Positions 1 through 64,000 of a stretch of 64,000 nucleotides of DNA are shown piece by piece. The position numbers and the translations under genes are program-made. The stretch comes from a beta proteobacterium MWH-UniP1 (GTDB taxonomy: Bacteria; Pseudomonadota; Gammaproteobacteria; Burkholderiales; Burkholderiaceae_A), in the NCBI GenBank assembly GCA_036362785.1, contig CP143625.1, positions 993,401 to 1,057,400 on the forward strand, read 5' to 3'. How positions within the stretch are numbered: the stretch's first letter is position 1; each line of letters opens with the position of its first letter. The notes beneath the pieces were generated by a model. The model had not been told where the DNA came from. It saw nothing but the letters and a program-made list of their open reading frames with translations, and made no database searches.

Positions 1-1
1 C

Positions 2-2452
2 GAACTCGTGCACGGCGCTGATCGTGGCGGTGAATTTGACTTGGCCAATGTTCTGTTAGATGAGACCGGCATGTCGCCTGCAGAGATCTGGTGCAATGAG
101 TCTCAAGAGCGCTATGTGTTGGCGATTGCACCGGAATCCTTGCCGCTTTTTCAGGCGATTTGTGAGCGCGAGCGTTGTCCCTTTGCGGTGGTGGGCACGG
201 CAACAGATGACGACCGTTTGCTGGTGTCCGACACGCGTGCGGAGTCGGCCTTATCCAGCACAGCGCCAGTGGATATGCCCCTGTCAACGCTTTTGGGCAA
301 GCCCCCCAAGATGCATCGTCTGGCGCAGCGTAAAACAATCGCGGCATCGGAATTTGATTTTTCAGGCTGCCAACTTGCCGATTTGATTGAGCGTGTCATC
401 GCTCATCCAACGGTGGCCAACAAGCAGTTTCTCATTACCATTGGTGATCGCACGGTGGGCGGCATGACGGCCCGTGACCAGATGGTGGGGCCCTGGCAGA
501 CACCGGTTGCCGATGTGGGCGTCACGCTCTGGGATTTTGATGGGCTTGGTGGGCAGGCCATCGCCATGGGTGAGCGTTCCCCGCTGGCCGTGATCAATGC
601 CAAGGCTGCCTCGCGCATGGCGGTGGGTGAAGCCCTGACCAATCTAAGTGCTGCCGCCTTAGGGCCGCTGGAAACAGTCAAGCTTTCGGCCAACTGGATG
701 GCCGCCTGTGGTGAGCCTGGCCAGGATGCAGCGCTCTTTGATGCGGTCCATGCGCTGGCCAAGGAAATTTGCCCGGATCTATCACTCTCAATACCCGTGG
801 GTAAAGATTCCCTGTCCATGCGCACGGTCTGGCAAGACGCCCAGGGCACACAGTCAGTGATCTCACCCGTGTCGTTGAATTTGACAGCGGTGGCCCCAGT
901 AGACGATGTCCGCAAGACCTGGACACCGGAACTAAACCGTGATGCCAGCGACACCGTTTTGATTCTGATCGACTTGGGGCAGGGCAGGAATCGCCTGGCC
1001 GGATCTGTCTTGGCGCAGACCGTCGACCAATATGGCCAACAGACCCCCGATGTGGATTCAACTGATTTGTTGGCGGGTTTCTATCAGGCCATGCGTGATT
1101 TGCATGCGACCGATTATGTGTTGGCCTACCATGACCGCTCTGATGGCGGGTTGATGGCCGCGGTGGCCGAGATGGCTTTTGCCGCCCGGTGTGGGGTCAC
1201 ACTCAATATCGATTTGCTTACCATTGACCCAGTGGCAGCAGATTGGGGCGATTTTAAAATTCGGCCCGAACAAGTCTCGGTTCAGCGTGACGAGCTAACG
1301 ATTGCCGCACTCTTTTCAGAAGAGCTGGGTGCCGTGATTCAGGTTGAAAAATCGAATCGATCGGCGGTGATGGATATCTTGCGCCAGCATGGGCTTGCAA
1401 AAACATCGTTTGAAATCGGCACGGTGAATCCGCGCGACAACATTGAAATTTATCGTGACGCCAGATGCATTTATCAGCAGTCACGAAAGGCCCTGCAACG
1501 GACCTGGTCCCAGGTCAGCTTTGAGATCGCCAAGCGCAGAGACGACCCTGAGTCAGTTGCCCAAGAGTTTGAGGCAATTGATTCTGCAGCAGCGCCTGTG
1601 ACGCGATTGCCTGCTGGCTTTGATGCCTTGGTGCGATCGAGTCAGTCAGCACCCAGGGTTGGGGCAAGGCCAAAGATTGCCGTGATTCGCGAGCAGGGCG
1701 TGAACGGCCAAGTGGAAATGGCGGCCGCGTTTGATCGTGCCGGGTTTGAGGCCTGGGATGTGCACATGAGCGATTTGCTGTCGGGCCGGGTGCGTCTGGC
1801 GGATTTTGCCGGCCTTGCTGCCTGTGGCGGTTTCTCTTTTGGTGATGTGCTGGGGGCAGGCCAGGGGTGGGCAAAATCGATTTTGTTTCATGCTGAGTTG
1901 CGCGAACAGTTCGAGAAGTTTTTCGCCGATCCCACACGGTTTGCTCTTGGCGTCTGTAACGGCTGCCAGATGATGAGTAGCCTAAAAGAAATTGTGCCGG
2001 GCGCTACCCACTGGCCTGCCTTTATGCGTAATCGGTCAGAGCAGTTTGAAGCCCGGCTGTCCCAGGTCGAGATCCTGGATTCCAATTCGATCTTCTTTGA
2101 TGGCATGTCGGGCGCAGTGTTGCCAGTGGTGGTCTCGCATGGCGAAGGCCGTGCGGTTTTTGCTCACTCGCAAACAGCACCAAACCCATCTGCCGTGAAT
2201 GCCGTGATGCGTTATGTGGATACCGCAGCCCAGGCGACAGAGCGCTATCCCGCCAATCCGAACGGTTCGGCCGGTGGGCTTACCGGCTTTACCAATCACG
2301 ATGGGCGGATCACGCTCATGATGCCGCACCCAGAGCGCGTGTTTCGTTCGGTGCAGATGTCGTGGGCCCCAGATTCACTGCGGTCGTTTGGCGATGATTC
2401 GCCCTGGATGCAGATGTTCCGTAACGCCTATCGCTGGTCAAAGGCATCCTGA
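2..2452 (+). CDS. purL: Phosphoribosylformylglycinamidine synthase, C-terminal part (cut by window edge)
   Basis: Large single-chain FGAM synthase of purine biosynthesis, which converts FGAR, glutamine and ATP to FGAM in the cytoplasm. The reading frame is open to the left edge, so only the last ~816 residues are present; the full family length is about 1300. Visible parts are the second AIRS-like synthase half (GGMTARDQMVGPW near residue 150, PVGKDSLSMRT near 262) and a C-terminal class I glutamine amidotransferase domain. That domain has the nucleophile cysteine in GVCNGCQ near residue 648 and the His/Glu pair in MPHPERVF near 772. The gene ends 76 bases before ybiT, with a hairpin between them. 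Nothing looks degraded. Identity is very secure; the true start lies outside the window. Confidence 0.97.
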   Translation, partial: ELVHGADRGGEFDLANVLLDETGMSPAEIWCNESQERYVLAIAPESLPLFQAICERERCPFAVVGTATDDDRLLVSDTRAESALSSTAPVDMPLSTLLGKPPKMHRLAQRKTIAASEFDFSGCQLADLIERVIAHPTVANKQFLITIGDRTVGGMTARDQMVGPWQTPVADVGVTLWDFDGLGGQAIAMGERSPLAVINAKAASRMAVGEALTNLSAAALGPLETVKLSANWMAACGEPGQDAALFDAVHALAKEICPDLSLSIPVGKDSLSMRTVWQDAQGTQSVISPVSLNLTAVAPVDDVRKTWTPELNRDASDTVLILIDLGQGRNRLAGSVLAQTVDQYGQQTPDVDSTDLLAGFYQAMRDLHATDYVLAYHDRSDGGLMAAVAEMAFAARCGVTLNIDLLTIDPVAADWGDFKIRPEQVSVQRDELTIAALFSEELGAVIQVEKSNRSAVMDILRQHGLAKTSFEIGTVNPRDNIEIYRDARCIYQQSRKALQRTWSQVSFEIAKRRDDPESVAQEFEAIDSAAAPVTRLPAGFDALVRSSQSAPRVGARPKIAVIREQGVNGQVEMAAAFDRAGFEAWDVHMSDLLSGRVRLADFAGLAACGGFSFGDVLGAGQGWAKSILFHAELREQFEKFFADPTRFALGVCNGCQMMSSLKEIVPGATHWPAFMRNRSEQFEARLSQVEILDSNSIFFDGMSGAVLPVVVSHGEGRAVFAHSQTAPNPSAVNAVMRYVDTAAQATERYPANPNGSAGGLTGFTNHDGRITLMMPHPERVFRSVQMSWAPDSLRSFGDDSPWMQMFRNAYRWSKAS

Positions 2453-2464
2453 TTCTTGAACCTT

Positions 2465-2494
2465 GCTGGCCCACTTAATGGGCCAGCGTTTCAC
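2465..2494 (+). terminator. Hairpin after purL, probable terminator
   Basis: A perfect 9-bp stem (GCTGGCCCA / TGGGCCAGC, 2465-2473 with 2479-2487) with a CTTAA loop starts 12 bases after the purL stop. It is followed by a T-rich but broken tract (GTTTCACTCTTTA), so termination may be partial. Confidence 0.6.
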
Positions 2495-2528
2495 TCTTTA
2501 ACGTTGTTACTCGGAGTTTCGTCTGACC

Positions 2529-4151
2529 ATGTTGTCTACTGCCAATATCACCATGCAATTCGGCGCCAAGCCGCTTTTCGAAAACGTTTCGGCCAAATTC
2601 GATAACGGCAACCGTTATGGTTTGATCGGTGCCAACGGCTGCGGCAAGTCGACCTTTATGAAAATTCTTGGTGGTGATCTTGAGCCGTCGGGCGGCAATG
2701 TCATGAAAGAGCCCCATGTTCGGCTGGGTAAACTGCGCCAGGACCAGTTCGCCTATGAAGATGTCCGTGTGTTGGATGTCGTCATGATGGGCCATGAGGA
2801 GATGTGGGCCGCCATGACCGAGCGTGATGCGATTTACGCCAACCCCGAGGCCACGGAAGACGACTACATGAAGGCGGCCGATCTGGAAGCCAAGTTTGCC
2901 GAATATGATGGCTACACGGCAGAGGCTCGCGCCGGTGAATTGCTCTTGGGTGTGGGTATTCCCATTGAGCAGCACAATGGCCCCATGCGCGACGTTGCCC
3001 CAGGCTGGAAGCTTCGGGTCTTGTTGGCGCAGGCACTCTTTTCAAACCCAGATGTGCTGTTGTTAGACGAGCCCACCAACAACTTGGACATCCACTCGAT
3101 TCAGTGGCTTGAAGACATTCTGAACGAGCGTGACAGCACCATGATTATTATTTCCCACGACCGGCACTTTCTGAATTCGGTCTGTACCCACATGGCGGAC
3201 CTGGACTACGGCGAGCTGCGGATTTACCCCGGCAACTACGACGACTTCATGCTGGCGGCCACCGAGTCCCGTGCCCGGCTCATGGCGGCCAATGCCAAGA
3301 GCAAAGAGCGGGTCGCTGACCTGCAAGACTTTGTGCGCCGTTTTTCGGCCAACAAATCCAAGGCCAAGCAGGCCACCTCACGCCGTAAGCTGATTGAAAA
3401 ACTCCAGGGCGAGGCTGTGGAAGTCCGCCCATCGTCGCGTCAAAACCCATTTATTCGATTTGAGCAGGCCAAGCAGCTCTATCGACTCGCCGTGCATGTG
3501 CAGAGCATTTCTAAGACATTTGAGGGCCGAGATAAACCGGTGATCGATAAGTTCTCCATGATGGTCGAGGCGGGCGAGAAGATTGCCATTGTGGGGGCCA
3601 ATGGTGCCGGTAAATCCACCTTGCTGCGTTGTATCGCAGGGGCCGCTGTGAGCGGCATGGACCCCGACAGTGGTGAGAACAAGTGGGCAGAAAACGCCAA
3701 CATCGGCTACATGCAGCAAGACGTGTATTCTGATTTTGAAACCCAGATGACACTCACTGACTGGATCAGTCAGTTCAAAAAAGAAGAAGATGACGATCAG
3801 TCGGTGCGATCAGTTCTTGGCCGGCTTTTATTTTCTGGCGACGATGTGGGCAAACAGGTGAGCGTGCTATCCGGTGGTGAGAAGCACCGCATGACCTTTG
3901 GCCGCCTGATGTTTGGCCGGCACAACGTGTTAATGCTCGATGAGCCCACCAATCACCTGGACATGGAATCGATTGAGTCACTGCAGATGGCGCTTGAAAA
4001 ATATCAGGGCACGCTCTTTGTGGTCTCCCATGACCGTGAGTTTGTGAATGCCGTGGCCACCCGTATTCTGGAAGTGCGCGGTGACGGCACGATCACCGAC
4101 TTCAAGGGCACTTACGACGAATACCTGACGAGCCAGGGCCTAGATACTTAA
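2529..4151 (+). CDS. ybiT: ABC-F family ATPase, YbiT type
   Basis: Soluble protein with two ATP-binding cassettes and no membrane segments, which places it in the ABC-F family of ribosome-associated ATPases. NBD1 has Walker A GANGCGKS at residues 34-41 and Walker [12 protein letters not shown] near 180. NBD2 has Walker A GANGAGKS near 357, signature LSGGEKHR near 446 and [11 protein letters not shown] near 469. The NBD1 signature is replaced by [14 protein letters not shown], a feature of the YbiT subgroup. At 540 residues it matches E. coli YbiT (about 530) closely along its length. YbiT is thought to act at the ribosomal E site, but its exact role is not settled. Its stop overlaps the stop of the convergent prenyltransferase gene by 4 bases. 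Confidence 0.93.
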
Positions 4152-5092
4152 GCGCCCAGCACTAGCCCAACCGATACGCCCAGTCCATACAGGTGGGCGG
4201 CAAGAATGGTCTGCTTGATGGCAGCGGTCATGCGTTGACGATGCCGCGATGTTGGGTTGCCAATCTGTTCAGGGACAATGCCCATCAGGTTTTTAATCGC
4301 CTGCGTGGAGACCGGCAGGGCGATAAATCCGATCAGGCAGAAAACACTTAATTGATTGGTCGAAATGCCGATCAAAATCAGCGCATGGGCCGATAAGGCC
4401 ATGCCGGCATACCACCACCAGAGTTGATGGGCGGGCGTGGTCACGGCAAGGGTCATTTTGCCCACGCTCTGATCCGCTGCGATGTCTGGAATCTGATTGG
4501 CATAAAGAATATTGGCCACCATCAGGCCATAGGCCAGGCCAAGCAGCCAGGCTGGCGTAGAGATGGTGGTGTTCTCTAACAAGGTGGTGCCAATCACAAT
4601 CAGTGCCCAGGCTGCAGCAATGGCCACTTCCCCCAGGGCCCCACGGCTCATCAGTGCCAATGGTTTTACCGAATAGGCCCAGCCAATCAATAAACCGACA
4701 ATGCCGATCCAAGTTAGATGCCAGGCCTGCAGGATGGAAAGCAACAGCGCACCCGCCGCGACGCATAGTCCGATGGTGATCAGGCTGAGTGTTTTAACTT
4801 GTTCCAGACTAAGCACTTGATTTTGAATGATGCGGCTGCCACCAGTAAAGGGCGATATTCGGCTGGTGTTGCGTTCATCTGTGCCGCTAATGGCATCCAC
4901 CGCATCGTTAATGATGTTGGCACTGGCCTGGCCCACGACGGCGATGACGATGGCAATCACCACCGCCCAAAGCTTAACGTTGCCAGAGCCGGCATAGGTG
5001 ATGGCCGCGCCCACGATGCAGCCAAGCGCAGAGACAGATAAAAAAGCCGGGCGGGATGCTTGAATGTAACGAGAAAGAAGCGATGCAGACAT
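4148..5092 (-). CDS. UbiA-superfamily prenyltransferase, MenA-like
   Basis: Integral membrane prenyltransferase of 314 residues with about eight or nine hydrophobic segments. The first Asp-rich motif is NDAVD at residues 62-66 and the second is [13 protein letters not shown] near 200; both bind prenyl-diphosphate through Mg2+. The pattern NxxxD plus PxTGGSR-like sequence (SPFTGGSRI) resembles 1,4-dihydroxy-2-naphthoate prenyltransferase MenA more than UbiA, which would make it part of menaquinone synthesis. No other men gene is in the window, so the substrate is not proven. It is the last gene of a minus-strand operon and follows mobA after 3 bases. A menaquinone link would fit the nearby membrane formate dehydrogenase. 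Confidence 0.75.
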
Positions 5093-5095
5093 GCG

Positions 5096-5707
5096 TTAGT
5101 GGGTATTGGAGAGGTCGTGAGGGGTGTTGATGTTTTGAAAGGCAAGCGCATGGTCAACGGCCACGGCAGTAGCGCCAATCTGGTCGAACCAGTGATTTAG
5201 TTTGCGTTGGCCACTTCGCAGGTAGTCTTCCAACATGGGTTTTGCGGTTTTTGGAAGCAGCGTAAACACTGGGTGGCCCTGGACATAGGCCGCACCGCAG
5301 GCCCGTTGCGCGCGAGCACTGTCGGGTTGTTGGGTTGATTTGACGAGTGTGCTGACGATGTCCGTGGGAAAGTGGGGGCAGTCGCAGGGCACCACCATGA
5401 GCCAATCGGTTTGCATGGCACCCAATCCAGCCAGAATTCCGGCAAGGGGGCCTTCGAAATTGGGCTGATGTTCCCGAAAACCCATGTCTTGAATGATCTT
5501 AAGCCCACGGTTCGCATAGTGCTGAGTATTGCGGTTCGCGCTGATGATCACTGTATGCACCTGGGGCCGTAATCGCTCTACTGCAATATCGACCAAGGCT
5601 CGGCCCTGAAAGTCGATCAGTCCCTTGTCTGCGCCGCCCATGCGCTGGCCAGCACCGCCACACAAAATCAGGCCTGAGATATTTTCTTTCGAGCGCGGTG
5701 CCAGCAT
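5096..5707 (-). CDS. mobA: Molybdenum cofactor guanylyltransferase MobA
   Basis: Transfers GMP from GTP to Mo-molybdopterin to form the guanine dinucleotide cofactor (MGD) needed by enzymes of the DMSO reductase family, including formate dehydrogenase. The N-terminal nucleotidyltransferase motif LILCGGAGQRMGGADKG lies at residues 13-29, followed by GPLAGILAGL and VVPCDCPHFP, both typical of MobA. The length of 203 residues is normal. It lies in a tight minus-strand operon, 10 bases after the ferredoxin gene and 3 bases before the prenyltransferase. The Sec-containing formate dehydrogenase 7 kb away is its obvious client. Confidence 0.93.
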   Translation of the reverse strand: MLAPRSKENISGLILCGGAGQRMGGADKGLIDFQGRALVDIAVERLRPQVHTVIISANRNTQHYANRGLKIIQDMGFREHQPNFEGPLAGILAGLGAMQTDWLMVVPCDCPHFPTDIVSTLVKSTQQPDSARAQRACGAAYVQGHPVFTLLPKTAKPMLEDYLRSGQRKLNHWFDQIGATAVAVDHALAFQNINTPHDLSNTH

Positions 5708-5717
5708 GGAATGAGCA

Positions 5718-5996
5718 CTAAGCCCCTAATTGCAGTTCATCAATCAGCGCGACCGCATCGGCTGCGGTGTTGAGCACATGCCAGCTGCCCCTGGGATAGA
5801 CCACGACATTGGGCCCCTGATCGCACTTAGCGAAGCAGCCCGCCTTGGTGGCCATGATGCCGCCCTCATGGTCGAGGCCCCGATCGCGGAGTTCGTTTTT
5901 TAGGGTTTTCAGAAGCCCAAAGGAACCGCGCTTGGCACAGCAGTCGCCGTCCTCGCGTTCATTGGTGCAGATAAAAATATGATGTTGATAGCGCAT
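5718..5996 (-). CDS. Thioredoxin-like [2Fe-2S] ferredoxin
   Basis: Small protein of 92 residues with the cysteine pattern of thioredoxin-fold [2Fe-2S] ferredoxins: Cys10, Cys19 or Cys20, Cys54 and Cys58 (FICTNEREDGDCC and AGCFAKCDQGPN). Such proteins carry a low-potential cluster and act as cytosolic electron carriers or as small partners of NADH- or formate-oxidising complexes. The PNVVVYP and final helix (AADAVALIDELQ) match the family. It lies between a secreted small protein and mobA in one operon. The physiological partner cannot be read from sequence. Confidence 0.85.
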   Translation of the reverse strand: MRYQHHIFICTNEREDGDCCAKRGSFGLLKTLKNELRDRGLDHEGGIMATKAGCFAKCDQGPNVVVYPRGSWHVLNTAADAVALIDELQLGA

Positions 5997-6006
5997 GAGG
6001 GCGGCG

Positions 6007-6258
6007 TTAGTCGATTTTTAGGATTTTTTTAGCCGAGCCCAACACCAGCATGGCCTCGCCGTGTTTTTCCTCTTTGTGCAGCTGCTCGGCCTCTTGGCGA
6101 AGTGCGCGGACTTTTGCCAGGCTTGCTGGGTCTAGCTTTGGTTTGGCCGCCAGGGCCTGGTCAATCTTATACATCTCGAGCGGGCAGCTATGCGCTGCAG
6201 CAAATGACGGGGCGATAACCAGCAGGGCTGCCAGGGAAAGTCGCGCTAGCGGTTGCAT
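6007..6258 (-). CDS. Small secreted protein of unknown function
   Basis: An 83-residue protein with a clear Sec signal peptide: hydrophobic core LSLAALLVIAPSFAAA and likely cleavage before HSCPLEM. The mature part is short, charged and probably alpha-helical (PASLAKVRALRQEAEQLHKEE), ending in AKKILKID. One cysteine remains after cleavage. I do not recognise a family and assign no function. It is the first gene of the minus-strand operon with the ferredoxin and mobA, and it is divergent from the multicopper oxidase gene, 118 bases from that gene's preferred start. Shared periplasmic location with the oxidase may be a coincidence. Confidence 0.7.
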   Translation of the reverse strand: MQPLARLSLAALLVIAPSFAAAHSCPLEMYKIDQALAAKPKLDPASLAKVRALRQEAEQLHKEEKHGEAMLVLGSAKKILKID

Positions 6259-6376
6259 TTGTTGCGGGTCTCCGGAAATATTACGGCTGTGTTGATGATA
6301 CCCGCTGCCCCAAGCGTTCTGGTCTGCACCGGTTAGTCTTGGCCCATATCAGTTGAACCCGTCACCCGCCGACCTT

Positions 6377-7798
6377 ATGAACCGTCGTGGTCTTATCAAA
6401 ACAGGTTTAACAATCGCCGCTGCGGCGACTGTTCCGCCATTGGCCTGGTCGGCACGCCCGGCGGGCCGAATACGTGAGCACACCTTTATTGCCCAGCCAG
6501 CAAGGCTTCAATTGCTGGGAAGTGACTACCCCTACACCGATGTCTGGGCCTTTAATAATTTATTGCCCGGCCCAGTCTTGCGCGCAACGCAAGGCGACAC
6601 CGTACGGGTGAAATTTCGCAATCGCCTGGCCCAACCGTCGACCATTCACTGGCATGGCATTCGTCTTCCCAACGCCATGGATGGGGTGCCTGGCATTACA
6701 CAGGCCGCAGTTAAATCGGGCGAAGACTTTCTTTACGAATTTGCGCTGCCCGATGCCGGTACATTTTGGTACCACCCGCATGTGTCCACCTATGAACAAG
6801 TGGGCCGGGGTCTGTTCGGCACGATCATTGTGGATGAGAAGATCCCGCCCGATGTGGATCAAGACGTCACCTGGGTCATCTCGGATGTAAAACTCACCAA
6901 AGAGGCCGCGATTGCGCCGGGTTTTCAAAGCCTGCACGATGCCGCCCACGCAGGCCGGCTTGGCAATATTGTGTTGGTCAATGGTCAGCGATCTCCAGCG
7001 GATCTGAGTGTGCGTGCTGGTGAGCGCGTGCGTCTGCGGATTTTAAATGCGGCAAGCGCCCGCATTTTCCGCCTGAAGTTTCATGGTCACCAGCCGCTGG
7101 TCGTTGCCTTTGATGGCCATCCATGCCCACCGTTTCCGCTGACAGAATCAATTCTGTTTTCACCGGGCAATCGTCTGGATTTAATCCTCGACTGCAGCGC
7201 TGCACCCAACACTGTCTTTGAAGTGGAAGATGAATTCTTTCCGGCCATGCGCAATAAGATTGCGCGCATTCAGTACAGCAGCCGCTCACCGCAGGCTCTG
7301 CGTGCGCCGTTTCAGGGGCTGCCGCCGAATCTGCTCTACGAGCCTGTATTGGCGGGTGCCGAGTCGGTAAAGCTGGTGCTTGAGGGCGGGGCGTTGTCGA
7401 ACAAGGCCACCCGTGAAAATATCTGGCTGGTCAATGGCAAGGGCAATGATCATGGCTCCCACATGGATGCCCATGGTGCTGCGCCAAAGCCGCTGTATGT
7501 CTTTGAGAGGGGTTGCACAGTCCGTTGCTTGATTGATAACAAGACCGCCTGGTTTCATCCCATGCACTTTCATGGGGTCGTGCTGCGTGAGCGGCTTGCC
7601 AATGGCCAGTGGGGCCCGTTTAAGGATTCCACCCTGGTCTGGCCATTCAAAACCCAGGAAATCGCCTTTGTGGCCGAGAGCCCTGGCGACTGGATGATTC
7701 ACTGCCATGTGTCGGAGCATCATCATGCAGGCTTGATGGGCACATTCCGGGTGGCGGATCTCTGCAAGACCCCTGCGTCGACCCAGCCTTCCGCCTAA
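6377..7798 (+). CDS. Tat-exported multicopper oxidase
   Basis: Periplasmic three-cupredoxin-domain oxidase of 473 residues. I prefer ATG 6377 over the in-frame TTG at 6353 because it puts the twin-arginine motif (NRRGLIKTGL) at the very N terminus, followed by a hydrophobic stretch. All copper motifs are present: HWHG, FWYHPHVS, HPMHFHG and HCHVSEHHHAGLM. The residue after the conserved Gly in the last motif is Leu rather than Met, so the type 1 copper may lack an axial methionine, as in laccases. There is no obvious Met-rich insert of the CueO type. The substrate (phenol, metal ion or other) cannot be read from sequence. It stands alone, divergent from the small secreted protein. Confidence 0.88.
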   Translation: MNRRGLIKTGLTIAAAATVPPLAWSARPAGRIREHTFIAQPARLQLLGSDYPYTDVWAFNNLLPGPVLRATQGDTVRVKFRNRLAQPSTIHWHGIRLPNAMDGVPGITQAAVKSGEDFLYEFALPDAGTFWYHPHVSTYEQVGRGLFGTIIVDEKIPPDVDQDVTWVISDVKLTKEAAIAPGFQSLHDAAHAGRLGNIVLVNGQRSPADLSVRAGERVRLRILNAASARIFRLKFHGHQPLVVAFDGHPCPPFPLTESILFSPGNRLDLILDCSAAPNTVFEVEDEFFPAMRNKIARIQYSSRSPQALRAPFQGLPPNLLYEPVLAGAESVKLVLEGGALSNKATRENIWLVNGKGNDHGSHMDAHGAAPKPLYVFERGCTVRCLIDNKTAWFHPMHFHGVVLRERLANGQWGPFKDSTLVWPFKTQEIAFVAESPGDWMIHCHVSEHHHAGLMGTFRVADLCKTPASTQPSA

Positions 7799-7817
7799 AT
7801 ATTCTGTGGTAAGGTTT

Positions 7818-7875
7818 GGCCCGTGTTTGCGATCGCGACACGTCTATGGTGCCCCGTGCGGGCCTTCTTTCACAT
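7818..7875 (+). promoter_or_regulatory. Hairpin-rich leader before the PhnD-type transporter gene
   Basis: Between the oxidase and the binding-protein gene there are overlapping inverted repeats: GGCCCG (7818-7823) with CGGGCC (7859-7864), CGTGT (7822-7826) with ACACG (7838-7842), and GCCC/GGGC at 7851-7863 followed by TTCTTT. The last could terminate the oxidase transcript. The mutually exclusive pairings could also form an attenuator. The function is not proven. Confidence 0.35.
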
Positions 7876-7886
7876 AAGGATTCACC

Positions 7887-8750
7887 ATGTTTCGTCGTCA
7901 GATGATGAAGGGCGCTGTGGCGCTTGCAGCGACTTTGGTTTTTTCTTCAGCGTTTGCTCAGCAGACCTTGCGGGTCACGACTATTCCCGAAGAGGCCGCT
8001 TCGGAGCAGATTCGTAAGTTTGCCCCCATGACCAAGTATCTTGAAAAGGCCCTTGGCATGAAGGTGGAGTTCACACCGGTGAATGATTACCCCGCAGCCG
8101 TCGAAGCACTGGTGAACAAGCAAGTCGACCTGGTCTGGTTTGGTGGCTTTACCCATGTTCAGGCCCAGATTCGATCGGGCGGCAAGGTGATAGCCATCGC
8201 ACAGCGTGAGGAAGACAACAATAAGTTTCAGTCTGTGTTTATCACGCAGAAAACTTCTGGAATCACCAAGCTCTCTGACTTAAAAGGCAAGGAATTTAGT
8301 TTTGGCTCTCAATCCAGTACCTCGGGTCATTTGATGCCGCGATTTAACTTGCTCAAAGCTGGTGTTGACCCTGACAAAGACTTTAAGCGCCTGGCCTACT
8401 CAGGTGCCCATGATGCAACCATAGCGTCTGTAGTAAGTGGAAGGGTCGCCGCTGCCGCGCTTGATATCACGGTTTGGCGAAAGTTTGTGTCTGAGAAAAA
8501 AGTGGACACCAGCAAGGTGGATGTATTTTTTACGACCCCAACATTTTTTAACTACAACTGGTCGGTGCATGCGGATATGCCAGCAGCTTTGCGTGAGCGC
8601 ATCACTAAAGCCATTTTGTCGATCGACCCTAACACTCAAGAGGGTAAGGAGATATTGACGCTAGCTCGTGCAAGTAAATTCGTCTCGACCAAAAACGAGA
8701 ACTACAAGCAGTTCGAAGAGGCCGGACGCTTGATGGGATTGATTAAGTAA
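7887..8750 (+). CDS. PhnD-type ABC transporter substrate-binding protein, putative selenate importer
   Basis: Periplasmic binding protein of 287 residues with a signal peptide (core LAATLVFSS, cleavage near AFA-QQT) and the PhnD/phosphate-phosphonate binding fold. Hallmarks are the repeated DLVWFGGFTHVQA region, the SQSSTSGHLMPRF ligand loop and the GAHDATIASVVSGRVAAAALD segment. A subgroup of this family is annotated as putative selenate transporters because it occurs with selenium genes. Here it is followed by ATPase and two permease genes and, 5 kb on, by a selenoprotein and selA/selB/selC. The family is certain. The selenate assignment rests on context and on my recognition of the subgroup, and phosphonate or phosphite remains possible. 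No phn C-P lyase gene is nearby. Confidence 0.8.
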   Translation: MFRRQMMKGAVALAATLVFSSAFAQQTLRVTTIPEEAASEQIRKFAPMTKYLEKALGMKVEFTPVNDYPAAVEALVNKQVDLVWFGGFTHVQAQIRSGGKVIAIAQREEDNNKFQSVFITQKTSGITKLSDLKGKEFSFGSQSSTSGHLMPRFNLLKAGVDPDKDFKRLAYSGAHDATIASVVSGRVAAAALDITVWRKFVSEKKVDTSKVDVFFTTPTFFNYNWSVHADMPAALRERITKAILSIDPNTQEGKEILTLARASKFVSTKNENYKQFEEAGRLMGLIK

Positions 8751-8754
8751 GTCA

Positions 8755-9615
8755 ATGGCCATTGGCATTACTCTGGCCGCTGTCAGTGCGCGGCATCCTG
8801 CGGCTGCAAAGTCTGCTGCTGCGGCTATTCAATCCATCGACCTGAGCATCGCGCCCGGCGAGCAGGTCGCCTTGATTGGGCCGTCTGGCGCAGGCAAGAC
8901 CACACTGCTGCAGGTGCTGGGGCTGTCCATGCCGCCAGAGTCAGGCCGCCTTCAATTTGCTGGCCAAGACCCCTGGGCACTTTCGACCAGCGCTTTGCAG
9001 GCACAACGGCGGCAGATTTTCTACGCACCACAGACGCCACCCTTGCCGCCGCGGCAGCGGGTGGTCACGGCTTTGTTGGCGGCACGCTTGCCGGAACAGT
9101 CGCTGTTTCAAAGTCTGTTGACCCTGCTGTATCCGCGTGACGCGCACATCGCCCAGGCGGCCCTGGCCGAGTTTGATTTAGCAGACAAACTCTGGGAGCG
9201 AGTGGATCGACTCTCGGGGGGTGAGCGGCAGCGGGTAGGTCTTGCCCGTGCGCTTATTTGCTCTGCAAAGCTATGGCTGGTGGATGAACCCCTGTCCGCC
9301 CTGGACCCAACCCGATCCCGCCAGGCGATCTCGGTGCTGACACGGGCTGCAAAAGAGCGTGGGGTGACACTGATCACCACATTGCATCAGGTTGATGTGG
9401 CCACCCGCGAGTTTGCGCGTGTGGTGGGACTGCGCGATGGGCGCGTGGTCTTTGACTTGCCCTCTGGCCAGGTGACGCCGCAACGGTTGGTCGAGCTTTA
9501 TGCGCAACATGAGCATGAGCTTGCCCAGGTGTCAGGCACGGTGTCAGACACCTACAGCAAGGTGTCTGACACCTCGCCGTCACCAGAGCCCGCCAAAATC
9601 ATTCATTGCCGCTAA
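8755..9615 (+). CDS. PhnC-type ABC transporter ATPase
   Basis: ATPase subunit of the import system, 286 residues. Walker A GPSGAGKTT is at 42-50, the signature LSGGERQRVGLARAL near 153 and Walker B LWLVDEPLSALDP near 171. It starts 4 bases after the binding-protein gene. The last ~30 codons are unusual: the ATPase fold should end near ELYAQHEHEL, and the tail is encoded largely by two GGTGTCWGACACC palindromes and a degenerate third. It seems that a repeat cluster was inserted at the 3' end and is now translated (VSGTVSDTYSKVSDTS). The tail is likely dispensable. Confidence 0.88.
   Translation: MAIGITLAAVSARHPAAAKSAAAAIQSIDLSIAPGEQVALIGPSGAGKTTLLQVLGLSMPPESGRLQFAGQDPWALSTSALQAQRRQIFYAPQTPPLPPRQRVVTALLAARLPEQSLFQSLLTLLYPRDAHIAQAALAEFDLADKLWERVDRLSGGERQRVGLARALICSAKLWLVDEPLSALDPTRSRQAISVLTRAAKERGVTLITTLHQVDVATREFARVVGLRDGRVVFDLPSGQVTPQRLVELYAQHEHELAQVSGTVSDTYSKVSDTSPSPEPAKIIHCR
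9528..9573. repeat. Cluster of 13-bp palindromes GGTGTCWGACACC
   Basis: Perfect palindromes GGTGTCAGACACC at 9540-9552 and GGTGTCTGACACC at 9561-9573, with a degenerate copy (GGTGTCAGGCAC) at 9528-9539. All lie inside the 3' end of the transporter ATPase gene and are translated. The same palindrome occurs twice at 30511-30552, so it is a dispersed repeat in this genome. Confidence 0.8.
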
Positions 9616-9617
9616 CG

Positions 9618-10451
9618 ATGGGAGTGGCGGCAGTGCGTCCAGAGTTGCGTGACCCGGCTTGGATGGGCCGGGTCTTTTGGTCGCTTGCCGCACTGGTGAT
9701 TCTGGGGCCGGTCTTGGTGGCAACAGAATTCAAACCCTGGGTCTTGGTCGAGCCTGACAATCTCAAAGTCACCCTCAAATTTCTGGGGGATTTCTTTCCG
9801 CCAGTCATTACGCCAGACTTTCTTTGGATGGTGGCCAAGGAGTCGTGGCGCACGATTGCCATTGCCACTGCCGGAACTTTTCTTGCCTTGGTCTTGGCCA
9901 TACCGCTGACGATTGCATCGACCAGTGTCTTGTCGGTCTCATCAATTTCCGGCCGCATGAAGGCCCTGCCATTTTTGGTGCGTCAAATCATTCGTTGGGT
10001 GCTGATCGTGCTGCGCAGTATTCCCGAACTCATCTGGGCGTTGGTATTTGTTCGGGTAGTGGGCCTGGGGCCAGCGGCAGGGGTATTGGCCATTGGGCTC
10101 ACCTATGCCGGCATGCTGGGCAAGGTCTATGGCGAGATTTTAGAAAGTGGTGATGCCCATGCCACCAAGACCTTGCTGCGAAACGGTAGCGGCCGGCTAC
10201 AGGCGTTTTTCTTTGGCCTGCTGCCACAAAATGCCACGGAATTGACGAGTTACACCGTTTATCGTTGGGAGTGTGCGATTCGTTCATCTGCCGTTCTTGG
10301 ATTTGTGGGAGCAGGGGGCCTGGGCCAGCAGATGGATAACTCCATGAAAATGTTTAATGGCGGTGAAGTCGCCACCATGCTGATCGTATTCATGCTGCTC
10401 GTTGGCCTTGCTGATTTACTGAGCAGTTGGCTGCGCCGCGTTATGAATTAA
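9618..10451 (+). CDS. PhnE-type ABC transporter permease (first)
   Basis: Inner-membrane permease of 277 residues with about six hydrophobic segments and the EAA-type cytoplasmic loop typical of binding-protein-dependent importers (GLTYAGMLGKVYGEILE ... GSGRLQAFFFGLLPQ). I take ATG 9618; an in-frame TTG at 9606 would overlap the ATPase stop. The central IIRWVLIVLRSIPELIWA segment is the PhnE-family signature and is nearly repeated in the second permease, so the pair forms a heterodimeric channel. It is the third gene of the four-gene transporter operon. Confidence 0.88.
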   Translation: MGVAAVRPELRDPAWMGRVFWSLAALVILGPVLVATEFKPWVLVEPDNLKVTLKFLGDFFPPVITPDFLWMVAKESWRTIAIATAGTFLALVLAIPLTIASTSVLSVSSISGRMKALPFLVRQIIRWVLIVLRSIPELIWALVFVRVVGLGPAAGVLAIGLTYAGMLGKVYGEILESGDAHATKTLLRNGSGRLQAFFFGLLPQNATELTSYTVYRWECAIRSSAVLGFVGAGGLGQQMDNSMKMFNGGEVATMLIVFMLLVGLADLLSSWLRRVMN

Positions 10452-10500
10452 GTCTGGTGTGAAATTGAATCAACCTTACTGATCAGCCCAACACTTCGCT

Positions 10501-11325
10501 ATGACCCCACCCACCCATTCGCCAACCAAGCCTGGCCCAAACCCCTGGATGCGCTGGGACTGCTCGGTCTGCTGGGTGGTCACGGGGCTATTGCTTTTAA
10601 CAGTTGCAAGCTTTTGGTCGCTTGATCTTCAGTTGTCTCGCCTGCTGTCGTGGGACAGTGCCGCGCGCATGGGCAAGTTCCTGGGGGAGCTGCTGACACC
10701 CACCACCGACAGTAAATTTCTAAGCAAGCTTTTTATCGCAGGTCTTGAGACCCTGGCCATGTCCGCGCTTGGCACTCTGATTGCAGCGATCTTTGGGCTC
10801 TTGTTGGCGCTGCCCGCAAGCAAGACCCACGCCGATGATCCGGCCCGTTGGAAGTTCTTGGTGCGCTTGGTTTTAAATGCGTTGCGATCAATTCCAGAGC
10901 TGGTCTGGGCAGCTTTACTTATTATCTCGGCGGGTCTTGGCCCATTTGCAGGAACCTTGGCACTGGCATTTCACACCACAGGGGTGTTGGGCCGACTGTT
11001 TGCGGAGTCGATTGAAAATGCGCCACAAGATTCCGCAAAGGCATTACGGCTCTCGGGCGTGCCAGAGGGCCGGGTATTTATTTTTGCCACGCTCCCGACA
11101 GTGCTGCCACAACTGATGTCCTACACGCTCTATCGTTGGGAAAATAATATTCGTGCGGCTGCCGTGCTGGGTGTGGTGGGCGGCGGTGGTCTTGGCCAGA
11201 TGCTGGCCTTTCATATGGGCTTATTTCAAATGAGTGAGACCAGCAGCATCTTGCTGGCCATGATCGCACTTGTGGTCTTGGTGGATCTTTTGTCTTATTT
11301 CTCGCGACGGATAATGTCGCGGTAG
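10501..11325 (+). CDS. PhnE-type ABC transporter permease (second)
   Basis: Second membrane subunit of the importer, 274 residues, with six predicted hydrophobic segments and the same RSIPELVWAALLIISAGLG family signature as the first permease. The conserved C-terminal region (MSYTLYRWENNIRAAAVLG, then GGGGLGQ) matches the PhnE family. The N terminus is proline-rich and hydrophilic. A 49-base gap separates it from the first permease. It is the last gene of the operon and converges on moeA, leaving 58 bases between the stops. Confidence 0.88.
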   Translation: MTPPTHSPTKPGPNPWMRWDCSVCWVVTGLLLLTVASFWSLDLQLSRLLSWDSAARMGKFLGELLTPTTDSKFLSKLFIAGLETLAMSALGTLIAAIFGLLLALPASKTHADDPARWKFLVRLVLNALRSIPELVWAALLIISAGLGPFAGTLALAFHTTGVLGRLFAESIENAPQDSAKALRLSGVPEGRVFIFATLPTVLPQLMSYTLYRWENNIRAAAVLGVVGGGGLGQMLAFHMGLFQMSETSSILLAMIALVVLVDLLSYFSRRIMSR

Positions 11326-11383
11326 TTCAAGCGCTGTATTTCCAGAAGGCGCCTTGACGTTGGATCCGCGGATTGGCATGTCG

Positions 11384-12661
11384 TTATCGAAGCACAATGA
11401 CGTCAACTGGCGTGCCTGCGGCTAGTGGGCCTGCATCATGGGGCAACACCACCAGACCATCTGCGTCGACCAATGATTTCAGGCTGGCGGCACCTTGTGA
11501 TGCGGATATCTCTGCAATCCATTCATTGTCGGCATCGCGCGTGAGTGTGCAGCGCAGATACTCCGTTCGGCCCGCCACTTTTTTGGCATCTTTGGCAAGT
11601 TTGGCGCGAATCGGGGGGCGGGCTTGCGGGGTGACACCAGCAAGCTGCTGCAGGCAGGGCTCGACAATGCCCTTGAAGGTAACAAACGCTGCAACCGGGT
11701 TGCCCGGCAGGCCAAAAAAAGGCACTCGCCCGCCTGTTTCGTTTGCCCCGACTGATGCCATCTGTCGTTTGATCATGCCTGCCGCGAGTGGCCGGCCAGG
11801 CTTAATCGCAAGCTTCCAAAACGAAATATCACCAAGCGACTGCATCACGGTTTTGGTGTGATCGGCCTCGCCCACGCTGACGCCGCCAGATGTAATCACC
11901 GCGTCGGCAATCGTGGCCGCATGTGTGATGGCCTGCTGCAAACTTTCCGCATCGTCATTCACAATGCCCAAATCAATCGCCTCTGCGCCGCAGCCGCGGA
12001 TCATTTCCAAGAGCATGGGCCGGTTGGCATCAAAGGTTTTTCCAGCCGGCAGCGGCCGGCCCGGTTCGGTGACCTCATCGCCGGTAGACAACACCGCTAC
12101 GCGAATTCTCCGTGTCACTTCCACACTCGCAATCCCCATTGAGGCGAGCAGAGCGATCTCGCGCGGACCAATAATGGTGCCCGCAAGCAGGGCGGCTGCA
12201 CCTGTTTCAAGATCTTCACCGCGACGCCGGACATTGGCCCCGGCACGAATTGCTGTTGTATCGAAGCGGATGGTCTGTGTGGCGTCGTCTAATTCCACGA
12301 GTTCCTGGGCAATGACGGTGTCGTGTTCCGGTGGCACGACCGCTCCGGTAAAGATTCGTACCGCAGTCTCCGCACTGGCCTGTCCTTGCAGGCCATGGCC
12401 GGCTAAGGATTTCCCTGATACTTGAACGCGAAAGTCGGGAACTGGGGACATTTTGTTAAACACCGAACTTGCAAAGGAAAAGCCATCCATGGCCGAGAGT
12501 GGGGCGGCCGGAATGTCTTTCGGACTCAGAATTGTTTTGGCCAAGGCCCGACCGCCAATCTCCTGTATCCCTAAGAACTGCGTCTGTTGGATCGGCGAAA
12601 TTGATCGGGAAATGGCGTCTAGAGCCGAACGAATACTCTGGGGTTTAAAGTTTTCTGGCAC
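11384..12661 (-). CDS. moeA: Molybdopterin molybdenumtransferase MoeA
   Basis: Inserts molybdate into adenylylated molybdopterin in the last common step of molybdenum cofactor synthesis. The 425-residue protein shows the MoeA order: N-terminal AxSAMDGF-like segment (APLSAMDGFSF), the GATVPxGADTV-like loop (FTGAVVPPEHDTVIAQE), RRRGEDL, the MPTb-type VLSTGDEVTEPG ... DANRPML, the SGGVSVGEADHTK site, KPGRP and FFGLPGNPVAA. The start is GTG at 12661. It is transcribed away from fdhA and converges on the ABC transporter genes. Its position beside a molybdenum enzyme operon fits its role. Confidence 0.95.
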   Translation of the reverse strand: MPENFKPQSIRSALDAISRSISPIQQTQFLGIQEIGGRALAKTILSPKDIPAAPLSAMDGFSFASSVFNKMSPVPDFRVQVSGKSLAGHGLQGQASAETAVRIFTGAVVPPEHDTVIAQELVELDDATQTIRFDTTAIRAGANVRRRGEDLETGAAALLAGTIIGPREIALLASMGIASVEVTRRIRVAVLSTGDEVTEPGRPLPAGKTFDANRPMLLEMIRGCGAEAIDLGIVNDDAESLQQAITHAATIADAVITSGGVSVGEADHTKTVMQSLGDISFWKLAIKPGRPLAAGMIKRQMASVGANETGGRVPFFGLPGNPVAAFVTFKGIVEPCLQQLAGVTPQARPPIRAKLAKDAKKVAGRTEYLRCTLTRDADNEWIAEISASQGAASLKSLVDADGLVVLPHDAGPLAAGTPVDVIVLR

Positions 12662-12846
12662 AAGAATTCCGTTTTTGGGTTGGCCACACGTATGTGAATG
12701 TTGCCAATCTTAGCGTGCAGCAAGATTCGCCTTGTCCAAGCAGGAAGCTTGATGACCCAAGAGTTACAAATGTTTGTCTAGGTCGGACGCTCGACGAAGG
12801 GCTCTGTCATTGACCCATCAATGTTGCGGCGCACATTGCATGTCGC

Positions 12847-12860
12847 TTGATAAGGATCAA
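12847..12860 (+). promoter_or_regulatory. FNR/Anr-type operator upstream of fdhA
   Basis: The sequence TTGATAAGGATCAA is a perfect match to the FNR consensus TTGAT-N4-ATCAA. Its centre is 82 bases before the fdhA start codon. A TACAGG hexamer at 12882-12887 could serve as -10 of a class II FNR promoter starting near 12895. This points to induction of the formate dehydrogenase genes when oxygen is low. Confidence 0.75.
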
Positions 12861-12935
12861 AATCCAGTGAGCGAAATTCCGTACAGGTTTTTCGTGAAGC
12901 GGTATCCGATTAACGTTCGTTCTGGAGGGACACTA

Positions 12936-15900
12936 ATGAACGCACCGATGAATCGTCGGCAGTTCTTTAAGATCTGCTCGGCCGGTGTCGCGACTTCCTC
13001 TGCAGTGGGCCTGGGGCTTTCCCCTGGCGTTGCTGTTGCAGAAGTCCGGGCTTTTAAACTTGCCCGCACCACTGAAACCCGTGGTACTTGCCCGTACTGC
13101 TCTGTGAGCTGCGGCGTCTTGATGTATTCCAAGACCGATGAGGCCACCAAGAAAACTAAAATCATTCACATCGAGGGTGACCCCGATCACCCGGTGAACA
13201 AGGGATCGTTGTGCCCCAAAGGCGCCGGTCTTTTGGACATGGTTCACTCGCCCAACCGGCTGCTGCACCCCGAGGTGCGTGAGCCCGGTTCAAAAGAGTG
13301 GAAAAAGATTTCATGGGAAGACGCATTGAATCGTGTTGCCCGCCATATGAAGGCGGACCGCGATGCAAACTTTGTCGAGAAAAACGACAAAGGCGTTCCT
13401 GTTAATCGTTGGAACACAACCGCATTACTAGTCTCGAGTGCATCCTCGAACGAGTCCGGCTACGCCATGGTGAAAATGGCGCGCGGCCTCGGCATGGTGG
13501 CACTCGACACGCAAGCACGTATCTGACACGCCCCCACGGTATCCAGTCTGGGTCCGACGTTTGGGCGTGGCGCCATGACAAATGGCTGGCCAGATATCCA
13601 GCATGCTGACTTAATTTTGGTGATGGGCGGAAACGCCGCCGAGGCACACCCTTGTGGTTTCAAATGGGTGACCGAGGCGATGGAGCACCGCAAGGCCAAG
13701 TTCGTGGTGGTGGATCCGCGGTTTACCCGCTCGGCCGCCATTGCGGATTACTACGCGCCGATTCGCGTGGGAACCGATATTGCGTTCCTGGGCGGTGTCA
13801 TCAACTACCTGCTGGCAAAAGGCAAGATTCACGAAGACTACGTTCGCAACTACACGAATGCACCGTTCTTGATTAATGGAGATTTCAGCTTCAAAGACGG
13901 TCTGTTCAGCGGTTACGACGACAGCAAGCGTGCCTACGACAAGAAGTCTTGGTCCTATCAGATGGGTGACGACGGATTTGTCAAAGTTGACATGTCCATG
14001 AAAGACCCCCGCTGTGTGTACCAGCTGATGAAGTCCCACTTCAGCCGATACACCCCAGAGAAGGTCTCATCGATTTGCGGTACACCCAAAGACCAATTCC
14101 TGAAGGTCTGTGAATACATTGCCGAGACATCACGTCCCGACAAGGTGATGACCATCATGTACGCCTTGGGCTGGACGCAGCATTCGACGGGTTCGCAAAA
14201 CATCCGCACCATGGCCATGATCCAGATGCTTCTGGGTAACGTTGGCCGCCCCGGTGGCGGTGTGAACGCGCTTCGCGGTCACGCCAACGTGCAGGGCATC
14301 ACCGACATGTGTGCTTACTCGGAAGTCTTGTCGGGCTATCAGCTCTCGCCGACGGATGCCGATGAGACGCGTGAGATGTATCTGAAGGCCCGCACGCCCA
14401 AGGCCACACGCCCGAATTCGATGAACTTCCCGCAGAACTTCCCCAAATGGAACACCAGCCTGATGAAGGCTTATTACGGGGACAATGCGACGAAGGAAAA
14501 CGACTTCGGCTATCACTATCTGCCCAAACGAGATGGCGCCTATGACGTGCTGGCGAACTTTGAACGTATGGCGCAGGGCAAGATAAATGGCCTGATCTGC
14601 CAGGGCTTTAATCCACTGGCTGCTTTGCCGAATAAGGCCAAGCTCAACAAGGCACTTGCCAACCTGAAGTTCATGGTGGTGATTGATCCGTTGAAAACCG
14701 AGTCGGCTGAGTTCTGGAAAAACTTTGGTGAGTTGAATAACGCCAAGCCCGAGGACATCAAGACCGAGGTGATCCGCCTGCCGTCCACCTGCTTTGCCGA
14801 GGACCCAGGTACCTTCACCAGTTCGGGCCGTGTGGTTCACTGGCACTACAAGGCGGCAGATGCACCAGGCGAGGCCAAGACCGATCGCGAGATCGTTGGC
14901 ACGTTGTTTACCAAACTGCGCGACATGTATCGCAAAGAGGGTGGTAAGGGCCGTGAGCCGTTGATGGCCATTAAGTGGAATTACTCCAACCCCAGCAATC
15001 CTCCCGCAGAAGAGCTGCTCAAGGAAATTTCGGGCCGCGCTGTGGTGGACATCAAGGACCCGAAGACTGGTGCCGTGCTCTTTAAGGCAGGCGAACAGTT
15101 GCCAGGCTTTGGTGTGCTGCGTGACGATGGTTCGACCGAATGTGGCAACTGGATTTACGGTGGTGTCTGGTCGCAAGCGGGTAACCTCTCGGCGCGTCGT
15201 AACAACGCCGACGAGGGTGGCATGGGTATCCACCAGCAGTGGGGCTACTCTTGGCCTGCCAACCGTCGCGTGCTCTACAACCGTGCGGGTGCTGACCCAT
15301 CCGGTAAGGCCTGGGATGCCAAGCGGCCCACGATTCAGTGGGATGGCAGCAAGTGGGCAGGGGTGGACATTCCGGATATCGCGCCGGCACTACCGCCTGC
15401 AACGGGTCCCTTCATCATGAACCCGGAAGGCGTCGGCCGACTCTTCGCACCGGGTATGGCGGAAGGTCCGTTCCCTGAGCACTATGAGCCGTTTGAGACA
15501 CCATTGGGCCGCAACCCAATGCATCCGAACAATGCGAAGGTCGTTAGCAACCCTTGTGCACGTGTGTTCAAGGCCGATGCACCGACGTTTGGTAAGTCGG
15601 ATGAGTTTCCTTATGCCGCAACGACCTACCGTCTCACCGAACACTTCCACTTCTGGACCAAGAACGTGGAGTCCAACGCCATCGTGCAGCCCCAGCCGTT
15701 TGTTGAAATCGGCGAGGCGCTGGCCAAGGAAAAGGGCATTAAGAACGGTGACATGGTCCGGGTCTGGAGTAATCGGGGCCAGGTGAAGGCGGTTGCCTCC
15801 GTGACCAAGCGGATTCGTCCGCTAACGGTTGACGGAAAGACTGTGCATCACGTGGGTATTCCGATTCACTTCGGATTTGTGGGCGTTGCCAAGAACGGTT

Positions 15901-15992
15901 TCTTGGCCAACGAACTCACGCCATTCGTGGGGGATGCGAACTCTCAAACACCAGAGTTCAAAGCCTTCTTGGTCAACATTGCTAAGGTATAA
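12936..15992 (+). CDS. fdhA: Formate dehydrogenase major subunit, selenocysteine-containing (UGA at 13524 = Sec197)
   Basis: Catalytic subunit of a membrane-bound, periplasm-facing formate dehydrogenase of the FdnG/FdoG type. It oxidises formate to CO2 at a bis-MGD molybdenum site. ATG 12936 follows a good ribosome site (GGAGGGA) and gives a Tat signal (NRRQFFK). The [4Fe-4S] motif is Cys52, Cys55, Cys59 and Cys93. The frame is interrupted by TGA at 13524, but both sides are in the same frame and the junction ARI-U-HAPTV aligns with the Sec196 site of E. coli FdnG, so UGA encodes Sec197. Total length is 1018 residues. A SECIS-type hairpin follows the UGA. It heads fdhA-fdhB-fdhC, with fdhB 11 bases later. 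A gene caller that stops at 13526 would split it wrongly. Confidence 0.96.
13524..13556 (+). promoter_or_regulatory. Bacterial SECIS element in fdhA mRNA
   Basis: UGA (13524-13526) is followed after 10 bases by a hairpin. C13537-G13556, G13538-C13555 and G13539-C13554 pair, U13540 is bulged, then A13541-U13553, U13542-G13552, C13543-G13551 and C13544-G13550 pair, with loop AGUCU (13545-13549). The bulged U and the GU in the loop are the known SelB contacts in E. coli fdhF, and fdnG has the same layout. This recruits SelB with Sec-tRNA. Confidence 0.88.
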
Positions 15993-16003
15993 GGAGACGA
16001 TTC

Positions 16004-16873
16004 ATGGCTACTGCTCAAACAATGAATGTCGTCAATCGCTCCGCTACCACCGCGCCCATGCCGGTGAAGTCCAATCCGGACATCGCGGTTGCTAAGTTGA
16101 TCGACGAATCAAAATGTATTGGCTGTAAAGCATGTCAGGTGGCATGTATGCAGTGGAACGACAACCGTGACGAGATTGGCTCAACGGTCGGTGTGTATGA
16201 CAACCCGGCCGACCTGACCACCAAGTCATGGACGGTGATGCGGTTTAACGAAGTTGAGCGCGCTGATGGCGGGCTGGACTGGTTGATTCGCAAAGACGGC
16301 TGCATGCACTGCGAAGACCCTGGCTGCTTAAAGGCATGTCCTGCACCTGGTGCGATTGTCAAATACGAAAACGGCATTGTTGATTTCGTTAAAGACAACT
16401 GCATTGGCTGCGGCTACTGCGTGGCCGGCTGCCCCTTTAACATTCCGCGGATCAGTAAGGAAGATCACAAGGCCTATAAGTGCTCTTTGTGTTCAGACCG
16501 TGTTGCTGTGGGTGAGGGCGCTGCTTGTGCCAAGGCCTGTCCGACCAAAGCCATTCGTTTTGGCAAGAAGAAAGACCTGGTGCAGTGGGCCGATAACCGC
16601 GTGAAAGATTTGAAAGAGCGCGGCTATCAAAACGCAGCCCTGTATAACCCCCAGGGTGTCGGTGGTACGCACGTGATGTATGTGCTTCGCCACGGCGATA
16701 AGCCCGAGGCCTATAACGGTCTTCCAAGCGATCCGCAGATCAGCCCAACGGTGAATCTGTGGAAGGGCATGACGAAGACGGTGCTGGCGTGGGGTATGGG
16801 TGCAGCCGTGTTGGTGGGCATTGCACACTACTTCATCAAAGGGCCTAAAGAGGTCGACGAGAAGGAGGTATAA
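16004..16873 (+). CDS. fdhB: Formate dehydrogenase iron-sulfur subunit
   Basis: Beta subunit of 289 residues that passes electrons from FdhA to the cytochrome b subunit. It has four ferredoxin-like [4Fe-4S] motifs: [39 protein letters not shown], and CSLCSDR with [11 protein letters not shown] single C-terminal membrane anchor ([19 protein letters not shown]) precedes a charged tail, as in FdnH/FdoH. It has no signal peptide of its own, so it should be exported in complex with FdhA through the Tat pathway. A strong ribosome site (AAGGAGA) precedes ATG 16004. The name fdhB follows common usage; fdoH or fdnH would also describe it. Confidence 0.95.
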
Positions 16874-16876
16874 GAA

Positions 16877-17503
16877 ATGAGTCAGACTTCTTCTGGAGAA
16901 ATCCAGCGTTACGCCGCCAATGAACGTTGGAACCACTGGTTTACAGCGGTCGTGTTTGTGCTGCTGGCGGCCTCGGGTCTAGCGTTCTTTCACCCGGCGT
17001 TTTGGTCGCTGTCAGCGGTGTTGGGCGGGGGAGAGTTATCGCGCTTCCTGCATCCAATCCTGGGCGTGCTGATGTTCCTGTCGTTTTTCATCTTTGCCAT
17101 TCAGAAATTGGGTGACAACGTGATGAAATCTTACGACTGGCAATGGATGGCGCGCTTTGGTGATGTGTTGGCCAACCGCGATCACGACATGCCTGAGATT
17201 GGCAAATACAACGCGGCCCAGAAACTGATGTATTGGGTCACCTTGTTGGCCATGATCATGCTGTTGGCCAGTGGCATCGTGATGTGGCGCCAGTTCTTCT
17301 CACACCTCTTCACGATCGACTTGCTGCGGCTTGCCGCACTGGTGCACGCCGTATCAGGGGTTGTGCTGATTATCACCATCATCGTGCACGTCTATGCTGC
17401 TATCTGGGTTAAGGGAACCATCAGTGCCATGACAAAGGGCACGGTCACCCGGGCCTGGGCCAAGCATCATCACCCGCTGTGGTATCGCTCCATGAGCAAA
17501 TAA
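16877..17503 (+). CDS. fdhC: Formate dehydrogenase cytochrome b556 subunit
   Basis: Gamma subunit of 208 residues with four membrane helices. It holds two b hemes and reduces quinone in the inner membrane. Candidate heme-ligand histidines sit in the first, second and fourth helices (NHWFT, LHPILG, HAVSG, IVHVYAA). It starts 3 bases after fdhB with a very strong ribosome site (AGGAGGT) overlapping the fdhB end. The set of Sec catalytic subunit, four-cluster subunit and cytochrome b makes a respiratory, proton-motive formate dehydrogenase rather than a formate hydrogenlyase type. A rho-independent terminator follows. Confidence 0.95.
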   Translation: MSQTSSGEIQRYAANERWNHWFTAVVFVLLAASGLAFFHPAFWSLSAVLGGGELSRFLHPILGVLMFLSFFIFAIQKLGDNVMKSYDWQWMARFGDVLANRDHDMPEIGKYNAAQKLMYWVTLLAMIMLLASGIVMWRQFFSHLFTIDLLRLAALVHAVSGVVLIITIIVHVYAAIWVKGTISAMTKGTVTRAWAKHHHPLWYRSMSK

Positions 17504-17547
17504 CCCCACGGAAAAGTAGTCCAAACAAAGGAAGTTGCAGGAGACAC

Positions 17548-17581
17548 CCGGCCCCGATTGTAAGATTGGGGCCGGTTTTTA
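17548..17581 (+). terminator. Rho-independent terminator after fdhC
   Basis: Perfect 8-bp GC stem CCGGCCCC / GGGGCCGG (17548-17555 with 17568-17575), a 12-base loop and TTTTT. It separates the structural fdhABC genes from fdhE and the sel genes, so expression of the latter may be lower or have its own promoter. Confidence 0.85.
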
Positions 17582-17604
17582 TTTCGACTTAGGAAACGTA
17601 AAGA

Positions 17605-18549
17605 ATGCCAACTCCCATCATTACCGATGGCACCATGGACCGCATGGTCAAGGCGCCTCGGGTGTTGCTGCCCCAAGGTGCTGGCCTATTTCGTGATCGG
17701 GCAAACCGGTTTGATGCGATCGCCACCCGCGACGAGACAGGCGCGTATATGCGTTTTCTGGCCCATGTCTGCCGTGGCCAGTGCAAGTCCTATGATGCGC
17801 GCCCCGCCCAGCGTGTGTCAGAGCGCGCGATCTCCAATAGCCGTGAACATGGCATGCCACCGCTGTCGGCCCATGTCTTTCCCCGCGATGCCGCCTGGCG
17901 AGACGATCTCTCAGACATCGCGAACCACGTCAAAGCGGCCCTCGCGGGAACGAATTCCCAGGCCGAAAAAGTCATGTCTGACTTAATCACCGATGTGAAA
18001 TCCAACCCGGCAGAACTCGAAGCCATCGCGGATCGATTGATCGCCGGCATGTCCTTGCCAGAAGATGGGCCCAAGGTCCCGTTTGTGGGTGCGGCGCTTC
18101 AGGTGTATTTCACGCGGATGGCGGCGACATTGTCACCGGAAGATGTTGGCGCCTGTGATGTGGCCACCGTCTGCCCCTGCTGCGGCATGCGGCCCACCAT
18201 TAGCATGGTGCGCATCGATCCCGAGCGTCAGAACTATCGGTATCTTGTTTGTTCTCTTTGTATGACCGAGTGGAACCTGGAGCGTGTGAAGTGCAGTTCG
18301 TGTGAAGAAGAAAAGGGCGTCGGCTATCTGACGATTGATACAGAGGGTCAAAAGCCAGCAGATGCCCTGGTGCGGGCCGAGACCTGCGATGAATGCAAGA
18401 CTTACCTGAAGATCATTGTGCAAGAAAAAGACCCAAACGCTGATGCGCTGGCAGACGATTTAAATAGCCTGGCCTTGGATGTCTTGGTGGATGAAAAAGG
18501 GTATGCTCGGACCGGTCCCAACTTGCTTTTCTATCCAGGCCACGAATAG
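17605..18549 (+). CDS. fdhE: Formate dehydrogenase accessory protein FdhE
   Basis: Cytoplasmic maturation factor of 314 residues needed for active respiratory formate dehydrogenase, thought to bind the catalytic subunit before export. Four CxxC pairs in the C-terminal half form the rubredoxin-like metal sites of the family: CPCC near 190, CSLC near 216, CSSC near 230 and CDEC near 261. The N-terminal helical part (FLAHVCRGQ) also matches FdhE. It starts 23 bases after the terminator that follows fdhC and ends 2 bases before selA, so it is translated with selA and selB. FdhD, the sulfurtransferase usually also required, is not in the window. Confidence 0.93.
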   Translation: MPTPIITDGTMDRMVKAPRVLLPQGAGLFRDRANRFDAIATRDETGAYMRFLAHVCRGQCKSYDARPAQRVSERAISNSREHGMPPLSAHVFPRDAAWRDDLSDIANHVKAALAGTNSQAEKVMSDLITDVKSNPAELEAIADRLIAGMSLPEDGPKVPFVGAALQVYFTRMAATLSPEDVGACDVATVCPCCGMRPTISMVRIDPERQNYRYLVCSLCMTEWNLERVKCSSCEEEKGVGYLTIDTEGQKPADALVRAETCDECKTYLKIIVQEKDPNADALADDLNSLALDVLVDEKGYARTGPNLLFYPGHE

Positions 18550-18551
18550 TC

Positions 18552-19988
18552 ATGAACACCAAGGTTCTGCCCGGTCCGGGCGAATCCAAAACAAACCAGC
18601 CAGGCGAAACTCTCGCTGGCCCCCGTCTGCAACTACCGTCAGTCGATCGCCTGCTGGGCGATCCGGGACTTGCAGACATCATTGCCTCGATCGGCCGACC
18701 ATTGGTGAAACGGGCCGTTCAGGAAACACTTGAACACTTCAGGCAAGCCCCCAATTCGCAGGGGCCATCGCAAGAGCGCTTCATCTCAGAGATTCACGAG
18801 CGATCCTGTCAGAGTGTGGCGTCTCGGCTGTCCAACGTCATTAATCTTACGGGCACGGTGATTCACACCAATCTTGGCCGGGCCCTGCTGGCCCAAGAGG
18901 CCATCGATGCCGTGGCTAAGTCGATGCGGGCCTACAACGCCTTGGAGTTTGATCTCTCAACAGGTGAGCGGGGTGATCGCGATAGTGTCGTGGAGGCATT
19001 GATCTGCCGTCTTACGGGTGCAGAGGCGGCCACGGTCGTGAACAACTGTGCAGCGGCTGTGTTGCTGTCTTTGGTCGCCCTTGGTGCCCGCAAGGAAGTC
19101 ATTATTTCGCGTGGTGAGCAGATTGAAATTGGCGGTGCCTTTCGCATGCCCGACATTATGCGTGCGGCCAATTGCCGCCTAGTGGAAGTCGGCACCACTA
19201 ATCGTACCCATCTTCGAGATTTTGAAGAGGCCATCACGGAAAAATCGGGTCTGATTGTGAAGGCCCATCGTTCCAATTACGCCGTGACCGGATTTACATC
19301 GGAAGTGGGCGATGAGGCACTTGCCAAGCTCGCCCATGACCACGGCCTTTTTTATATGGTCGATCTCGGTTCTGGTGCGCTAGTGGACATGAGCCGTTGG
19401 GGCCTGCCGCGTGAGCCATTGCCATCGGACAGTCTGGCCAAAGGCGCCGATGTTGTGATGTTCTCGGGGGATAAATTATTGGGTGGCCCGCAGGCCGGGC
19501 TGATTGTGGGTTCCAAGGCCGCGATTGCGAAGATTAAAAAACATCCATTAAAGCGTGCACTGCGTGTTTCTAAAGTGGTGTTGTCCGCCCTGGAGGCAAC
19601 CCTGCGTGTGTATGACTCGGAACATGCTCTAGAGAATCGGCTTCCCGTGCTGGCGTTACTTACGCGAAGCCGCGATGACATTCGTGCAGCGGCCACCCGA
19701 ATCGCCCCAGCGTTGCACAAGATCGCAGGCGAAGGGTTTGAGTGCAGCATCATGGATTGCGCCAGTCAAATTGGCAGCGGGGCGCTCCCAGAAGAGCGGC
19801 TGCCCTCGGCAGCAGTGTGTCTGACACCAATCGCGGGTCGAAAAGGCGTGGGTCGATTGTTACAGCAGACGTTAGCGAAGTTTCGCGCACTACCCACCCC
19901 GGTAATTGGCCGCATCAAAGACGACTGCCTGATTTTCGATTGCCGCTGTCTCTTGCCCGCCGACGAAGCGCTACTCACGTCACGATGA
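18552..19988 (+). CDS. selA: L-seryl-tRNA(Sec) selenium transferase
   Basis: PLP enzyme of 478 residues that converts Ser-tRNA(Sec) to Sec-tRNA(Sec) with selenophosphate. Landmarks are INLTGTVIHTNLGRALL near 95, the CAAAVLLSL region, and the PLP lysine in FSGDKLLGGPQAG near residue 307. It starts 2 bases after fdhE and its stop overlaps the selB start (ATGA). The N terminus has a short proline- and glycine-rich stretch before the conserved fold, which begins at PSVDRLL. Its length matches the family. Selenophosphate must come from SelD encoded elsewhere. Confidence 0.97.
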   Translation: MNTKVLPGPGESKTNQPGETLAGPRLQLPSVDRLLGDPGLADIIASIGRPLVKRAVQETLEHFRQAPNSQGPSQERFISEIHERSCQSVASRLSNVINLTGTVIHTNLGRALLAQEAIDAVAKSMRAYNALEFDLSTGERGDRDSVVEALICRLTGAEAATVVNNCAAAVLLSLVALGARKEVIISRGEQIEIGGAFRMPDIMRAANCRLVEVGTTNRTHLRDFEEAITEKSGLIVKAHRSNYAVTGFTSEVGDEALAKLAHDHGLFYMVDLGSGALVDMSRWGLPREPLPSDSLAKGADVVMFSGDKLLGGPQAGLIVGSKAAIAKIKKHPLKRALRVSKVVLSALEATLRVYDSEHALENRLPVLALLTRSRDDIRAAATRIAPALHKIAGEGFECSIMDCASQIGSGALPEERLPSAAVCLTPIAGRKGVGRLLQQTLAKFRALPTPVIGRIKDDCLIFDCRCLLPADEALLTSR

Positions 19989-21889
19989 TCATTGGCACTG
20001 CAGGCCATATCGATCACGGAAAAACATCCCTGATCGCACGACTCACTGGCAAGAACACCGACCGACTGCCCGAAGAGAAGCGCCGGGGCATTTCGATTGA
20101 GTTGGGCTATGCCTACTGGTCGGATGGCCAAGAGCAGATCGGTTTTGTCGATGTTCCCGGGCACGAGAAATTCGTGCATGCCATGGTCTCGGGTGCAAGT
20201 GGGATTGACTATGCGCTTTTGGTGATTGCAGCCGACGACGGACCAATGCCCCAGACCCGCGAGCATCTGGATATTCTGCGGTTACTGGGGGTTGATCGTG
20301 GGGCCGTGGTGCTCACCAAAATTGATGCGGTGGAGTCGAGTGTTGCGGAGATCGCAGTTGCTGCAATTGCTGAACTACTTGCTGGACAGCCCGCAGAGCA
20401 CTGGCCCTTGTTTCCTGTATCGAGTCTGACCGGCGAGGGTATTGATGGCCTGCGTGCGCATCTGCTAAACGAGTCGCGCCAGTATCAGGAACGTGCGAAA
20501 GATGGCCAGTTTCGACTGGCCGTGGATCGGGCCTTTACGCTGCCAGGGATCGGAACCGTGGTGACGGGTACGGCCCATGCCGGCGAAGTGGGGGTGGGAG
20601 ATGACGTTGGAATCTTTACCCCAGGTACGGCAAATGGCGCCATGCGATCAGCCCGTGTGCGATCACTGCATGCCCAAGATCAGCCCGCAGAGGTCGGCCG
20701 GGCAGGCCAGCGGTTGGCGCTCAATCTGGTGGGTCTATCCCTAGACCAGGTGCCGCGCGGCAGCTGGGTCAACGGGGTGGGACTAGATAACGCCGCCACG
20801 CGCTGCGATGTGGTGATGCAGATTTCAAACGCGCATGATCGTGTCATCGGCCAGGGCCTTCAGGTCCACCTGCATCATGGGGCCTTTCATGGTCTGGCCA
20901 AGATTTATCCGCTGGATCGCGACCGGGCGGCCCCTGGTGAGGCATGTCTTGCGTCGGTTGTCGTGCCTGAATCGATTGCCATGTGTGTGGGGGATCGGCT
21001 GATTCTGCGCGATAGTCAGGCCCAGACTACCTTGGGTGGTGCACAGGTGTTAGACACCCATCCGCCAAGCCGTGGCAAACGCACGCCCGCACGGCTGGCC
21101 ATGTTGGCCACGTTGCCTGGCCGGTCTCTGGAGCAGGCATTGGCTGATTTATTGTCTTATTCACCGCTGCCAATTACACGGGTTGCGTCTTCTTGGAATT
21201 GGCGCAGCAGCGATGTGGTGGCGCTTGCGCAGCGTTTGAATTTCCCGGTGGCGGGAGATGTGATTTTTCATCCGGTGCAGTGGGAGGCCTTTTGCGAAAA
21301 GGTCTTGCTCTCGATTGATGAGACCCATGTTCGTGAGCCCGAGATGCCCGGCATGGAATTAAATCGTTGCCGTCGGGTGGCAGCGCCACAGCTGGACGCC
21401 GATGCCTTTTCAGAATTGACTGCATCTTTGGTGGGGCAGGGCCTGATTGTGCAAAAGGGTGCATTTTTGGCCAGGCCCACCCATAAGGCTGAGTTGAGCG
21501 ATGCTGAAAAAAATCTCTGGCGATCCATTGCCCCGCTTCTTGATGAATCTCCCTACAATCCGCCTCGGGTTAGGGATATTGCCAATCTGGTCAACATCCC
21601 GGAAACAGAGATTCGTGCGAATCTACGGCGTGTAGCGCGAATCGGGGAGGTCACGCTGATCGCCCTGGATCACTTCTTTCTGGCCCATCGGGTGGCAGAG
21701 ATGGCCCAGATAGTTCAAGAAATTTTTGATCAAAAAGGGGTGATTCGGGCGGCAGACTTTCGGGATCGTATTGGTGGTGGCCGAAAGGTTGCCATACAGA
21801 TTCTTGAATTTTTTGATCGAATTGGATACACGCGACGTGTTCGGGATGACCATCTGATTCGTCGATCTAACCCGTTTGTGTTGAATTAA
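19985..21889 (+). CDS. selB: Selenocysteine-specific elongation factor SelB
   Basis: Translation factor of 634 residues that carries Sec-tRNA to the ribosome at UGA codons with a SECIS hairpin. Translation from ATG 19985, overlapping the selA stop, gives the usual start MIIGTAGHIDHGKTSL. GTPase motifs are G1 GHIDHGKTS, G3 DVPGHE and G4 TKID. The C-terminal third has the winged-helix repeats that bind the SECIS RNA. An in-frame open stretch continues upstream to 19742, but it lies inside selA and is not part of the protein. The tRNA-Sec gene begins one base after its stop. The bulged-U SECIS in fdhA is the expected ligand. Confidence 0.96.
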   Translation: MIIGTAGHIDHGKTSLIARLTGKNTDRLPEEKRRGISIELGYAYWSDGQEQIGFVDVPGHEKFVHAMVSGASGIDYALLVIAADDGPMPQTREHLDILRLLGVDRGAVVLTKIDAVESSVAEIAVAAIAELLAGQPAEHWPLFPVSSLTGEGIDGLRAHLLNESRQYQERAKDGQFRLAVDRAFTLPGIGTVVTGTAHAGEVGVGDDVGIFTPGTANGAMRSARVRSLHAQDQPAEVGRAGQRLALNLVGLSLDQVPRGSWVNGVGLDNAATRCDVVMQISNAHDRVIGQGLQVHLHHGAFHGLAKIYPLDRDRAAPGEACLASVVVPESIAMCVGDRLILRDSQAQTTLGGAQVLDTHPPSRGKRTPARLAMLATLPGRSLEQALADLLSYSPLPITRVASSWNWRSSDVVALAQRLNFPVAGDVIFHPVQWEAFCEKVLLSIDETHVREPEMPGMELNRCRRVAAPQLDADAFSELTASLVGQGLIVQKGAFLARPTHKAELSDAEKNLWRSIAPLLDESPYNPPRVRDIANLVNIPETEIRANLRRVARIGEVTLIALDHFFLAHRVAEMAQIVQEIFDQKGVIRAADFRDRIGGGRKVAIQILEFFDRIGYTRRVRDDHLIRRSNPFVLN

Positions 21890-21890
21890 T

Positions 21891-21986
21891 GGAAGGGTGT
21901 CGCGGCCCGGTGGTCCGGTCAGACTTCAAATCTGATAGGGGTTGCCAGCAATCCCTGGTGGGTTCGACTCCCATACCCTTCCGCCA
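21891..21986 (+). tRNA. selC: tRNA-Sec (UCA anticodon)
   Basis: A 96-base tRNA with the 8-bp acceptor stem (GGAAGGGT 21891-21898 with ACCCTTCC 21975-21982) typical of bacterial tRNA-Sec, a long variable arm, discriminator G and encoded CCA. The anticodon TCA is at 21926-21928 in loop CTTCAAA. It starts one base after the selB stop, so it is probably cut out of the selAB transcript. Confidence 0.97.
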
Positions 21987-22006
21987 ATTTTTTGAGGGTG
22001 ATGAAC

Positions 22007-22489
22007 ATGGAACTAGCACAAATCCTTGCTGAACTGCCGGAAGATTATCTCTACGCAGCTGAACAAGATCTGTGGGTTCGGCCCGAGGGCGAGGAGGTCG
22101 TCGTTGGGGCCAACCGCTTCGTGGTCACCCACGGCCAGTTCATGTTGTTTTATCCCAGGCCCTGTGAAATTCCCGTCATGCGTGATCGCTCGCTTGGGGT
22201 GATGGAGACTGCCAAAACGGCAGTGGCCATTTCTTGTCCCTTGAGCTGCACGATTGTGGAAACGAACCAGGCGGTGCAAAACAATATCGAGGTGGTAACG
22301 CAAGACCCTTATGGCGCGGGCTGGCTCTACCGTCTGCGCCCAATCGCATGGGAAGAAGAGTCCCCGTTACTGATGGATGTGCACCGTTATCGTCAGTGGC
22401 TTACCGACAATGTCGGCAGCCGGCTTCGTGCCCCTGATCCCCAGAAATACGAGCTGCCAAGTATTGATCCGCAAAATATTAGTTACTAG
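22007..22489 (+). CDS. GcvH-like lipoyl-domain protein
   Basis: A 160-residue protein of the glycine cleavage H family fold. ATG 22007 is chosen over ATG 22001 and TTG 21992 because a GAGGGTG ribosome site lies 6 bases upstream. The lipoyl-lysine loop is METAKTA, with Lys70 at the position of the lipoylated lysine in GcvH (ESVKAA). DPYGAGWLYRLRP matches the GcvH end motif. Unlike housekeeping GcvH it has cysteines at 53, 77 and 81 near that loop, and a C-terminal extension of about 20 residues. No gcvT or gcvP is near. It sits between selC and a DsrE-like gene, an arrangement that recalls the lipoate-binding protein plus DsrE partners of sulfur-oxidising sHdr clusters. A sulfur or selenium carrier role is inference. 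Confidence 0.8.
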   Translation: MELAQILAELPEDYLYAAEQDLWVRPEGEEVVVGANRFVVTHGQFMLFYPRPCEIPVMRDRSLGVMETAKTAVAISCPLSCTIVETNQAVQNNIEVVTQDPYGAGWLYRLRPIAWEEESPLLMDVHRYRQWLTDNVGSRLRAPDPQKYELPSIDPQNISY

Positions 22490-22539
22490 GGTGCTCTGCG
22501 TGTTGCTGCTGCCATGTCATTCATCAACCATGAAGCATC

Positions 22540-22917
22540 ATGGCGGTTAACCGTTTAGTGATTGTTATGTGGCAGGCCGACCCGGATGCGCCCGCAAAGG
22601 CGGCAGCACCACTGGTCTATGCCTTGTGTGCCCGTGCCATGGATATGGAAGTCGAGATTCATCTCACATCAAAGGCGGTCTGTTGGGCCTTTGATGGCGT
22701 TGCCGCCCGGGCCTATTCAGACCAGAACAATTCCCAAACGATTCTGGACTATATGCAGCGGGCTGCCGCAATGGGCGTAAAAATATATATGTGCGGCATG
22801 GCGCTTACCGAACATCATCGCGGCGAAGCGATCATTGCCGAGGTGACTGGGCAGACCGGCGCCACCGCCGTGATTGGTCAGTTGCAGCGAGATGACACTC
22901 GGGTACTCGTGTTCTAA
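22540..22917 (+). CDS. DsrE/DsrF-like family protein
   Basis: A 125-residue protein with the DsrE fold: beta strand RLVIVMW, a helix with CARAMDM, EIHLTSKAV, and the conserved segment GVKIYMCGMALTEHH. Cys85 in that segment matches the sulfur-binding cysteine of DsrE/TusD proteins; Cys30 and Cys48 are also present. Proteins of this family carry persulfide sulfur between enzymes. It follows the GcvH-like gene after 50 bases and converges on serB. The pair with a lipoyl-domain protein next to selC suggests a role in sulfur or selenium handling for formate dehydrogenase. That role is inferred from position only. Confidence 0.8.
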   Translation: MAVNRLVIVMWQADPDAPAKAAAPLVYALCARAMDMEVEIHLTSKAVCWAFDGVAARAYSDQNNSQTILDYMQRAAAMGVKIYMCGMALTEHHRGEAIIAEVTGQTGATAVIGQLQRDDTRVLVF

Positions 22918-22973
22918 AGATCGAACCGGTGGTTCAATTTCGCAGCATACCCGCCTTGGTTGCTACAGAAGCG

Positions 22974-23858
22974 TTACTCGAACCAATCCAGCACATTATC
23001 TAAGCCACCGAAACGAATCGCCTGCATGGCCTGCGCGGAAACCGCAGGCTTGGCCCGGTGGGCAATCGATAAACCACTGGCGGTCATCATCTTCAGATCA
23101 TTGGCGCCATCGCCAACGGTAATTGCCTTTTTGCTGGTGACGCCAAGTCTTCGGCAGGCCGCCGCAACGGTTTTCTGTTTGACCGTTGCATCCACGATTT
23201 CGCCGAGCACCTTGCCGGTGAGTTTGCCGTCACGGATTTCCAGTGTGTTGGAGCGGGTCTGCGCAAAGCCAATTTTCTCAGACACAAAATCAGTGAATTG
23301 GGTAAAGCCACCAGACACAAGCAGTGTGTGGAGTCCAGCCCGGTTAGCTGCATCCACCAGCTCTTTCACGCCAGGGGTGAATTTCAGTCGATACCGAATC
23401 ACCTCTTGCAATACGGTTTCGGATAGGCCCTGTAAAAGTGCGACACGGCGGCGCAGGCTATCCGCATAGTCTTTGATTTCGCCACGCATGGCGGCTTCAG
23501 TGATTGCGGCGACTTCTGCTTTCTTGCCGCAGTAATCCGCAATCTCGTCAATGCATTCAATGGTGATGACCGTGGAATCCATGTCCATGGCCAGCACTGA
23601 AAAATCAGACCAGCGATAGGGCTGGTGTAACAAGGCCAGATCCACTTGGTGGGCATCCCGAAGGGCGTCGAGATCCGCCTGCATTGCTTTTTGTTCGACG
23701 GCGGTTTGTGTGGGCAGTTGCCAGACAGCAGCATGGCTTTCCCGCATGCGGCGCGGGGCATGATTAACTGCCTGATCAAAGGCGTACAGGGTGGATTGGG
23801 CGAGCCGATTGCGGCGGCTATTAGGGGCAAGACCGGGGGAGAGCACAAGGAAACTCAT
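22974..23858 (-). CDS. serB: Phosphoserine phosphatase
   Basis: HAD-family phosphatase for the last step of serine synthesis, 294 residues. The nucleophile motif is MDMDSTVI, followed by the ECIDEIAD cap segment, the SGGFTQF motif II region and VGDGANDLKMM for Mg2+. The N-terminal ~85 residues form the extra domain seen in proteobacterial SerB. It lies 8 bases downstream of mfd on the same strand and converges on the DsrE-like gene. Serine is also the precursor of Sec on tRNA-Sec, but the position next to the sel genes is more likely chance. Confidence 0.95.
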   Translation of the reverse strand: MSFLVLSPGLAPNSRRNRLAQSTLYAFDQAVNHAPRRMRESHAAVWQLPTQTAVEQKAMQADLDALRDAHQVDLALLHQPYRWSDFSVLAMDMDSTVITIECIDEIADYCGKKAEVAAITEAAMRGEIKDYADSLRRRVALLQGLSETVLQEVIRYRLKFTPGVKELVDAANRAGLHTLLVSGGFTQFTDFVSEKIGFAQTRSNTLEIRDGKLTGKVLGEIVDATVKQKTVAAACRRLGVTSKKAITVGDGANDLKMMTASGLSIAHRAKPAVSAQAMQAIRFGGLDNVLDWFE

Positions 23859-23866
23859 AATTAAAT

Positions 23867-26800
23867 TTAAACGGTGAGCGTTGATGTAGAAGTGGGGTTG
23901 GGTGCTGCGGCAATGCCAGCCAGAATCTCTCGAATAGTACGCGCCCTCTGGGAAATATCGGCAATGGCAGTGTCACAGCGGAGTTTTTCATTGCCTAGCA
24001 GTCGATAGCGTTTGTCGGTCTGTATCAAGCGAATCACCTTGGCGGGGTCGACCTGGGCGTGTTGATCAAAGGTGATGGTGATGGCTTCTTCCGTGGCGTC
24101 GATTTTCAGAACACCAACCGGCTTGGCAAAGAGTCTAAGCCGATGGGTCTCCAGCAGTGCTTTTGCTGCATCAGGGGGGCTGCCAAAGCGATCAACCAAT
24201 TCTTCTTCTAAGACTTCGAGCGCTTCTAAATCGTTGGCGTTGGCAAGCCGCTTATAGAGCGTGAGCCGCTCGTGTATATCGCCGCAGTAGCTGTTGGGTA
24301 AAAGCGCAGGCGTGTGCAGGTTAATTTCGGTCACTGCCGCTAATGGTGCATCCAAATCGGGCTCGCGACCGGCCTTGAGCGCATTGACCGCCTGGGTCAG
24401 CATATCGGCATACATCTGGAAACCCACTTCGGTAATGTCGCCGGACTGGTTATCGCCGAGTACTTCACCCGCGCCACGAATTTCCAGGTCGTGCATGGCC
24501 AGAAAGAATCCGCTGCCAAGCTCTTCCATGGCCTGAATCGCCTCTAAGCGTTTGACGGCATCTTTGGTCATGGCGGCCTCGCCCGGGGTGAGCAGGTAGG
24601 CATAGGCCTGGTGGTGGGAGCGGCCCACCCGGCCCCGCAGCTGATGGAGCTGGGCTAAGCCAAAGCGATCTGCACGGTAGATCACGATCGTGTTGGCACT
24701 GGGCACATCAATGCCGGTCTCGATAATGGTGGTGCAGAGTAAAACGTTGATGCGTTGGGAATGAAAGTCTCGCATCACGCGCTCAAGATCCCGCTCATGC
24801 ATCTGTCCATGGGCAATCTCAATGCGGGCCTCGGGCACGAGTTTTTGCAGGGCATCGCGCCGGTTGTTAATCGTTTCGACCTGGTTGTGCAGCACATAGC
24901 ATTGGCCGCCGCGTTTTAATTCTCGAAGCAGTGCCTCGCGCACCACGCCATCGTTTTCTTGGCGCACAAAGGTCTTAATCGCCAGGCGCTTTTGTGGGGC
25001 CGTGGCAATCACGGAAAAATCACGAATCCCTTCCATGCTCATGGCCAGTGTTCTGGGGATGGGCGTTGCGGTCAGTGTGAGCACATCCACTTCCGATCGC
25101 AGGGCTTTCAGTGCCTCTTTTTGCCGAACACCGAAGCGGTGCTCTTCATCAATAATGACCAGGCCCAGGCGATCAAACTTTACCCCTGCAGATAAGAGCT
25201 TGTGGGTGCCAATCACAATATCGACCTTGCCGTGCGCCAAGCCGTCAATCGCAGTCTGAATTTCTTTCCCACTTCTAAACCGCGAGAGCTCGCTGATTTT
25301 TACAGGCCAATCGGCAAACCGATCTTGAAAGGTCTGGAAGTGTTGTTCGGCCAACAGAGTCGTTGGGGTGAGCACGGCCACCTGTTTGCCATCCATTACC
25401 GCCAAGAAGGCTGCCCGCAGCGCGACTTCGGTCTTGCCAAAGCCCACGTCCCCACAGACCAGCCGATCCATCGGTTTTCCCGAGACCATGTCTTGCACTA
25501 CCGCGTGGATGGCCGCGAGCTGATCTGGGGTTTCTTCGAAACCAAAACCATCGGCAAAGCGTTCGTAATCAATCGCATCAAACTTAAACGCATGGCCCTG
25601 ACGGGCGGCGCGGCGGGCATAGATGTTGAGTAATTCTGCAGCGGTATCACGGGCCCGTTTGGCGGCTTTTTTCTTCAGTTTGTCCCACTGGCCAGAGCCC
25701 AGGGTGTGCAGCATGGCATTCTCCGGGTTAGCACCGCTGTAGCGGCCAATCACGTGCAGTTGCGACACTGGGATGTAGAGCTTGGCATCGTCGGCGTATT
25801 CCAGCTGTAAAAACTCGGTGTCGCCTTCGCCCATATCCAAATGCACCAGGCCCAGATAGCGGCCAATGCCGTGTTGAATATGCACGACCGGGTCACCAAT
25901 TCGCAGTTCAGAAAGATCGCGAACAATCGAATCGATATTGGTTTCGGATTGCCGTTTGCCGTGTCGTTGGCGCCGAGCCACCTGGGCAAAGAGTTCACCT
26001 TCGGTAGCGATATAGAGTCGGGCCCATGGTGCGGCAAAGCCGGCATGCAGTGGTGCCACCATCAATTGAATCTCAGGTGTGTTGTGCTGACGTGCTGCTT
26101 CTAGCGTGTCGATGAGCCGGTGGGCAATGCCGTGTTCGCTTAAGTAATGCGACAGCGTTTCGCGGCGGCCTGGACTTTCAGCCGTCATCAGGAATCGATT
26201 CTGGGTGTCGGTCTTGAGTTGATCGCTAAATTGCCGCAGTTTTTCAACGGGGTCTGCCGCCCTGCGATCGGCCGCAATATCGGCCAAGGCAGCAAAGGGC
26301 TGGTCTTGGTTCTGATCATCGGCGTTGGCCGTGGCGTGATGTGCCCGATTGATGGATGGTGTGGTGTCGGCACGAAGACTGAGCCGTGCAAGGGGTTTGG
26401 TCTGGGTGAAAAATGTTTCGCTACTGAGATACAAGGCATCAGGGGCAAGCACGGGCCGCTCGATGTCGGCCTTTAGAAACGTGTAGCGTGAGAGCAGATC
26501 CCGATGAAACTCTTCAAAGGCCTGATCCACCTGGCCAATGGTGGCAATGGCCCCGCCTTCTTGTGGCAGGTAATCGAAGATGTTCGCCACCTGATCGAAT
26601 AGCAGCGGCAGGTAATACTCAATGCCGGCGCCGAACAGGCCTTTTCCGGCGTCTTTATACAGACTGCAACGCGATGGGTCGCCCTCGAAAACTTCGCGCC
26701 AGCGGGCACGGAATGCTTGTGCCGCCTGCTCGTTGCTTGGGAATTCGCGGCCCGGTAGAAGGCGAATTTCTTGAACCGGATGAATGGTGCGCTGACTGTC

Positions 26801-27427
26801 GGGATCAAAAACACGCAGGGTGTCGACTTCATCGTCGAGCAGCTCAATGCGATAGGGCAGATTGCTGCCTGTTGGGTAAAGGTCAATCAGGCCACCACGC
26901 CAGGCATACTCACCGGGGGTGACGACCTGTGAGACTGGGCTGTAGCCGGCGGTCTGCAGTTGCTGTCGTAATCCATCCGCAGAGATACGCTGGCCTTTTC
27001 TAAAGAAAAAAGTCTGCGATGCGAGAAACGAGGGTGGTGCAATCCGTTGCAAGGCCGTGGATGCCGAGACCACCAAGACATCCAGCTGGCCGGTCGATGC
27101 CTGGTAGAGCGTGAGTAGCCTTTCCGAGACCAAATCCTGATGTGGAGAGAAGGCCTCGTAGGGCAGGGTCTCCCAATCGGGCAGCAGACGAACCTGTAGC
27201 GATGGCTCAAAAAACCGAATCTCGTCAGCAAGTCGCTGGGCATCTAGTGCGGCTTCACAGACCACCAATAGCCGCGCCCCTGCCGTGTTGGCCTTGGCCT
27301 GCTGGGCAAGCTTGGCCGCCCAGTCGGCGAGCAGCCAGGCGTCTGCGCTGCCGCAAGGCCGGGCAAGAGACAGGTGATGGCCCGCACTGGGCGGGGTTCG
27401 CCCATAGGCGGAAAAAGGACTCGGCAT
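23867..27427 (-). CDS. mfd: Transcription-repair coupling factor Mfd
   Basis: Large ATP-dependent translocase that removes stalled RNA polymerase and recruits UvrA. I start it at the ATG whose first base is 27427 (MPSPFSAYGR), giving 1186 residues, near the family norm of 1150; the frame stays open upstream but lacks homology. Domains in order are the UvrB-like N part, the RNA polymerase-interacting domain (IGDPVVHIQHGIGRYLGL), and the RecG-like helicase with CGDVGFGKTEVALRAA (Walker A), DEEH (Walker B) and TATPIPRTL. The C-terminal TRCF domain (ELGSGFFLAMHDLEIRGAG) is next. The start is only 36 bases from the divergent ispDF start. Confidence 0.96.
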   Translation of the reverse strand: MPSPFSAYGRTPPSAGHHLSLARPCGSADAWLLADWAAKLAQQAKANTAGARLLVVCEAALDAQRLADEIRFFEPSLQVRLLPDWETLPYEAFSPHQDLVSERLLTLYQASTGQLDVLVVSASTALQRIAPPSFLASQTFFFRKGQRISADGLRQQLQTAGYSPVSQVVTPGEYAWRGGLIDLYPTGSNLPYRIELLDDEVDTLRVFDPDSQRTIHPVQEIRLLPGREFPSNEQAAQAFRARWREVFEGDPSRCSLYKDAGKGLFGAGIEYYLPLLFDQVANIFDYLPQEGGAIATIGQVDQAFEEFHRDLLSRYTFLKADIERPVLAPDALYLSSETFFTQTKPLARLSLRADTTPSINRAHHATANADDQNQDQPFAALADIAADRRAADPVEKLRQFSDQLKTDTQNRFLMTAESPGRRETLSHYLSEHGIAHRLIDTLEAARQHNTPEIQLMVAPLHAGFAAPWARLYIATEGELFAQVARRQRHGKRQSETNIDSIVRDLSELRIGDPVVHIQHGIGRYLGLVHLDMGEGDTEFLQLEYADDAKLYIPVSQLHVIGRYSGANPENAMLHTLGSGQWDKLKKKAAKRARDTAAELLNIYARRAARQGHAFKFDAIDYERFADGFGFEETPDQLAAIHAVVQDMVSGKPMDRLVCGDVGFGKTEVALRAAFLAVMDGKQVAVLTPTTLLAEQHFQTFQDRFADWPVKISELSRFRSGKEIQTAIDGLAHGKVDIVIGTHKLLSAGVKFDRLGLVIIDEEHRFGVRQKEALKALRSEVDVLTLTATPIPRTLAMSMEGIRDFSVIATAPQKRLAIKTFVRQENDGVVREALLRELKRGGQCYVLHNQVETINNRRDALQKLVPEARIEIAHGQMHERDLERVMRDFHSQRINVLLCTTIIETGIDVPSANTIVIYRADRFGLAQLHQLRGRVGRSHHQAYAYLLTPGEAAMTKDAVKRLEAIQAMEELGSGFFLAMHDLEIRGAGEVLGDNQSGDITEVGFQMYADMLTQAVNALKAGREPDLDAPLAAVTEINLHTPALLPNSYCGDIHERLTLYKRLANANDLEALEVLEEELVDRFGSPPDAAKALLETHRLRLFAKPVGVLKIDATEEAITITFDQHAQVDPAKVIRLIQTDKRYRLLGNEKLRCDTAIADISQRARTIREILAGIAAAPNPTSTSTLTV

Positions 27428-27463
27428 GAAGAGAACGATCGAAAACGGTAAATTGTAGGTTCT

Positions 27464-28795
27464 ATGGAAATAAAAAGTCGGCTTTACGCCACTCGGTCTG
27501 ACGCCCTTGCACGATTGGTGGACCTGCTTGGGACATCTTGCCAGGCTGTTGCGGTGATCCCTGCAGCGGGCCGCGGTGAGCGCAGCGGTCTGTCTCAGCC
27601 CAAGCAATACCATCGCCTTTCGGGGGTCACGATGTTGGCCAGAAGTATTCAGGCGCTGGCCAAGTTTGAGCCATGTGCGGCGGTGGTGGTGGTACTGCAC
27701 CCCGAGGACTCGCTTTGGGCCGCGATGGATGTTGATGGGGAACTGGCCAACTGTCCCCGAGTGGTTGCGGTGCGAATCGGTGGTGCGTCACGCCGTGATT
27801 CCGTTGTGGCGGGCTGTGCGCTCGTTGCGGATGCACTGTCCCAGTTACAGGCATCGTCTGGCTCTGCTCAGCTTGGCGGTACGAAGGCCTCAGACCCGTG
27901 GGTCTTGGTCCACGATGCGGCCCGACCTGGCCTTGGAATCACTAGTCTGGAGCGGCTCTGGCAGGCGGTGGCTGGTGGGTCTGCCCAGGATCAAGACGGG
28001 AGACCGCAGGGCGGCATTCTGGCCATGCCGGTTGCCGACACCATGAAGCGTGCAAGACAAGATGCGCGCGGCCATGCGGTGGTCGATCAGACTCTAGATC
28101 GCAGCACGCTGTGGGCGGCCCAGACGCCCCAGATGTTTTCTCTGAAGTCACTGATGGCCGCGTATGCCAATTCACCCCAGGCCACCGACGAGGCCAGTGC
28201 GGTTGAAGCCGCAGGTGGACAGGTCGTGTTGGTGAAGGGAGAGGCGAATAATTTCAAACTCACCCAGCCGGATGATTTTCGATTGATGGAGGCCGTCATG
28301 GCACAAGAAATTCCTTTTGCAGTGGGGCAGGGCTTTGATGTCCATGCCCTGGTGTCTGGCCGGCCACTGATTATTGGTGGGGTCACCATTCCGTATGAGA
28401 AGGGCTTAGATGGCCACTCCGATGCCGATGTGTTGCTGCACGCCGTCACCGATGCTATTTTGGGTGCCGCAGGTATGGGCGACATTGGGCGCCACTTTCC
28501 CGATACCGACCCTGCGTTTAAAGGTGCAGACAGCAAAGTCTTGCTCACTGAGGCCGTGCAAAGAGTTCGTGCCAAGGGATGGCGTGTGGCGCAGATCGAT
28601 GCCACAGTGATTGCACAGGCGCCCAAGATTTCGCCCTACGCCCCCCAGATGCAGGCAGCGATTGCTACCTGCTGTGACCTGCCTGTGGAATCCATCAACA
28701 TCAAAGGAAAAACGACAGAGCGGCTGGGCTTTACTGGCCGCGGTGAGGGCATTGCGGCCCAGGCCATTGCCATGTTGGTGCGCGCTGGCCAATGA
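27464..28795 (+). CDS. ispDF: Bifunctional IspD-IspF fusion (MEP pathway)
   Basis: One 443-residue frame carries two enzymes of isoprenoid synthesis. Residues ~28-275 are IspD (MEP cytidylyltransferase) with [27 protein letters not shown] and AAQTPQMF. Residues ~283-443 are IspF (MECDP synthase) with the metal motif [23 protein letters not shown] and [16 protein letters not shown]. The linker is only about eight residues (VMAQEIPFA). Separate ispD and ispF genes are usual in related bacteria, so the fusion is notable; fusions are known in alphaproteobacteria and Campylobacter. IspC/DXR is not here. The N terminus has ~25 residues before the IspD fold, so the start may be later. The 3' end overlaps the next gene by 4 bases. 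Confidence 0.94.
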
Positions 28796-30048
28796 CATCG
28801 ACTGTTTTGGCGATTGAGTCTGGCGGCATCAGGGCCTCTGTGGCCCTGCGCAAGGCAGACGGCACCTTAACTTACGCCGTGGCCGACTCTGGCCAATCAC
28901 ACTCGAGTCGACTCTTACCCCTTGCCCAAGCGCTTTTGCAAAAGGCTGGCATGGATTGGCAGGATCTTGATGGGATTGCGGTGGGCATTGGCCCGGGGTC
29001 GTTTACGGGGTTGCGTGTGGCCTGCGGCATTGCCCAGGGCTTGGCACTGGGCTCTGGGAAACCGCTTCTTGGCGTGAATGGGTTTGAGGCAACGGCCTAT
29101 GCCTGGTGGTCGTCGTTATCAGAAGAGCTGCGCCGTGACTATGCCGCCCACCAACCAATTCCGGTTCGGATTTCATTTGATGCGCGGCTGGGCGAGCGAT
29201 TTGCGGCAACGGTGGGTCTGACGCAACAGGGCTCGGGAATTGCGCTTGCGTTTCAAGAACCGCCGGCGGTGGTGCTAGCGGAATCCGCCCACACGAGCGA
29301 TCGTGATGCTGCACGGTCTGGGGTTGATCTCGTGGACCCTGATGTGCAGGCCTTTGGGCAAGTGTCTTTGCCCTTGGCGGCATGGATTGCGCGCTTTGCT
29401 GTGGATGCCAATCTTGCTCAGCCCCGTGAGTGGGTTGGCCCATCGGAATTGCGTCCGCTGTATGTGCGCGACAAGGTGGCCCAGACGATTGCAGAGCGGC
29501 AAGAGTCACCAGATCTGGTCTGGGCCGATATGACGGCTGCCGATCTGGCCTCGGTGATGGTGATTGAACGGCAGGCCTATCCCTTTCCCTGGACATCTGG
29601 AAATTTTCAAGATTCTTTGAACGCAGGCTACACCATGCGTGTGCTGAAAGAGCGTGGCGTAATGATTGGCTACGTGGTGTGGATGCGCGTGGTGGATGAA
29701 GTGCACCTGCTGAACATTGCGCTATCGCCTGCCCGTCAGGGCCGTGGCCTTGGGGCGTGGATGATGCGCCAATTCATGGCGCAGGTCCGTGATGCCGGCA
29801 TAGATCAAATTTTGTTAGAAGTGCGGCCCAGTAACACTGCCGCGATTGGTCTTTACCGCAAACTCGGTTTCAAAGACATTGGCCTTCGCAAGGGCTACTA
29901 CCCCAATCATGCGGCACCAGCGTCTGTGGCCAGCGCAAGTCAGTTGAACTCGCCCCAGAATTCGCCGATGCGTGAAGATGCGATTGTGATGCGCCTTTCT
30001 GGCCTGGACACTGGTCAAGCAGTCTCAACGGAAAAGACATATGGCTGA
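28792..30048 (+). CDS. TsaB-RimI fusion protein
   Basis: A 418-residue fusion. Residues 1 to ~245 are TsaB, partner of TsaD in making N6-threonylcarbamoyladenosine at tRNA position 37. Landmarks are [19 protein letters not shown] and [20 protein letters not shown]. Residues ~245-410 are RimI, the GNAT acetyltransferase of ribosomal protein S18, with the acetyl-CoA loop [12 protein letters not shown] and [20 protein letters not shown]. The start overlaps the ispDF stop (ATGA) and its stop overlaps the next start by 8 bases. The fusion is known in some other bacteria. A small poorly conserved insert (NSPQNSP region) lies before the last strand of RimI. Confidence 0.92.
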
Positions 30049-30505
30049 GCTATCCAAAGAGGCCATGCAGCTTTTAGAGCTCACGCCCCGATGGGAGTTG
30101 CGGCCCGAGTATCGGCCTGCTGCATCGATTTCAGCATCCCCGCGAGAGTCGATGGTGGTGGTTGGGCTTGCGGCCTCTTCTGCTGGGCAGATGTTGTGGA
30201 CAGCCATTTCCAGGGCGATGATCGAGATGGGGTATCCACGGCCAATCATTGAGAGCGCGGTGATCCTGAGTTCGCCACAGGTGGATCGTGTGGTGCAGGT
30301 GTTGCTGTCAAAGCGGCCGGCATCGCTCTTGGTGTTTGGTGAGGCTTTTTTAAGTGAGATTGAGTCTGCCCATGCGGCGGCCCTGCAAGATTGCCGAGTG
30401 ATCAGTGTCACGCCATTAGAAGGCCTGACGCAGGAGCCGGCCCGCAAAGCCCAGCTCTGGTCTGTGTTGCATCAGCTTCGTGTTGAGATGGCGTTTGAAC
30501 GCTAG
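30041..30505 (+). CDS. holD: Probable DNA polymerase III psi subunit (HolD-like)
   Basis: A 154-residue protein of weak similarity. The N-terminal LLELTPRWELRPE recalls the start of HolD (GITQWSLRRP), the peptide by which psi contacts chi. The C-terminal PARKAQLWSVLHQLR matches the conserved PTARAALWQQI end of E. coli HolD. Position supports this: in enterobacteria holD lies directly beside rimI, and here it follows the RimI half of a fusion with an 8-base overlap. If correct, it bridges the clamp loader and the chi-SSB complex. The assignment is by short motifs and synteny, so it is moderate. Confidence 0.6.
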   Translation: MAELSKEAMQLLELTPRWELRPEYRPAASISASPRESMVVVGLAASSAGQMLWTAISRAMIEMGYPRPIIESAVILSSPQVDRVVQVLLSKRPASLLVFGEAFLSEIESAHAAALQDCRVISVTPLEGLTQEPARKAQLWSVLHQLRVEMAFER

Positions 30506-30510
30506 GTCTG

Positions 30511-30552
30511 GGTGTCAGACACCTTGTCAGACAAACCTCGGTGTCAGACACC
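30511..30552. repeat. Pair of GGTGTCAGACACC palindromes
   Basis: Two perfect copies of GGTGTCAGACACC (30511-30523 and 30540-30552) frame a degenerate palindrome TTGTCAGACAA (30524-30534). They fill the 50-base gap between the convergent holD-like and lplT genes. The same element occurs near 9540. They could act as RNA hairpins or as protein sites; no transposase gene is near. Confidence 0.8.
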
Positions 30553-30555
30553 TGC

Positions 30556-31824
30556 TTAGTGCGGATTCTTATGAATTCCAATTAAGGAATCTAAGTCGTA
30601 GCGGGCCTTGTTTTGCCGATAGCGCTTGATCACCAGCCACATGGTGCCTGCCACAAATAGGCCAAACACGATAATCACAGTGTTGACGTGCAGATCAAAC
30701 TTGATCAGTAAGGTGTAAAGGCCAAGCATCAGCAGCACATTTAAATTCTCGTTGAAATTCTGAACGGCGATGGAGTGGCCAGCCGAGAGCAGCACATGGC
30801 CACGGTGTTGCAGCAACGCATTCATGGGCACCACAAAGTAGCCGGCCAATCCGCCAATGATGACGAGCAGGGGAATGGATGCCCCCAGCGAGGTGACCAG
30901 GGTCATCAGCGGCACTACTAGGCCCATGATCACCCCCAGCTTTAAAACCGATGGGGTTTGTTTGAGCGGCACAAAACGGGCGGCGAGCACTGCCCCCAAG
31001 GCAATGCCAATCGCAACAATGCCCTGCAAAATCGCTGCTTTATTGAGTGGCATGCCCAGTTGCACTTCCGCCCATTTCAACACGATGAATTGCAGCGTGG
31101 CCCCAGCCCCCCAAAACAGGGTCGTTACCGCCAGTGAGATTTGGCCAAGCTTGTCATTCCACAGTGTTTTATTGCAGTACCAAAAATCGGCAATCAATTT
31201 GAATGGGTTGCGATGTTGTTTGTCATACCGGGCACCCGTGTCGGGAATGCGCAAATTGAACCCGGCCGCCAAGAGATAAATACAGGCAATCACCAAGATG
31301 GCGCTCTCTGCTGGGCTATCAATCCCGGTGTCCACCATCGGGAAATCAAACCCCAGGAAAAAGCCACTGATGGTGGGGCTAATCAGCGCACCGCCCACCA
31401 TGGTGCCCAGAATAATCGAGCTCACGGTGGTGCCTTCGATCCAACCATTGGCCGCCACAAGTTTTTCAGGCGGCAGCAGTTCGGTCAGGATGCCGTACTT
31501 TGCTGGCGAGTAAGCGGCTGCGCCAAAGCCCACCATGGCATAAGCCAGAAGCGGATGCACCGAGAAAAAGAGCAGCGCACAGCCCACGACCTTGATGGTG
31601 TTGGTAATGAACATGACCTTGCCTTTGGGCATGGAGTCTGCAAAGGCACCCACAAAGGGGGCGAGCACCACATAGGACACGGTAAAAAAGAGTTTGAGCA
31701 GCGGGCGCATCCATTCGGGCGCAGCAAGCTCAATGAGCAGGGCGATCGCGGCGATGAGTAATGCGTTATCGGCAAGCGAGGAGAAAAACTGCGCTGCCAT
31801 GATGGTGTAAAAACCGCGTTTCAT
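30556..31824 (-). CDS. lplT: Lysophospholipid transporter LplT
   Basis: MFS-type membrane protein of 422 residues with about 12 hydrophobic segments. It flips lysophospholipids such as lyso-PE across the inner membrane for re-acylation. Recognised from the start MKRGFYTIMAAQFFSSLADNA-like region, SPAKYGILTELLPPEKLVAANGW and the PMNALLQHRGHVLLSAGHSIAVQNFNEN segment, all typical of LplT. The usual partner aas is not adjacent. It is divergent from alr, with 57 bases between the starts, and converges on the holD-like gene over a pair of palindromes. Confidence 0.93.
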   Translation of the reverse strand: MKRGFYTIMAAQFFSSLADNALLIAAIALLIELAAPEWMRPLLKLFFTVSYVVLAPFVGAFADSMPKGKVMFITNTIKVVGCALLFFSVHPLLAYAMVGFGAAAYSPAKYGILTELLPPEKLVAANGWIEGTTVSSIILGTMVGGALISPTISGFFLGFDFPMVDTGIDSPAESAILVIACIYLLAAGFNLRIPDTGARYDKQHRNPFKLIADFWYCNKTLWNDKLGQISLAVTTLFWGAGATLQFIVLKWAEVQLGMPLNKAAILQGIVAIGIALGAVLAARFVPLKQTPSVLKLGVIMGLVVPLMTLVTSLGASIPLLVIIGGLAGYFVVPMNALLQHRGHVLLSAGHSIAVQNFNENLNVLLMLGLYTLLIKFDLHVNTVIIVFGLFVAGTMWLVIKRYRQNKARYDLDSLIGIHKNPH

Positions 31825-31881
31825 GATCCCTTTTTTTGTGTTGCATCATGATTAGAGCATGAACGCATAAAATCTCTGTGT

Positions 31882-32991
31882 ATGCCCCGACCAATTCGCC
31901 TTACTGTTCATATTGACGCAATGCGTCATAATTTGTCTTGTATCCGCCAGCGCGTGGGCCAGTCCCGCATCTGGGCGGTGGCCAAGGCCAACGCCTATGG
32001 CCAGGGCATAGCCCAGGCGGTGCGTGCCTTTGCATCGGCCGATGGCCTGGCGGTCCTGGACTTGTCCGAAGCACAGGCCGCCCGAGAGTCTGGCTGGGCC
32101 AAACCAATCCTGATGATCGAAGGGGCTTTTTCAGCTGAAGATCTCTCGGTGATGGCGCAGCTTGATCTCACCACGGTGATTTCAACGCCAGAGCAGGCCC
32201 AGTGTTTTATCCAGGCTAGCCAAACGCCAAGTTCGGCTTGGGTGAAACTGAACACCGGCATGAATCGGCTTGGTTTGAATCCCCAGCTAAGCGATACGGA
32301 AATTGCCGATCTACTTCTGCCAATTCAACAAAAGCTTCGCCAGCCCTTGGGCTGGATGACCCACTTCGCCAATGCTGACACCGATGATGGCTGGCAGGCG
32401 CAGCTGTCTTGTTTTCAAGGCTGGCAGCCCAGGCTTGCGCGGGCCATCGGCGGGGCGGTTGGCCCAGTATCCCTGGCGAACTCTGCGGCGAGTCTGTCAA
32501 TTCCCCAGGCCTATGCCGACTGGGTGCGGCCGGGCATTGCGCTCTACGGCGCAACCCCCTGGGCCGATGGGGTGGCGGCACATACGGCGGCGGGCCTGGG
32601 TCTGCGCCCTGTGCAGCAGCTCACCAGTGAAATCATTGCGATACAGCAGGTCAAGCGCGGCGAGGCCGTGGGCTATGGCGCACGCTTTGTGGCCGATCGC
32701 GACCGGCGAATTGGTGTGGTGGCAGTGGGGTATGCCGATGGTTATCCGCGTTTGGCACCCGACGGCACACCAGTATGGGTAGCAGGTCGCATCGTGCCGC
32801 TTGCCGGCCGGGTGTCGATGGACATGATTACCGTCGATCTCACCGATCACCCAGGGGCGGTGGTGGGGAGCCCTTGTGAGCTCTGGGGTGAGCATGTGGC
32901 GATCGATGATGTGGCCAATCGATCGGGCACGATTGGCTATGAATTGATGACCAAGATCACGGCCCGCGTGCCGCGTATGGTGGTGGAGTAA
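31882..32991 (+). CDS. alr: Alanine racemase
   Basis: PLP enzyme of 369 residues that makes D-alanine for peptidoglycan. The PLP lysine is in VAKANAYGQG near residue 36 and the catalytic tyrosine in GYGARF near residue 268. GMNRLGL, ANSAAS and VSMDMITVDLT are also conserved. It is followed after 2 bases by radA with a GTG start, so the two are probably co-transcribed. The gap to lplT is short and AT-rich (CATAAAATC) and probably holds divergent promoters. Confidence 0.95.
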   Translation: MPRPIRLTVHIDAMRHNLSCIRQRVGQSRIWAVAKANAYGQGIAQAVRAFASADGLAVLDLSEAQAARESGWAKPILMIEGAFSAEDLSVMAQLDLTTVISTPEQAQCFIQASQTPSSAWVKLNTGMNRLGLNPQLSDTEIADLLLPIQQKLRQPLGWMTHFANADTDDGWQAQLSCFQGWQPRLARAIGGAVGPVSLANSAASLSIPQAYADWVRPGIALYGATPWADGVAAHTAAGLGLRPVQQLTSEIIAIQQVKRGEAVGYGARFVADRDRRIGVVAVGYADGYPRLAPDGTPVWVAGRIVPLAGRVSMDMITVDLTDHPGAVVGSPCELWGEHVAIDDVANRSGTIGYELMTKITARVPRMVVE

Positions 32992-32993
32992 AA

Positions 32994-34373
32994 GTGGCCA
33001 AAGAAAAATCGCAGTTTGTCTGCCGAGAGTGTGGGAGTGCCTTTCCCAAGTGGGCCGGCCAGTGTGATGGCTGCGGCTCTTGGAATACCTTGGAAGAGAT
33101 TCGTGCAGCGGCGGTATCGCGCCGTGGCCAGGCGCCAGTATCGATTGCGCCAACCACCCAGGCGGTCAGGCTCTCAGATGTTCAGGCCCAAGAGTTGCCA
33201 CGTATTCCAACCGGTAGCGAAGAGTTTGATCGGGTGCTCGGTGGTGGGTTTGTTCCGGGCGGTGTGGTGCTGATCGGCGGCGACCCGGGTATTGGCAAAT
33301 CCACACTCTTGTTGCAGGCCCTGGCCCATTTGAGTCAGAACGCATCCACGCTCTATGTCAGTGGCGAAGAATCGGTCGAGCAGGTGGCGCTGCGTGCCAA
33401 ACGTCTCGCGTTATCTTCGAATGCGCTTACGGTATTGGCCGAAATTCAGCTTGAAGAAATCCTGGCCCAGTTGATGGCGCAAAAGCCACAGCTGGTGGTG
33501 ATCGATTCAATCCAGACCTTGTTCAGTGATGCATTGACCGCTGCACCGGGGTCGGTCTCTCAAGTACGCGAGTGTTCGTCGCGCTTAACCCGTTGGGCCA
33601 AAGAAAGTGGTTGCACCGTGATTCTGGTGGGCCATGTCACCAAAGAGGGGACGCTCGCTGGCCCACGTGTTCTGGAACACATTGTGGACACCGTCTTGTA
33701 TTTCGAGGGCGATTCACAGGCGTCTTACCGTGTGATTCGTGCCATCAAGAATCGCTTTGGCACGGTCAACGAGATTGGTGTCTTTGCCATGACGGATCGC
33801 GGACTCAAAGCCGTGAGCAATCCATCGGCACTCTTTTTATCGCCCGGCCATCTGGGCATGCAGGGCGAGCAGACCGTGCCGGGCTCTTGTGTCTTGGTGA
33901 CGCAAGAGGGCTCTCGGCCTTTGCTGGTAGAAATACAGGCGCTGGTGGACACCGCCCATGTGCCCAATCCGCGGCGGCTATCGGTGGGGCTAGAGCCACA
34001 GCGGTTGGCCATGTTGTTGGCGGTGCTACACCGTCATGCGGGCATTGCCTGCTTTGATCAAGATGTGTTTATCAATGCCGTGGGTGGTGTGCGCATTAAC
34101 GAGCCTGCGGCAGATCTTGCAGTGATTTTATCGATCGTGTCATCCATGCGTAACAAGGCCCTGCCCAAGGGCATGGTGGCCTTTGGTGAAGTGGGGTTGG
34201 CCGGTGAGATTCGTCCTGCACCACGTGGCCAAGAGCGATTGAAAGAGGCCGCCAAGCTTGGCTTTTCGCGGGCGCTCGTGCCGGCTGCCAATGCCCCCAA
34301 AAAACCTATCGAGGGGCTTGAAGTCATTGCGGTGTCGCGTCTGGATGATGCGATTGCAAAGATGCGCGACTGA
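32994..34373 (+). CDS. radA: DNA repair protein RadA
   Basis: RecA-like helicase/branch-migration factor of 459 residues. The N-terminal zinc finger is CRECGSAFPKWAGQCDGCGSW, the Walker A GGDPGIGKSTLL lies near residue 98 and the RadA-specific KNRFG motif near 251. The C-terminal part is the Lon-like domain (KGMVAFGEVGLAGEIRPAP). The start is GTG at 32994, 2 bases after alr. The last 50 bases overlap antisense with the end of hpnE; both reading frames look intact there. Confidence 0.95.
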   Translation: MAKEKSQFVCRECGSAFPKWAGQCDGCGSWNTLEEIRAAAVSRRGQAPVSIAPTTQAVRLSDVQAQELPRIPTGSEEFDRVLGGGFVPGGVVLIGGDPGIGKSTLLLQALAHLSQNASTLYVSGEESVEQVALRAKRLALSSNALTVLAEIQLEEILAQLMAQKPQLVVIDSIQTLFSDALTAAPGSVSQVRECSSRLTRWAKESGCTVILVGHVTKEGTLAGPRVLEHIVDTVLYFEGDSQASYRVIRAIKNRFGTVNEIGVFAMTDRGLKAVSNPSALFLSPGHLGMQGEQTVPGSCVLVTQEGSRPLLVEIQALVDTAHVPNPRRLSVGLEPQRLAMLLAVLHRHAGIACFDQDVFINAVGGVRINEPAADLAVILSIVSSMRNKALPKGMVAFGEVGLAGEIRPAPRGQERLKEAAKLGFSRALVPAANAPKKPIEGLEVIAVSRLDDAIAKMRD

Positions 34374-35715
34374 TCGTCTCTGCGGTGCGCTTGCCTGATC
34401 GCACGGCGCTTTCAATCGTTGCCGGGTAGCCGGGCTCGCAATCATCGGCACAGCGATAGATATTGGGTAGGCCAGTTAGCCCGCGCGTTTCCTCTTCGCT
34501 TGCAATGGGTGCGTTGGGTGTGGCGGCCCATGTCGCATGCTTTTCGGTAATCCATTTCTGTGGGCTGTCTTGGCAGGCAATACCAAGCTGCACGACAAGC
34601 TGTTGGTTCAGCAAGTCTCTCGCCTGATCGGCGTTTCCAATGCCATGGGCACTCACGACCACACCAATGGCACCATTGCGCTTCACTACCACCTGGCCAA
34701 TGTGTGGCGCGTCTTTGTGTGGGTTCAAGACAAACCAATCGGGAAGATGCGCGAGTTGTTGCGACTGTGCGGCGTTCAGCGCAATCCACACCGTGGTGAT
34801 CGGCCGAAAATCAAGGCCTGCCCAACGTTGCCGTGCCGGGGTCATGGGCAGTGCCGAGTCGTCCCATAAGCGGATGGATGGCCGCGCCGGCATGGCCAAG
34901 ACCACGTGCTGATAGACCTGCGGCACAGGCTGATCGCGACAATGCAGTCGGGTGCCTGTTGATGTCTGCTCTAGTCGGGTGACCAGATGCCTGGCCGCAA
35001 GGTTCACGCCTTGTTGTGCAAGCCAATTCGTGATTGGGTCCACACCATCAACACTAAGATTGGTGGGGGGTGTGAGCACATTGGTGCTGCCTTTCGGGCC
35101 TGCCAGAGAATCCCGTAACACCGCGGCCAAGATGTCGGCGCTGGCCAATTCCAATTCGGTGTTCAGGGCGCCTTCGCACAATGGCCGCCAGAAATGGTCG
35201 ACAAAGTCTTTTGGCATGTCTTGTGTTGCCAACCATTGGTGGGCGGTGATGGGGCCGACGCGCCAGTTGCTGGCCACAAGCTGTAGGATGGTTTTGCCAA
35301 TGGCCCATTTCCAGGCCAAGGGCCAGCCAATGGGCCCACGGCCCGGAATCAGGCCTGATAAAACCCGCCAGGGCCATGCCGCCTCTGACACCTGCCAGTG
35401 TTGGGCAACCACCGCGTGCGAGGTCACACCCGCCCACTGCAGGGGCCGTGACTGCCAGCGGGGCGCACCCACCATGCGCAGCAATGCAAAGGTGTCGGTG
35501 TAGGCACCGATGGTCAGGTGCTGGCCATTGTCAATGGCCAATGTTGTGTCGCGATCTGGGATTTCCCAATTGAGTCCGCGGGCGCGGCCACCAAAATGTG
35601 GCGAGGCTTCAAAGACAGTGATCTTGCTGTCGGGTGCCACACGGGTTAGCCAAGCGGCGCAAGACAGACCGGCCCAACCGCCACCAATGATGGCAATGCG
35701 GCCGCCTAAACTCAT
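34324..35715 (-). CDS. hpnE: Hydroxysqualene dehydroxylase HpnE
   Basis: FAD-dependent amine-oxidase-fold enzyme of 463 residues for the last step of the three-enzyme bacterial squalene pathway. The N-terminal dinucleotide motif is IAIIGGGWAGLSCA. Further family segments are FGGRARGLNWE, NGQHLTIGAY, and a C-terminal FAD contact region (LPNIYRCADDCEPGYPATIESAVRSG in the record, typical of carotenoid-desaturase relatives). Its start overlaps the end of hpnD (ATGA type). It is the last gene of hpnC-hpnD-hpnE, which indicates hopanoid precursor synthesis; shc is not in the window. Confidence 0.92.
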   Translation of the reverse strand: MSLGGRIAIIGGGWAGLSCAAWLTRVAPDSKITVFEASPHFGGRARGLNWEIPDRDTTLAIDNGQHLTIGAYTDTFALLRMVGAPRWQSRPLQWAGVTSHAVVAQHWQVSEAAWPWRVLSGLIPGRGPIGWPLAWKWAIGKTILQLVASNWRVGPITAHQWLATQDMPKDFVDHFWRPLCEGALNTELELASADILAAVLRDSLAGPKGSTNVLTPPTNLSVDGVDPITNWLAQQGVNLAARHLVTRLEQTSTGTRLHCRDQPVPQVYQHVVLAMPARPSIRLWDDSALPMTPARQRWAGLDFRPITTVWIALNAAQSQQLAHLPDWFVLNPHKDAPHIGQVVVKRNGAIGVVVSAHGIGNADQARDLLNQQLVVQLGIACQDSPQKWITEKHATWAATPNAPIASEEETRGLTGLPNIYRCADDCEPGYPATIESAVRSGKRTAETISRASLQSHHPDATPQ

Positions 35716-36563
35716 GTGGGAAGCAGGCCCAGAGATGCCCGCCAGGCAAGCCAGAGTTTGCGCGCTGGCGCAACAGAGATGCGTTGATTTAAGACCTGAT
35801 ACGACTCGGAAGCGACCAGTGTTAAGAGCTCTCGATAAATCGCCGCCATGATGAGGCCTGGCCGCTGCGCGCTGCGTTCATTGCCCGGTAACGCGGCAAA
35901 GGCCTGCTGATACAAGGCATCGGCACGCTGATGCATGTCACGCAGCAGCGACTCCAGTGCCGGTGTGTGCTCAAACCGCAGAATTGAGGCGGCTTCAAGA
36001 CCATGCGCCTGCATGGCTTCAAGTGGCAGATAGATGCGGCCTTTGCGGGCATCGTCACCGACATCGCGCATGATGTTGGTGTATTGCAGGGCCCGGCCAA
36101 GTGCAATCGCATAGTCGAGTGTGGCCTGGCTGATCTGACCATTCTTAGCAAAAATTCGAACTGACAACAGGCCAACGGCACCAGCAACACGATCACAGTA
36201 AAGATCCAGATCGGCCCAGCTCATGTAACGGTTCTGGTTCAGATCCATCGCACAGCCCGCCACAATCTCATCAAAGGGGTCGCGTGGCAGATTGAATTGA
36301 GAAAGCCTGGGGAGCAGGGCCTTGGTCACGGGGTGGGTGGGGTCGCCTTCGAACAGGCGATCGAGCTCGGTCTTCCACCAGCTCAGTTTGATGGCGGCGA
36401 GTTGTGGTTCGGAACACTCATCCACCACATCGTCGACTTCTCGGCAAAACGCATAGAGTGCAGTGATTGCGGTGCGCGGTGCGGCGGGCAAAATTTTGAA
36501 GGCTGCGACAAGATTAGAGCCGCTCTCGCTCACTTTAGATTCGCAGTACTGGTCGGGCGTCAT
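35712..36563 (-). CDS. hpnD: Presqualene diphosphate synthase HpnD
   Basis: Trans-isoprenyl diphosphate synthase-like enzyme of 283 residues that condenses two farnesyl diphosphates to presqualene diphosphate. The two Asp-rich motifs are REVDDVVDE near residue 41 and NIMRDVGDDARKGR near 150. YCxSKV-like N terminus (QYCESKVSESGSN) is typical. It lies 15 bases after hpnC and overlaps hpnE by 4 bases. Confidence 0.93.
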   Translation of the reverse strand: MTPDQYCESKVSESGSNLVAAFKILPAAPRTAITALYAFCREVDDVVDECSEPQLAAIKLSWWKTELDRLFEGDPTHPVTKALLPRLSQFNLPRDPFDEIVAGCAMDLNQNRYMSWADLDLYCDRVAGAVGLLSVRIFAKNGQISQATLDYAIALGRALQYTNIMRDVGDDARKGRIYLPLEAMQAHGLEAASILRFEHTPALESLLRDMHQRADALYQQAFAALPGNERSAQRPGLIMAAIYRELLTLVASESYQVLNQRISVAPARKLWLAWRASLGLLPT

Positions 36564-36578
36564 TGCGTGGGTGTCGAA

Positions 36579-37457
36579 TTAGATCAATCGGAAGGCACGA
36601 AACACTACCACTGCTAGCCTGGCCTTGGAGAGGCTTGGCGATTTGGTCCAGACTGCGCTGGGGTTTGCTAAGACCATGCGGCAGATCTCTCGGCCGCCTT
36701 CAATCGTGATGGCAATCTCCATAGCGAGCCGCAGGCTGCCCGGGCATTTGCTGTGACGAATGGTTCTTGGAAGCCCAGCGCCTTGGGCTAGATGGTTCAA
36801 GGCCCAGCGGGCCATTCGGCTCGCCAGCTCGGCACGACTGGTCGGGCTAAGCGCGGTAAGACCCAGATCGGCTGTCCAGCCCGCAGGCCACCAGGTCTGG
36901 GGAAAATAGAGGCGTCCCCGGCTGAAGTCTTCCCCCATGTCTTGGGCGAAATTGGCCAGCTGAAGGCCAATACAGACCGCATCAGAGGCGTTCTGTATTG
37001 ATCTGGGCTGGCCAGCCTGATCGAGCAGGCCCGATAGCCCCAAGACTAGTCGGCCAACCGGTGCCGCTGAATATCGGCAATACGCCAACACGGCCTCTTC
37101 GGTGGCCATTGGGCGGTGGCCCACATCTTGCAAGAAAGCCTCTAATAAATCGTCGGCCCAGGCCGTTGGAACACCGTGTTGGTCAAGGGCTCGTTTGAGT
37201 TCGCCCCCAATGGCCGCCAACTCTGGCGCCTGGGCGTTTGGCTGGCCGGCCAGGCCGTCTCGAAGTGCTGCCAGGCCAGCGCGCCGATCGGCAGGGGGGC
37301 TAGACCCCTCATCGGCCAGATCGTCGCCAGTTCGTGCAAAGCGATACAGGCTCAGGATTGCGGGCCGGATCTTTTCAGGTACCAGCCAGGAGCCCACGGG
37401 GAAGTTTTCGTAGTGCTCGCCGCCATGAAAAGCCTTGCCGTGGTGTGCCGTGGTCAT
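36579..37457 (-). CDS. hpnC: HpnC, hydroxysqualene synthase
   Basis: Second squalene/phytoene synthase family member, 292 residues. It converts presqualene diphosphate to hydroxysqualene. Motifs are RTGDDLADEG near residue 43 and NFAQDMGEDFSRGRLYFP near 170. The N terminus HYENFPVGSWLVP is the HpnC signature. It is the first gene of the hpnCDE operon, transcribed away from tRNA-Leu. The C-terminal ~30 residues after AVWTKSP are not conserved as far as I can tell. Confidence 0.93.
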   Translation of the reverse strand: MTTAHHGKAFHGGEHYENFPVGSWLVPEKIRPAILSLYRFARTGDDLADEGSSPPADRRAGLAALRDGLAGQPNAQAPELAAIGGELKRALDQHGVPTAWADDLLEAFLQDVGHRPMATEEAVLAYCRYSAAPVGRLVLGLSGLLDQAGQPRSIQNASDAVCIGLQLANFAQDMGEDFSRGRLYFPQTWWPAGWTADLGLTALSPTSRAELASRMARWALNHLAQGAGLPRTIRHSKCPGSLRLAMEIAITIEGGREICRMVLANPSAVWTKSPSLSKARLAVVVFRAFRLI

Positions 37458-37518
37458 GCCGCGATTCTAAGTACAATGTGGGCTTCGCGTCGGGTGCAAG
37501 GCATTTGAACCGCATTGC

Positions 37519-37603
37519 GCGAAGGTGGCGAAATTGGTAGACGCACCAGGTTTAGGTCCTGACGCCGCAAGGTGTGGGGGTTCGAGTCCCCCCCTTCGCA
37601 CCA
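37519..37603 (+). tRNA. tRNA-Leu (UAG anticodon)
   Basis: An 85-base class II tRNA with acceptor stem GCGAAGG / CCTTCGC, a long variable arm, T loop TTCGAGT, discriminator A and encoded CCA. The anticodon loop TTTAGGT gives anticodon TAG, reading CUA and other CUN leucine codons. It lies between hpnC (opposite strand) and tig. Confidence 0.96.
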
Positions 37604-37684
37604 GTCAATGGTTTGACCGTGTTCCCGACTCAGCATGTGCGCACATGAGTGCGCTTTTTTGATTTCTTAATTCTTAAAACGCTT

Positions 37685-39013
37685 ATGACATCCACAACTC
37701 CCGCAGCCGCAGCCGCCTCATCCTTGGAGCGTCGCATTCCTCTATCGGTATCTATGGCTGAAGTCCAGCAAGAGGCCCAAAAGCGTCTGGTCCGTTTGAG
37801 CAAAACGGTCAAGATGGCTGGCTTTCGTCCAGGCAAGGTGCCCATGAAGGTGGTGGCCCAGACCTATGGTCCGCAGGCCCACTCAGATGCCATCAACGAC
37901 GTGGTTGGCCGCGCCTACACCCTGGCCCTGGTGGAGAAAAAACTTCGGGTGGCCGGCATGCCCGCGATTGAACCCGTGGCCAGCGAAGGCTCGGAAGACG
38001 AACTGAAGTTCGAGGCCGTGGTCGAGGTCTACCCCGAGATTGCCTGCCCCGATGTGTCCGGCGTGGAAATCAAAAAAACCACCTGTGACATTACGGATGC
38101 TGACCTGGAAAAAACACTCGATACCTTGCGTCGTCAGCGCACCGAATTTGTCGATGTGAGCCGCGCTTCGCAAAAAGGCGACCGCGTCACACTCGACTTC
38201 AAAGGCGAGATTGATGGCGTGGCCTTTACAGGTGGCAGCTCCGAGAACTTTAGTTTCGTGTTGGGCGATGGCTCCATGTTGAAAGAGTTCGACGAGGCGG
38301 CCACCAACATGAAGGCGGGTGAGAACAAATCATTCCCCTTGAGTTTTCCTGCCGATTACCACGGCAAAGATGTGGCCGGAAAAACCGCAACCTTTTCCAT
38401 ACGGATTCGCTCTGTCTCCGAGCCCAAGGTGCCAGAACTCAATGCCGAGTTCGCCAAATCCATGGGCATTGCCTCGGGTGATTTAGATAAGCTCAGAGAA
38501 GACGTGCGCAAGAACTTATCGCGTGAAGTCACCAATCGTTGCAAGTCCCGCACCAAGGCTGCGGTCATGGCGGCATTCGAGCAGTGGACCAGCTTTGAGG
38601 TGCCCAAGGCCCTGGTTGAAAACGAATCCCAGCGGCTGGCTGATTCTGCACGCCAAGACATGGCCGCCCGTGGCATGAACATGAAAGACGTGCCAATTCC
38701 AACCGACTTGTTTAAAGAGCAGGCCACCAAGCGTGTAAAACTTGGCCTGTTGATTGGCGAAGTGGTCAAGGCACAAAAGCTTTCCGCCACCACCGAGCAG
38801 GTCAAGGCCTTCGTGGAAGAGATGGCATCGGCTTACGAAAAGCCTGAGGTGTTCGTGAACTGGTTTATGGGTCAGGAAAAGCAGCGGGCCGAAGCAGAAG
38901 CCGTGGTCATCGAAGAGAATGTGGTGAACTGGGTGCTGGCCAACGCCAAAGTGGTGGAAGACCCCATGACGGTAGAAAGCCTGATGATGGCCGAGGCCAA
39001 TCAGGCGGCCTGA
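37685..39013 (+). CDS. tig: Trigger factor
   Basis: Ribosome-bound chaperone and prolyl isomerase of 442 residues. ATG 37685 is used; an in-frame GTG at 37649 would add residues without homology. The ribosome-binding loop is [11 protein letters not shown] near residue 45. The FKBP-type PPIase domain begins around [15 protein letters not shown] near 165, and the helical C-terminal domain follows. It starts the conserved block tig-clpP-clpX-lon. An alanine-rich N-terminal stretch of about ten residues precedes the usual LERRIPLSV start. No strong ribosome site is visible. Confidence 0.95.
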
Positions 39014-39056
39014 TCAGTATCATCGCGGTAGCGAAGTTAAAGAAACAGGAGCGCGG

Positions 39057-39680
39057 ATGTCGAAGTTCGATGAAATCGTAGGGCTTGGCCTGGTGCCAAT
39101 GGTGATTGAGCAGTCGGGCCGTGGTGAGCGTGCTTATGACATCTATTCGCGCTTGCTGCGTGAGCGGGTGGTCTTCATGGTGGGTCCGGTCAATGACCAA
39201 ACCGCCAACCTGGTAATTGCTCAGCTGCTGTTTTTGGAATCCGAAAACCCAGACAAAGACATTTCGCTCTACATCAATTCCCCCGGCGGTTCGGTGTCGG
39301 CGGGCCTGGCCATCTACGACACCATGCAGTTCATTAAGCCCGATGTCAGCACGCTTTGCGTGGGCATGGCAGCCAGCATGGGCGCCTTCTTATTGGCGGC
39401 AGGCGAAAAGGGCAAGCGGTTCACGCTGCCCAATAGCCGCGTCATGATTCATCAGCCCTTGGGCGGTGTTCAGGGACAGGCCTCTGATATTGAAATCCAC
39501 GCCCGTGAAATTCTTGCGCTGCGGGATAAGCTCAATGGCATTTTGGCCGAGCGCACGGGCCAGACGCTAGAAACAATTGCACGCGACACCGACCGTGACA
39601 ACTTTCTGTCGGCACAAGATGCGCTAGAGTATGGCATCGTTGACAAGGTACTGACGCATCGCGAGAAAACGGATGGCTGA
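39057..39680 (+). CDS. clpP: ATP-dependent Clp protease proteolytic subunit
   Basis: Serine protease of 207 residues that forms the double-ring ClpP chamber. The catalytic serine is in GMAASMGAF and the histidine in [12 protein letters not shown]; the aspartate lies in the ARDTDRDNF region. A short propeptide is likely before VPMVIEQ. The gene overlaps clpX by 8 bases, so the two are translationally coupled. Confidence 0.97.
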
Positions 39681-40938
39681 GAAAAAAGGGTCTAGCGAAA
39701 AACTTTTGTATTGCTCCTTTTGCGGCAAGAGCCAGCACGAGGTTAAAAAGCTTATTGCGGGTCCGTCGGTCTTCATCTGCGATGAATGTATCGATCTATG
39801 TAACGACATCATTCGTGATGAGCAGGCCGCCACACCGGAAGACGGTGCCAAAGATGGCCTGCCCACACCCCAAGAAATTTCTGCGCGGCTTGATCAGTTT
39901 GTGATTGGCCAGTCCACGGCCAAGCGCATTTTGTCGGTCGCGGTCTATAACCACTACAAGCGGCTTCGCCACCGTGGTGAGACCAAGGCCGAGATCGAGC
40001 TGGCCAAGAGCAATATTTTGCTCATCGGCCCCACGGGCTCGGGCAAGACCCTGCTGGCCCAGACCTTGGCCCGTCTTTTGAATGTGCCCTTTGTCATTGC
40101 CGATGCCACCACCCTGACCGAAGCCGGTTATGTGGGCGAAGACGTTGAAAACATCATTCAAAAGCTGCTGCAAAACTGCAATTACGAAATCGAGAAGGCC
40201 CAAAACGGTATCGTCTACATCGACGAGATCGACAAGATCACCCGCAAATCAGATAACCCATCAATCACCCGCGATGTGTCGGGCGAGGGCGTGCAGCAGG
40301 CGCTATTGAAACTGATCGAGGGCACGGTGGCATCCGTTCCGCCGCAGGGTGGCCGCAAGCATCCGAACCAAGACTTCGTTCAGATCGACACGACCAACAT
40401 CTTGTTTATCTGCGGCGGCGCCTTTGATGGGCTGGATAAGGTCATTCGGAACCGAACCGAAAAGACTTCGATTGGCTTTGGTGCCGAGGTCCGCTCACCC
40501 AGCGATCGTGATGTCGGCGAACTTTTCCGCGAAGTGGAACCCGAAGACTTAATCAAGTTTGGGTTAATCCCCGAATTGGTGGGCCGTCTGCCCGTGGTGG
40601 CCACACTGGACGAACTCAATGAAGACGCCTTGGTCGAGATTTTGATCGAGCCCAAAAACGCCCTGGTCAAGCAGTATCAGGCGCTTTTTGCCATGGAAAA
40701 TGTCGAACTCGAGATTCGCCCGGCAGCCTTGGTGGCGATTGCCAAAAAGGCGATCAAACGTAAAACCGGCGCCCGTGGCCTGCGTTCCATTCTGGAAGCG
40801 GTGCTGCTGGACACCATGTACACCCTGCCGGGCCAGGCCAACGTCACCAAGGTGGTGATTGATGAGCCCGCCATCACCGGCGATGGTCAGCCGCTTCTGA
40901 TCTATGGCGAGTCGCCCAAGGTTGCCAGCAGCGCCTGA
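39673..40938 (+). CDS. clpX: Clp protease ATP-binding subunit ClpX
   Basis: AAA+ unfoldase of 421 residues that feeds substrates to ClpP. The N-terminal zinc-binding domain has CSFCGKSQ and CDECIDLC. Walker A is [10 protein letters not shown] near 119, Walker [10 protein letters not shown] near 179, and the pore loop GYVGED near 150. The IGF-type ClpP contact is seen as SIGFGAE. It overlaps clpP by 8 bases and is followed by a hairpin before lon. Confidence 0.97.
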
Positions 40939-40952
40939 TTCCGAACAACTGC

Positions 40953-40981
40953 CAGATTCCCCTCAGCACTCGGGGAATCTG
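40953..40981 (+). terminator. Hairpin between clpX and lon
   Basis: A perfect 10-bp stem (CAGATTCCCC 40953-40962 with GGGGAATCTG 40972-40981) and a 9-base loop. No T-run follows directly; T-rich stretches come about 12 bases later. It may be a weak terminator or a transcript-processing and stability element in the clpX-lon gap. Confidence 0.5.
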
Positions 40982-41061
40982 CAAAGATCCCGGTTTTCTG
41001 CCCTTGTTTTTTCTCAGCTTTGCCCCCATCTTGGTGGCAAGAACCTGAATTGGAGGACGTC

Positions 41062-43500
41062 ATGTCCAAAATAGAACTACTCCCCGAAGAGCCGATTTCC
41101 CTGCCCATGCTGCCGCTGCGCGATGTCGTGGTGTTTCCGCACATGGTGATCCCGCTGTTTGTGGGCCGGCCCAAATCCATCAAGGCCATGGAAGTGGCCA
41201 TGGAAGCGGGCAAACATATTTTCTTGGCCGCCCAGAAAAGCGCCGCCCAGGACGACCCAACCGCCGCCGATATTTATGAAATTGGCTGTGTGGCCAGCAT
41301 TTTGCAGATGCTAAAGCTTCCCGACGGCACAGTAAAAGTGCTGGTCGAGGGCTCTCAGCGCGCCCGAGTGTTGGAAGTGGAAGACGAGGGCACGTATCTC
41401 GCCTCCCGCTGCACACCCATGACCCCGGAAGTGCCCGAGGGCCCCGAGATCGAGGCCCTGCGTCGCACGATCCTGAATCAGTTTGATCAGTTCGTAAAAC
41501 TGAACAAAAAGATTCCTGCTGAGATTTTGAATAGCCTGATGAGCATCGAAGATGCCGGCCGACTGGCTGACGCCATTGGTGCCCATCTGCCCATGAAGCT
41601 TGAGCAAAAGCAGGCCGTATTGGAAGTGGTGCCGGTGATCGAGCGCCTGGAAAAACTCTTGGCCCTGATTGAGACCGAGCTGGACATCCTGCAGGTCGAA
41701 AAGCGCATCCGTGGCCGCGTGAAGCGGCAGATGGAAAAAAGCCAGCGCGAGTACTACTTAAACGAGCAGGTCAAGGCCATCCAGAAAGAGCTGGGCGAGG
41801 GCGAAGACAGCGAGCTTGATGAGTTGGATAAAAAGATCAAGGCCGCCCGCATGCCCAAAGAGGCACTAGAAAAGGCCAATGCTGAGCTGAAAAAACTGCG
41901 CATGATGTCGCCCATGTCGGCCGAGGCCACTGTGGTGCGCAACTACATTGATGCCTTGGTCACGCTGCCTTGGAAAAAGAAGAGCAAGATCAACAACAAT
42001 CTGGAAGACGCGGAGAAAGTACTCGAGGAAGAGCACTATGGCCTGGAAAAGGTCAAAGAGCGAATTCTGGAGTATCTCGCTGTGCAGCAGCGCGTTGATA
42101 AGGTCAAAGCGCCGATCTTGTGCCTGGTTGGGCCACCTGGGGTGGGTAAGACTTCCTTGGGCCAATCGATTGCCCGCGCCACAAACCGAAAGTTTGTGCG
42201 CATGGCCTTGGGTGGCGTGCGTGACGAGGCCGAGATTCGCGGCCACCGCAAGACCTATATTGGCTCCATGCCCGGCAAGGTGCTCTCGAACCTGACCAAA
42301 ACAGGGGTGCGCAATCCGCTCTTCTTGTTTGATGAAGTCGACAAGATGGGCATGGATTTCCGTGGTGACCCGGCCAGCGCGCTGCTAGAAGTCTTGGACC
42401 CCGAGCAGAACCACGCTTTTGTGGACCACTACATTGAAGTCGAGTACGACTTATCCGATGTGATGTTTGTCGCGACGGCAAACTCATTGAATATTCCGCC
42501 AGCCTTGCTTGATCGTATGGAAGTCATCAAGCTTTCGGGCTACACCGAAGAGGAAAAGATCAATATCGCCACCCGCTATTTGCTGCCCAAGCAGATCAAG
42601 CAGACGGGCTTAAAGGCAGGCGAGATCGACGTGGATGACTCCGCGATTCGGGAGATTATTCGCACCTATACCCGTGAGTCGGGTGTGCGTGGCTTAGAGC
42701 GTGAAATCTCCAAGATCTGCCGCAAGGTCACCCGCATGGTCTTGACCAAAAAAGCCGCACTTCCGGTCAAGGTCAATGCCGAGAACATTGAAGACTTCTT
42801 GGGCGTGCGCCGCTTTACCTATGGCGTTGCCGAAAAAGAAGATCAGGTGGGCGAAGTCACTGGCTTGGCCTGGACCGAGGTGGGCGGTGAATTGCTCACC
42901 ATTGAAGCCACCATGATGCCCGGCAAGGGCCAGATCATCCGCACGGGCTCCCTGGGCGAGGTCATGAAGGAGTCGGTCGAGGCCGCGCGGTCGGTGGTGC
43001 GTAGCCGTGCCCGTCGTCTGGGCATCCGTGACGACGCCTTTGAGAAAAAAGACTTGCACATCCACGCGCCAGAGGGGGCCACCCCCAAGGATGGCCCAAG
43101 TGCGGGTATCGCCATGACTACGGCCATGGTCTCGGCCATGACGGGGATTCCCGTGCGTGCCGATGTGGCTATGACCGGTGAGATCACGCTGCGCGGTGAG
43201 GTCTTGCAGATTGGCGGCCTGAAGGAAAAGCTGCTTGCTGCACATCGCGGTGGAATTAAGAAGGTCTTGATCCCCGAGCAAAACGTTCGGGATCTTGCCG
43301 AGATTCCGCAGAATGTGAAAAACGCGCTTGAGATTGTTCCGGTCAAGTGGATTGATCAGGTGTTAGATTTGGCGCTTTCAAAAGCGCCAACACCGCTTCC
43401 CGAAGAAGAGGACGCTGCAGCGGTGGCATCCAAAACCGATGCAACTGCGCCAGAGTCGCGCGTTATTTCGGGGACAACTTCAGATCAGTTGCCGCATTAA
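41062..43500 (+). CDS. lon: ATP-dependent protease Lon
   Basis: AAA+ serine protease of 812 residues from ATG 41062, which follows a TTGGAGGA ribosome site. The order is the N-terminal LON domain (LPMLPLRDVVVFPHM), a coiled coil (EYYLNEQVKAIQKELG), Walker A GPPGVGKTSL near 362, and the protease domain. The catalytic serine is in DGPSAGIAM and the lysine in GLKEKLLAAHRGG. The C-terminal ~35 residues after the protease fold are a low-complexity tail (EEEDAAAVASKTD). The gene ends with a strong terminator. Length matches the LonA family. Confidence 0.97.
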   Translation: MSKIELLPEEPISLPMLPLRDVVVFPHMVIPLFVGRPKSIKAMEVAMEAGKHIFLAAQKSAAQDDPTAADIYEIGCVASILQMLKLPDGTVKVLVEGSQRARVLEVEDEGTYLASRCTPMTPEVPEGPEIEALRRTILNQFDQFVKLNKKIPAEILNSLMSIEDAGRLADAIGAHLPMKLEQKQAVLEVVPVIERLEKLLALIETELDILQVEKRIRGRVKRQMEKSQREYYLNEQVKAIQKELGEGEDSELDELDKKIKAARMPKEALEKANAELKKLRMMSPMSAEATVVRNYIDALVTLPWKKKSKINNNLEDAEKVLEEEHYGLEKVKERILEYLAVQQRVDKVKAPILCLVGPPGVGKTSLGQSIARATNRKFVRMALGGVRDEAEIRGHRKTYIGSMPGKVLSNLTKTGVRNPLFLFDEVDKMGMDFRGDPASALLEVLDPEQNHAFVDHYIEVEYDLSDVMFVATANSLNIPPALLDRMEVIKLSGYTEEEKINIATRYLLPKQIKQTGLKAGEIDVDDSAIREIIRTYTRESGVRGLEREISKICRKVTRMVLTKKAALPVKVNAENIEDFLGVRRFTYGVAEKEDQVGEVTGLAWTEVGGELLTIEATMMPGKGQIIRTGSLGEVMKESVEAARSVVRSRARRLGIRDDAFEKKDLHIHAPEGATPKDGPSAGIAMTTAMVSAMTGIPVRADVAMTGEITLRGEVLQIGGLKEKLLAAHRGGIKKVLIPEQNVRDLAEIPQNVKNALEIVPVKWIDQVLDLALSKAPTPLPEEEDAAAVASKTDATAPESRVISGTTSDQLPH

Positions 43501-43525
43501 TTTTTTGGTGCCGCGTATCAACCCG

Positions 43526-43575
43526 ATCCCCTGAAAGCCTTTGTTAGCAAGGCTCTCAGGGGATTGTCTTTTTTG
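43526..43575 (+). terminator. Rho-independent terminator after lon
   Basis: Long hairpin: ATCCCCTGA (43526-43534) with TCAGGGGAT (43556-43564) and inner AGCCTT / AAGGCT, followed by TGTCTTTTTT. Strong terminator separating lon from the HU gene. Confidence 0.88.
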
Positions 43576-43583
43576 TTCGCAAC

Positions 43584-43612
43584 TTGACAGCAATTTCGAA
43601 TTGCGCGTTAAT
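43584..43612 (+). promoter_or_regulatory. Putative sigma-70 promoter of the HU gene
   Basis: TTGACA (43584-43589), a 17-base spacer and GTTAAT (43607-43612), just after the lon terminator. It would give a leader of about 140 bases. A second AT-rich element, TATAAA at 43682-43687, might be a -10 of a nearer promoter but lacks a clear -35. Confidence 0.45.
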
Positions 43613-43760
43613 GAGGGCGTTTGCTCTAGTCGCTAAACTTAATTCTTAAGCGGTTCCCACAGAGCACACAAACCAAAACACTATAAAAATGTGATTTCAA
43701 TCCGATTCGGCCAGCACTAAGCTGTCGGGTCTTTATTTATCAGCGAAGAGAGGACATGAA

Positions 43761-44036
43761 TTGAATAAGACTGACATGATCGAGCACATTGCCAAGCAGG
43801 CAGATGTTTCCAAGGCAGCGGCAGGCCGCGCTTTGGACGCTGTGATTGGTGGCATTAAGACCACCCTGAAAAAAGGTGGCTCTGTGACTCTCGTGGGCTT
43901 TGGTACGTTTGCAGTTGGCAAGCGCGCGGCTCGCACGGGCCGTAACCCCCAGACGGGTGCCGCGATCAAAATTAAGGCTGCCAAGGTGCCTAAATTCCGC
44001 GCCGGCAAGGCCCTGAAAGACGCCATCAACAAGTAA
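43761..44036 (+). CDS. hup: DNA-binding protein HU (TTG start)
   Basis: Histone-like HU protein of 91 residues. It matches the family along its length: [10 protein letters not shown] start, DNA-binding arms [12 protein letters not shown], and [10 protein letters not shown] end. The normal family start falls on TTG 43761. An ATG five bases upstream (43756) is out of frame and reads ATG-AAT-TGA, and the next in-frame ATG at 43776 would cut five conserved residues. The ribosome site AGAGAGGA lies properly for either. HU bends DNA and compacts the nucleoid. The rare start codon for an abundant protein is odd and may lower or tune translation. hupB would be the positional name after lon. Confidence 0.93.
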
Positions 44037-44056
44037 GCGTCGGTCTAAACCGCGCC

Positions 44057-44092
44057 AAAAGGGGCTGCTTGATCTAGCGGCCCTTTTTTTTT
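44057..44092 (+). terminator. Rho-independent terminator after the HU gene
   Basis: Stem GGGCTGC / GCGGCCC (44062-44068 with 44077-44083, one GU pair), extended by A-T pairs, followed by nine T residues. Confidence 0.9.
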
Positions 44093-44128
44093 ATACTCTC
44101 GTGCTTGCTTGGGCGCACAGTAATTTTT

Positions 44129-44204
44129 GGGTGCTTAGCTCAGTTGGTAGAGCGGCGCCCTTACAAGGCGTAGGTCGGGAGTTCGACCCTCTCAGCACCC
44201 ACCA
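44129..44204 (+). tRNA. tRNA-Val (UAC anticodon)
   Basis: A 76-base tRNA with acceptor GGGTGCT / AGCACCC, D arm AGCTCAGTTGGTAGAGC, anticodon TAC in CTTACAA, T loop TTCGACC, discriminator A and encoded CCA. It follows the HU terminator. Confidence 0.97.
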
Positions 44205-44275
44205 AAAATTCTTGGCTTTGCGCGGGGCAGTGGTAGAACAAAGCAGTTCTAAGTGGTCTGTAGATATGGTTTTAA

Positions 44276-44352
44276 GGAGTGGTAGTTCAGTTGGTTAGAA
44301 TACCGGCCTGTCACGCCGGGGGTCGCGGGTTCGAGTCCCGTCCACTCCGCCA
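44276..44352 (+). tRNA. tRNA-Asp (GUC anticodon)
   Basis: A 77-base tRNA with acceptor GGAGTGG / CCACTCC, anticodon GTC in CTGTCAC, T loop TTCGAGT, discriminator G and encoded CCA. It is 71 bases after tRNA-Val, and the pair is probably one transcript. ppiD starts 30 bases later. Confidence 0.97.
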
Positions 44353-44382
44353 ACACCTTTGCCGCACATAAGGCGAGTCCCC

Positions 44383-45864
44383 ATGTTTGAATCCGTCCGT
44401 CGCCACCAGCGTATTTTCCTTGGCGTAATCCTCCTTCTGATCATTCCTTCGTTTGTTGTCGTTGGTGCCTGGGACATCATTGCCCCCGGTGGCGGTGCCA
44501 ATACCGTGGCCAAAGTTGGTAAACGAGAAATTACCTTGCAGCAGTGGGAGCAGTCCCACCAGCGTGCCATTGAACAGGTCCGCGCCCAGCTGGGCGGCCG
44601 CATTGATCCGGCGATCTTAGATAGCACTGCATCTCGTTTATCCACCCTGAATGACCTGGTCACGCAGCAGGTGCTCTTTGCCGCAGCGGTTGATCTGAAG
44701 GTGCGGGTGACCGACGAGCAGATGCGCCGCGCCATTGCCAGCATTCCGGCGGTTCAGAAAAATGGTCAATTCGATATGGCCTTGTATCAGCAGGCCTTAA
44801 AGGCCCAGGGCCTAACGGCCGAAGGCTTTGAGCAACGTGTGCGCGCCGACATGCTGACGGAAATTTTGCCCGCATCGATTGCGGGCAGCAGCATGGCGTC
44901 CCGATCTGTGGCGCGCCGGCTGGCCCAGTTATCGGCCGAGACCCGTAGTGTGCGCATCAAGAAATTTGCAGTGGCTGAGTTTGCCTCGGCCGTGAAGGTC
45001 TCAGACGCCGAGATTGAAGAGTTTTACAAAACCAATGCGGCCCAGTTTCAGACGCAAGAAGAGTTGGATATCGCCATTGTGGCTTTTGCCAAACCCGGTT
45101 CCGCTGACATGGTCGAGCAGTTTTCTAACCTGGTCTATGAGCAGTCCGACACCCTGGATCCTGCTGCCAAAAAAGTTGGGCTGCCCGTTCACACGGTAAA
45201 AAGTGTTCGCCGAAGCGGCCCGACTGTGATCGCGCCGCCAGAAGTGCTGCGTGCCTTGTCGGACCAGAAATTTATGACGGCGCTATTTAGCAGTGACACT
45301 ATTGTGAATCGCCGCAATACCGAAGCGATTGAGATTGGTCCCGGCCTGTTGGCCAGTGCCCGTGTCATTGCCCATCGGCCAAGCGCCCCAGTGGCACTGG
45401 CCAGCGTGAAGGCCCAGATCGAGCGCACGATCCGCGACCGCAAGTCTTCCGAGCTTGCCAGTCAGGCCGCAGAGTCGGCATTAAAAGAATTCGCATCCAG
45501 CAAGGCCTTGCCGGCCGGCACGATGGCGGCCCGTTCGCTGGGCCGAGCTGATGCTCAAAAGCAGAGCAGCGAACTGCCAGCCGAGGTCCTGCAGGCGGTG
45601 TTCACTGCGGAGTTGAAGTCGCTTCCTGCAACAGTGTCGGTGCCTGCATCGAATCGGAATAATGCCGCATGGCTGGTGGTGGTGGAGTCGGCTCAGGTGC
45701 CTGCAGCAGACGCCCAGGTGGTCAAAGATCAGGTGGGCCGCTACTACCAAATTCTGGAGCAGTCGGCGGCCCGCGATACGCTTGACCGCTGGGTTGAGTT
45801 GCAGCGTGCATCGATTGGTGTGAAGACTTATCCGGAAAAACTCGCGAAGTCTGAATCGCGTTAA
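44383..45864 (+). CDS. ppiD: PpiD-like periplasmic folding factor lacking the parvulin domain
   Basis: Inner-membrane-anchored periplasmic chaperone of 493 residues from ATG 44383 (AAGGCGAG ribosome site). It has one N-terminal anchor (IFLGVILLLIIPSFVVVGAW) and the SurA-like chaperone domain (TVAKVGKREITLQQWEQ ... GLTAEGFEQRVRADML). In E. coli PpiD, of 623 residues, a parvulin domain follows the YxxNxxxF segment. Here YKTNAAQFQTQEELDIAIV runs almost at once into the segment that lies after that domain (AKKVGLPVHTVKSVRRSG). About 100 residues, including GGDxGW and FGF/H motifs, are missing in frame. It is thus a chaperone without prolyl isomerase activity, if the reading is right. The position after hup and tRNAs matches ppiD in related species. 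Confidence 0.85.
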   Translation: MFESVRRHQRIFLGVILLLIIPSFVVVGAWDIIAPGGGANTVAKVGKREITLQQWEQSHQRAIEQVRAQLGGRIDPAILDSTASRLSTLNDLVTQQVLFAAAVDLKVRVTDEQMRRAIASIPAVQKNGQFDMALYQQALKAQGLTAEGFEQRVRADMLTEILPASIAGSSMASRSVARRLAQLSAETRSVRIKKFAVAEFASAVKVSDAEIEEFYKTNAAQFQTQEELDIAIVAFAKPGSADMVEQFSNLVYEQSDTLDPAAKKVGLPVHTVKSVRRSGPTVIAPPEVLRALSDQKFMTALFSSDTIVNRRNTEAIEIGPGLLASARVIAHRPSAPVALASVKAQIERTIRDRKSSELASQAAESALKEFASSKALPAGTMAARSLGRADAQKQSSELPAEVLQAVFTAELKSLPATVSVPASNRNNAAWLVVVESAQVPAADAQVVKDQVGRYYQILEQSAARDTLDRWVELQRASIGVKTYPEKLAKSESR

Positions 45865-45873
45865 TCAAACCGA

Positions 45874-45906
45874 ATCAAACGCAAACCGATTTGGACTGCG
45901 TTTGAT
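45874..45906. terminator. Hairpin between convergent ppiD and mnmH
   Basis: A perfect 10-bp stem (ATCAAACGCA 45874-45883 with TGCGTTTGAT 45897-45906) and a 13-base loop in the gap between two convergent genes. There is no T-run on either side, so if it terminates it does so weakly. Confidence 0.45.
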
Positions 45907-45930
45907 CAGTCGGGATAGCAGCAAGGAAAT

Positions 45931-46944
45931 TTAAATCAGCGCAGTTGCTGCCGGGTGCTGGTTGATCATCTCGGCCTGCCCGTACTGGGCATAATTTTTC
46001 TCCATCGACCGCCGATAGGTCGGGTCGTAGTGGTGCACCAGCAACGACTCAACAAGCCGTGACCAGTCTTTGGCTTGAATAGCCTCGACCCATTCATTGA
46101 GTCGCGTACCGCCCACCAAGGGTTTGAGTCGGGTGAGCTGGGCCACCAGCACATCGGGCTGCTCAAAAAAATGGGCATAGTCCTGGCAAAGAAAATTCAC
46201 GCGATCGGCAAGCGTTGGCGTGATCTCAATGCAGCGGCTCTCCCGCATCTTGGTAATCACCGCATCGGGCACCTGAACGGTGCCGATCTTTTTGCTCTCG
46301 GATTCCACAAAAACTTCTTGTTGTGGATCGAAGTGCCGAAGCTGGTCCCAGATCAGGGTCTCGAAAAATTTCTGGCTCGGCTGCTCTCCAATGGGTTCGT
46401 TGCCCAGCAGGGAACCACGGTGATGGGCAAGCTTTTCTAAATCCAGAACCTGATAGCCCTGGGCAGCGAGCTGCCGTAGATACAAGCTTTTCCCAGACCC
46501 GGTCACACCGCAGACCACCGCATACTGAAACTGTTCGGCAAGCCTTGCCATATCGCCCACCACATGGCGGCGATAGGCGGTATAGCCGCCGGTAAGCACA
46601 TGGGCCCGCCAGCCAATGCGCTGCATGATGGTGGCCATGGCATTGCTTCGATTACCACCGCGCCAGCAATAAATCAGCGGCCGCCAGTTGCGGGGCTGAT
46701 TCATAAATTGTGTTTCGAGTGCGATGGCAATGTTGCGTGCTACCAGGGCCGCGCCGCGTTTTTTGGCGTCAAACGGTGAGCTTGCATAAAGCGTGCCCAC
46801 CTCGGCGCGCTCTTCATTATTTAAGACCGGCGAGTTGATCGCACCCGGTAAATGATCGTGGGCGAATTCGGCTGGCGAGCGGACATCAATAATGCTGTCG
46901 AATTCGCCCCAGCGATCGATTGCCTGATCTATGGTGATTTGCAT
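45931..46944 (-). CDS. mnmH: tRNA 2-selenouridine synthase
   Basis: Enzyme of 337 residues (also SelU or YbbB) that exchanges sulfur for selenium at the wobble 2-thiouridine of tRNAs for Lys, Glu and Gln, using selenophosphate. The N-terminal rhodanese domain starts DVRSPAEFAHDHLPGA and has the active Cys in LIYCWRGGNRS near residue 92. A P-loop GVTGSGKSLYL follows near 148, for the geranyl-transfer step. It is the last gene of the minus-strand dapD-to-mnmH run, 12 bases after the GST gene. It is a second, independent use of selenium in this genome beside the Sec formate dehydrogenase. Confidence 0.94.
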   Translation of the reverse strand: MQITIDQAIDRWGEFDSIIDVRSPAEFAHDHLPGAINSPVLNNEERAEVGTLYASSPFDAKKRGAALVARNIAIALETQFMNQPRNWRPLIYCWRGGNRSNAMATIMQRIGWRAHVLTGGYTAYRRHVVGDMARLAEQFQYAVVCGVTGSGKSLYLRQLAAQGYQVLDLEKLAHHRGSLLGNEPIGEQPSQKFFETLIWDQLRHFDPQQEVFVESESKKIGTVQVPDAVITKMRESRCIEITPTLADRVNFLCQDYAHFFEQPDVLVAQLTRLKPLVGGTRLNEWVEAIQAKDWSRLVESLLVHHYDPTYRRSMEKNYAQYGQAEMINQHPAATALI

Positions 46945-46956
46945 GGCCGGCGAAGT

Positions 46957-47598
46957 TTACTTTCGCATCTCCGCAAAGATGGCTAGGCCGCGTTGTACCG
47001 CAGGCCGCGCCTCAATGGTGCGAAACCAGCGCTCGACATGCGGAAACGCAGCCAATTCAACGCCTTGGCGTTCATAAGAGGCTACCCAGGGCCAGGTGGC
47101 GATATCGGCAATGGAATAGCTTGAAGAGCCCAGGAATTTCGATTCGCCAAGCCGCGTATTCATCACGCCATACAGACGGTGGGCTTCTTTGGTGTAACGG
47201 TCAATGGCATAGGGAAGCTTTTCTGGCGCGTAAATGCGGAAGTGATGGGCCTGGCCCAGCATAGGCCCCACGCCCCCCATTTGAAACATGAGCCACTGCA
47301 AGACATCAAAACGTTCACGATCTGTCTTCCCCAGAAAGTGTCCAACCTTACCGGCTAAATAGATCAGAATGGCACCGGATTCAAACATGGCATAGGGTTT
47401 GCCGGGCTTAGCCCCTGGGCCCTCGGTGTCGGTGATCGCTGGAATTTTGTTATTCGGGCTAATCTTCAGAAAGTCGGGGGCCATCTGTTCATTGGCCGAG
47501 ATATCGATCGGCACGGCGCAATAGGGCAGGCCGGTTTCTTCCAGCATGATCTGAACTTTTTTACCGTTGGGTGTGGGCCAGGTGTAAAGCGTAATCAT
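46957..47598 (-). CDS. Glutathione S-transferase family, YfcG-like disulfide oxidoreductase
   Basis: A 213-residue GST of the Nu class. The thioredoxin-like N domain has WPTPNGKKVQIMLEE, SPNNKIPAI with the cis-proline, and FESGAIL for the glutathione gamma-glutamyl site. The helical domain has GGVGPMLGQAHHF and YSIADIATWPW, nearly identical in E. coli YfcG. YfcG reduces small disulfides with glutathione. The start overlaps the prmB stop by 4 bases. The specific substrate is unknown. Confidence 0.9.
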   Translation of the reverse strand: MITLYTWPTPNGKKVQIMLEETGLPYCAVPIDISANEQMAPDFLKISPNNKIPAITDTEGPGAKPGKPYAMFESGAILIYLAGKVGHFLGKTDRERFDVLQWLMFQMGGVGPMLGQAHHFRIYAPEKLPYAIDRYTKEAHRLYGVMNTRLGESKFLGSSSYSIADIATWPWVASYERQGVELAAFPHVERWFRTIEARPAVQRGLAIFAEMRK

Positions 47599-48497
47599 CG
47601 GTTCGGTCTCCAGGGGTGTTGTTGCAGCTGTTGTGCGGTCAGCAAAAAGACATTATCCGATTGCTCGTCGGTTTCGATCCACAGCGCATGCAAGCCAGGA
47701 AATTCTTTTTCTAAGAGTGCCTCGCAGGCGGCGCGCTCGTGGCCAATTTCAATAAAAATTACGCCATCGGTTGCCAGATAATCCCCAGCGGTTTTGAGAA
47801 TCTCACGAACAATGGCCATGCCATGGTCATTGGCAATCAGCGCCATATCCGGTTCGTGCTGAAACTCTTTGGGCAGGGTTTCTCGTTTGCTGGGTGGTAC
47901 ATACGGCGGGTTCGAAATTATTAGATCGAAGCGTTGATCAGGAATTTTTTGAAAGACGTCTGATTGAATCAATGTGATTTGATCGGTCAGTTCGTAGTCT
48001 TCCACATTGAGCGCCGCAACCTGCAAGGCGTCTGCACTTAGATCACTAGCGAGAACATGGGCATTCGGGAATTGGTCAGCCGCGATAATGGCCAGGCAGC
48101 CAGAGCCGGTGCATAAATCTAAAATGCTGCGCACGGCCAATGGATTTTGTATCCAGGGCTGGCAGTGATCGAGCAGTAACTCCGCGATGAACGATCGTGG
48201 AATAATCACGCGCGAATCTACCCGAAAGGGATAACCCTTTAACCAGGCTTCACCGGTCAGATAAGCTGCCGGTAAGCGATTGGTAATGCGCCGATCCAAC
48301 AGGTCTTGCACATGGCGCACCTGATCGTCATTCAGGCTGGTTGATTCAATCTCTTGGGGGCTGTCGATTGGCAGACCAAGGCCCGCCAGCACGAGCCATC
48401 GCGACTCGTCCCAGGCGTTGAGTGTGCCCTGGCCAAACGCCAGACCTGCGGCCTGAAAGCGTGATTCGCCCTGCGCAATCAGTTCGCCAATATTCAT
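47595..48497 (-). CDS. prmB: Ribosomal protein L3 N5-glutamine methyltransferase PrmB
   Basis: SAM-dependent methyltransferase of 300 residues that methylates a glutamine in L3. Motif I is [12 protein letters not shown] near residue 125 and the catalytic NPPY motif is ISNPPYVP near 195. The N-terminal helical domain and [10 protein letters not shown] are typical of PrmB; PrmC is similar but differs in these segments. It overlaps dapE and the GST gene by 4 bases each. Confidence 0.93.
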
Positions 48498-49639
48498 GCG
48501 GGCAGCAGGCGGCGGATCGATTCTTCGTAGATGCGCGTAAGCGGTTCGAGATCAGCGACCGCGATGCGCTCGTTGATCTGATGGATCGTGGCGTTGGGCG
48601 GGCCAAATTCAATGACCTCGCGGCAGTGTTTGGCAATAAAGCGGCCATCGGAGGTGCCGCCAGTGGTCGATAGCTCTGCGGTCTGGCCAGTCACATTCGA
48701 AATGGCGTCGACCACCGCGTGGCAGAGCTTTCCCGGCGCGGTGAGATAAGGGTCGCCGCCCAGTGTCCACTCGATTTCAAAGCTGAGATTGTGTCGGCTT
48801 AAGACTGACTCAAGCCGGGTCCGCAGATCGTCGGGCGAACTCACGCTGCCAAATCGGAAATTAAACTGCGCACGCAGTTCACCCGGAATGACATTGGTGG
48901 CGCCAGTTCCGGCGTTTAAGTTAGACACCTGCCAGGTGGTGGGTGGGAAATAGGTATTGCCGTCGTCCCAGCGCATGGAGGCGAGTTCGGCAAGCGCCGG
49001 CGCAAACTGATGAATCGGATTGATCGCCATGTGCGGGTAGGCAATGTGGCCCTGCTTGCCGCGCACAATCAGGCTGCCCGACAGCGTGCCACGGCGGCCA
49101 TTTTTGATCATGTCGCCCAGTGTTTTGACCGAGGTCGGCTCACCAATAATGCAGTAATCCAATAGCTCACCACGGTGGGCCAATTCACGCACCACCTGCA
49201 CTGTGCCATCAATGGCGGGGCCTTCTTCGTCTGAAGTAATCAGGTAGGCGAGTCGGCCTTTGAATCTTGGGGTGCTCTGAACGAAACGCTCGGTGGCCAC
49301 CACAAAGGCCGCAAGGGAAGACTTCATATCCGCAGCACCACGGCCATAGAGTTCACCCGCATCAATGGCTGCAGAAAATGGATCATGTTTCCACTGGTCT
49401 TTCGGGCCGGTGGGCACGACGTCGGTGTGGCCTGCCAACACCAGCGTGGGGCCGGGCTCGCCGCCTTCGCGCACGGCCCATAGATTGGTCACGTCGCCAA
49501 ACCGCAGGAATTCGTTTTTAAACCCAAGGGCGGCCAATCGATCGGCAATCAGGTCGCAGCAGCCGTCATCATTGGGGGTGATGGATGGCCGCTGGATCAA
49601 GGCCTGGGCCAGCGCAAGGGTTGCAGATGAAGTGGGCAT
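48494..49639 (-). CDS. dapE: Succinyl-diaminopimelate desuccinylase
   Basis: Zinc peptidase-fold enzyme of 381 residues in the lysine and peptidoglycan pathway. Metal ligands are in [32 protein letters not shown] and near the C terminus [21 protein letters not shown] is also conserved. It shares a base with the preceding ArsC/Spx-like gene and overlaps prmB by 4 bases. dapD, which makes its upstream intermediate, is two genes away in the same run. Confidence 0.95.
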
Positions 49640-50037
49640 TAGTGGCTCGCAACAGTCGTAAACAGATTACGGTACAGGGCTTCTGAGAATCCGACGGAAA
49701 TTTTTTCACCAAATTCCAGCACTGGGCGTTTGACCAAGAGCGGATGGGCCAGCAAAAGCTCGACCGCAGATTGCTGATCCACGATCTGCGCTCTGACCGA
49801 CGGGTCAAGTTGGCGCCAGGTAAGCCCACGGCGATTCAGCAAAGCATCCCATGGCAGATGGGTGAGCCACCGATCCAGGGTTGCTCTGGAAAGGCCAGCT
49901 TTTTTAAAGTCAATAAACTCGGCTTGAAGAGACTGGGCTTTGAGCCAGGCGCGGGCGGCACGGACCTGATCACAGTTGGTGATGCCGTAGAGCCGAATTG
50001 GACTCGTCACGGCGATCAGGGCAGTGGGGGCATTCAT
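49639..50037 (-). CDS. ArsC/Spx family protein, YffB-like
   Basis: A thioredoxin-fold protein of about 132 residues. The N-terminal motif is [15 protein letters not shown], with a single cysteine and no Cxx[24 protein letters not shown] and [10 protein letters not shown] match YffB, which is often encoded just before dapE. I take ATG 50037; an in-frame TTG at 50061 would add eight residues. It is probably glutathione-dependent, but its role is unknown. True ArsC arsenate reductase is unlikely given the context. Confidence 0.85.
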
Positions 50038-50094
50038 GGCGTTTGGGGTGTCGATAGGCAATGTGTGAATGTCTGGCCGATGGGCGAGGGTGGA

Positions 50095-50931
50095 TTAGTC
50101 GCCGCGCAGCAATTCGTTAATGCCGGTCTTGGCGCGGGTCTGTGCATCAACACGCTTCACAATGACAGCGCAAGCCAGCGAATAGCGGCCATCTTTCGAG
50201 GGCAAGCTTCCTGGCACAACCACGGCACCAGAGGGCACGCGGCCATAGGTGACTTCGCCGGTTTCGCGATCAAAGATCTTGGTGGACTGGCCAATGAACA
50301 CGCCCATGGACAGCACCGCGTTGTCTTCAACGATCACACCTTCCACCACTTCGGAGCGTGCGCCGATAAAGCAGTTATCACCAATAATGGTGGGGTTGGC
50401 CTGAAGCGGCTCCAGCACGCCACCAATACCAACACCGCCAGAGAGGTGCACGTTTTTACCAATCTGCGCACACGAGCCAACGGTGGCCCAGGTGTCGACC
50501 ATGGTGCCTTCATCGACATAGGCACCAATGTTGACGTATGACGGCATGAGCACCACATTTTTGCCAATAAAGGAGCCATAACGTGCCGTGGCTGGGGGCA
50601 CGACACGAAAGCCACCCGCTCTAAAGTCGGCATCGGTGTAGCGCGAAAACTTGGTGTCGACTTTGTCGTAAAAGCGCAGGGCGCCGGATTCTTGTGGTGC
50701 GTTGTCACGCAGGCGGAAACTCAAGAGCACAGCCTTTTTGATCCACTGGTGGGTCACCCAGTCGCCATTGATTTTCTCGGCAACGCGAAGCTGGCCCTTA
50801 TCCAAATGATCAATCACCTGTTGGACGGCATCTCGAATATCTTGCGGTGCATTGGTGGGGGCAAGGGCGGTGCGTGCTTCCCATGCGGCATCAATAATTT
50901 GGCTAATGTGGTGATCGTTGGTCGTGCTCAT
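50095..50931 (-). CDS. dapD: Tetrahydrodipicolinate N-succinyltransferase
   Basis: Left-handed beta-helix acyltransferase of 278 residues, first committed step of the succinylase branch of lysine/DAP synthesis. The N-terminal part ([16 protein letters not shown]) and hexapeptide repeats ([38 protein letters not shown]) are diagnostic. It is 33 bases upstream of the longest form of the ArsC/Spx-like gene and heads the dap run. Confidence 0.96.
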
Positions 50932-50991
50932 AAGGAATCGTTGTCCTGGTTGGGTGTGAAGTGTTGAAGTGTTCTGCGTGGTCTGCCAGAG

Positions 50992-51417
50992 TTACCGCTG
51001 GGCCATGGGTGAAGATGCCGGCCCGAAGTCACCGAGATCCACGCGAACGGGTGGCTTCCAGCCACGGGCGCGATGCTCGGCCACCACCGTGGTAAAGATG
51101 CCGCCACGGACATACCATTTGCCGGTGAGCCGCATGAAACGAGGTTTGGTCGCGGCAACAAAATCCGACAAGATCTTATTGGTGACCGCCTCGTGAAAGG
51201 CGCCTTCGTTTCGGTAGGACCACATATAGAGTTTCAGGGCCTTGAGTTCCAGATTTTTTTTCTCAGGAATGTAGTCAATCGTGAAGTGGGCAAAATCAGG
51301 CTGGCCGGTGAGTGGGCACAGGCAGGTGAACTCTGGAATTTCGATATGCACAACATAGTCCCGGCCCGGTTCTGGGTTGGGGAAAGTCTGAAGTGCTTTG
51401 CTGGGTTTGGTGGACAT
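50992..51417 (-). CDS. queF: NADPH-dependent preQ0 reductase QueF (short type)
   Basis: Enzyme of 141 residues that reduces 7-cyano-7-deazaguanine to preQ1 for queuosine in tRNA. The catalytic Cys lies in [15 protein letters not shown] and the QueF motif is [17 protein letters not shown]. It is the single-domain type rather than the long E. coli type. It is 60 bases upstream of dapD on the same strand and divergent from smc across 172 bases. Confidence 0.95.
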
Positions 51418-51589
51418 TGGCGTTGTATTTAAGAGTAGACGACGAAGACGGCAGTAAATTACGTTTTAAGCGAAGTTAGCCGTAGTTCAACCAGTTTTTA
51501 CGGGAAAACCCGGTGAATTGCTGGGTGATATTATAGCCCGTGTCCCAATTTTGGCTTCATTTAACTGGATTTCTACAGAGCGGTTCAAC

Positions 51590-54500
51590 GTGCGACTTTC
51601 TTATCTAAAACTCTCCGGCTTTAAATCCTTCGTGGACCCCACCACCTTGCATTTCCCGGGGTCCTTGGTGGGCATTGTTGGGCCTAACGGCTGCGGCAAG
51701 TCCAACGTGATCGATGCGGTGCGCTGGGTGTTGGGCGAGTCCAAGGCCTCTGAGCTGCGTGGCGAGTCCATGCAAGACGTGATCTTCAGTGGCTCGGGCA
51801 CCCGCAAGCCGGCAGGCCGGGCCAGCGTGGAGCTGGTCTTTGAAAATACCGAAGGCCGCATTTCCGGCCCCTGGGGCCAGTACTCCGAGATCTCGGTGAA
51901 ACGAATCCTGACCCGTGATGGCCAGTCGACTTACTGGATCAACAACCAGTCGGTCCGCCGTAAAGACGTGTATGACTTGTTTATGGGCACCGGCCTTGGG
52001 CCACGGGCCTACGCCATTATTGGCCAGGGCATGATCTCTCGGGTGATTGAGTCGCGGCCAGAAGAGCTGCGCGTGTTTCTGGAAGAAGCCGCTGGTGTAT
52101 CCAAATACCGCGAGCGCCGCAAGGAAACCGAGGGCCGCCTGTCCGACACCCGCGAAAATCTCGCCCGCATTGAAGACATCCGGCTTGAGTTAGACGGCCA
52201 GATCACCCGGCTTGAACAGCAGGCCGAAGTCGCCCAGCGCTATTCCGAACTGACCACGCGCCGTGATGAGAAGCAGCGTTGGCTCTGGTGGACCCGTCGT
52301 GAAGAGTATGTGCAGAATTTAGAAAAGCTATCGATCAAGCGCCAGGAAACCGATCTTCAAATTGAATCGCAGACCGCATCGCTGCGCGCAATTGAGCGGG
52401 AACTTGAAGTGACACGTTCGGCCTATCACGAGGCCTCCGATGCGGTGCACGATGCCCAGCAGGCGGTCTACGAAACCAATACTGAAATCGCTCGTATCGA
52501 GAGTGAGCAGCGCAGGCTTCGCGACAACCGTGACCGCGCCGTCTTGGTCAAAGAGCAGGCCCAGCAGGTGATTGATACCGAGACCGCTGCCCAGTCCCAG
52601 GGCGACGCCAAGCGGGTGGCCGACCAAGAAGCCTTTGCCATGGCCGATATTGCACTGGCCGATAAGCGTGCCGAGCTGGAGCGGCTTCAGGCCACGATTG
52701 GCCCGCTCGAGCAGACCCTGGCATCGCGTAACGAATCCCTTGCTGCGGCCCAGGCCGATGTGGCGGCTGCCCAGGCAGAGTTACGCGCCTTATCCGACCG
52801 TCAGAATGATTTGTCAGGTCGTATCCGCCGAATTGAGCAGCGTATTGAAGAGCAAGACCGCGAGCGGCTATCGATTGAGCGCGTGGACCCGTCAGCAAAG
52901 TCTTTGATTGCCAATCAGCGTCAAGAGAGCTTGGCTGCCGCGCAGGCTGCGACTGAACAACTGAGTGCTGCTGAGTCGGCAATCGAGACGGCCAACACAG
53001 AGCGTGACCAGATGTCGCAGGAGTTACAAAAAGCCCGCGAATCACTGGCCCACGTGCAGGCGCAATCCGAGGCATTAAAAGCGATTCAGGCCCAGGCTGA
53101 TGCCAAAGACGAATTGCGCCCGTGGCTTGCCCGCCAAGGCATGGAGTCACGGCCCCGACTCTGGGAACACATCAAGGTGAAAGAGGGCTGGCAGACTGCT
53201 GTTGAAGCTGCCCTGGCCGATCGTATTGGTGCGGTTGAGATTGGTTCTTTGGACACGGTGGCAGGCTTTGCTAACGACTTGCCACCAGCACGTTTGACTG
53301 TTTTTTCTGCCGAAGCCGCATCTGGCGCAGAATATGCGGGCGACAGTCTGGCCCACCAGATTCAAGGCGATGGCGCGATTGCATCGGTGGTCAAAGCATG
53401 GGTGGCCCAATACCGTTGCGCCGACAGTGTGTCGGCTGCAATTGGCAATGCGAAGTCTGCGGGCAGTGAGTCGGCCTGGATCACCAAAGATGGCCACATG
53501 GCCAGCCGTGGGGTCGTGCGGTTTTATGCCGAAGAAGATCTACAGGCGGGCCGCCTGGCCCGGCGCAGCAAAATTGAGCAGCTCGATACCGCCCTGCGGG
53601 CCCAGCAACTGGTGGTGGATGAATCCGTGCTGGCCTTGCAACGTGCCGAGCTTTCTTTAAACGAGCGCAAACAAGAATTGGTCGCCCTGCGTGAGCGGGC
53701 CAAGACTGCCCAGGCCCGTGCCCATGAACTAGAGATGGCCGAACTGCGCTTAGATGAAAAGATCCAGCGTCTGGCCAGTCGTGACGACGCCTTAAATGCA
53801 TCGATTCAGGCGCTGCGTGCCGAACTTTCTGATTTGCAGACCCAGCAGACCAATGCGGCCCAGTCGTTTGAAGATGCTGATCAACGCTTTGCCGCCCAGC
53901 AGGAAGAGGCCGAGCGCCAGAAAGAATTGCAGGCCCAGCAGGCCCAGGAAGTGGCGCGTGCCCGTGAGCAGCGCCAAAACGCTGAGCGTGGTGTGCAAGA
54001 AGCCATGATGGCCCAGCGTGTGGCCGAAGAGCAACGCCGAAGCTTCGAAGAAAAAATGCGTGAATCGGCCCAGCGCTTAGCCGATGCCAAGCAGCGCTTT
54101 GAATCGGCAGAAGCCGAGCTGGCCCAGATCCAAACCGAATTGGATTCAAGCGACCTGCAGCCATTGCTTGAGCAGCGTGTGCAGCGCGAGGCGACCGTGG
54201 CAGAGATTCGAGAGCGTGCTGATCAGCTCAGCCAGAAATTAAAGCAGGCCGAAGAGCAACGGCTGCATGTTGAGCGAGCGCTTGAACCCCTTCGTGCCGT
54301 GCTCGCCCAGTGCGACGCCGATGCATCCGGTGCCCGCGTGGGTATTGAGCAGATTGATGAGCAGCTCACCGACAACAATCTGGTGGTGTCCTCCATCGCC
54401 CAAGAACTTCAGGCGGCATTTCCGGATAGCAAGTGGCCCAAGCCATCGGCACTGCATTCCGAAGTGCAGCGTCTTTCTAAAGAGATCGACGCCATGGGTG

Positions 54501-55114
54501 CCGTTAACCTGGCCGCACTATCGGAATTGGAGCAGTCGCGTGAGCGTAAACAATTCTTGGATGCGCAGGCCGCCGACTTGCTGTCGGCTGTTGAAACGCT
54601 GGAAGACGCCATCCGTAAGATTGACCGTGAGACCCGTTCACTCTTGCAAGAGACGTTTGACACGGTGAATGCCAACTTTGGCCAGCTATTTCCCCGGCTC
54701 TTTGGCGGCGGCGAGGCCAAGCTGGTCATGACCGGCGAAGAGATTTTGGATTGTGGTGTGCAGGTGATGGCCCAGCCACCCGGCAAGCGCAACACATCGA
54801 TTCACTTGCTCTCGGGTGGTGAGAAGGCCTTAACGGCCACCGCCCTGGTGTTTGCGCTCTTCCAGCTGAACCCGGCACCATTTTGTATGCTGGATGAGGT
54901 CGATGCGCCTTTGGATGACCCGAACACAGAGCGCTTCTGTAACCTGGTTCGCCATATGTCGTCGTCGACGCAGTTCATTTTCATTACCCACAACAAGATT
55001 GCGATGGAGATGGGCCAGCATTTGATGGGCGTGACCATGCAGGAGCAGGGTGTCTCCCGGATCGTTGCGGTGGACTTGGATGCTGCAAACTCGATGGTTC
55101 AAGAAGCCGCATGA
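51590..55114 (+). CDS. smc: Chromosome segregation protein SMC
   Basis: Condensin-type ATPase of 1174 residues. GTG 51590 begins the usual start RLSYLKLSGFKSF; the frame is open upstream to 51518 but has no homology. Walker A is GPNGCGKSN near residue 32. Two long coiled coils (glutamine-, alanine- and arginine-rich) flank a hinge near 510-650 (PWLARQGMESRPRLWEHI to SAWITKDGHMASRGV). The C-terminal head has the signature LLSGGEKALTATAL and Walker B FCMLDEVDAPLDDPN. The stop overlaps the zipA start by 4 bases. ScpA and ScpB are not here. Confidence 0.96.
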   Translation: MRLSYLKLSGFKSFVDPTTLHFPGSLVGIVGPNGCGKSNVIDAVRWVLGESKASELRGESMQDVIFSGSGTRKPAGRASVELVFENTEGRISGPWGQYSEISVKRILTRDGQSTYWINNQSVRRKDVYDLFMGTGLGPRAYAIIGQGMISRVIESRPEELRVFLEEAAGVSKYRERRKETEGRLSDTRENLARIEDIRLELDGQITRLEQQAEVAQRYSELTTRRDEKQRWLWWTRREEYVQNLEKLSIKRQETDLQIESQTASLRAIERELEVTRSAYHEASDAVHDAQQAVYETNTEIARIESEQRRLRDNRDRAVLVKEQAQQVIDTETAAQSQGDAKRVADQEAFAMADIALADKRAELERLQATIGPLEQTLASRNESLAAAQADVAAAQAELRALSDRQNDLSGRIRRIEQRIEEQDRERLSIERVDPSAKSLIANQRQESLAAAQAATEQLSAAESAIETANTERDQMSQELQKARESLAHVQAQSEALKAIQAQADAKDELRPWLARQGMESRPRLWEHIKVKEGWQTAVEAALADRIGAVEIGSLDTVAGFANDLPPARLTVFSAEAASGAEYAGDSLAHQIQGDGAIASVVKAWVAQYRCADSVSAAIGNAKSAGSESAWITKDGHMASRGVVRFYAEEDLQAGRLARRSKIEQLDTALRAQQLVVDESVLALQRAELSLNERKQELVALRERAKTAQARAHELEMAELRLDEKIQRLASRDDALNASIQALRAELSDLQTQQTNAAQSFEDADQRFAAQQEEAERQKELQAQQAQEVARAREQRQNAERGVQEAMMAQRVAEEQRRSFEEKMRESAQRLADAKQRFESAEAELAQIQTELDSSDLQPLLEQRVQREATVAEIRERADQLSQKLKQAEEQRLHVERALEPLRAVLAQCDADASGARVGIEQIDEQLTDNNLVVSSIAQELQAAFPDSKWPKPSALHSEVQRLSKEIDAMGAVNLAALSELEQSRERKQFLDAQAADLLSAVETLEDAIRKIDRETRSLLQETFDTVNANFGQLFPRLFGGGEAKLVMTGEEILDCGVQVMAQPPGKRNTSIHLLSGGEKALTATALVFALFQLNPAPFCMLDEVDAPLDDPNTERFCNLVRHMSSSTQFIFITHNKIAMEMGQHLMGVTMQEQGVSRIVAVDLDAANSMVQEAA

Positions 55115-56055
55115 CCGATTTACAGATAGCGATCTCGGTAGCCGCCGTGATCGCGGTCACACTGGTATTGGCGTTTAACATCCGCGAGTGGTCCAGGGCT
55201 AAAAAACGGATCGCACAACAACAGGTGGTCGTTGCTGCCGATGAGCCAGTCTTGCAGCCCGCGGTCGAGCGGCTGATTGAACCCGTACGTCCCTCGCTGA
55301 TCTCGGAGTCAATTGCAGAACTCACCTGGCCATCGCCCTGTGCGTTTTCGCGGATTCAGCAAGAGATTCGGGGCTGGCGCCGTGTGGGTTCCAAGCCATT
55401 GGCCTTTGGCTGGAAAGTGGCGGGCTCGGATGAGATGCAGGCGGAACCCGTTTCGCAAGAAATTATTGGTCTGAGCGTTGGCGTTTTGCTGGCAACCCGG
55501 CAGGGGCCTTTAAACGCCATGGAATATTCCGAGTGGCAAGAGGCATTGACCAAACTTGCCAGCAATCTTGGTGCGCAGGTGGCCATTCCCTCCATGACTG
55601 AGACCTTGGCCAAGGCCAGATCTGTGGATCAACAATGCGCTGCTGTTGATGCACAGCTCACGATTGCCGTCACAACCACCAGTGTGTTGTCGGCCGCATC
55701 CATCACATCGGCAGCCCAGGCGGCAGGCCTGGAATCTCGTGGTGAGCTGCGGTTTGGATTGGGGCCTTTGCATCAGCAGCGATTCGCTGTGTTTCCTGGT
55801 GATCGCGGCTTAAGCCTTGTGTTGTTATTGGATGTGCCGCGCACGGCCGACCCACAGGGGGCATTCCAAGAAATGCGATTGGCTGCGCAGACCATGGCCG
55901 CAGTCTTATCCGGGGCCGTGACCGACGAAGCTGGCAGGCCGCTTCAGGCGGCAGACTTTGAGCGCATCGAAAAGCAGATCGGCCAAAAGGCGGGCCAGCT
56001 ATTGGCCATGGGCATTGAGCCTGGGTCGGCGGTTGCACAGCGGCTCTTTCTCTAA
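55111..56055 (+). CDS. zipA: ZipA-like cell division protein
   Basis: A 314-residue protein with one N-terminal membrane segment (ISVAAVIAVTLVLAFNI), a basic stretch (RAKKRI), a variable linker and a C-terminal FtsZ-binding-like domain (ISVGVLLATRQG region to MAAVLSGAVTDEAGRPL). The ZipA C domain ending MRLAAQTMAAVL and QIGQKAGQLLAMGIEPGSA matches. It overlaps smc by 4 bases and lies 15 bases before ligA, the usual smc-zipA-ligA order. It should anchor FtsZ filaments to the membrane at the septum. Sequence similarity is weaker than synteny. Confidence 0.85.
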   Translation: MTDLQIAISVAAVIAVTLVLAFNIREWSRAKKRIAQQQVVVAADEPVLQPAVERLIEPVRPSLISESIAELTWPSPCAFSRIQQEIRGWRRVGSKPLAFGWKVAGSDEMQAEPVSQEIIGLSVGVLLATRQGPLNAMEYSEWQEALTKLASNLGAQVAIPSMTETLAKARSVDQQCAAVDAQLTIAVTTTSVLSAASITSAAQAAGLESRGELRFGLGPLHQQRFAVFPGDRGLSLVLLLDVPRTADPQGAFQEMRLAAQTMAAVLSGAVTDEAGRPLQAADFERIEKQIGQKAGQLLAMGIEPGSAVAQRLFL

Positions 56056-58152
<2,097 letters not shown>

Positions 58153-58164
58153 CGGAAATTTTCT

Positions 58165-59049
58165 ATGAGTCAATTCGCAGGCAAAGTACGCAAGGCGGTG
58201 TTTCCAGTGGCGGGCCTTGGCACACGATTCTTGCCCGCCACCAAGGCAAGTCCTAAAGAGATGCTGCCGGTGGTGGATAAGCCGCTCATTCAATATGCGG
58301 TGGAAGAGGCCGCCGCCGCCGGCATTACCGACATGATCTTTATTACCGGCCGATCAAAGCGTGCCATTGAAGATCATTTCGACAAGGCTTATGAGTTAGA
58401 GGCCGAACTCGAGGCCAAAAACAAAACTGCGTTGCTCGATGTGGTGCGTAGTGTGGCGCCTGCCAGTATCAACTGCATTTATATCCGCCAGCCCGAGGCG
58501 CTTGGCCTGGGCCATGCCGTGCTGTGTGCTGAGCCAGTGGTGGGCAATGAACCCTTTGCCATTTTATTGGCCGACGACCTAATGGATGCCGGCATTGGCG
58601 GCACTGCGGTCATGCGGCAGATGGTGGATGTCTATGCGCAGCACAAGGCCAGTGTGATCGCGGTAGAAGAGGTGCCGAAGCAAGACACATCGAAGTACGG
58701 CATTGTGAGTGCCGCGCCCTTTAGGGATCGGACTGAAAAAATTACGGCGATCGTGGAAAAACCAAAGCCCGAGGTGGCACCATCGAACCTGGCGGTGGTG
58801 GGCCGTTATCTCTTGTCCCCGCGCATCTTTGATCTAATCCGAACCCAAGGCAAGGGTGCCGGTGGCGAGATTCAGCTGACCGACGCGATTGCGCGATTGC
58901 TCAACGAAGAGCTTGTGCTGGCGTATCGGTTCGAAGGCAAACGCTTTGATTGCGGCTCTAAACTTGGCCTGATGCAGGCCGCGGTCACGCTCGCGAAACG
59001 TCATCCAGAGATCGGGGCTGAGTTTAGCGGCTGGCTAACAGAGCGTTGA
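58165..59049 (+). CDS. galU: UTP-glucose-1-phosphate uridylyltransferase
   Basis: Makes UDP-glucose for cell surface sugars, 294 residues. N-terminal [18 protein letters not shown] is the nucleotide-binding loop; LLADDLMDA and [20 protein letters not shown] are further conserved, and [10 protein letters not shown] with FDCGSKLG ends the fold. It is the last gene of the smc-zipA-ligA-galU run. A long structured gap separates it from glnD. Confidence 0.96.
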
Positions 59050-59073
59050 ATCGCATCGTGTTCAACTAAGCCC

Positions 59074-59141
59074 GTCGGTCTGTCATTGGGCCTGCCCCGG
59101 CTCCAAGCGTTCGCCGGGTTCAGATCCCAATGCCCACCGAC
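59074..59141. other. Rod-like inverted-repeat structure after galU
   Basis: Three nested perfect stems: GTCGGT/ACCGAC (59074-59079 with 59136-59141), CATTGGG/CCCAATG (59084-59090 with 59126-59132) and CCCGGC/GCCGGG (59096-59101 with 59113-59118), separated by internal loops. There is no T-run, so it is not a standard terminator. A small RNA or an intergenic repeat are both possible; the strand is unknown. Confidence 0.5.
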
Positions 59142-59175
59142 CGTTCTGCGACTGATAAGAAATAATTGACTGGAT

Positions 59176-59272
59176 ATCGGCCGGAGAGCGTCGGGGATCC
59201 GTCGAGCGAAAACTTTAACGAGGGCAACGCCCTCGGTTTTCGCGAGCGGGCACCGAGGCTAGGCCGGCCGAT
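59176..59272. other. Second structured element between galU and glnD
   Basis: An outer 9-bp stem ATCGGCCGG/CCGGCCGAT (59176-59184 with 59264-59272) encloses an 8-bp stem GCGAAAAC/GTTTTCGC (59206-59213 with 59236-59243) and a 7-bp apical stem CGAGGGC/GCCCTCG (59219-59225 with 59229-59235) with a TTTAA bulge. A closed fold of 97 bases without a T-run suggests a structured RNA. I do not recognise a known family on either strand. Confidence 0.5.
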
Positions 59273-59290
59273 TAAAACTAAGCGTTGGTA

Positions 59291-61945
59291 TTAAGCAATC
59301 GCCTTCAGCAGATCTGCCTCCAGTGCGATCTGCGCCCTGGGGTCTTCCACCGCATCGCCCTCCACTAAGAAGACGTCTTCCGCGCGCTCGCCAAGCGTCA
59401 TCACGCGTGCGGTTTGAACCCGCACCGCATGTTGGGCCAGCGTACGCGCAATGGCGTAAAGCAGACCCGTGCGGTCTGCGGCGGTTACGTTTAACACGTG
59501 GTACTGGCCGCGTGAGTCGGCCCGCAGATCAATGGTGGGGCGGATAGGGAAGTAGCGCGACAGCCGAGAAACACGGCCCTGTGATGGCTGAGGCAGGGGG
59601 CCCGATTCGCGAAGGGCAGCGCCAAGACCCGCCTCCACAATCGTGACCATCTCGCGTAAGTGTTCTGGAAATTGCTTCGGGTCCACGACAAAGGTGTCCA
59701 TGGCATAGCCATCGCTGGTCGTGTGAATTTTCGCATCCAGGATGCTCATGTTCTGGCGATCAAAATAGGAGCAGATGCGGGCAAACAAATCGGCTGCATC
59801 GGGCTGATAGACCACCACCTGCAGGCCGGCTTCGTCTGGTGCAAGCCGTGCAATCACAATCGGGTCATCTGCGTTGGCCCGCCATGCAATGCGCCGGGCA
59901 TGCCATTCAATTTCATTGGCGTCGTGCCGCAAGAAATATTGAAGTTCCAGTGTCTTCCAAAATGATCGTGCCGCATCAATTTCTTTGCCGTGTAGCCGCA
60001 GCAGGCGCTCGGCCTCGCCGGTCTTGGCCTCAAAAGCATCTTGCTGGCGCAAGGGTTCGTGTTGTTGGCCAGGCTGTGTCTGGGTTAGCAGTTTCATGGT
60101 CCGCTGATAAAGCTCTTCCAAGAGCCGCGCCTTCCACATGTTCCAGACCTTGGGGCTGGTGCCACGAATGTCGGCCACCGTAAGCAGGTAAAGCGCATTG
60201 AGCCGATCGGTGGTCTTCACCACTTTTGCAAACGCCATGATGGTCTCTGGGTCGGCGAGATCTTGCTTTTGTGCAACCACAGACATGGTCAAGTGGTGCT
60301 CCACCAAAAACATCAATAGCTTGCTGGTCTCGGTATCAAGCCCGTAATCTCGCGCAAAGCGTCTTACCTCGGCCTTGCCCAAGACCGAGTGATCGCCGCC
60401 GCGGCCCTTGGCAATGTCGTGAAAAAGCGCGGCGATGTAAAGCCGCCAGTAGCCGGGAAATTCATTGGCAAGTTGGCTGCACAAAGGAAACTCATGGGCG
60501 TGCTCGTCCATGGAAAACCGGCGCAGATTACGAATCACCTGCAGGATGTGCTGATCCACCGTGTAGACATGAAACAGGTCATGTTGCATCTGGCCGACAA
60601 TTTTTCGAAAGACCGGCAGCATGCGGCCCAAGACACCCAGGTTATTCATCAGCCGCAGGCCATGAACAATTCCTGCCGGCTGCTGAAAGACCGAGAGAAA
60701 GAGCTGGCGGTTTTCTCTAGAGCGACGGAACTCGCTATCAATGCAGTCACGATGGTTCCACAGGGCACGCAGTGTGCGCGCAGTCATGCCGTGTAGTTCC
60801 GGGTGCTGCTGAAAGCATAGAAATGCTCGCAAAATAGCGGCGGGGTCTTGGGTAAAGAGCTGCTCGTGCCGCATGTCCAAGAGCCCATAGACATCTTGGA
60901 ATTCGTCGTCAATGATGCGGGCGCTCTGAGCCGTGTTGGGATCACTCGATGGAAACAATCGGGGCTCAAGATTGGCCAAGAGCATGGAGCTGATCTGCAA
61001 AATGGCTTTTGCCGCACGGTAATAGCGCTGCATTAATACTTCACTGGCACGCTTACCGGCTACCGGTGCGAAGTCCATGCGTTCGGCCACTGCATTTTGC
61101 AAGTCAAAGACCAGTCGGTCTTCACGGCGCCCGGCGGCCAGGTGCAGATGGCCGCGTATGGTGTTTAAGAGCCGCTGGCAGCGATCCAGCTCGCGGGCCT
61201 CGGGTTCGGTGATCAGATCGTTGGTCGCTAAATCTTTCCAACGATGGCCCAGGCCAAAGGCGGTGGTGACCCAACGCAGCACTTGAAGGTCGCGCAGGCC
61301 ACCAGGGCTTTCTTTGCAATTGGGCTCCAGGCTGTAAGGCGTGTCTTGATGGCGGCCATGGCGTTGTTGCAGTTCAAGCAGCTTGCCCTGAGCAAACTCC
61401 TTGACATTGATGGTGTCGAACCATTGTTTAAGCAGTCGATTCACGGGCGCCTTTGGCCCGGCGACCCAGCGTGACTCCAGTAATGCTGTGGCAATACTGA
61501 GTTCTTCGGAAGCGGCCTGCATGCACTCATCAATTGACCGAATGCTGTGGCCCGCATCGAGGCCAATGTCCCAAAAGGCGGAGACCAGCCGCTCGGCAGG
61601 CCCGGTAATCTCAGACTCTTGGTAGTCGTTGGGCATCAGGATCAGCAGATCCACATCGGAAAAGGGTGAGAGCTCACCGCGGCCATAGCCGCCAACGGCC
61701 ACTAAGGTGGCATTGCCAAACCCCGCGCAGGCCCAGAGTTCCGATAAGACGGAATCCACCGATTTCGCCAGGTGCCGCAGGGCGCGGTCTGGGTTGGCCC
61801 TTGGGGTCCAGAGTTTGGCGTTATCGGCCCGATATTGGGTCAGACGTTGCCGCAGCAAGCGCAGGTCGATTGCCCCGCAGCCCGGCGATGCGGCGCTTGA
61901 ACTAGCCGTGGAGGGCGAGGGCGCGCTCACGGTCGGGGCTCCCAT
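59291..61945 (-). CDS. glnD: PII uridylyltransferase/uridylyl-removing enzyme GlnD
   Basis: Nitrogen sensor of 884 residues that adds or removes UMP on PII according to glutamine. The nucleotidyltransferase motif GGYGRGELSPFSDVDLL is near residue 86. The HD hydrolase domain has DLFHVYTVDQHIL and LFHDIAKGRGGDHS near 470-515, and two ACT domains end the protein (around 710 and 820). The ATG start lies 44 bases inside the 3' end of map. It has an unconserved serine- and proline-rich N terminus of about 25 residues. Confidence 0.95.
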   Translation of the reverse strand: MGAPTVSAPSPSTASSSAASPGCGAIDLRLLRQRLTQYRADNAKLWTPRANPDRALRHLAKSVDSVLSELWACAGFGNATLVAVGGYGRGELSPFSDVDLLILMPNDYQESEITGPAERLVSAFWDIGLDAGHSIRSIDECMQAASEELSIATALLESRWVAGPKAPVNRLLKQWFDTINVKEFAQGKLLELQQRHGRHQDTPYSLEPNCKESPGGLRDLQVLRWVTTAFGLGHRWKDLATNDLITEPEARELDRCQRLLNTIRGHLHLAAGRREDRLVFDLQNAVAERMDFAPVAGKRASEVLMQRYYRAAKAILQISSMLLANLEPRLFPSSDPNTAQSARIIDDEFQDVYGLLDMRHEQLFTQDPAAILRAFLCFQQHPELHGMTARTLRALWNHRDCIDSEFRRSRENRQLFLSVFQQPAGIVHGLRLMNNLGVLGRMLPVFRKIVGQMQHDLFHVYTVDQHILQVIRNLRRFSMDEHAHEFPLCSQLANEFPGYWRLYIAALFHDIAKGRGGDHSVLGKAEVRRFARDYGLDTETSKLLMFLVEHHLTMSVVAQKQDLADPETIMAFAKVVKTTDRLNALYLLTVADIRGTSPKVWNMWKARLLEELYQRTMKLLTQTQPGQQHEPLRQQDAFEAKTGEAERLLRLHGKEIDAARSFWKTLELQYFLRHDANEIEWHARRIAWRANADDPIVIARLAPDEAGLQVVVYQPDAADLFARICSYFDRQNMSILDAKIHTTSDGYAMDTFVVDPKQFPEHLREMVTIVEAGLGAALRESGPLPQPSQGRVSRLSRYFPIRPTIDLRADSRGQYHVLNVTAADRTGLLYAIARTLAQHAVRVQTARVMTLGERAEDVFLVEGDAVEDPRAQIALEADLLKAIA

Positions 61946-62711
61946 CCGAGACGGTTAAGACCTCGACGCCGGTTTCGGTCACCAAAACGGTGTGCTCCCA
62001 TTGGGCCGACAGGCTGTGGTCTTTGGTCACGATGGTCCAGCCGTCGTTGAGTTCTTTGATCTCGGGCCGGCCAGCGTTGATCATGGGTTCGATGGTAAAC
62101 GTCATGCCGGGCTTGAGTTCCAGCCCCGTGCCAGGGCGGCCGTAATGCAGGACCTGGGGCTCTTCATGAAAGCCACGGCCAATCCCGTGGCCGCAGAATT
62201 CCCGGACCACCGAATAGCCGGCGGATTCGGCGAGTTTTTGGATGGCTGCGCCAATATCGCCAAGCCGTTTGCCCGGCGCCACCTGGGCGATACCCGCCCA
62301 CATGGCCTCGCGGGTGATCTCGCAGAGCCGCTTGGCGGCAATCGATGGCTCGCCCGCAATGAACATCCGGCTGGTGTCCCCATGAAACCCGTCTTTGATA
62401 ACGGTGATGTCCAGGTTCACGATATCGCCGGCTTTCAGGGCCCGGTCGCTGGGCACCCCGTGGCAGACCTGGTGGTTGATCGAGGTGCAGATGGATTTGG
62501 GGTAGGGCTTATAGCCCGGTGGGCAGTAATTCAGCGGGGCGGGGATGGTCCCCTGGACATTGACCATGTAGTCATGACAGAGCCGGTCGAGCTCACCCGT
62601 GGTCACCCCTGGCTTCACAAAGGGAGCGATGTAGTCCAGGACTTCCGAGGCAAGGCGGCCGGCAACCCGCATGGCGGCAATTTCCGGACCGGATTTGAAG
62701 CAAATCGTCAT
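61902..62711 (-). CDS. map: Methionine aminopeptidase, type I
   Basis: Removes N-terminal methionine from new proteins, 269 residues. Metal ligands are in INHQVCHGVPSD (His), LDITVIKDGFHGDTSRMF (two Asp), GHGIGRGFHEEPQVLHY (His), FTIEPMI (Glu) and near the C terminus SAQWEHTVLVT (Glu). The end overlaps glnD by 44 bases. It is divergent from rpsB, the usual arrangement, with the rpsB promoter beside its start codon. Confidence 0.96.
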   Translation of the reverse strand: MTICFKSGPEIAAMRVAGRLASEVLDYIAPFVKPGVTTGELDRLCHDYMVNVQGTIPAPLNYCPPGYKPYPKSICTSINHQVCHGVPSDRALKAGDIVNLDITVIKDGFHGDTSRMFIAGEPSIAAKRLCEITREAMWAGIAQVAPGKRLGDIGAAIQKLAESAGYSVVREFCGHGIGRGFHEEPQVLHYGRPGTGLELKPGMTFTIEPMINAGRPEIKELNDGWTIVTKDHSLSAQWEHTVLVTETGVEVLTVSDGSPDRERALALHG

Positions 62712-62724
62712 AACACGCTACAAT
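62695..62724 (+). promoter_or_regulatory. Putative rpsB promoter
   Basis: TTGAAG (62695-62700), 18-base spacer and TACAAT (62719-62724) reading toward rpsB. The -35 lies inside the first codons of map on the other strand. It would start a leader of about 220 bases before rpsB. Confidence 0.5.
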
Positions 62725-62730
62725 TAATGG

Positions 62731-62951
62731 TTATCGAACCCCTTGATTATCAAAGAGTTTTTGCCCTTCGGGGTGAAGCCTGGGGGCGCGATAAGGTGGT
62801 GGAGTGGTGCACTTGTTGCTGCCATTCTGCCCGATTTTCAATCCGAAGCATCTGATGCAAGGGTGTCTGGTGAGGAAATTGTGTGTCAACACGCTTTCCT
62901 GTCGGACTTCTTTCAGATGCCAAGAGTCAACCCTTGCCAGGAGAACTTGCA
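62731..62951 (+). promoter_or_regulatory. Long rpsB leader
   Basis: A gene-free stretch of about 220 bases between map and rpsB, ending in a good ribosome site (CCAGGAGAA). It holds short inverted repeats (for example TTGATTATCAA at 62741-62751). In several bacteria, leaders of rpsB bind S2 for feedback control; that this one does so is inference from position and length. Confidence 0.35.
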
Positions 62952-63701
62952 ATGTCAGTATCAATGCGTGAAATGCTGGAAGCAGGCGTCCATTTCGGAC
63001 ACCAGACCCGCTTCTGGAACCCCAAGATGGCCCCTTATATCTTTGGCCATCGCAACAAGATTCACATCATCAACCTAGAGGCAACGGTCGCCAACATGAC
63101 CGACGCGTTGAAGTTCGTGAAAGAACTCGCACAGCGTCGCGGCACCATCATGTTTGTGGGTACCAAGCGTCAGTCGCGCGAGATCATCGCCGAAGAGGCC
63201 ACCCGTGCCGGCATGCCTTATGTCGATCAGCGTTGGCTGGGCGGCATGCTGACCAACTTCAAAACAGTAAAGACATCGATCAAGCGTCTGAAAGACATGG
63301 AAACCACCATGGCCGAAGGCGGCGCTGAGCGCATGAGCAAAAAAGAAGCCCTGTCGTTTGGCCGCGAGTTGGAAAAGCTCAACAAGACCTTGGGCGGTAT
63401 TAAAGACATGGCCGGCCTGCCCGATGCATTGTTCGTGGTCGATGTCGGCTATCACAAGATCGCCATTCAAGAAGCCAACAAACTGGGCATTCCAGTGGTG
63501 GCCATTGTGGACACCAACCACTCACCCGAGGGCGTGGACTATGTCATTCCCGGTAATGACGACGCCAGCCGTGCGGTGAAGTTGTATGCCCGTGCAGTGG
63601 CCGACGCCATTTTGGATGGCCGCGCCAATGCAGTAGCCGACGTGGTGGCTGCAATTCGTGGCGAGGGTGATGAATTCGTGGAAGTCGAAAGCGCCGCTTA
63701 A
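62952..63701 (+). CDS. rpsB: 30S ribosomal protein S2
   Basis: Ribosomal protein of 249 residues. ATG 62952 follows CCAGGAGAACTTGCA and gives the usual start [47 protein letters not shown] and the [23 protein letters not shown] segment are diagnostic. The frame continues upstream to 62883 but without homology. tsf follows after a strong hairpin. It is the first gene of rpsB-tsf. Confidence 0.98.
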
Positions 63702-63722
63702 TTTCATCGTCGTGACATGAAA

Positions 63723-63761
63723 GAGGGGCGCGATTGAAAGCATATCGGCCCCTCGTTTTTT
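63723..63761 (+). terminator. Hairpin with T-run between rpsB and tsf
   Basis: Stem GAGGGGC (63723-63729) with GCCCCTC (63748-63754), extended inward by CGAT/ATCG with one bulged G, then six T residues. It probably ends part of the rpsB transcripts so that tsf is made at a lower or separate rate. Confidence 0.88.
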
Positions 63762-63783
63762 ATATAGGAATAGGAGAATAGAA

Positions 63784-64000
63784 ATGGCTGAAATTACAGC
63801 TGCAATGGTGAAAGAACTGCGCGAGAAGACCGACGCGCCCATGATGGAGTGCAAAAAAGCACTGACCGAGGCTGATGGCGATCTGGCCAAGGCGGAAGAG
63901 ATTTTGCGTGTGAAGCTGGGCAGCAAGGCCAGCAAAGCAGCAGCACGTGTCACCGCCGAAGGCATTGTGGCCATTCATGTGGCTGGCAATCAGGCGGCCA
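63784..64000 (+). CDS. tsf: Elongation factor Ts, N-terminal part (cut by window edge)
   Basis: The first 72 codons of EF-Ts, the nucleotide exchange factor for EF-Tu. [20 protein letters not shown] and [20 protein letters not shown] are the conserved UBA-like N-terminal domain with the TDAPMM motif. An AATAGGAGAATAGAA stretch before ATG 63784 holds the ribosome site. The frame runs off the right edge. Confidence 0.97.

Follow-up and report, generated by a model that had tools for sequence, protein, structure and literature searches.

A GcvH-like and DsrE-like gene pair behind selC marks clusters for selenocysteine-containing formate dehydrogenase and is a candidate chalcogen-transfer pair

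The window, by which we mean the whole analysed stretch of 64,000 nucleotides, is part of a complete 2.05 Mb Burkholderiales chromosome and carries, from 12.9 to 22.9 kb, genes for the alpha, beta and cytochrome b subunits of a selenocysteine (Sec)-containing formate dehydrogenase (FDH), followed by fdhE, selA, selB, selC and genes for a GcvH-like and a DsrE-like protein (Table 1). An earlier, sequence-only reading had placed the last two genes directly behind selC, which was borne out by the ARAGORN tRNA-Sec call and by Pfam GCV_H and DsrE matches. The start it had given for the GcvH-like gene, position 21991, was corrected to ATG 22007 (MELAQIL...), because the spacing of this codon to a GAGGG motif fits and homologues begin there. 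As the start codon follows selC by only 20 bp and a search for a terminator-like site between the two genes found none, selC and the GcvH-like gene are likely co-transcribed. The read-through translation of the FDH alpha gene contains one TGA, the in-frame UGA at 13524-13526, and the SECIS-like stem-loop of this gene reached a z of only -1.3.

Table 1 Features of the fdh-sel cluster and the adjoining gene pair in the window
Feature	Coordinates	Strand	Evidence
moeA, molybdopterin molybdenumtransferase (context)	11384..12661	-	Pfam MoeA_N/MoCF/MoeA_C
Formate dehydrogenase alpha subunit, selenoprotein	12936..15992	+	Read-through translation with single TGA
Formate dehydrogenase beta subunit	16004..16873	+	TIGR01582, 439 bits
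fdhI-type cytochrome b subunit of formate dehydrogenase	16877..17503	+	ORF order, homology to related fdh clusters
fdhE, formate dehydrogenase accessory protein	17605..18549	+	TIGR01562, 268 bits
selA	18552..19988	+	TIGR00474, 564 bits
selB, start approximate	20003..21889	+	TIGR00475, 419.8 bits
selC, tRNA-Sec (anticodon TCA)	21891..21986	+	ARAGORN
GcvH-like, putative lipoyl carrier, 160 aa, invariant lipoyl-type Lys70 (METAKTA)	22007..22489	+	Pfam GCV_H, alignment, predicted structure
DsrE-fold protein, 125 aa, invariant Cys85	22540..22917	+	Pfam DsrE, alignment, predicted structure

Further upstream in the window, an ABC transporter (7887-11325) lies between a multicopper oxidase gene (6353-7798) near the fdh-sel cluster and the moeA-fdh genes. 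Its binding protein exceeded the cut-off of TIGR04553, a putative selenate ABC transporter (347 vs 250 bits), and homologous PhnD/C/E genes flank fdhG at three other loci (L223, L228, L056). In the sister genus (L025, L028), a multicopper oxidase 60-62% identical to that of the window is encoded directly 3' of the DsrE gene. The window also holds mnmH for tRNA 2-selenouridine synthase (45931-46944, minus strand), a second selenium trait of the genome.

The GcvH-like ORF matched Pfam GCV_H with 64.4 bits (cut-off 22.2), whereas its 61.9 bits against the NCBIfam gcvH equivalog stayed below the cut-off of 115.85. As the sequence-only reading had stated, neither gcvT nor gcvP adjoins the gene; the genome's own gcvH lies ~0.75 Mb from the pair, beside gcvP. 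In a phylogenetic tree, GcvH proteins (100/100) and LbpA proteins of sHdr sulfur oxidation (100/95) each formed a clade, and the window protein fell into neither, but grouped with further proteins linked to Sec (100/97); taken together, the Sec-linked proteins did not form a single clade in this tree, which is based on a short alignment. The motif around the lysine differed likewise among the groups, reading E-S-V/T-K-A/S in GcvH, E-S/T-G-K-W in sHdr LbpA and mostly E-x-x-K-T in Sec-linked proteins. Judged by its sequence, the GcvH-like protein is thus neither an sHdr LbpA nor the GcvH of its genome, the latter in agreement with what had been proposed.

Lys70, Cys53, Cys77 and Cys81 of the GcvH-like protein and Cys85 of the DsrE-like protein were all found at the positions claimed for them, and Lys70 is kept in 58/58 Sec-linked GcvH-like proteins. 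In contrast, Cys53, Cys77 and Cys81, the only cysteines of the protein, are conserved solely within the genus of the window and have disappeared from its sister genus and from Rhodocyclaceae, and no cysteine column reaches 60% in the alignment of the Sec-linked group. The role that had been suggested for these three residues was rejected, since they are lineage-specific. The predicted structure (pLDDT 89.5), whose best PDB match was the Thermus thermophilus H-protein 1onl (TMt 0.91), places Lys70 at a hairpin tip and Cys77 and Cys81 further along the strands, which together with the lack of conservation argues against the previously envisaged centre of Lys70 with these two cysteines.

DsrE-type cysteines are persulfide carriers. 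The DsrE-like ORF consists of DsrE domains only (Pfam DsrE 40.1 bits, cut-off 22.7), and its candidate persulfide cysteine, Cys85, which lies in the sequence C-G-M-A, is kept in 46/46 DsrE-like proteins. Its predicted structure (pLDDT 96.1) best matched the DsrE/DsrF-like protein 3mc3, YchN, DsrEFH and TusBCD, with a Foldseek probability of 1.00, whereas searching the PDB by sequence with the single DsrE protein yielded chance matches only. PF02634, the FdhD-NarQ domain, matched neither the GcvH-like nor the DsrE-like protein.

The arrangement of the pair is far from chance. All eight homologues of the GcvH-like family (8/8) are flanked by selC on one side and a DsrE gene on the other, and scanning the genome collection with a DsrE profile revealed 38 loci, among whose named hosts are Azonexus, Dechloromonas-labelled MAGs and Rhodocyclus. 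A GcvH-like gene adjoins the DsrE gene in 38/38 of these loci, and a sel or fdh cluster is present wherever the contig reaches far enough. This recurrent linkage agrees with the earlier suggestion of a dedicated pair bound to Sec and formate dehydrogenase. Additional Burkholderiales families yielded more pairs, and Pseudomonas-sized genomes (6 Mb) of the class to which the window's genome belongs carry a divergent DsrE/GcvH-like pair ~4 kb away from selC (L181-L183). Across Burkholderiales, Rhodocyclaceae and these Pseudomonas-sized genomes, the surrounding cluster is usually fdh-fdhE-selA-selB-selC. In one further genome (G281; L080, L185), the pair is located near fdhE on a different contig from selA; it is followed by an ABC transporter with a permease that looks tungstate-type.

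The proposed survey of co-occurrence with Sec came out in favour of the link. Among Rhodocyclaceae, profile matches were obtained in 19/27 SelA-positive and 2/70 SelA-negative genomes (Fisher 5e-12), and three further SelA-positive genomes with a divergent pair at selC, which are not part of this test, raised the former count to 22/27. The two matches in SelA-negative genomes are sHdr-type LbpAs, and no Sec-type pair was seen in genomes without SelA. Of the apparent exceptions that were checked, G752 and G758 carry divergent pairs; in G766 the contig ends behind selC, in G727 and G250 no FDH is visible at the sel locus, and G232 is an 84% complete MAG. The pair is almost never present at SelA-positive loci that have no FDH in their vicinity (exceptions L119 and L235). 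Because most Sec-FDH clusters of Burkholderiales are without the pair, it is not generally required. Within Rhodocyclaceae, mobA (molybdopterin guanylyltransferase) often lies directly 3' of the pair (L030-L055), and Sec clusters of this family also contain a PF21706 flavocytochrome c sulfide dehydrogenase-type flavoprotein gene (L030:3243-4574, L186:10140-11573, L234), mostly between selA and selB and once behind the pair.

The Mo or W of formate dehydrogenases must carry a sulfido ligand, for which we know of no supplier other than FdhD. FdhD acts by sulfurating the bis-MGD cofactor, and in Methylorubrum extorquens it proved indispensable to every FDH activity tested (PMC13197769). FdhD (PF02634) was not found in the complete genome of the window and is missing from most named Rhodocyclaceae genomes with the pair, such as those of Azonexus hydrophilus DSM 23864 and Rhodocyclus purpureus DSM 168, whereas two sister species with the pair retain it; at three pair-minus Sec-FDH loci of Rhodocyclaceae, fdhD lies beside fdh (3/3). 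A one-to-one swap of FdhD for the Sec pair was considered and found no support, since the Sec pair alone was not associated with FdhD in SelA-positive genomes (p = 0.46) nor in Rhodocyclaceae (p = 1, before the divergent pairs were added). A pattern appears only with a wider LbpA class, defined as either the Sec pair or an sHdr LbpA. Among 300 Burkholderiales genomes, 86 have SelA, and a lipoyl protein of the LbpA class is encoded in 15/17 of those without and 14/69 of those with FdhD. In a stricter set of 67 Sec-FDH loci with FDH genes visible, 36 lack FdhD and have the class, none lacks both, 13 have both and 18 have FdhD only (p = 2e-8, uncorrected for relatedness). An independent-pairs test, with 2.4 pairs going the same and 1.0 the opposite way, was not significant (median p ~0.6), and in a loss-placement test FdhD losses fell on LbpA-positive branches only, with p = 0.05-0.13. 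Once relatedness is counted, the link between FdhD and the LbpA class is therefore suggestive, a lead and no proof. Nine FdhD-negative genomes with Sec-FDH clusters have no pair at selC and an sHdr-type LbpA elsewhere (G059, G069, G071, G074, G118, G203, G216, G245 and G303, among L090-L121), and a search for an additional gene common to FdhD-negative, pair-minus Sec loci found none.

We propose, at a probability of roughly 40%, that the two proteins form a chalcogen-transfer pair dedicated to Sec formate dehydrogenase, most likely providing sulfur for its Mo site. Lys70 of the GcvH-like protein would be lipoylated, and Cys85 of the DsrE protein would accept sulfane sulfur as a persulfide, with a cysteine desulfurase or rhodanese as the putative source, and load it onto the dihydrolipoyl arm of its GcvH-like partner. 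This arm may then supply formate dehydrogenase, most likely with the sulfido ligand that the Mo (or W) of its bis-MGD cofactor needs, a step that would be the job of FdhD elsewhere, so that FdhD could be lost where the pair is present, as in the window's genome. Such a relay is supported by the linkage to selC, selA, selB and fdh across many lineages, by the invariant lysine and cysteine and the predicted H-protein and DsrE folds, and, as regards Sec-FDH, by the restriction of the pair to SelA-positive genomes in Rhodocyclaceae. The FdhD pattern favours sulfur for the Mo site, in line with the neighbours moeA and mobA, both of the cofactor pathway. Against the proposal speak the FdhD found in 13/49 LbpA-class genomes with an FDH locus, the lack of an established FdhD link after correction for relatedness, the nine FdhD-negative genomes with an sHdr LbpA instead of the pair at selC and the many Burkholderiales Sec-FDH clusters without the pair. 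The window cluster holds no dedicated lipoate ligase gene, which likewise counts against it, and pure sulfuration would allow the pair to occur with Cys-type FDH, yet none was seen without SelA. Only tentatively do we extend the proposal to a second, FdhD-independent route, in which the lipoyl-bound relay would sulfurate the Mo site of Sec-FDH and sHdr LbpA/DsrE may serve likewise in FdhD-lacking sulfur oxidisers. If true, lipoic acid would gain a further kind of role.

The main rival to a sulfur relay is selenium delivery, whereby selenide or perselenide would be held on the cysteine of the DsrE protein or on the dihydrolipoyl arm and be passed to SelD or shielded en route to SelA, favouring selenium over sulfur. 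The presence of Sec-type pairs in Sec genomes only, the putative selenate transporter and the PhnD/C/E genes beside fdh described above, and the TusA-DsrE fusion YedF/FdhU as a selenium-linked precedent (PMC5322559) are consistent with this possibility, which we nevertheless regard as rather unlikely, given that SelA-positive loci without nearby FDH are nearly always pair-free and that the FdhD pattern and the mobA/moeA neighbours would be left unexplained. More doubtful still is a sulfide/persulfide buffer or quality control that would remove or channel sulfane sulfur and so spare selenide chemistry or the FDH cofactor from poisoning: the flavocytochrome c sulfide dehydrogenase-type flavoprotein of several Rhodocyclaceae clusters would fit, but its gene is not general, is absent beside sel in the window and has no direct link to the pair. 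That a stray sHdr sulfur-oxidation module (LbpA and DsrE) was carried along in the cluster is very improbable despite the two-component make-up shared with lbpA-dsrE of sHdr loci, because hdr-like genes are lacking at pair loci, the LbpA cysteines are not conserved, the lysine motif is distinct and the proteins lie outside the sHdr clade. Finally, the GCV_H domain notwithstanding, the idea that the protein is just another GcvH, serving glycine cleavage or lipoyl relay, can hardly be reconciled with the score below the equivalog cut-off, the true gcvH beside gcvP elsewhere, the position outside the GcvH clade and the constant company of DsrE at selC.

As the sequence-only reading had supposed, the literature searched, in which subscription journals are thinly covered, yielded no paper that describes the pair in connection with Sec and FDH. 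Comparing the dedicated relay that we favour with known systems, its likeness to FdhD is functional, the same proposed job of bringing sulfur to the FDH Mo site, and drawn from the gene-content pattern alone; the pair belongs to unrelated families with no homology found. Like YedF/FdhU (with YedE/FdhT), the window DsrE protein is a DsrE-fold protein tied to selenium and formate dehydrogenase biogenesis, but it has neither a TusA/SirA domain nor the CGXC motif and is paired with a putative lipoyl carrier, and no YedE gene was seen beside the pair. With DsrEFH/TusBCD it shares the fold and the single conserved DsrE/TusD-type cysteine, whereas it is encoded by a single gene without F/H or B/C partners in the locus and is only 10-19% identical. 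The GcvH-like protein has the fold and the lipoyl lysine position of GcvH, from which it is set apart by score, clade and gene neighbourhood.

A close parallel is the sHdr system, in which sulfur oxidation depends on LbpA, a protein that presumably presents bound substrate (PMC6067878). As in sHdr LbpA/DsrE (PMC6067878), a small relative of the H-protein with a single lipoyl domain and an invariant lysine, which is not the GcvH of glycine cleavage, is encoded beside a DsrE-fold gene. Unlike sHdr loci, the pair locus has no lplA/lipS, and neither hdr-like nor lipoate ligase genes were found among the window ORFs, inspected by eye, or among the genes common to related loci. Close to each of its termini, sHdr LbpA has one strictly conserved cysteine (PMC6067878), the N-terminal one being present in 29/29 LbpA2 sequences of our alignment. 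Neither is conserved in the Sec-linked GcvH-like proteins, which mostly carry E-x-x-K-T in place of the E-S-G-K-W of sHdr LbpA and are tied to Sec and FDH instead of sulfur oxidation. The combination of a lipoyl carrier with a DsrE protein is a module type already known from sHdr.
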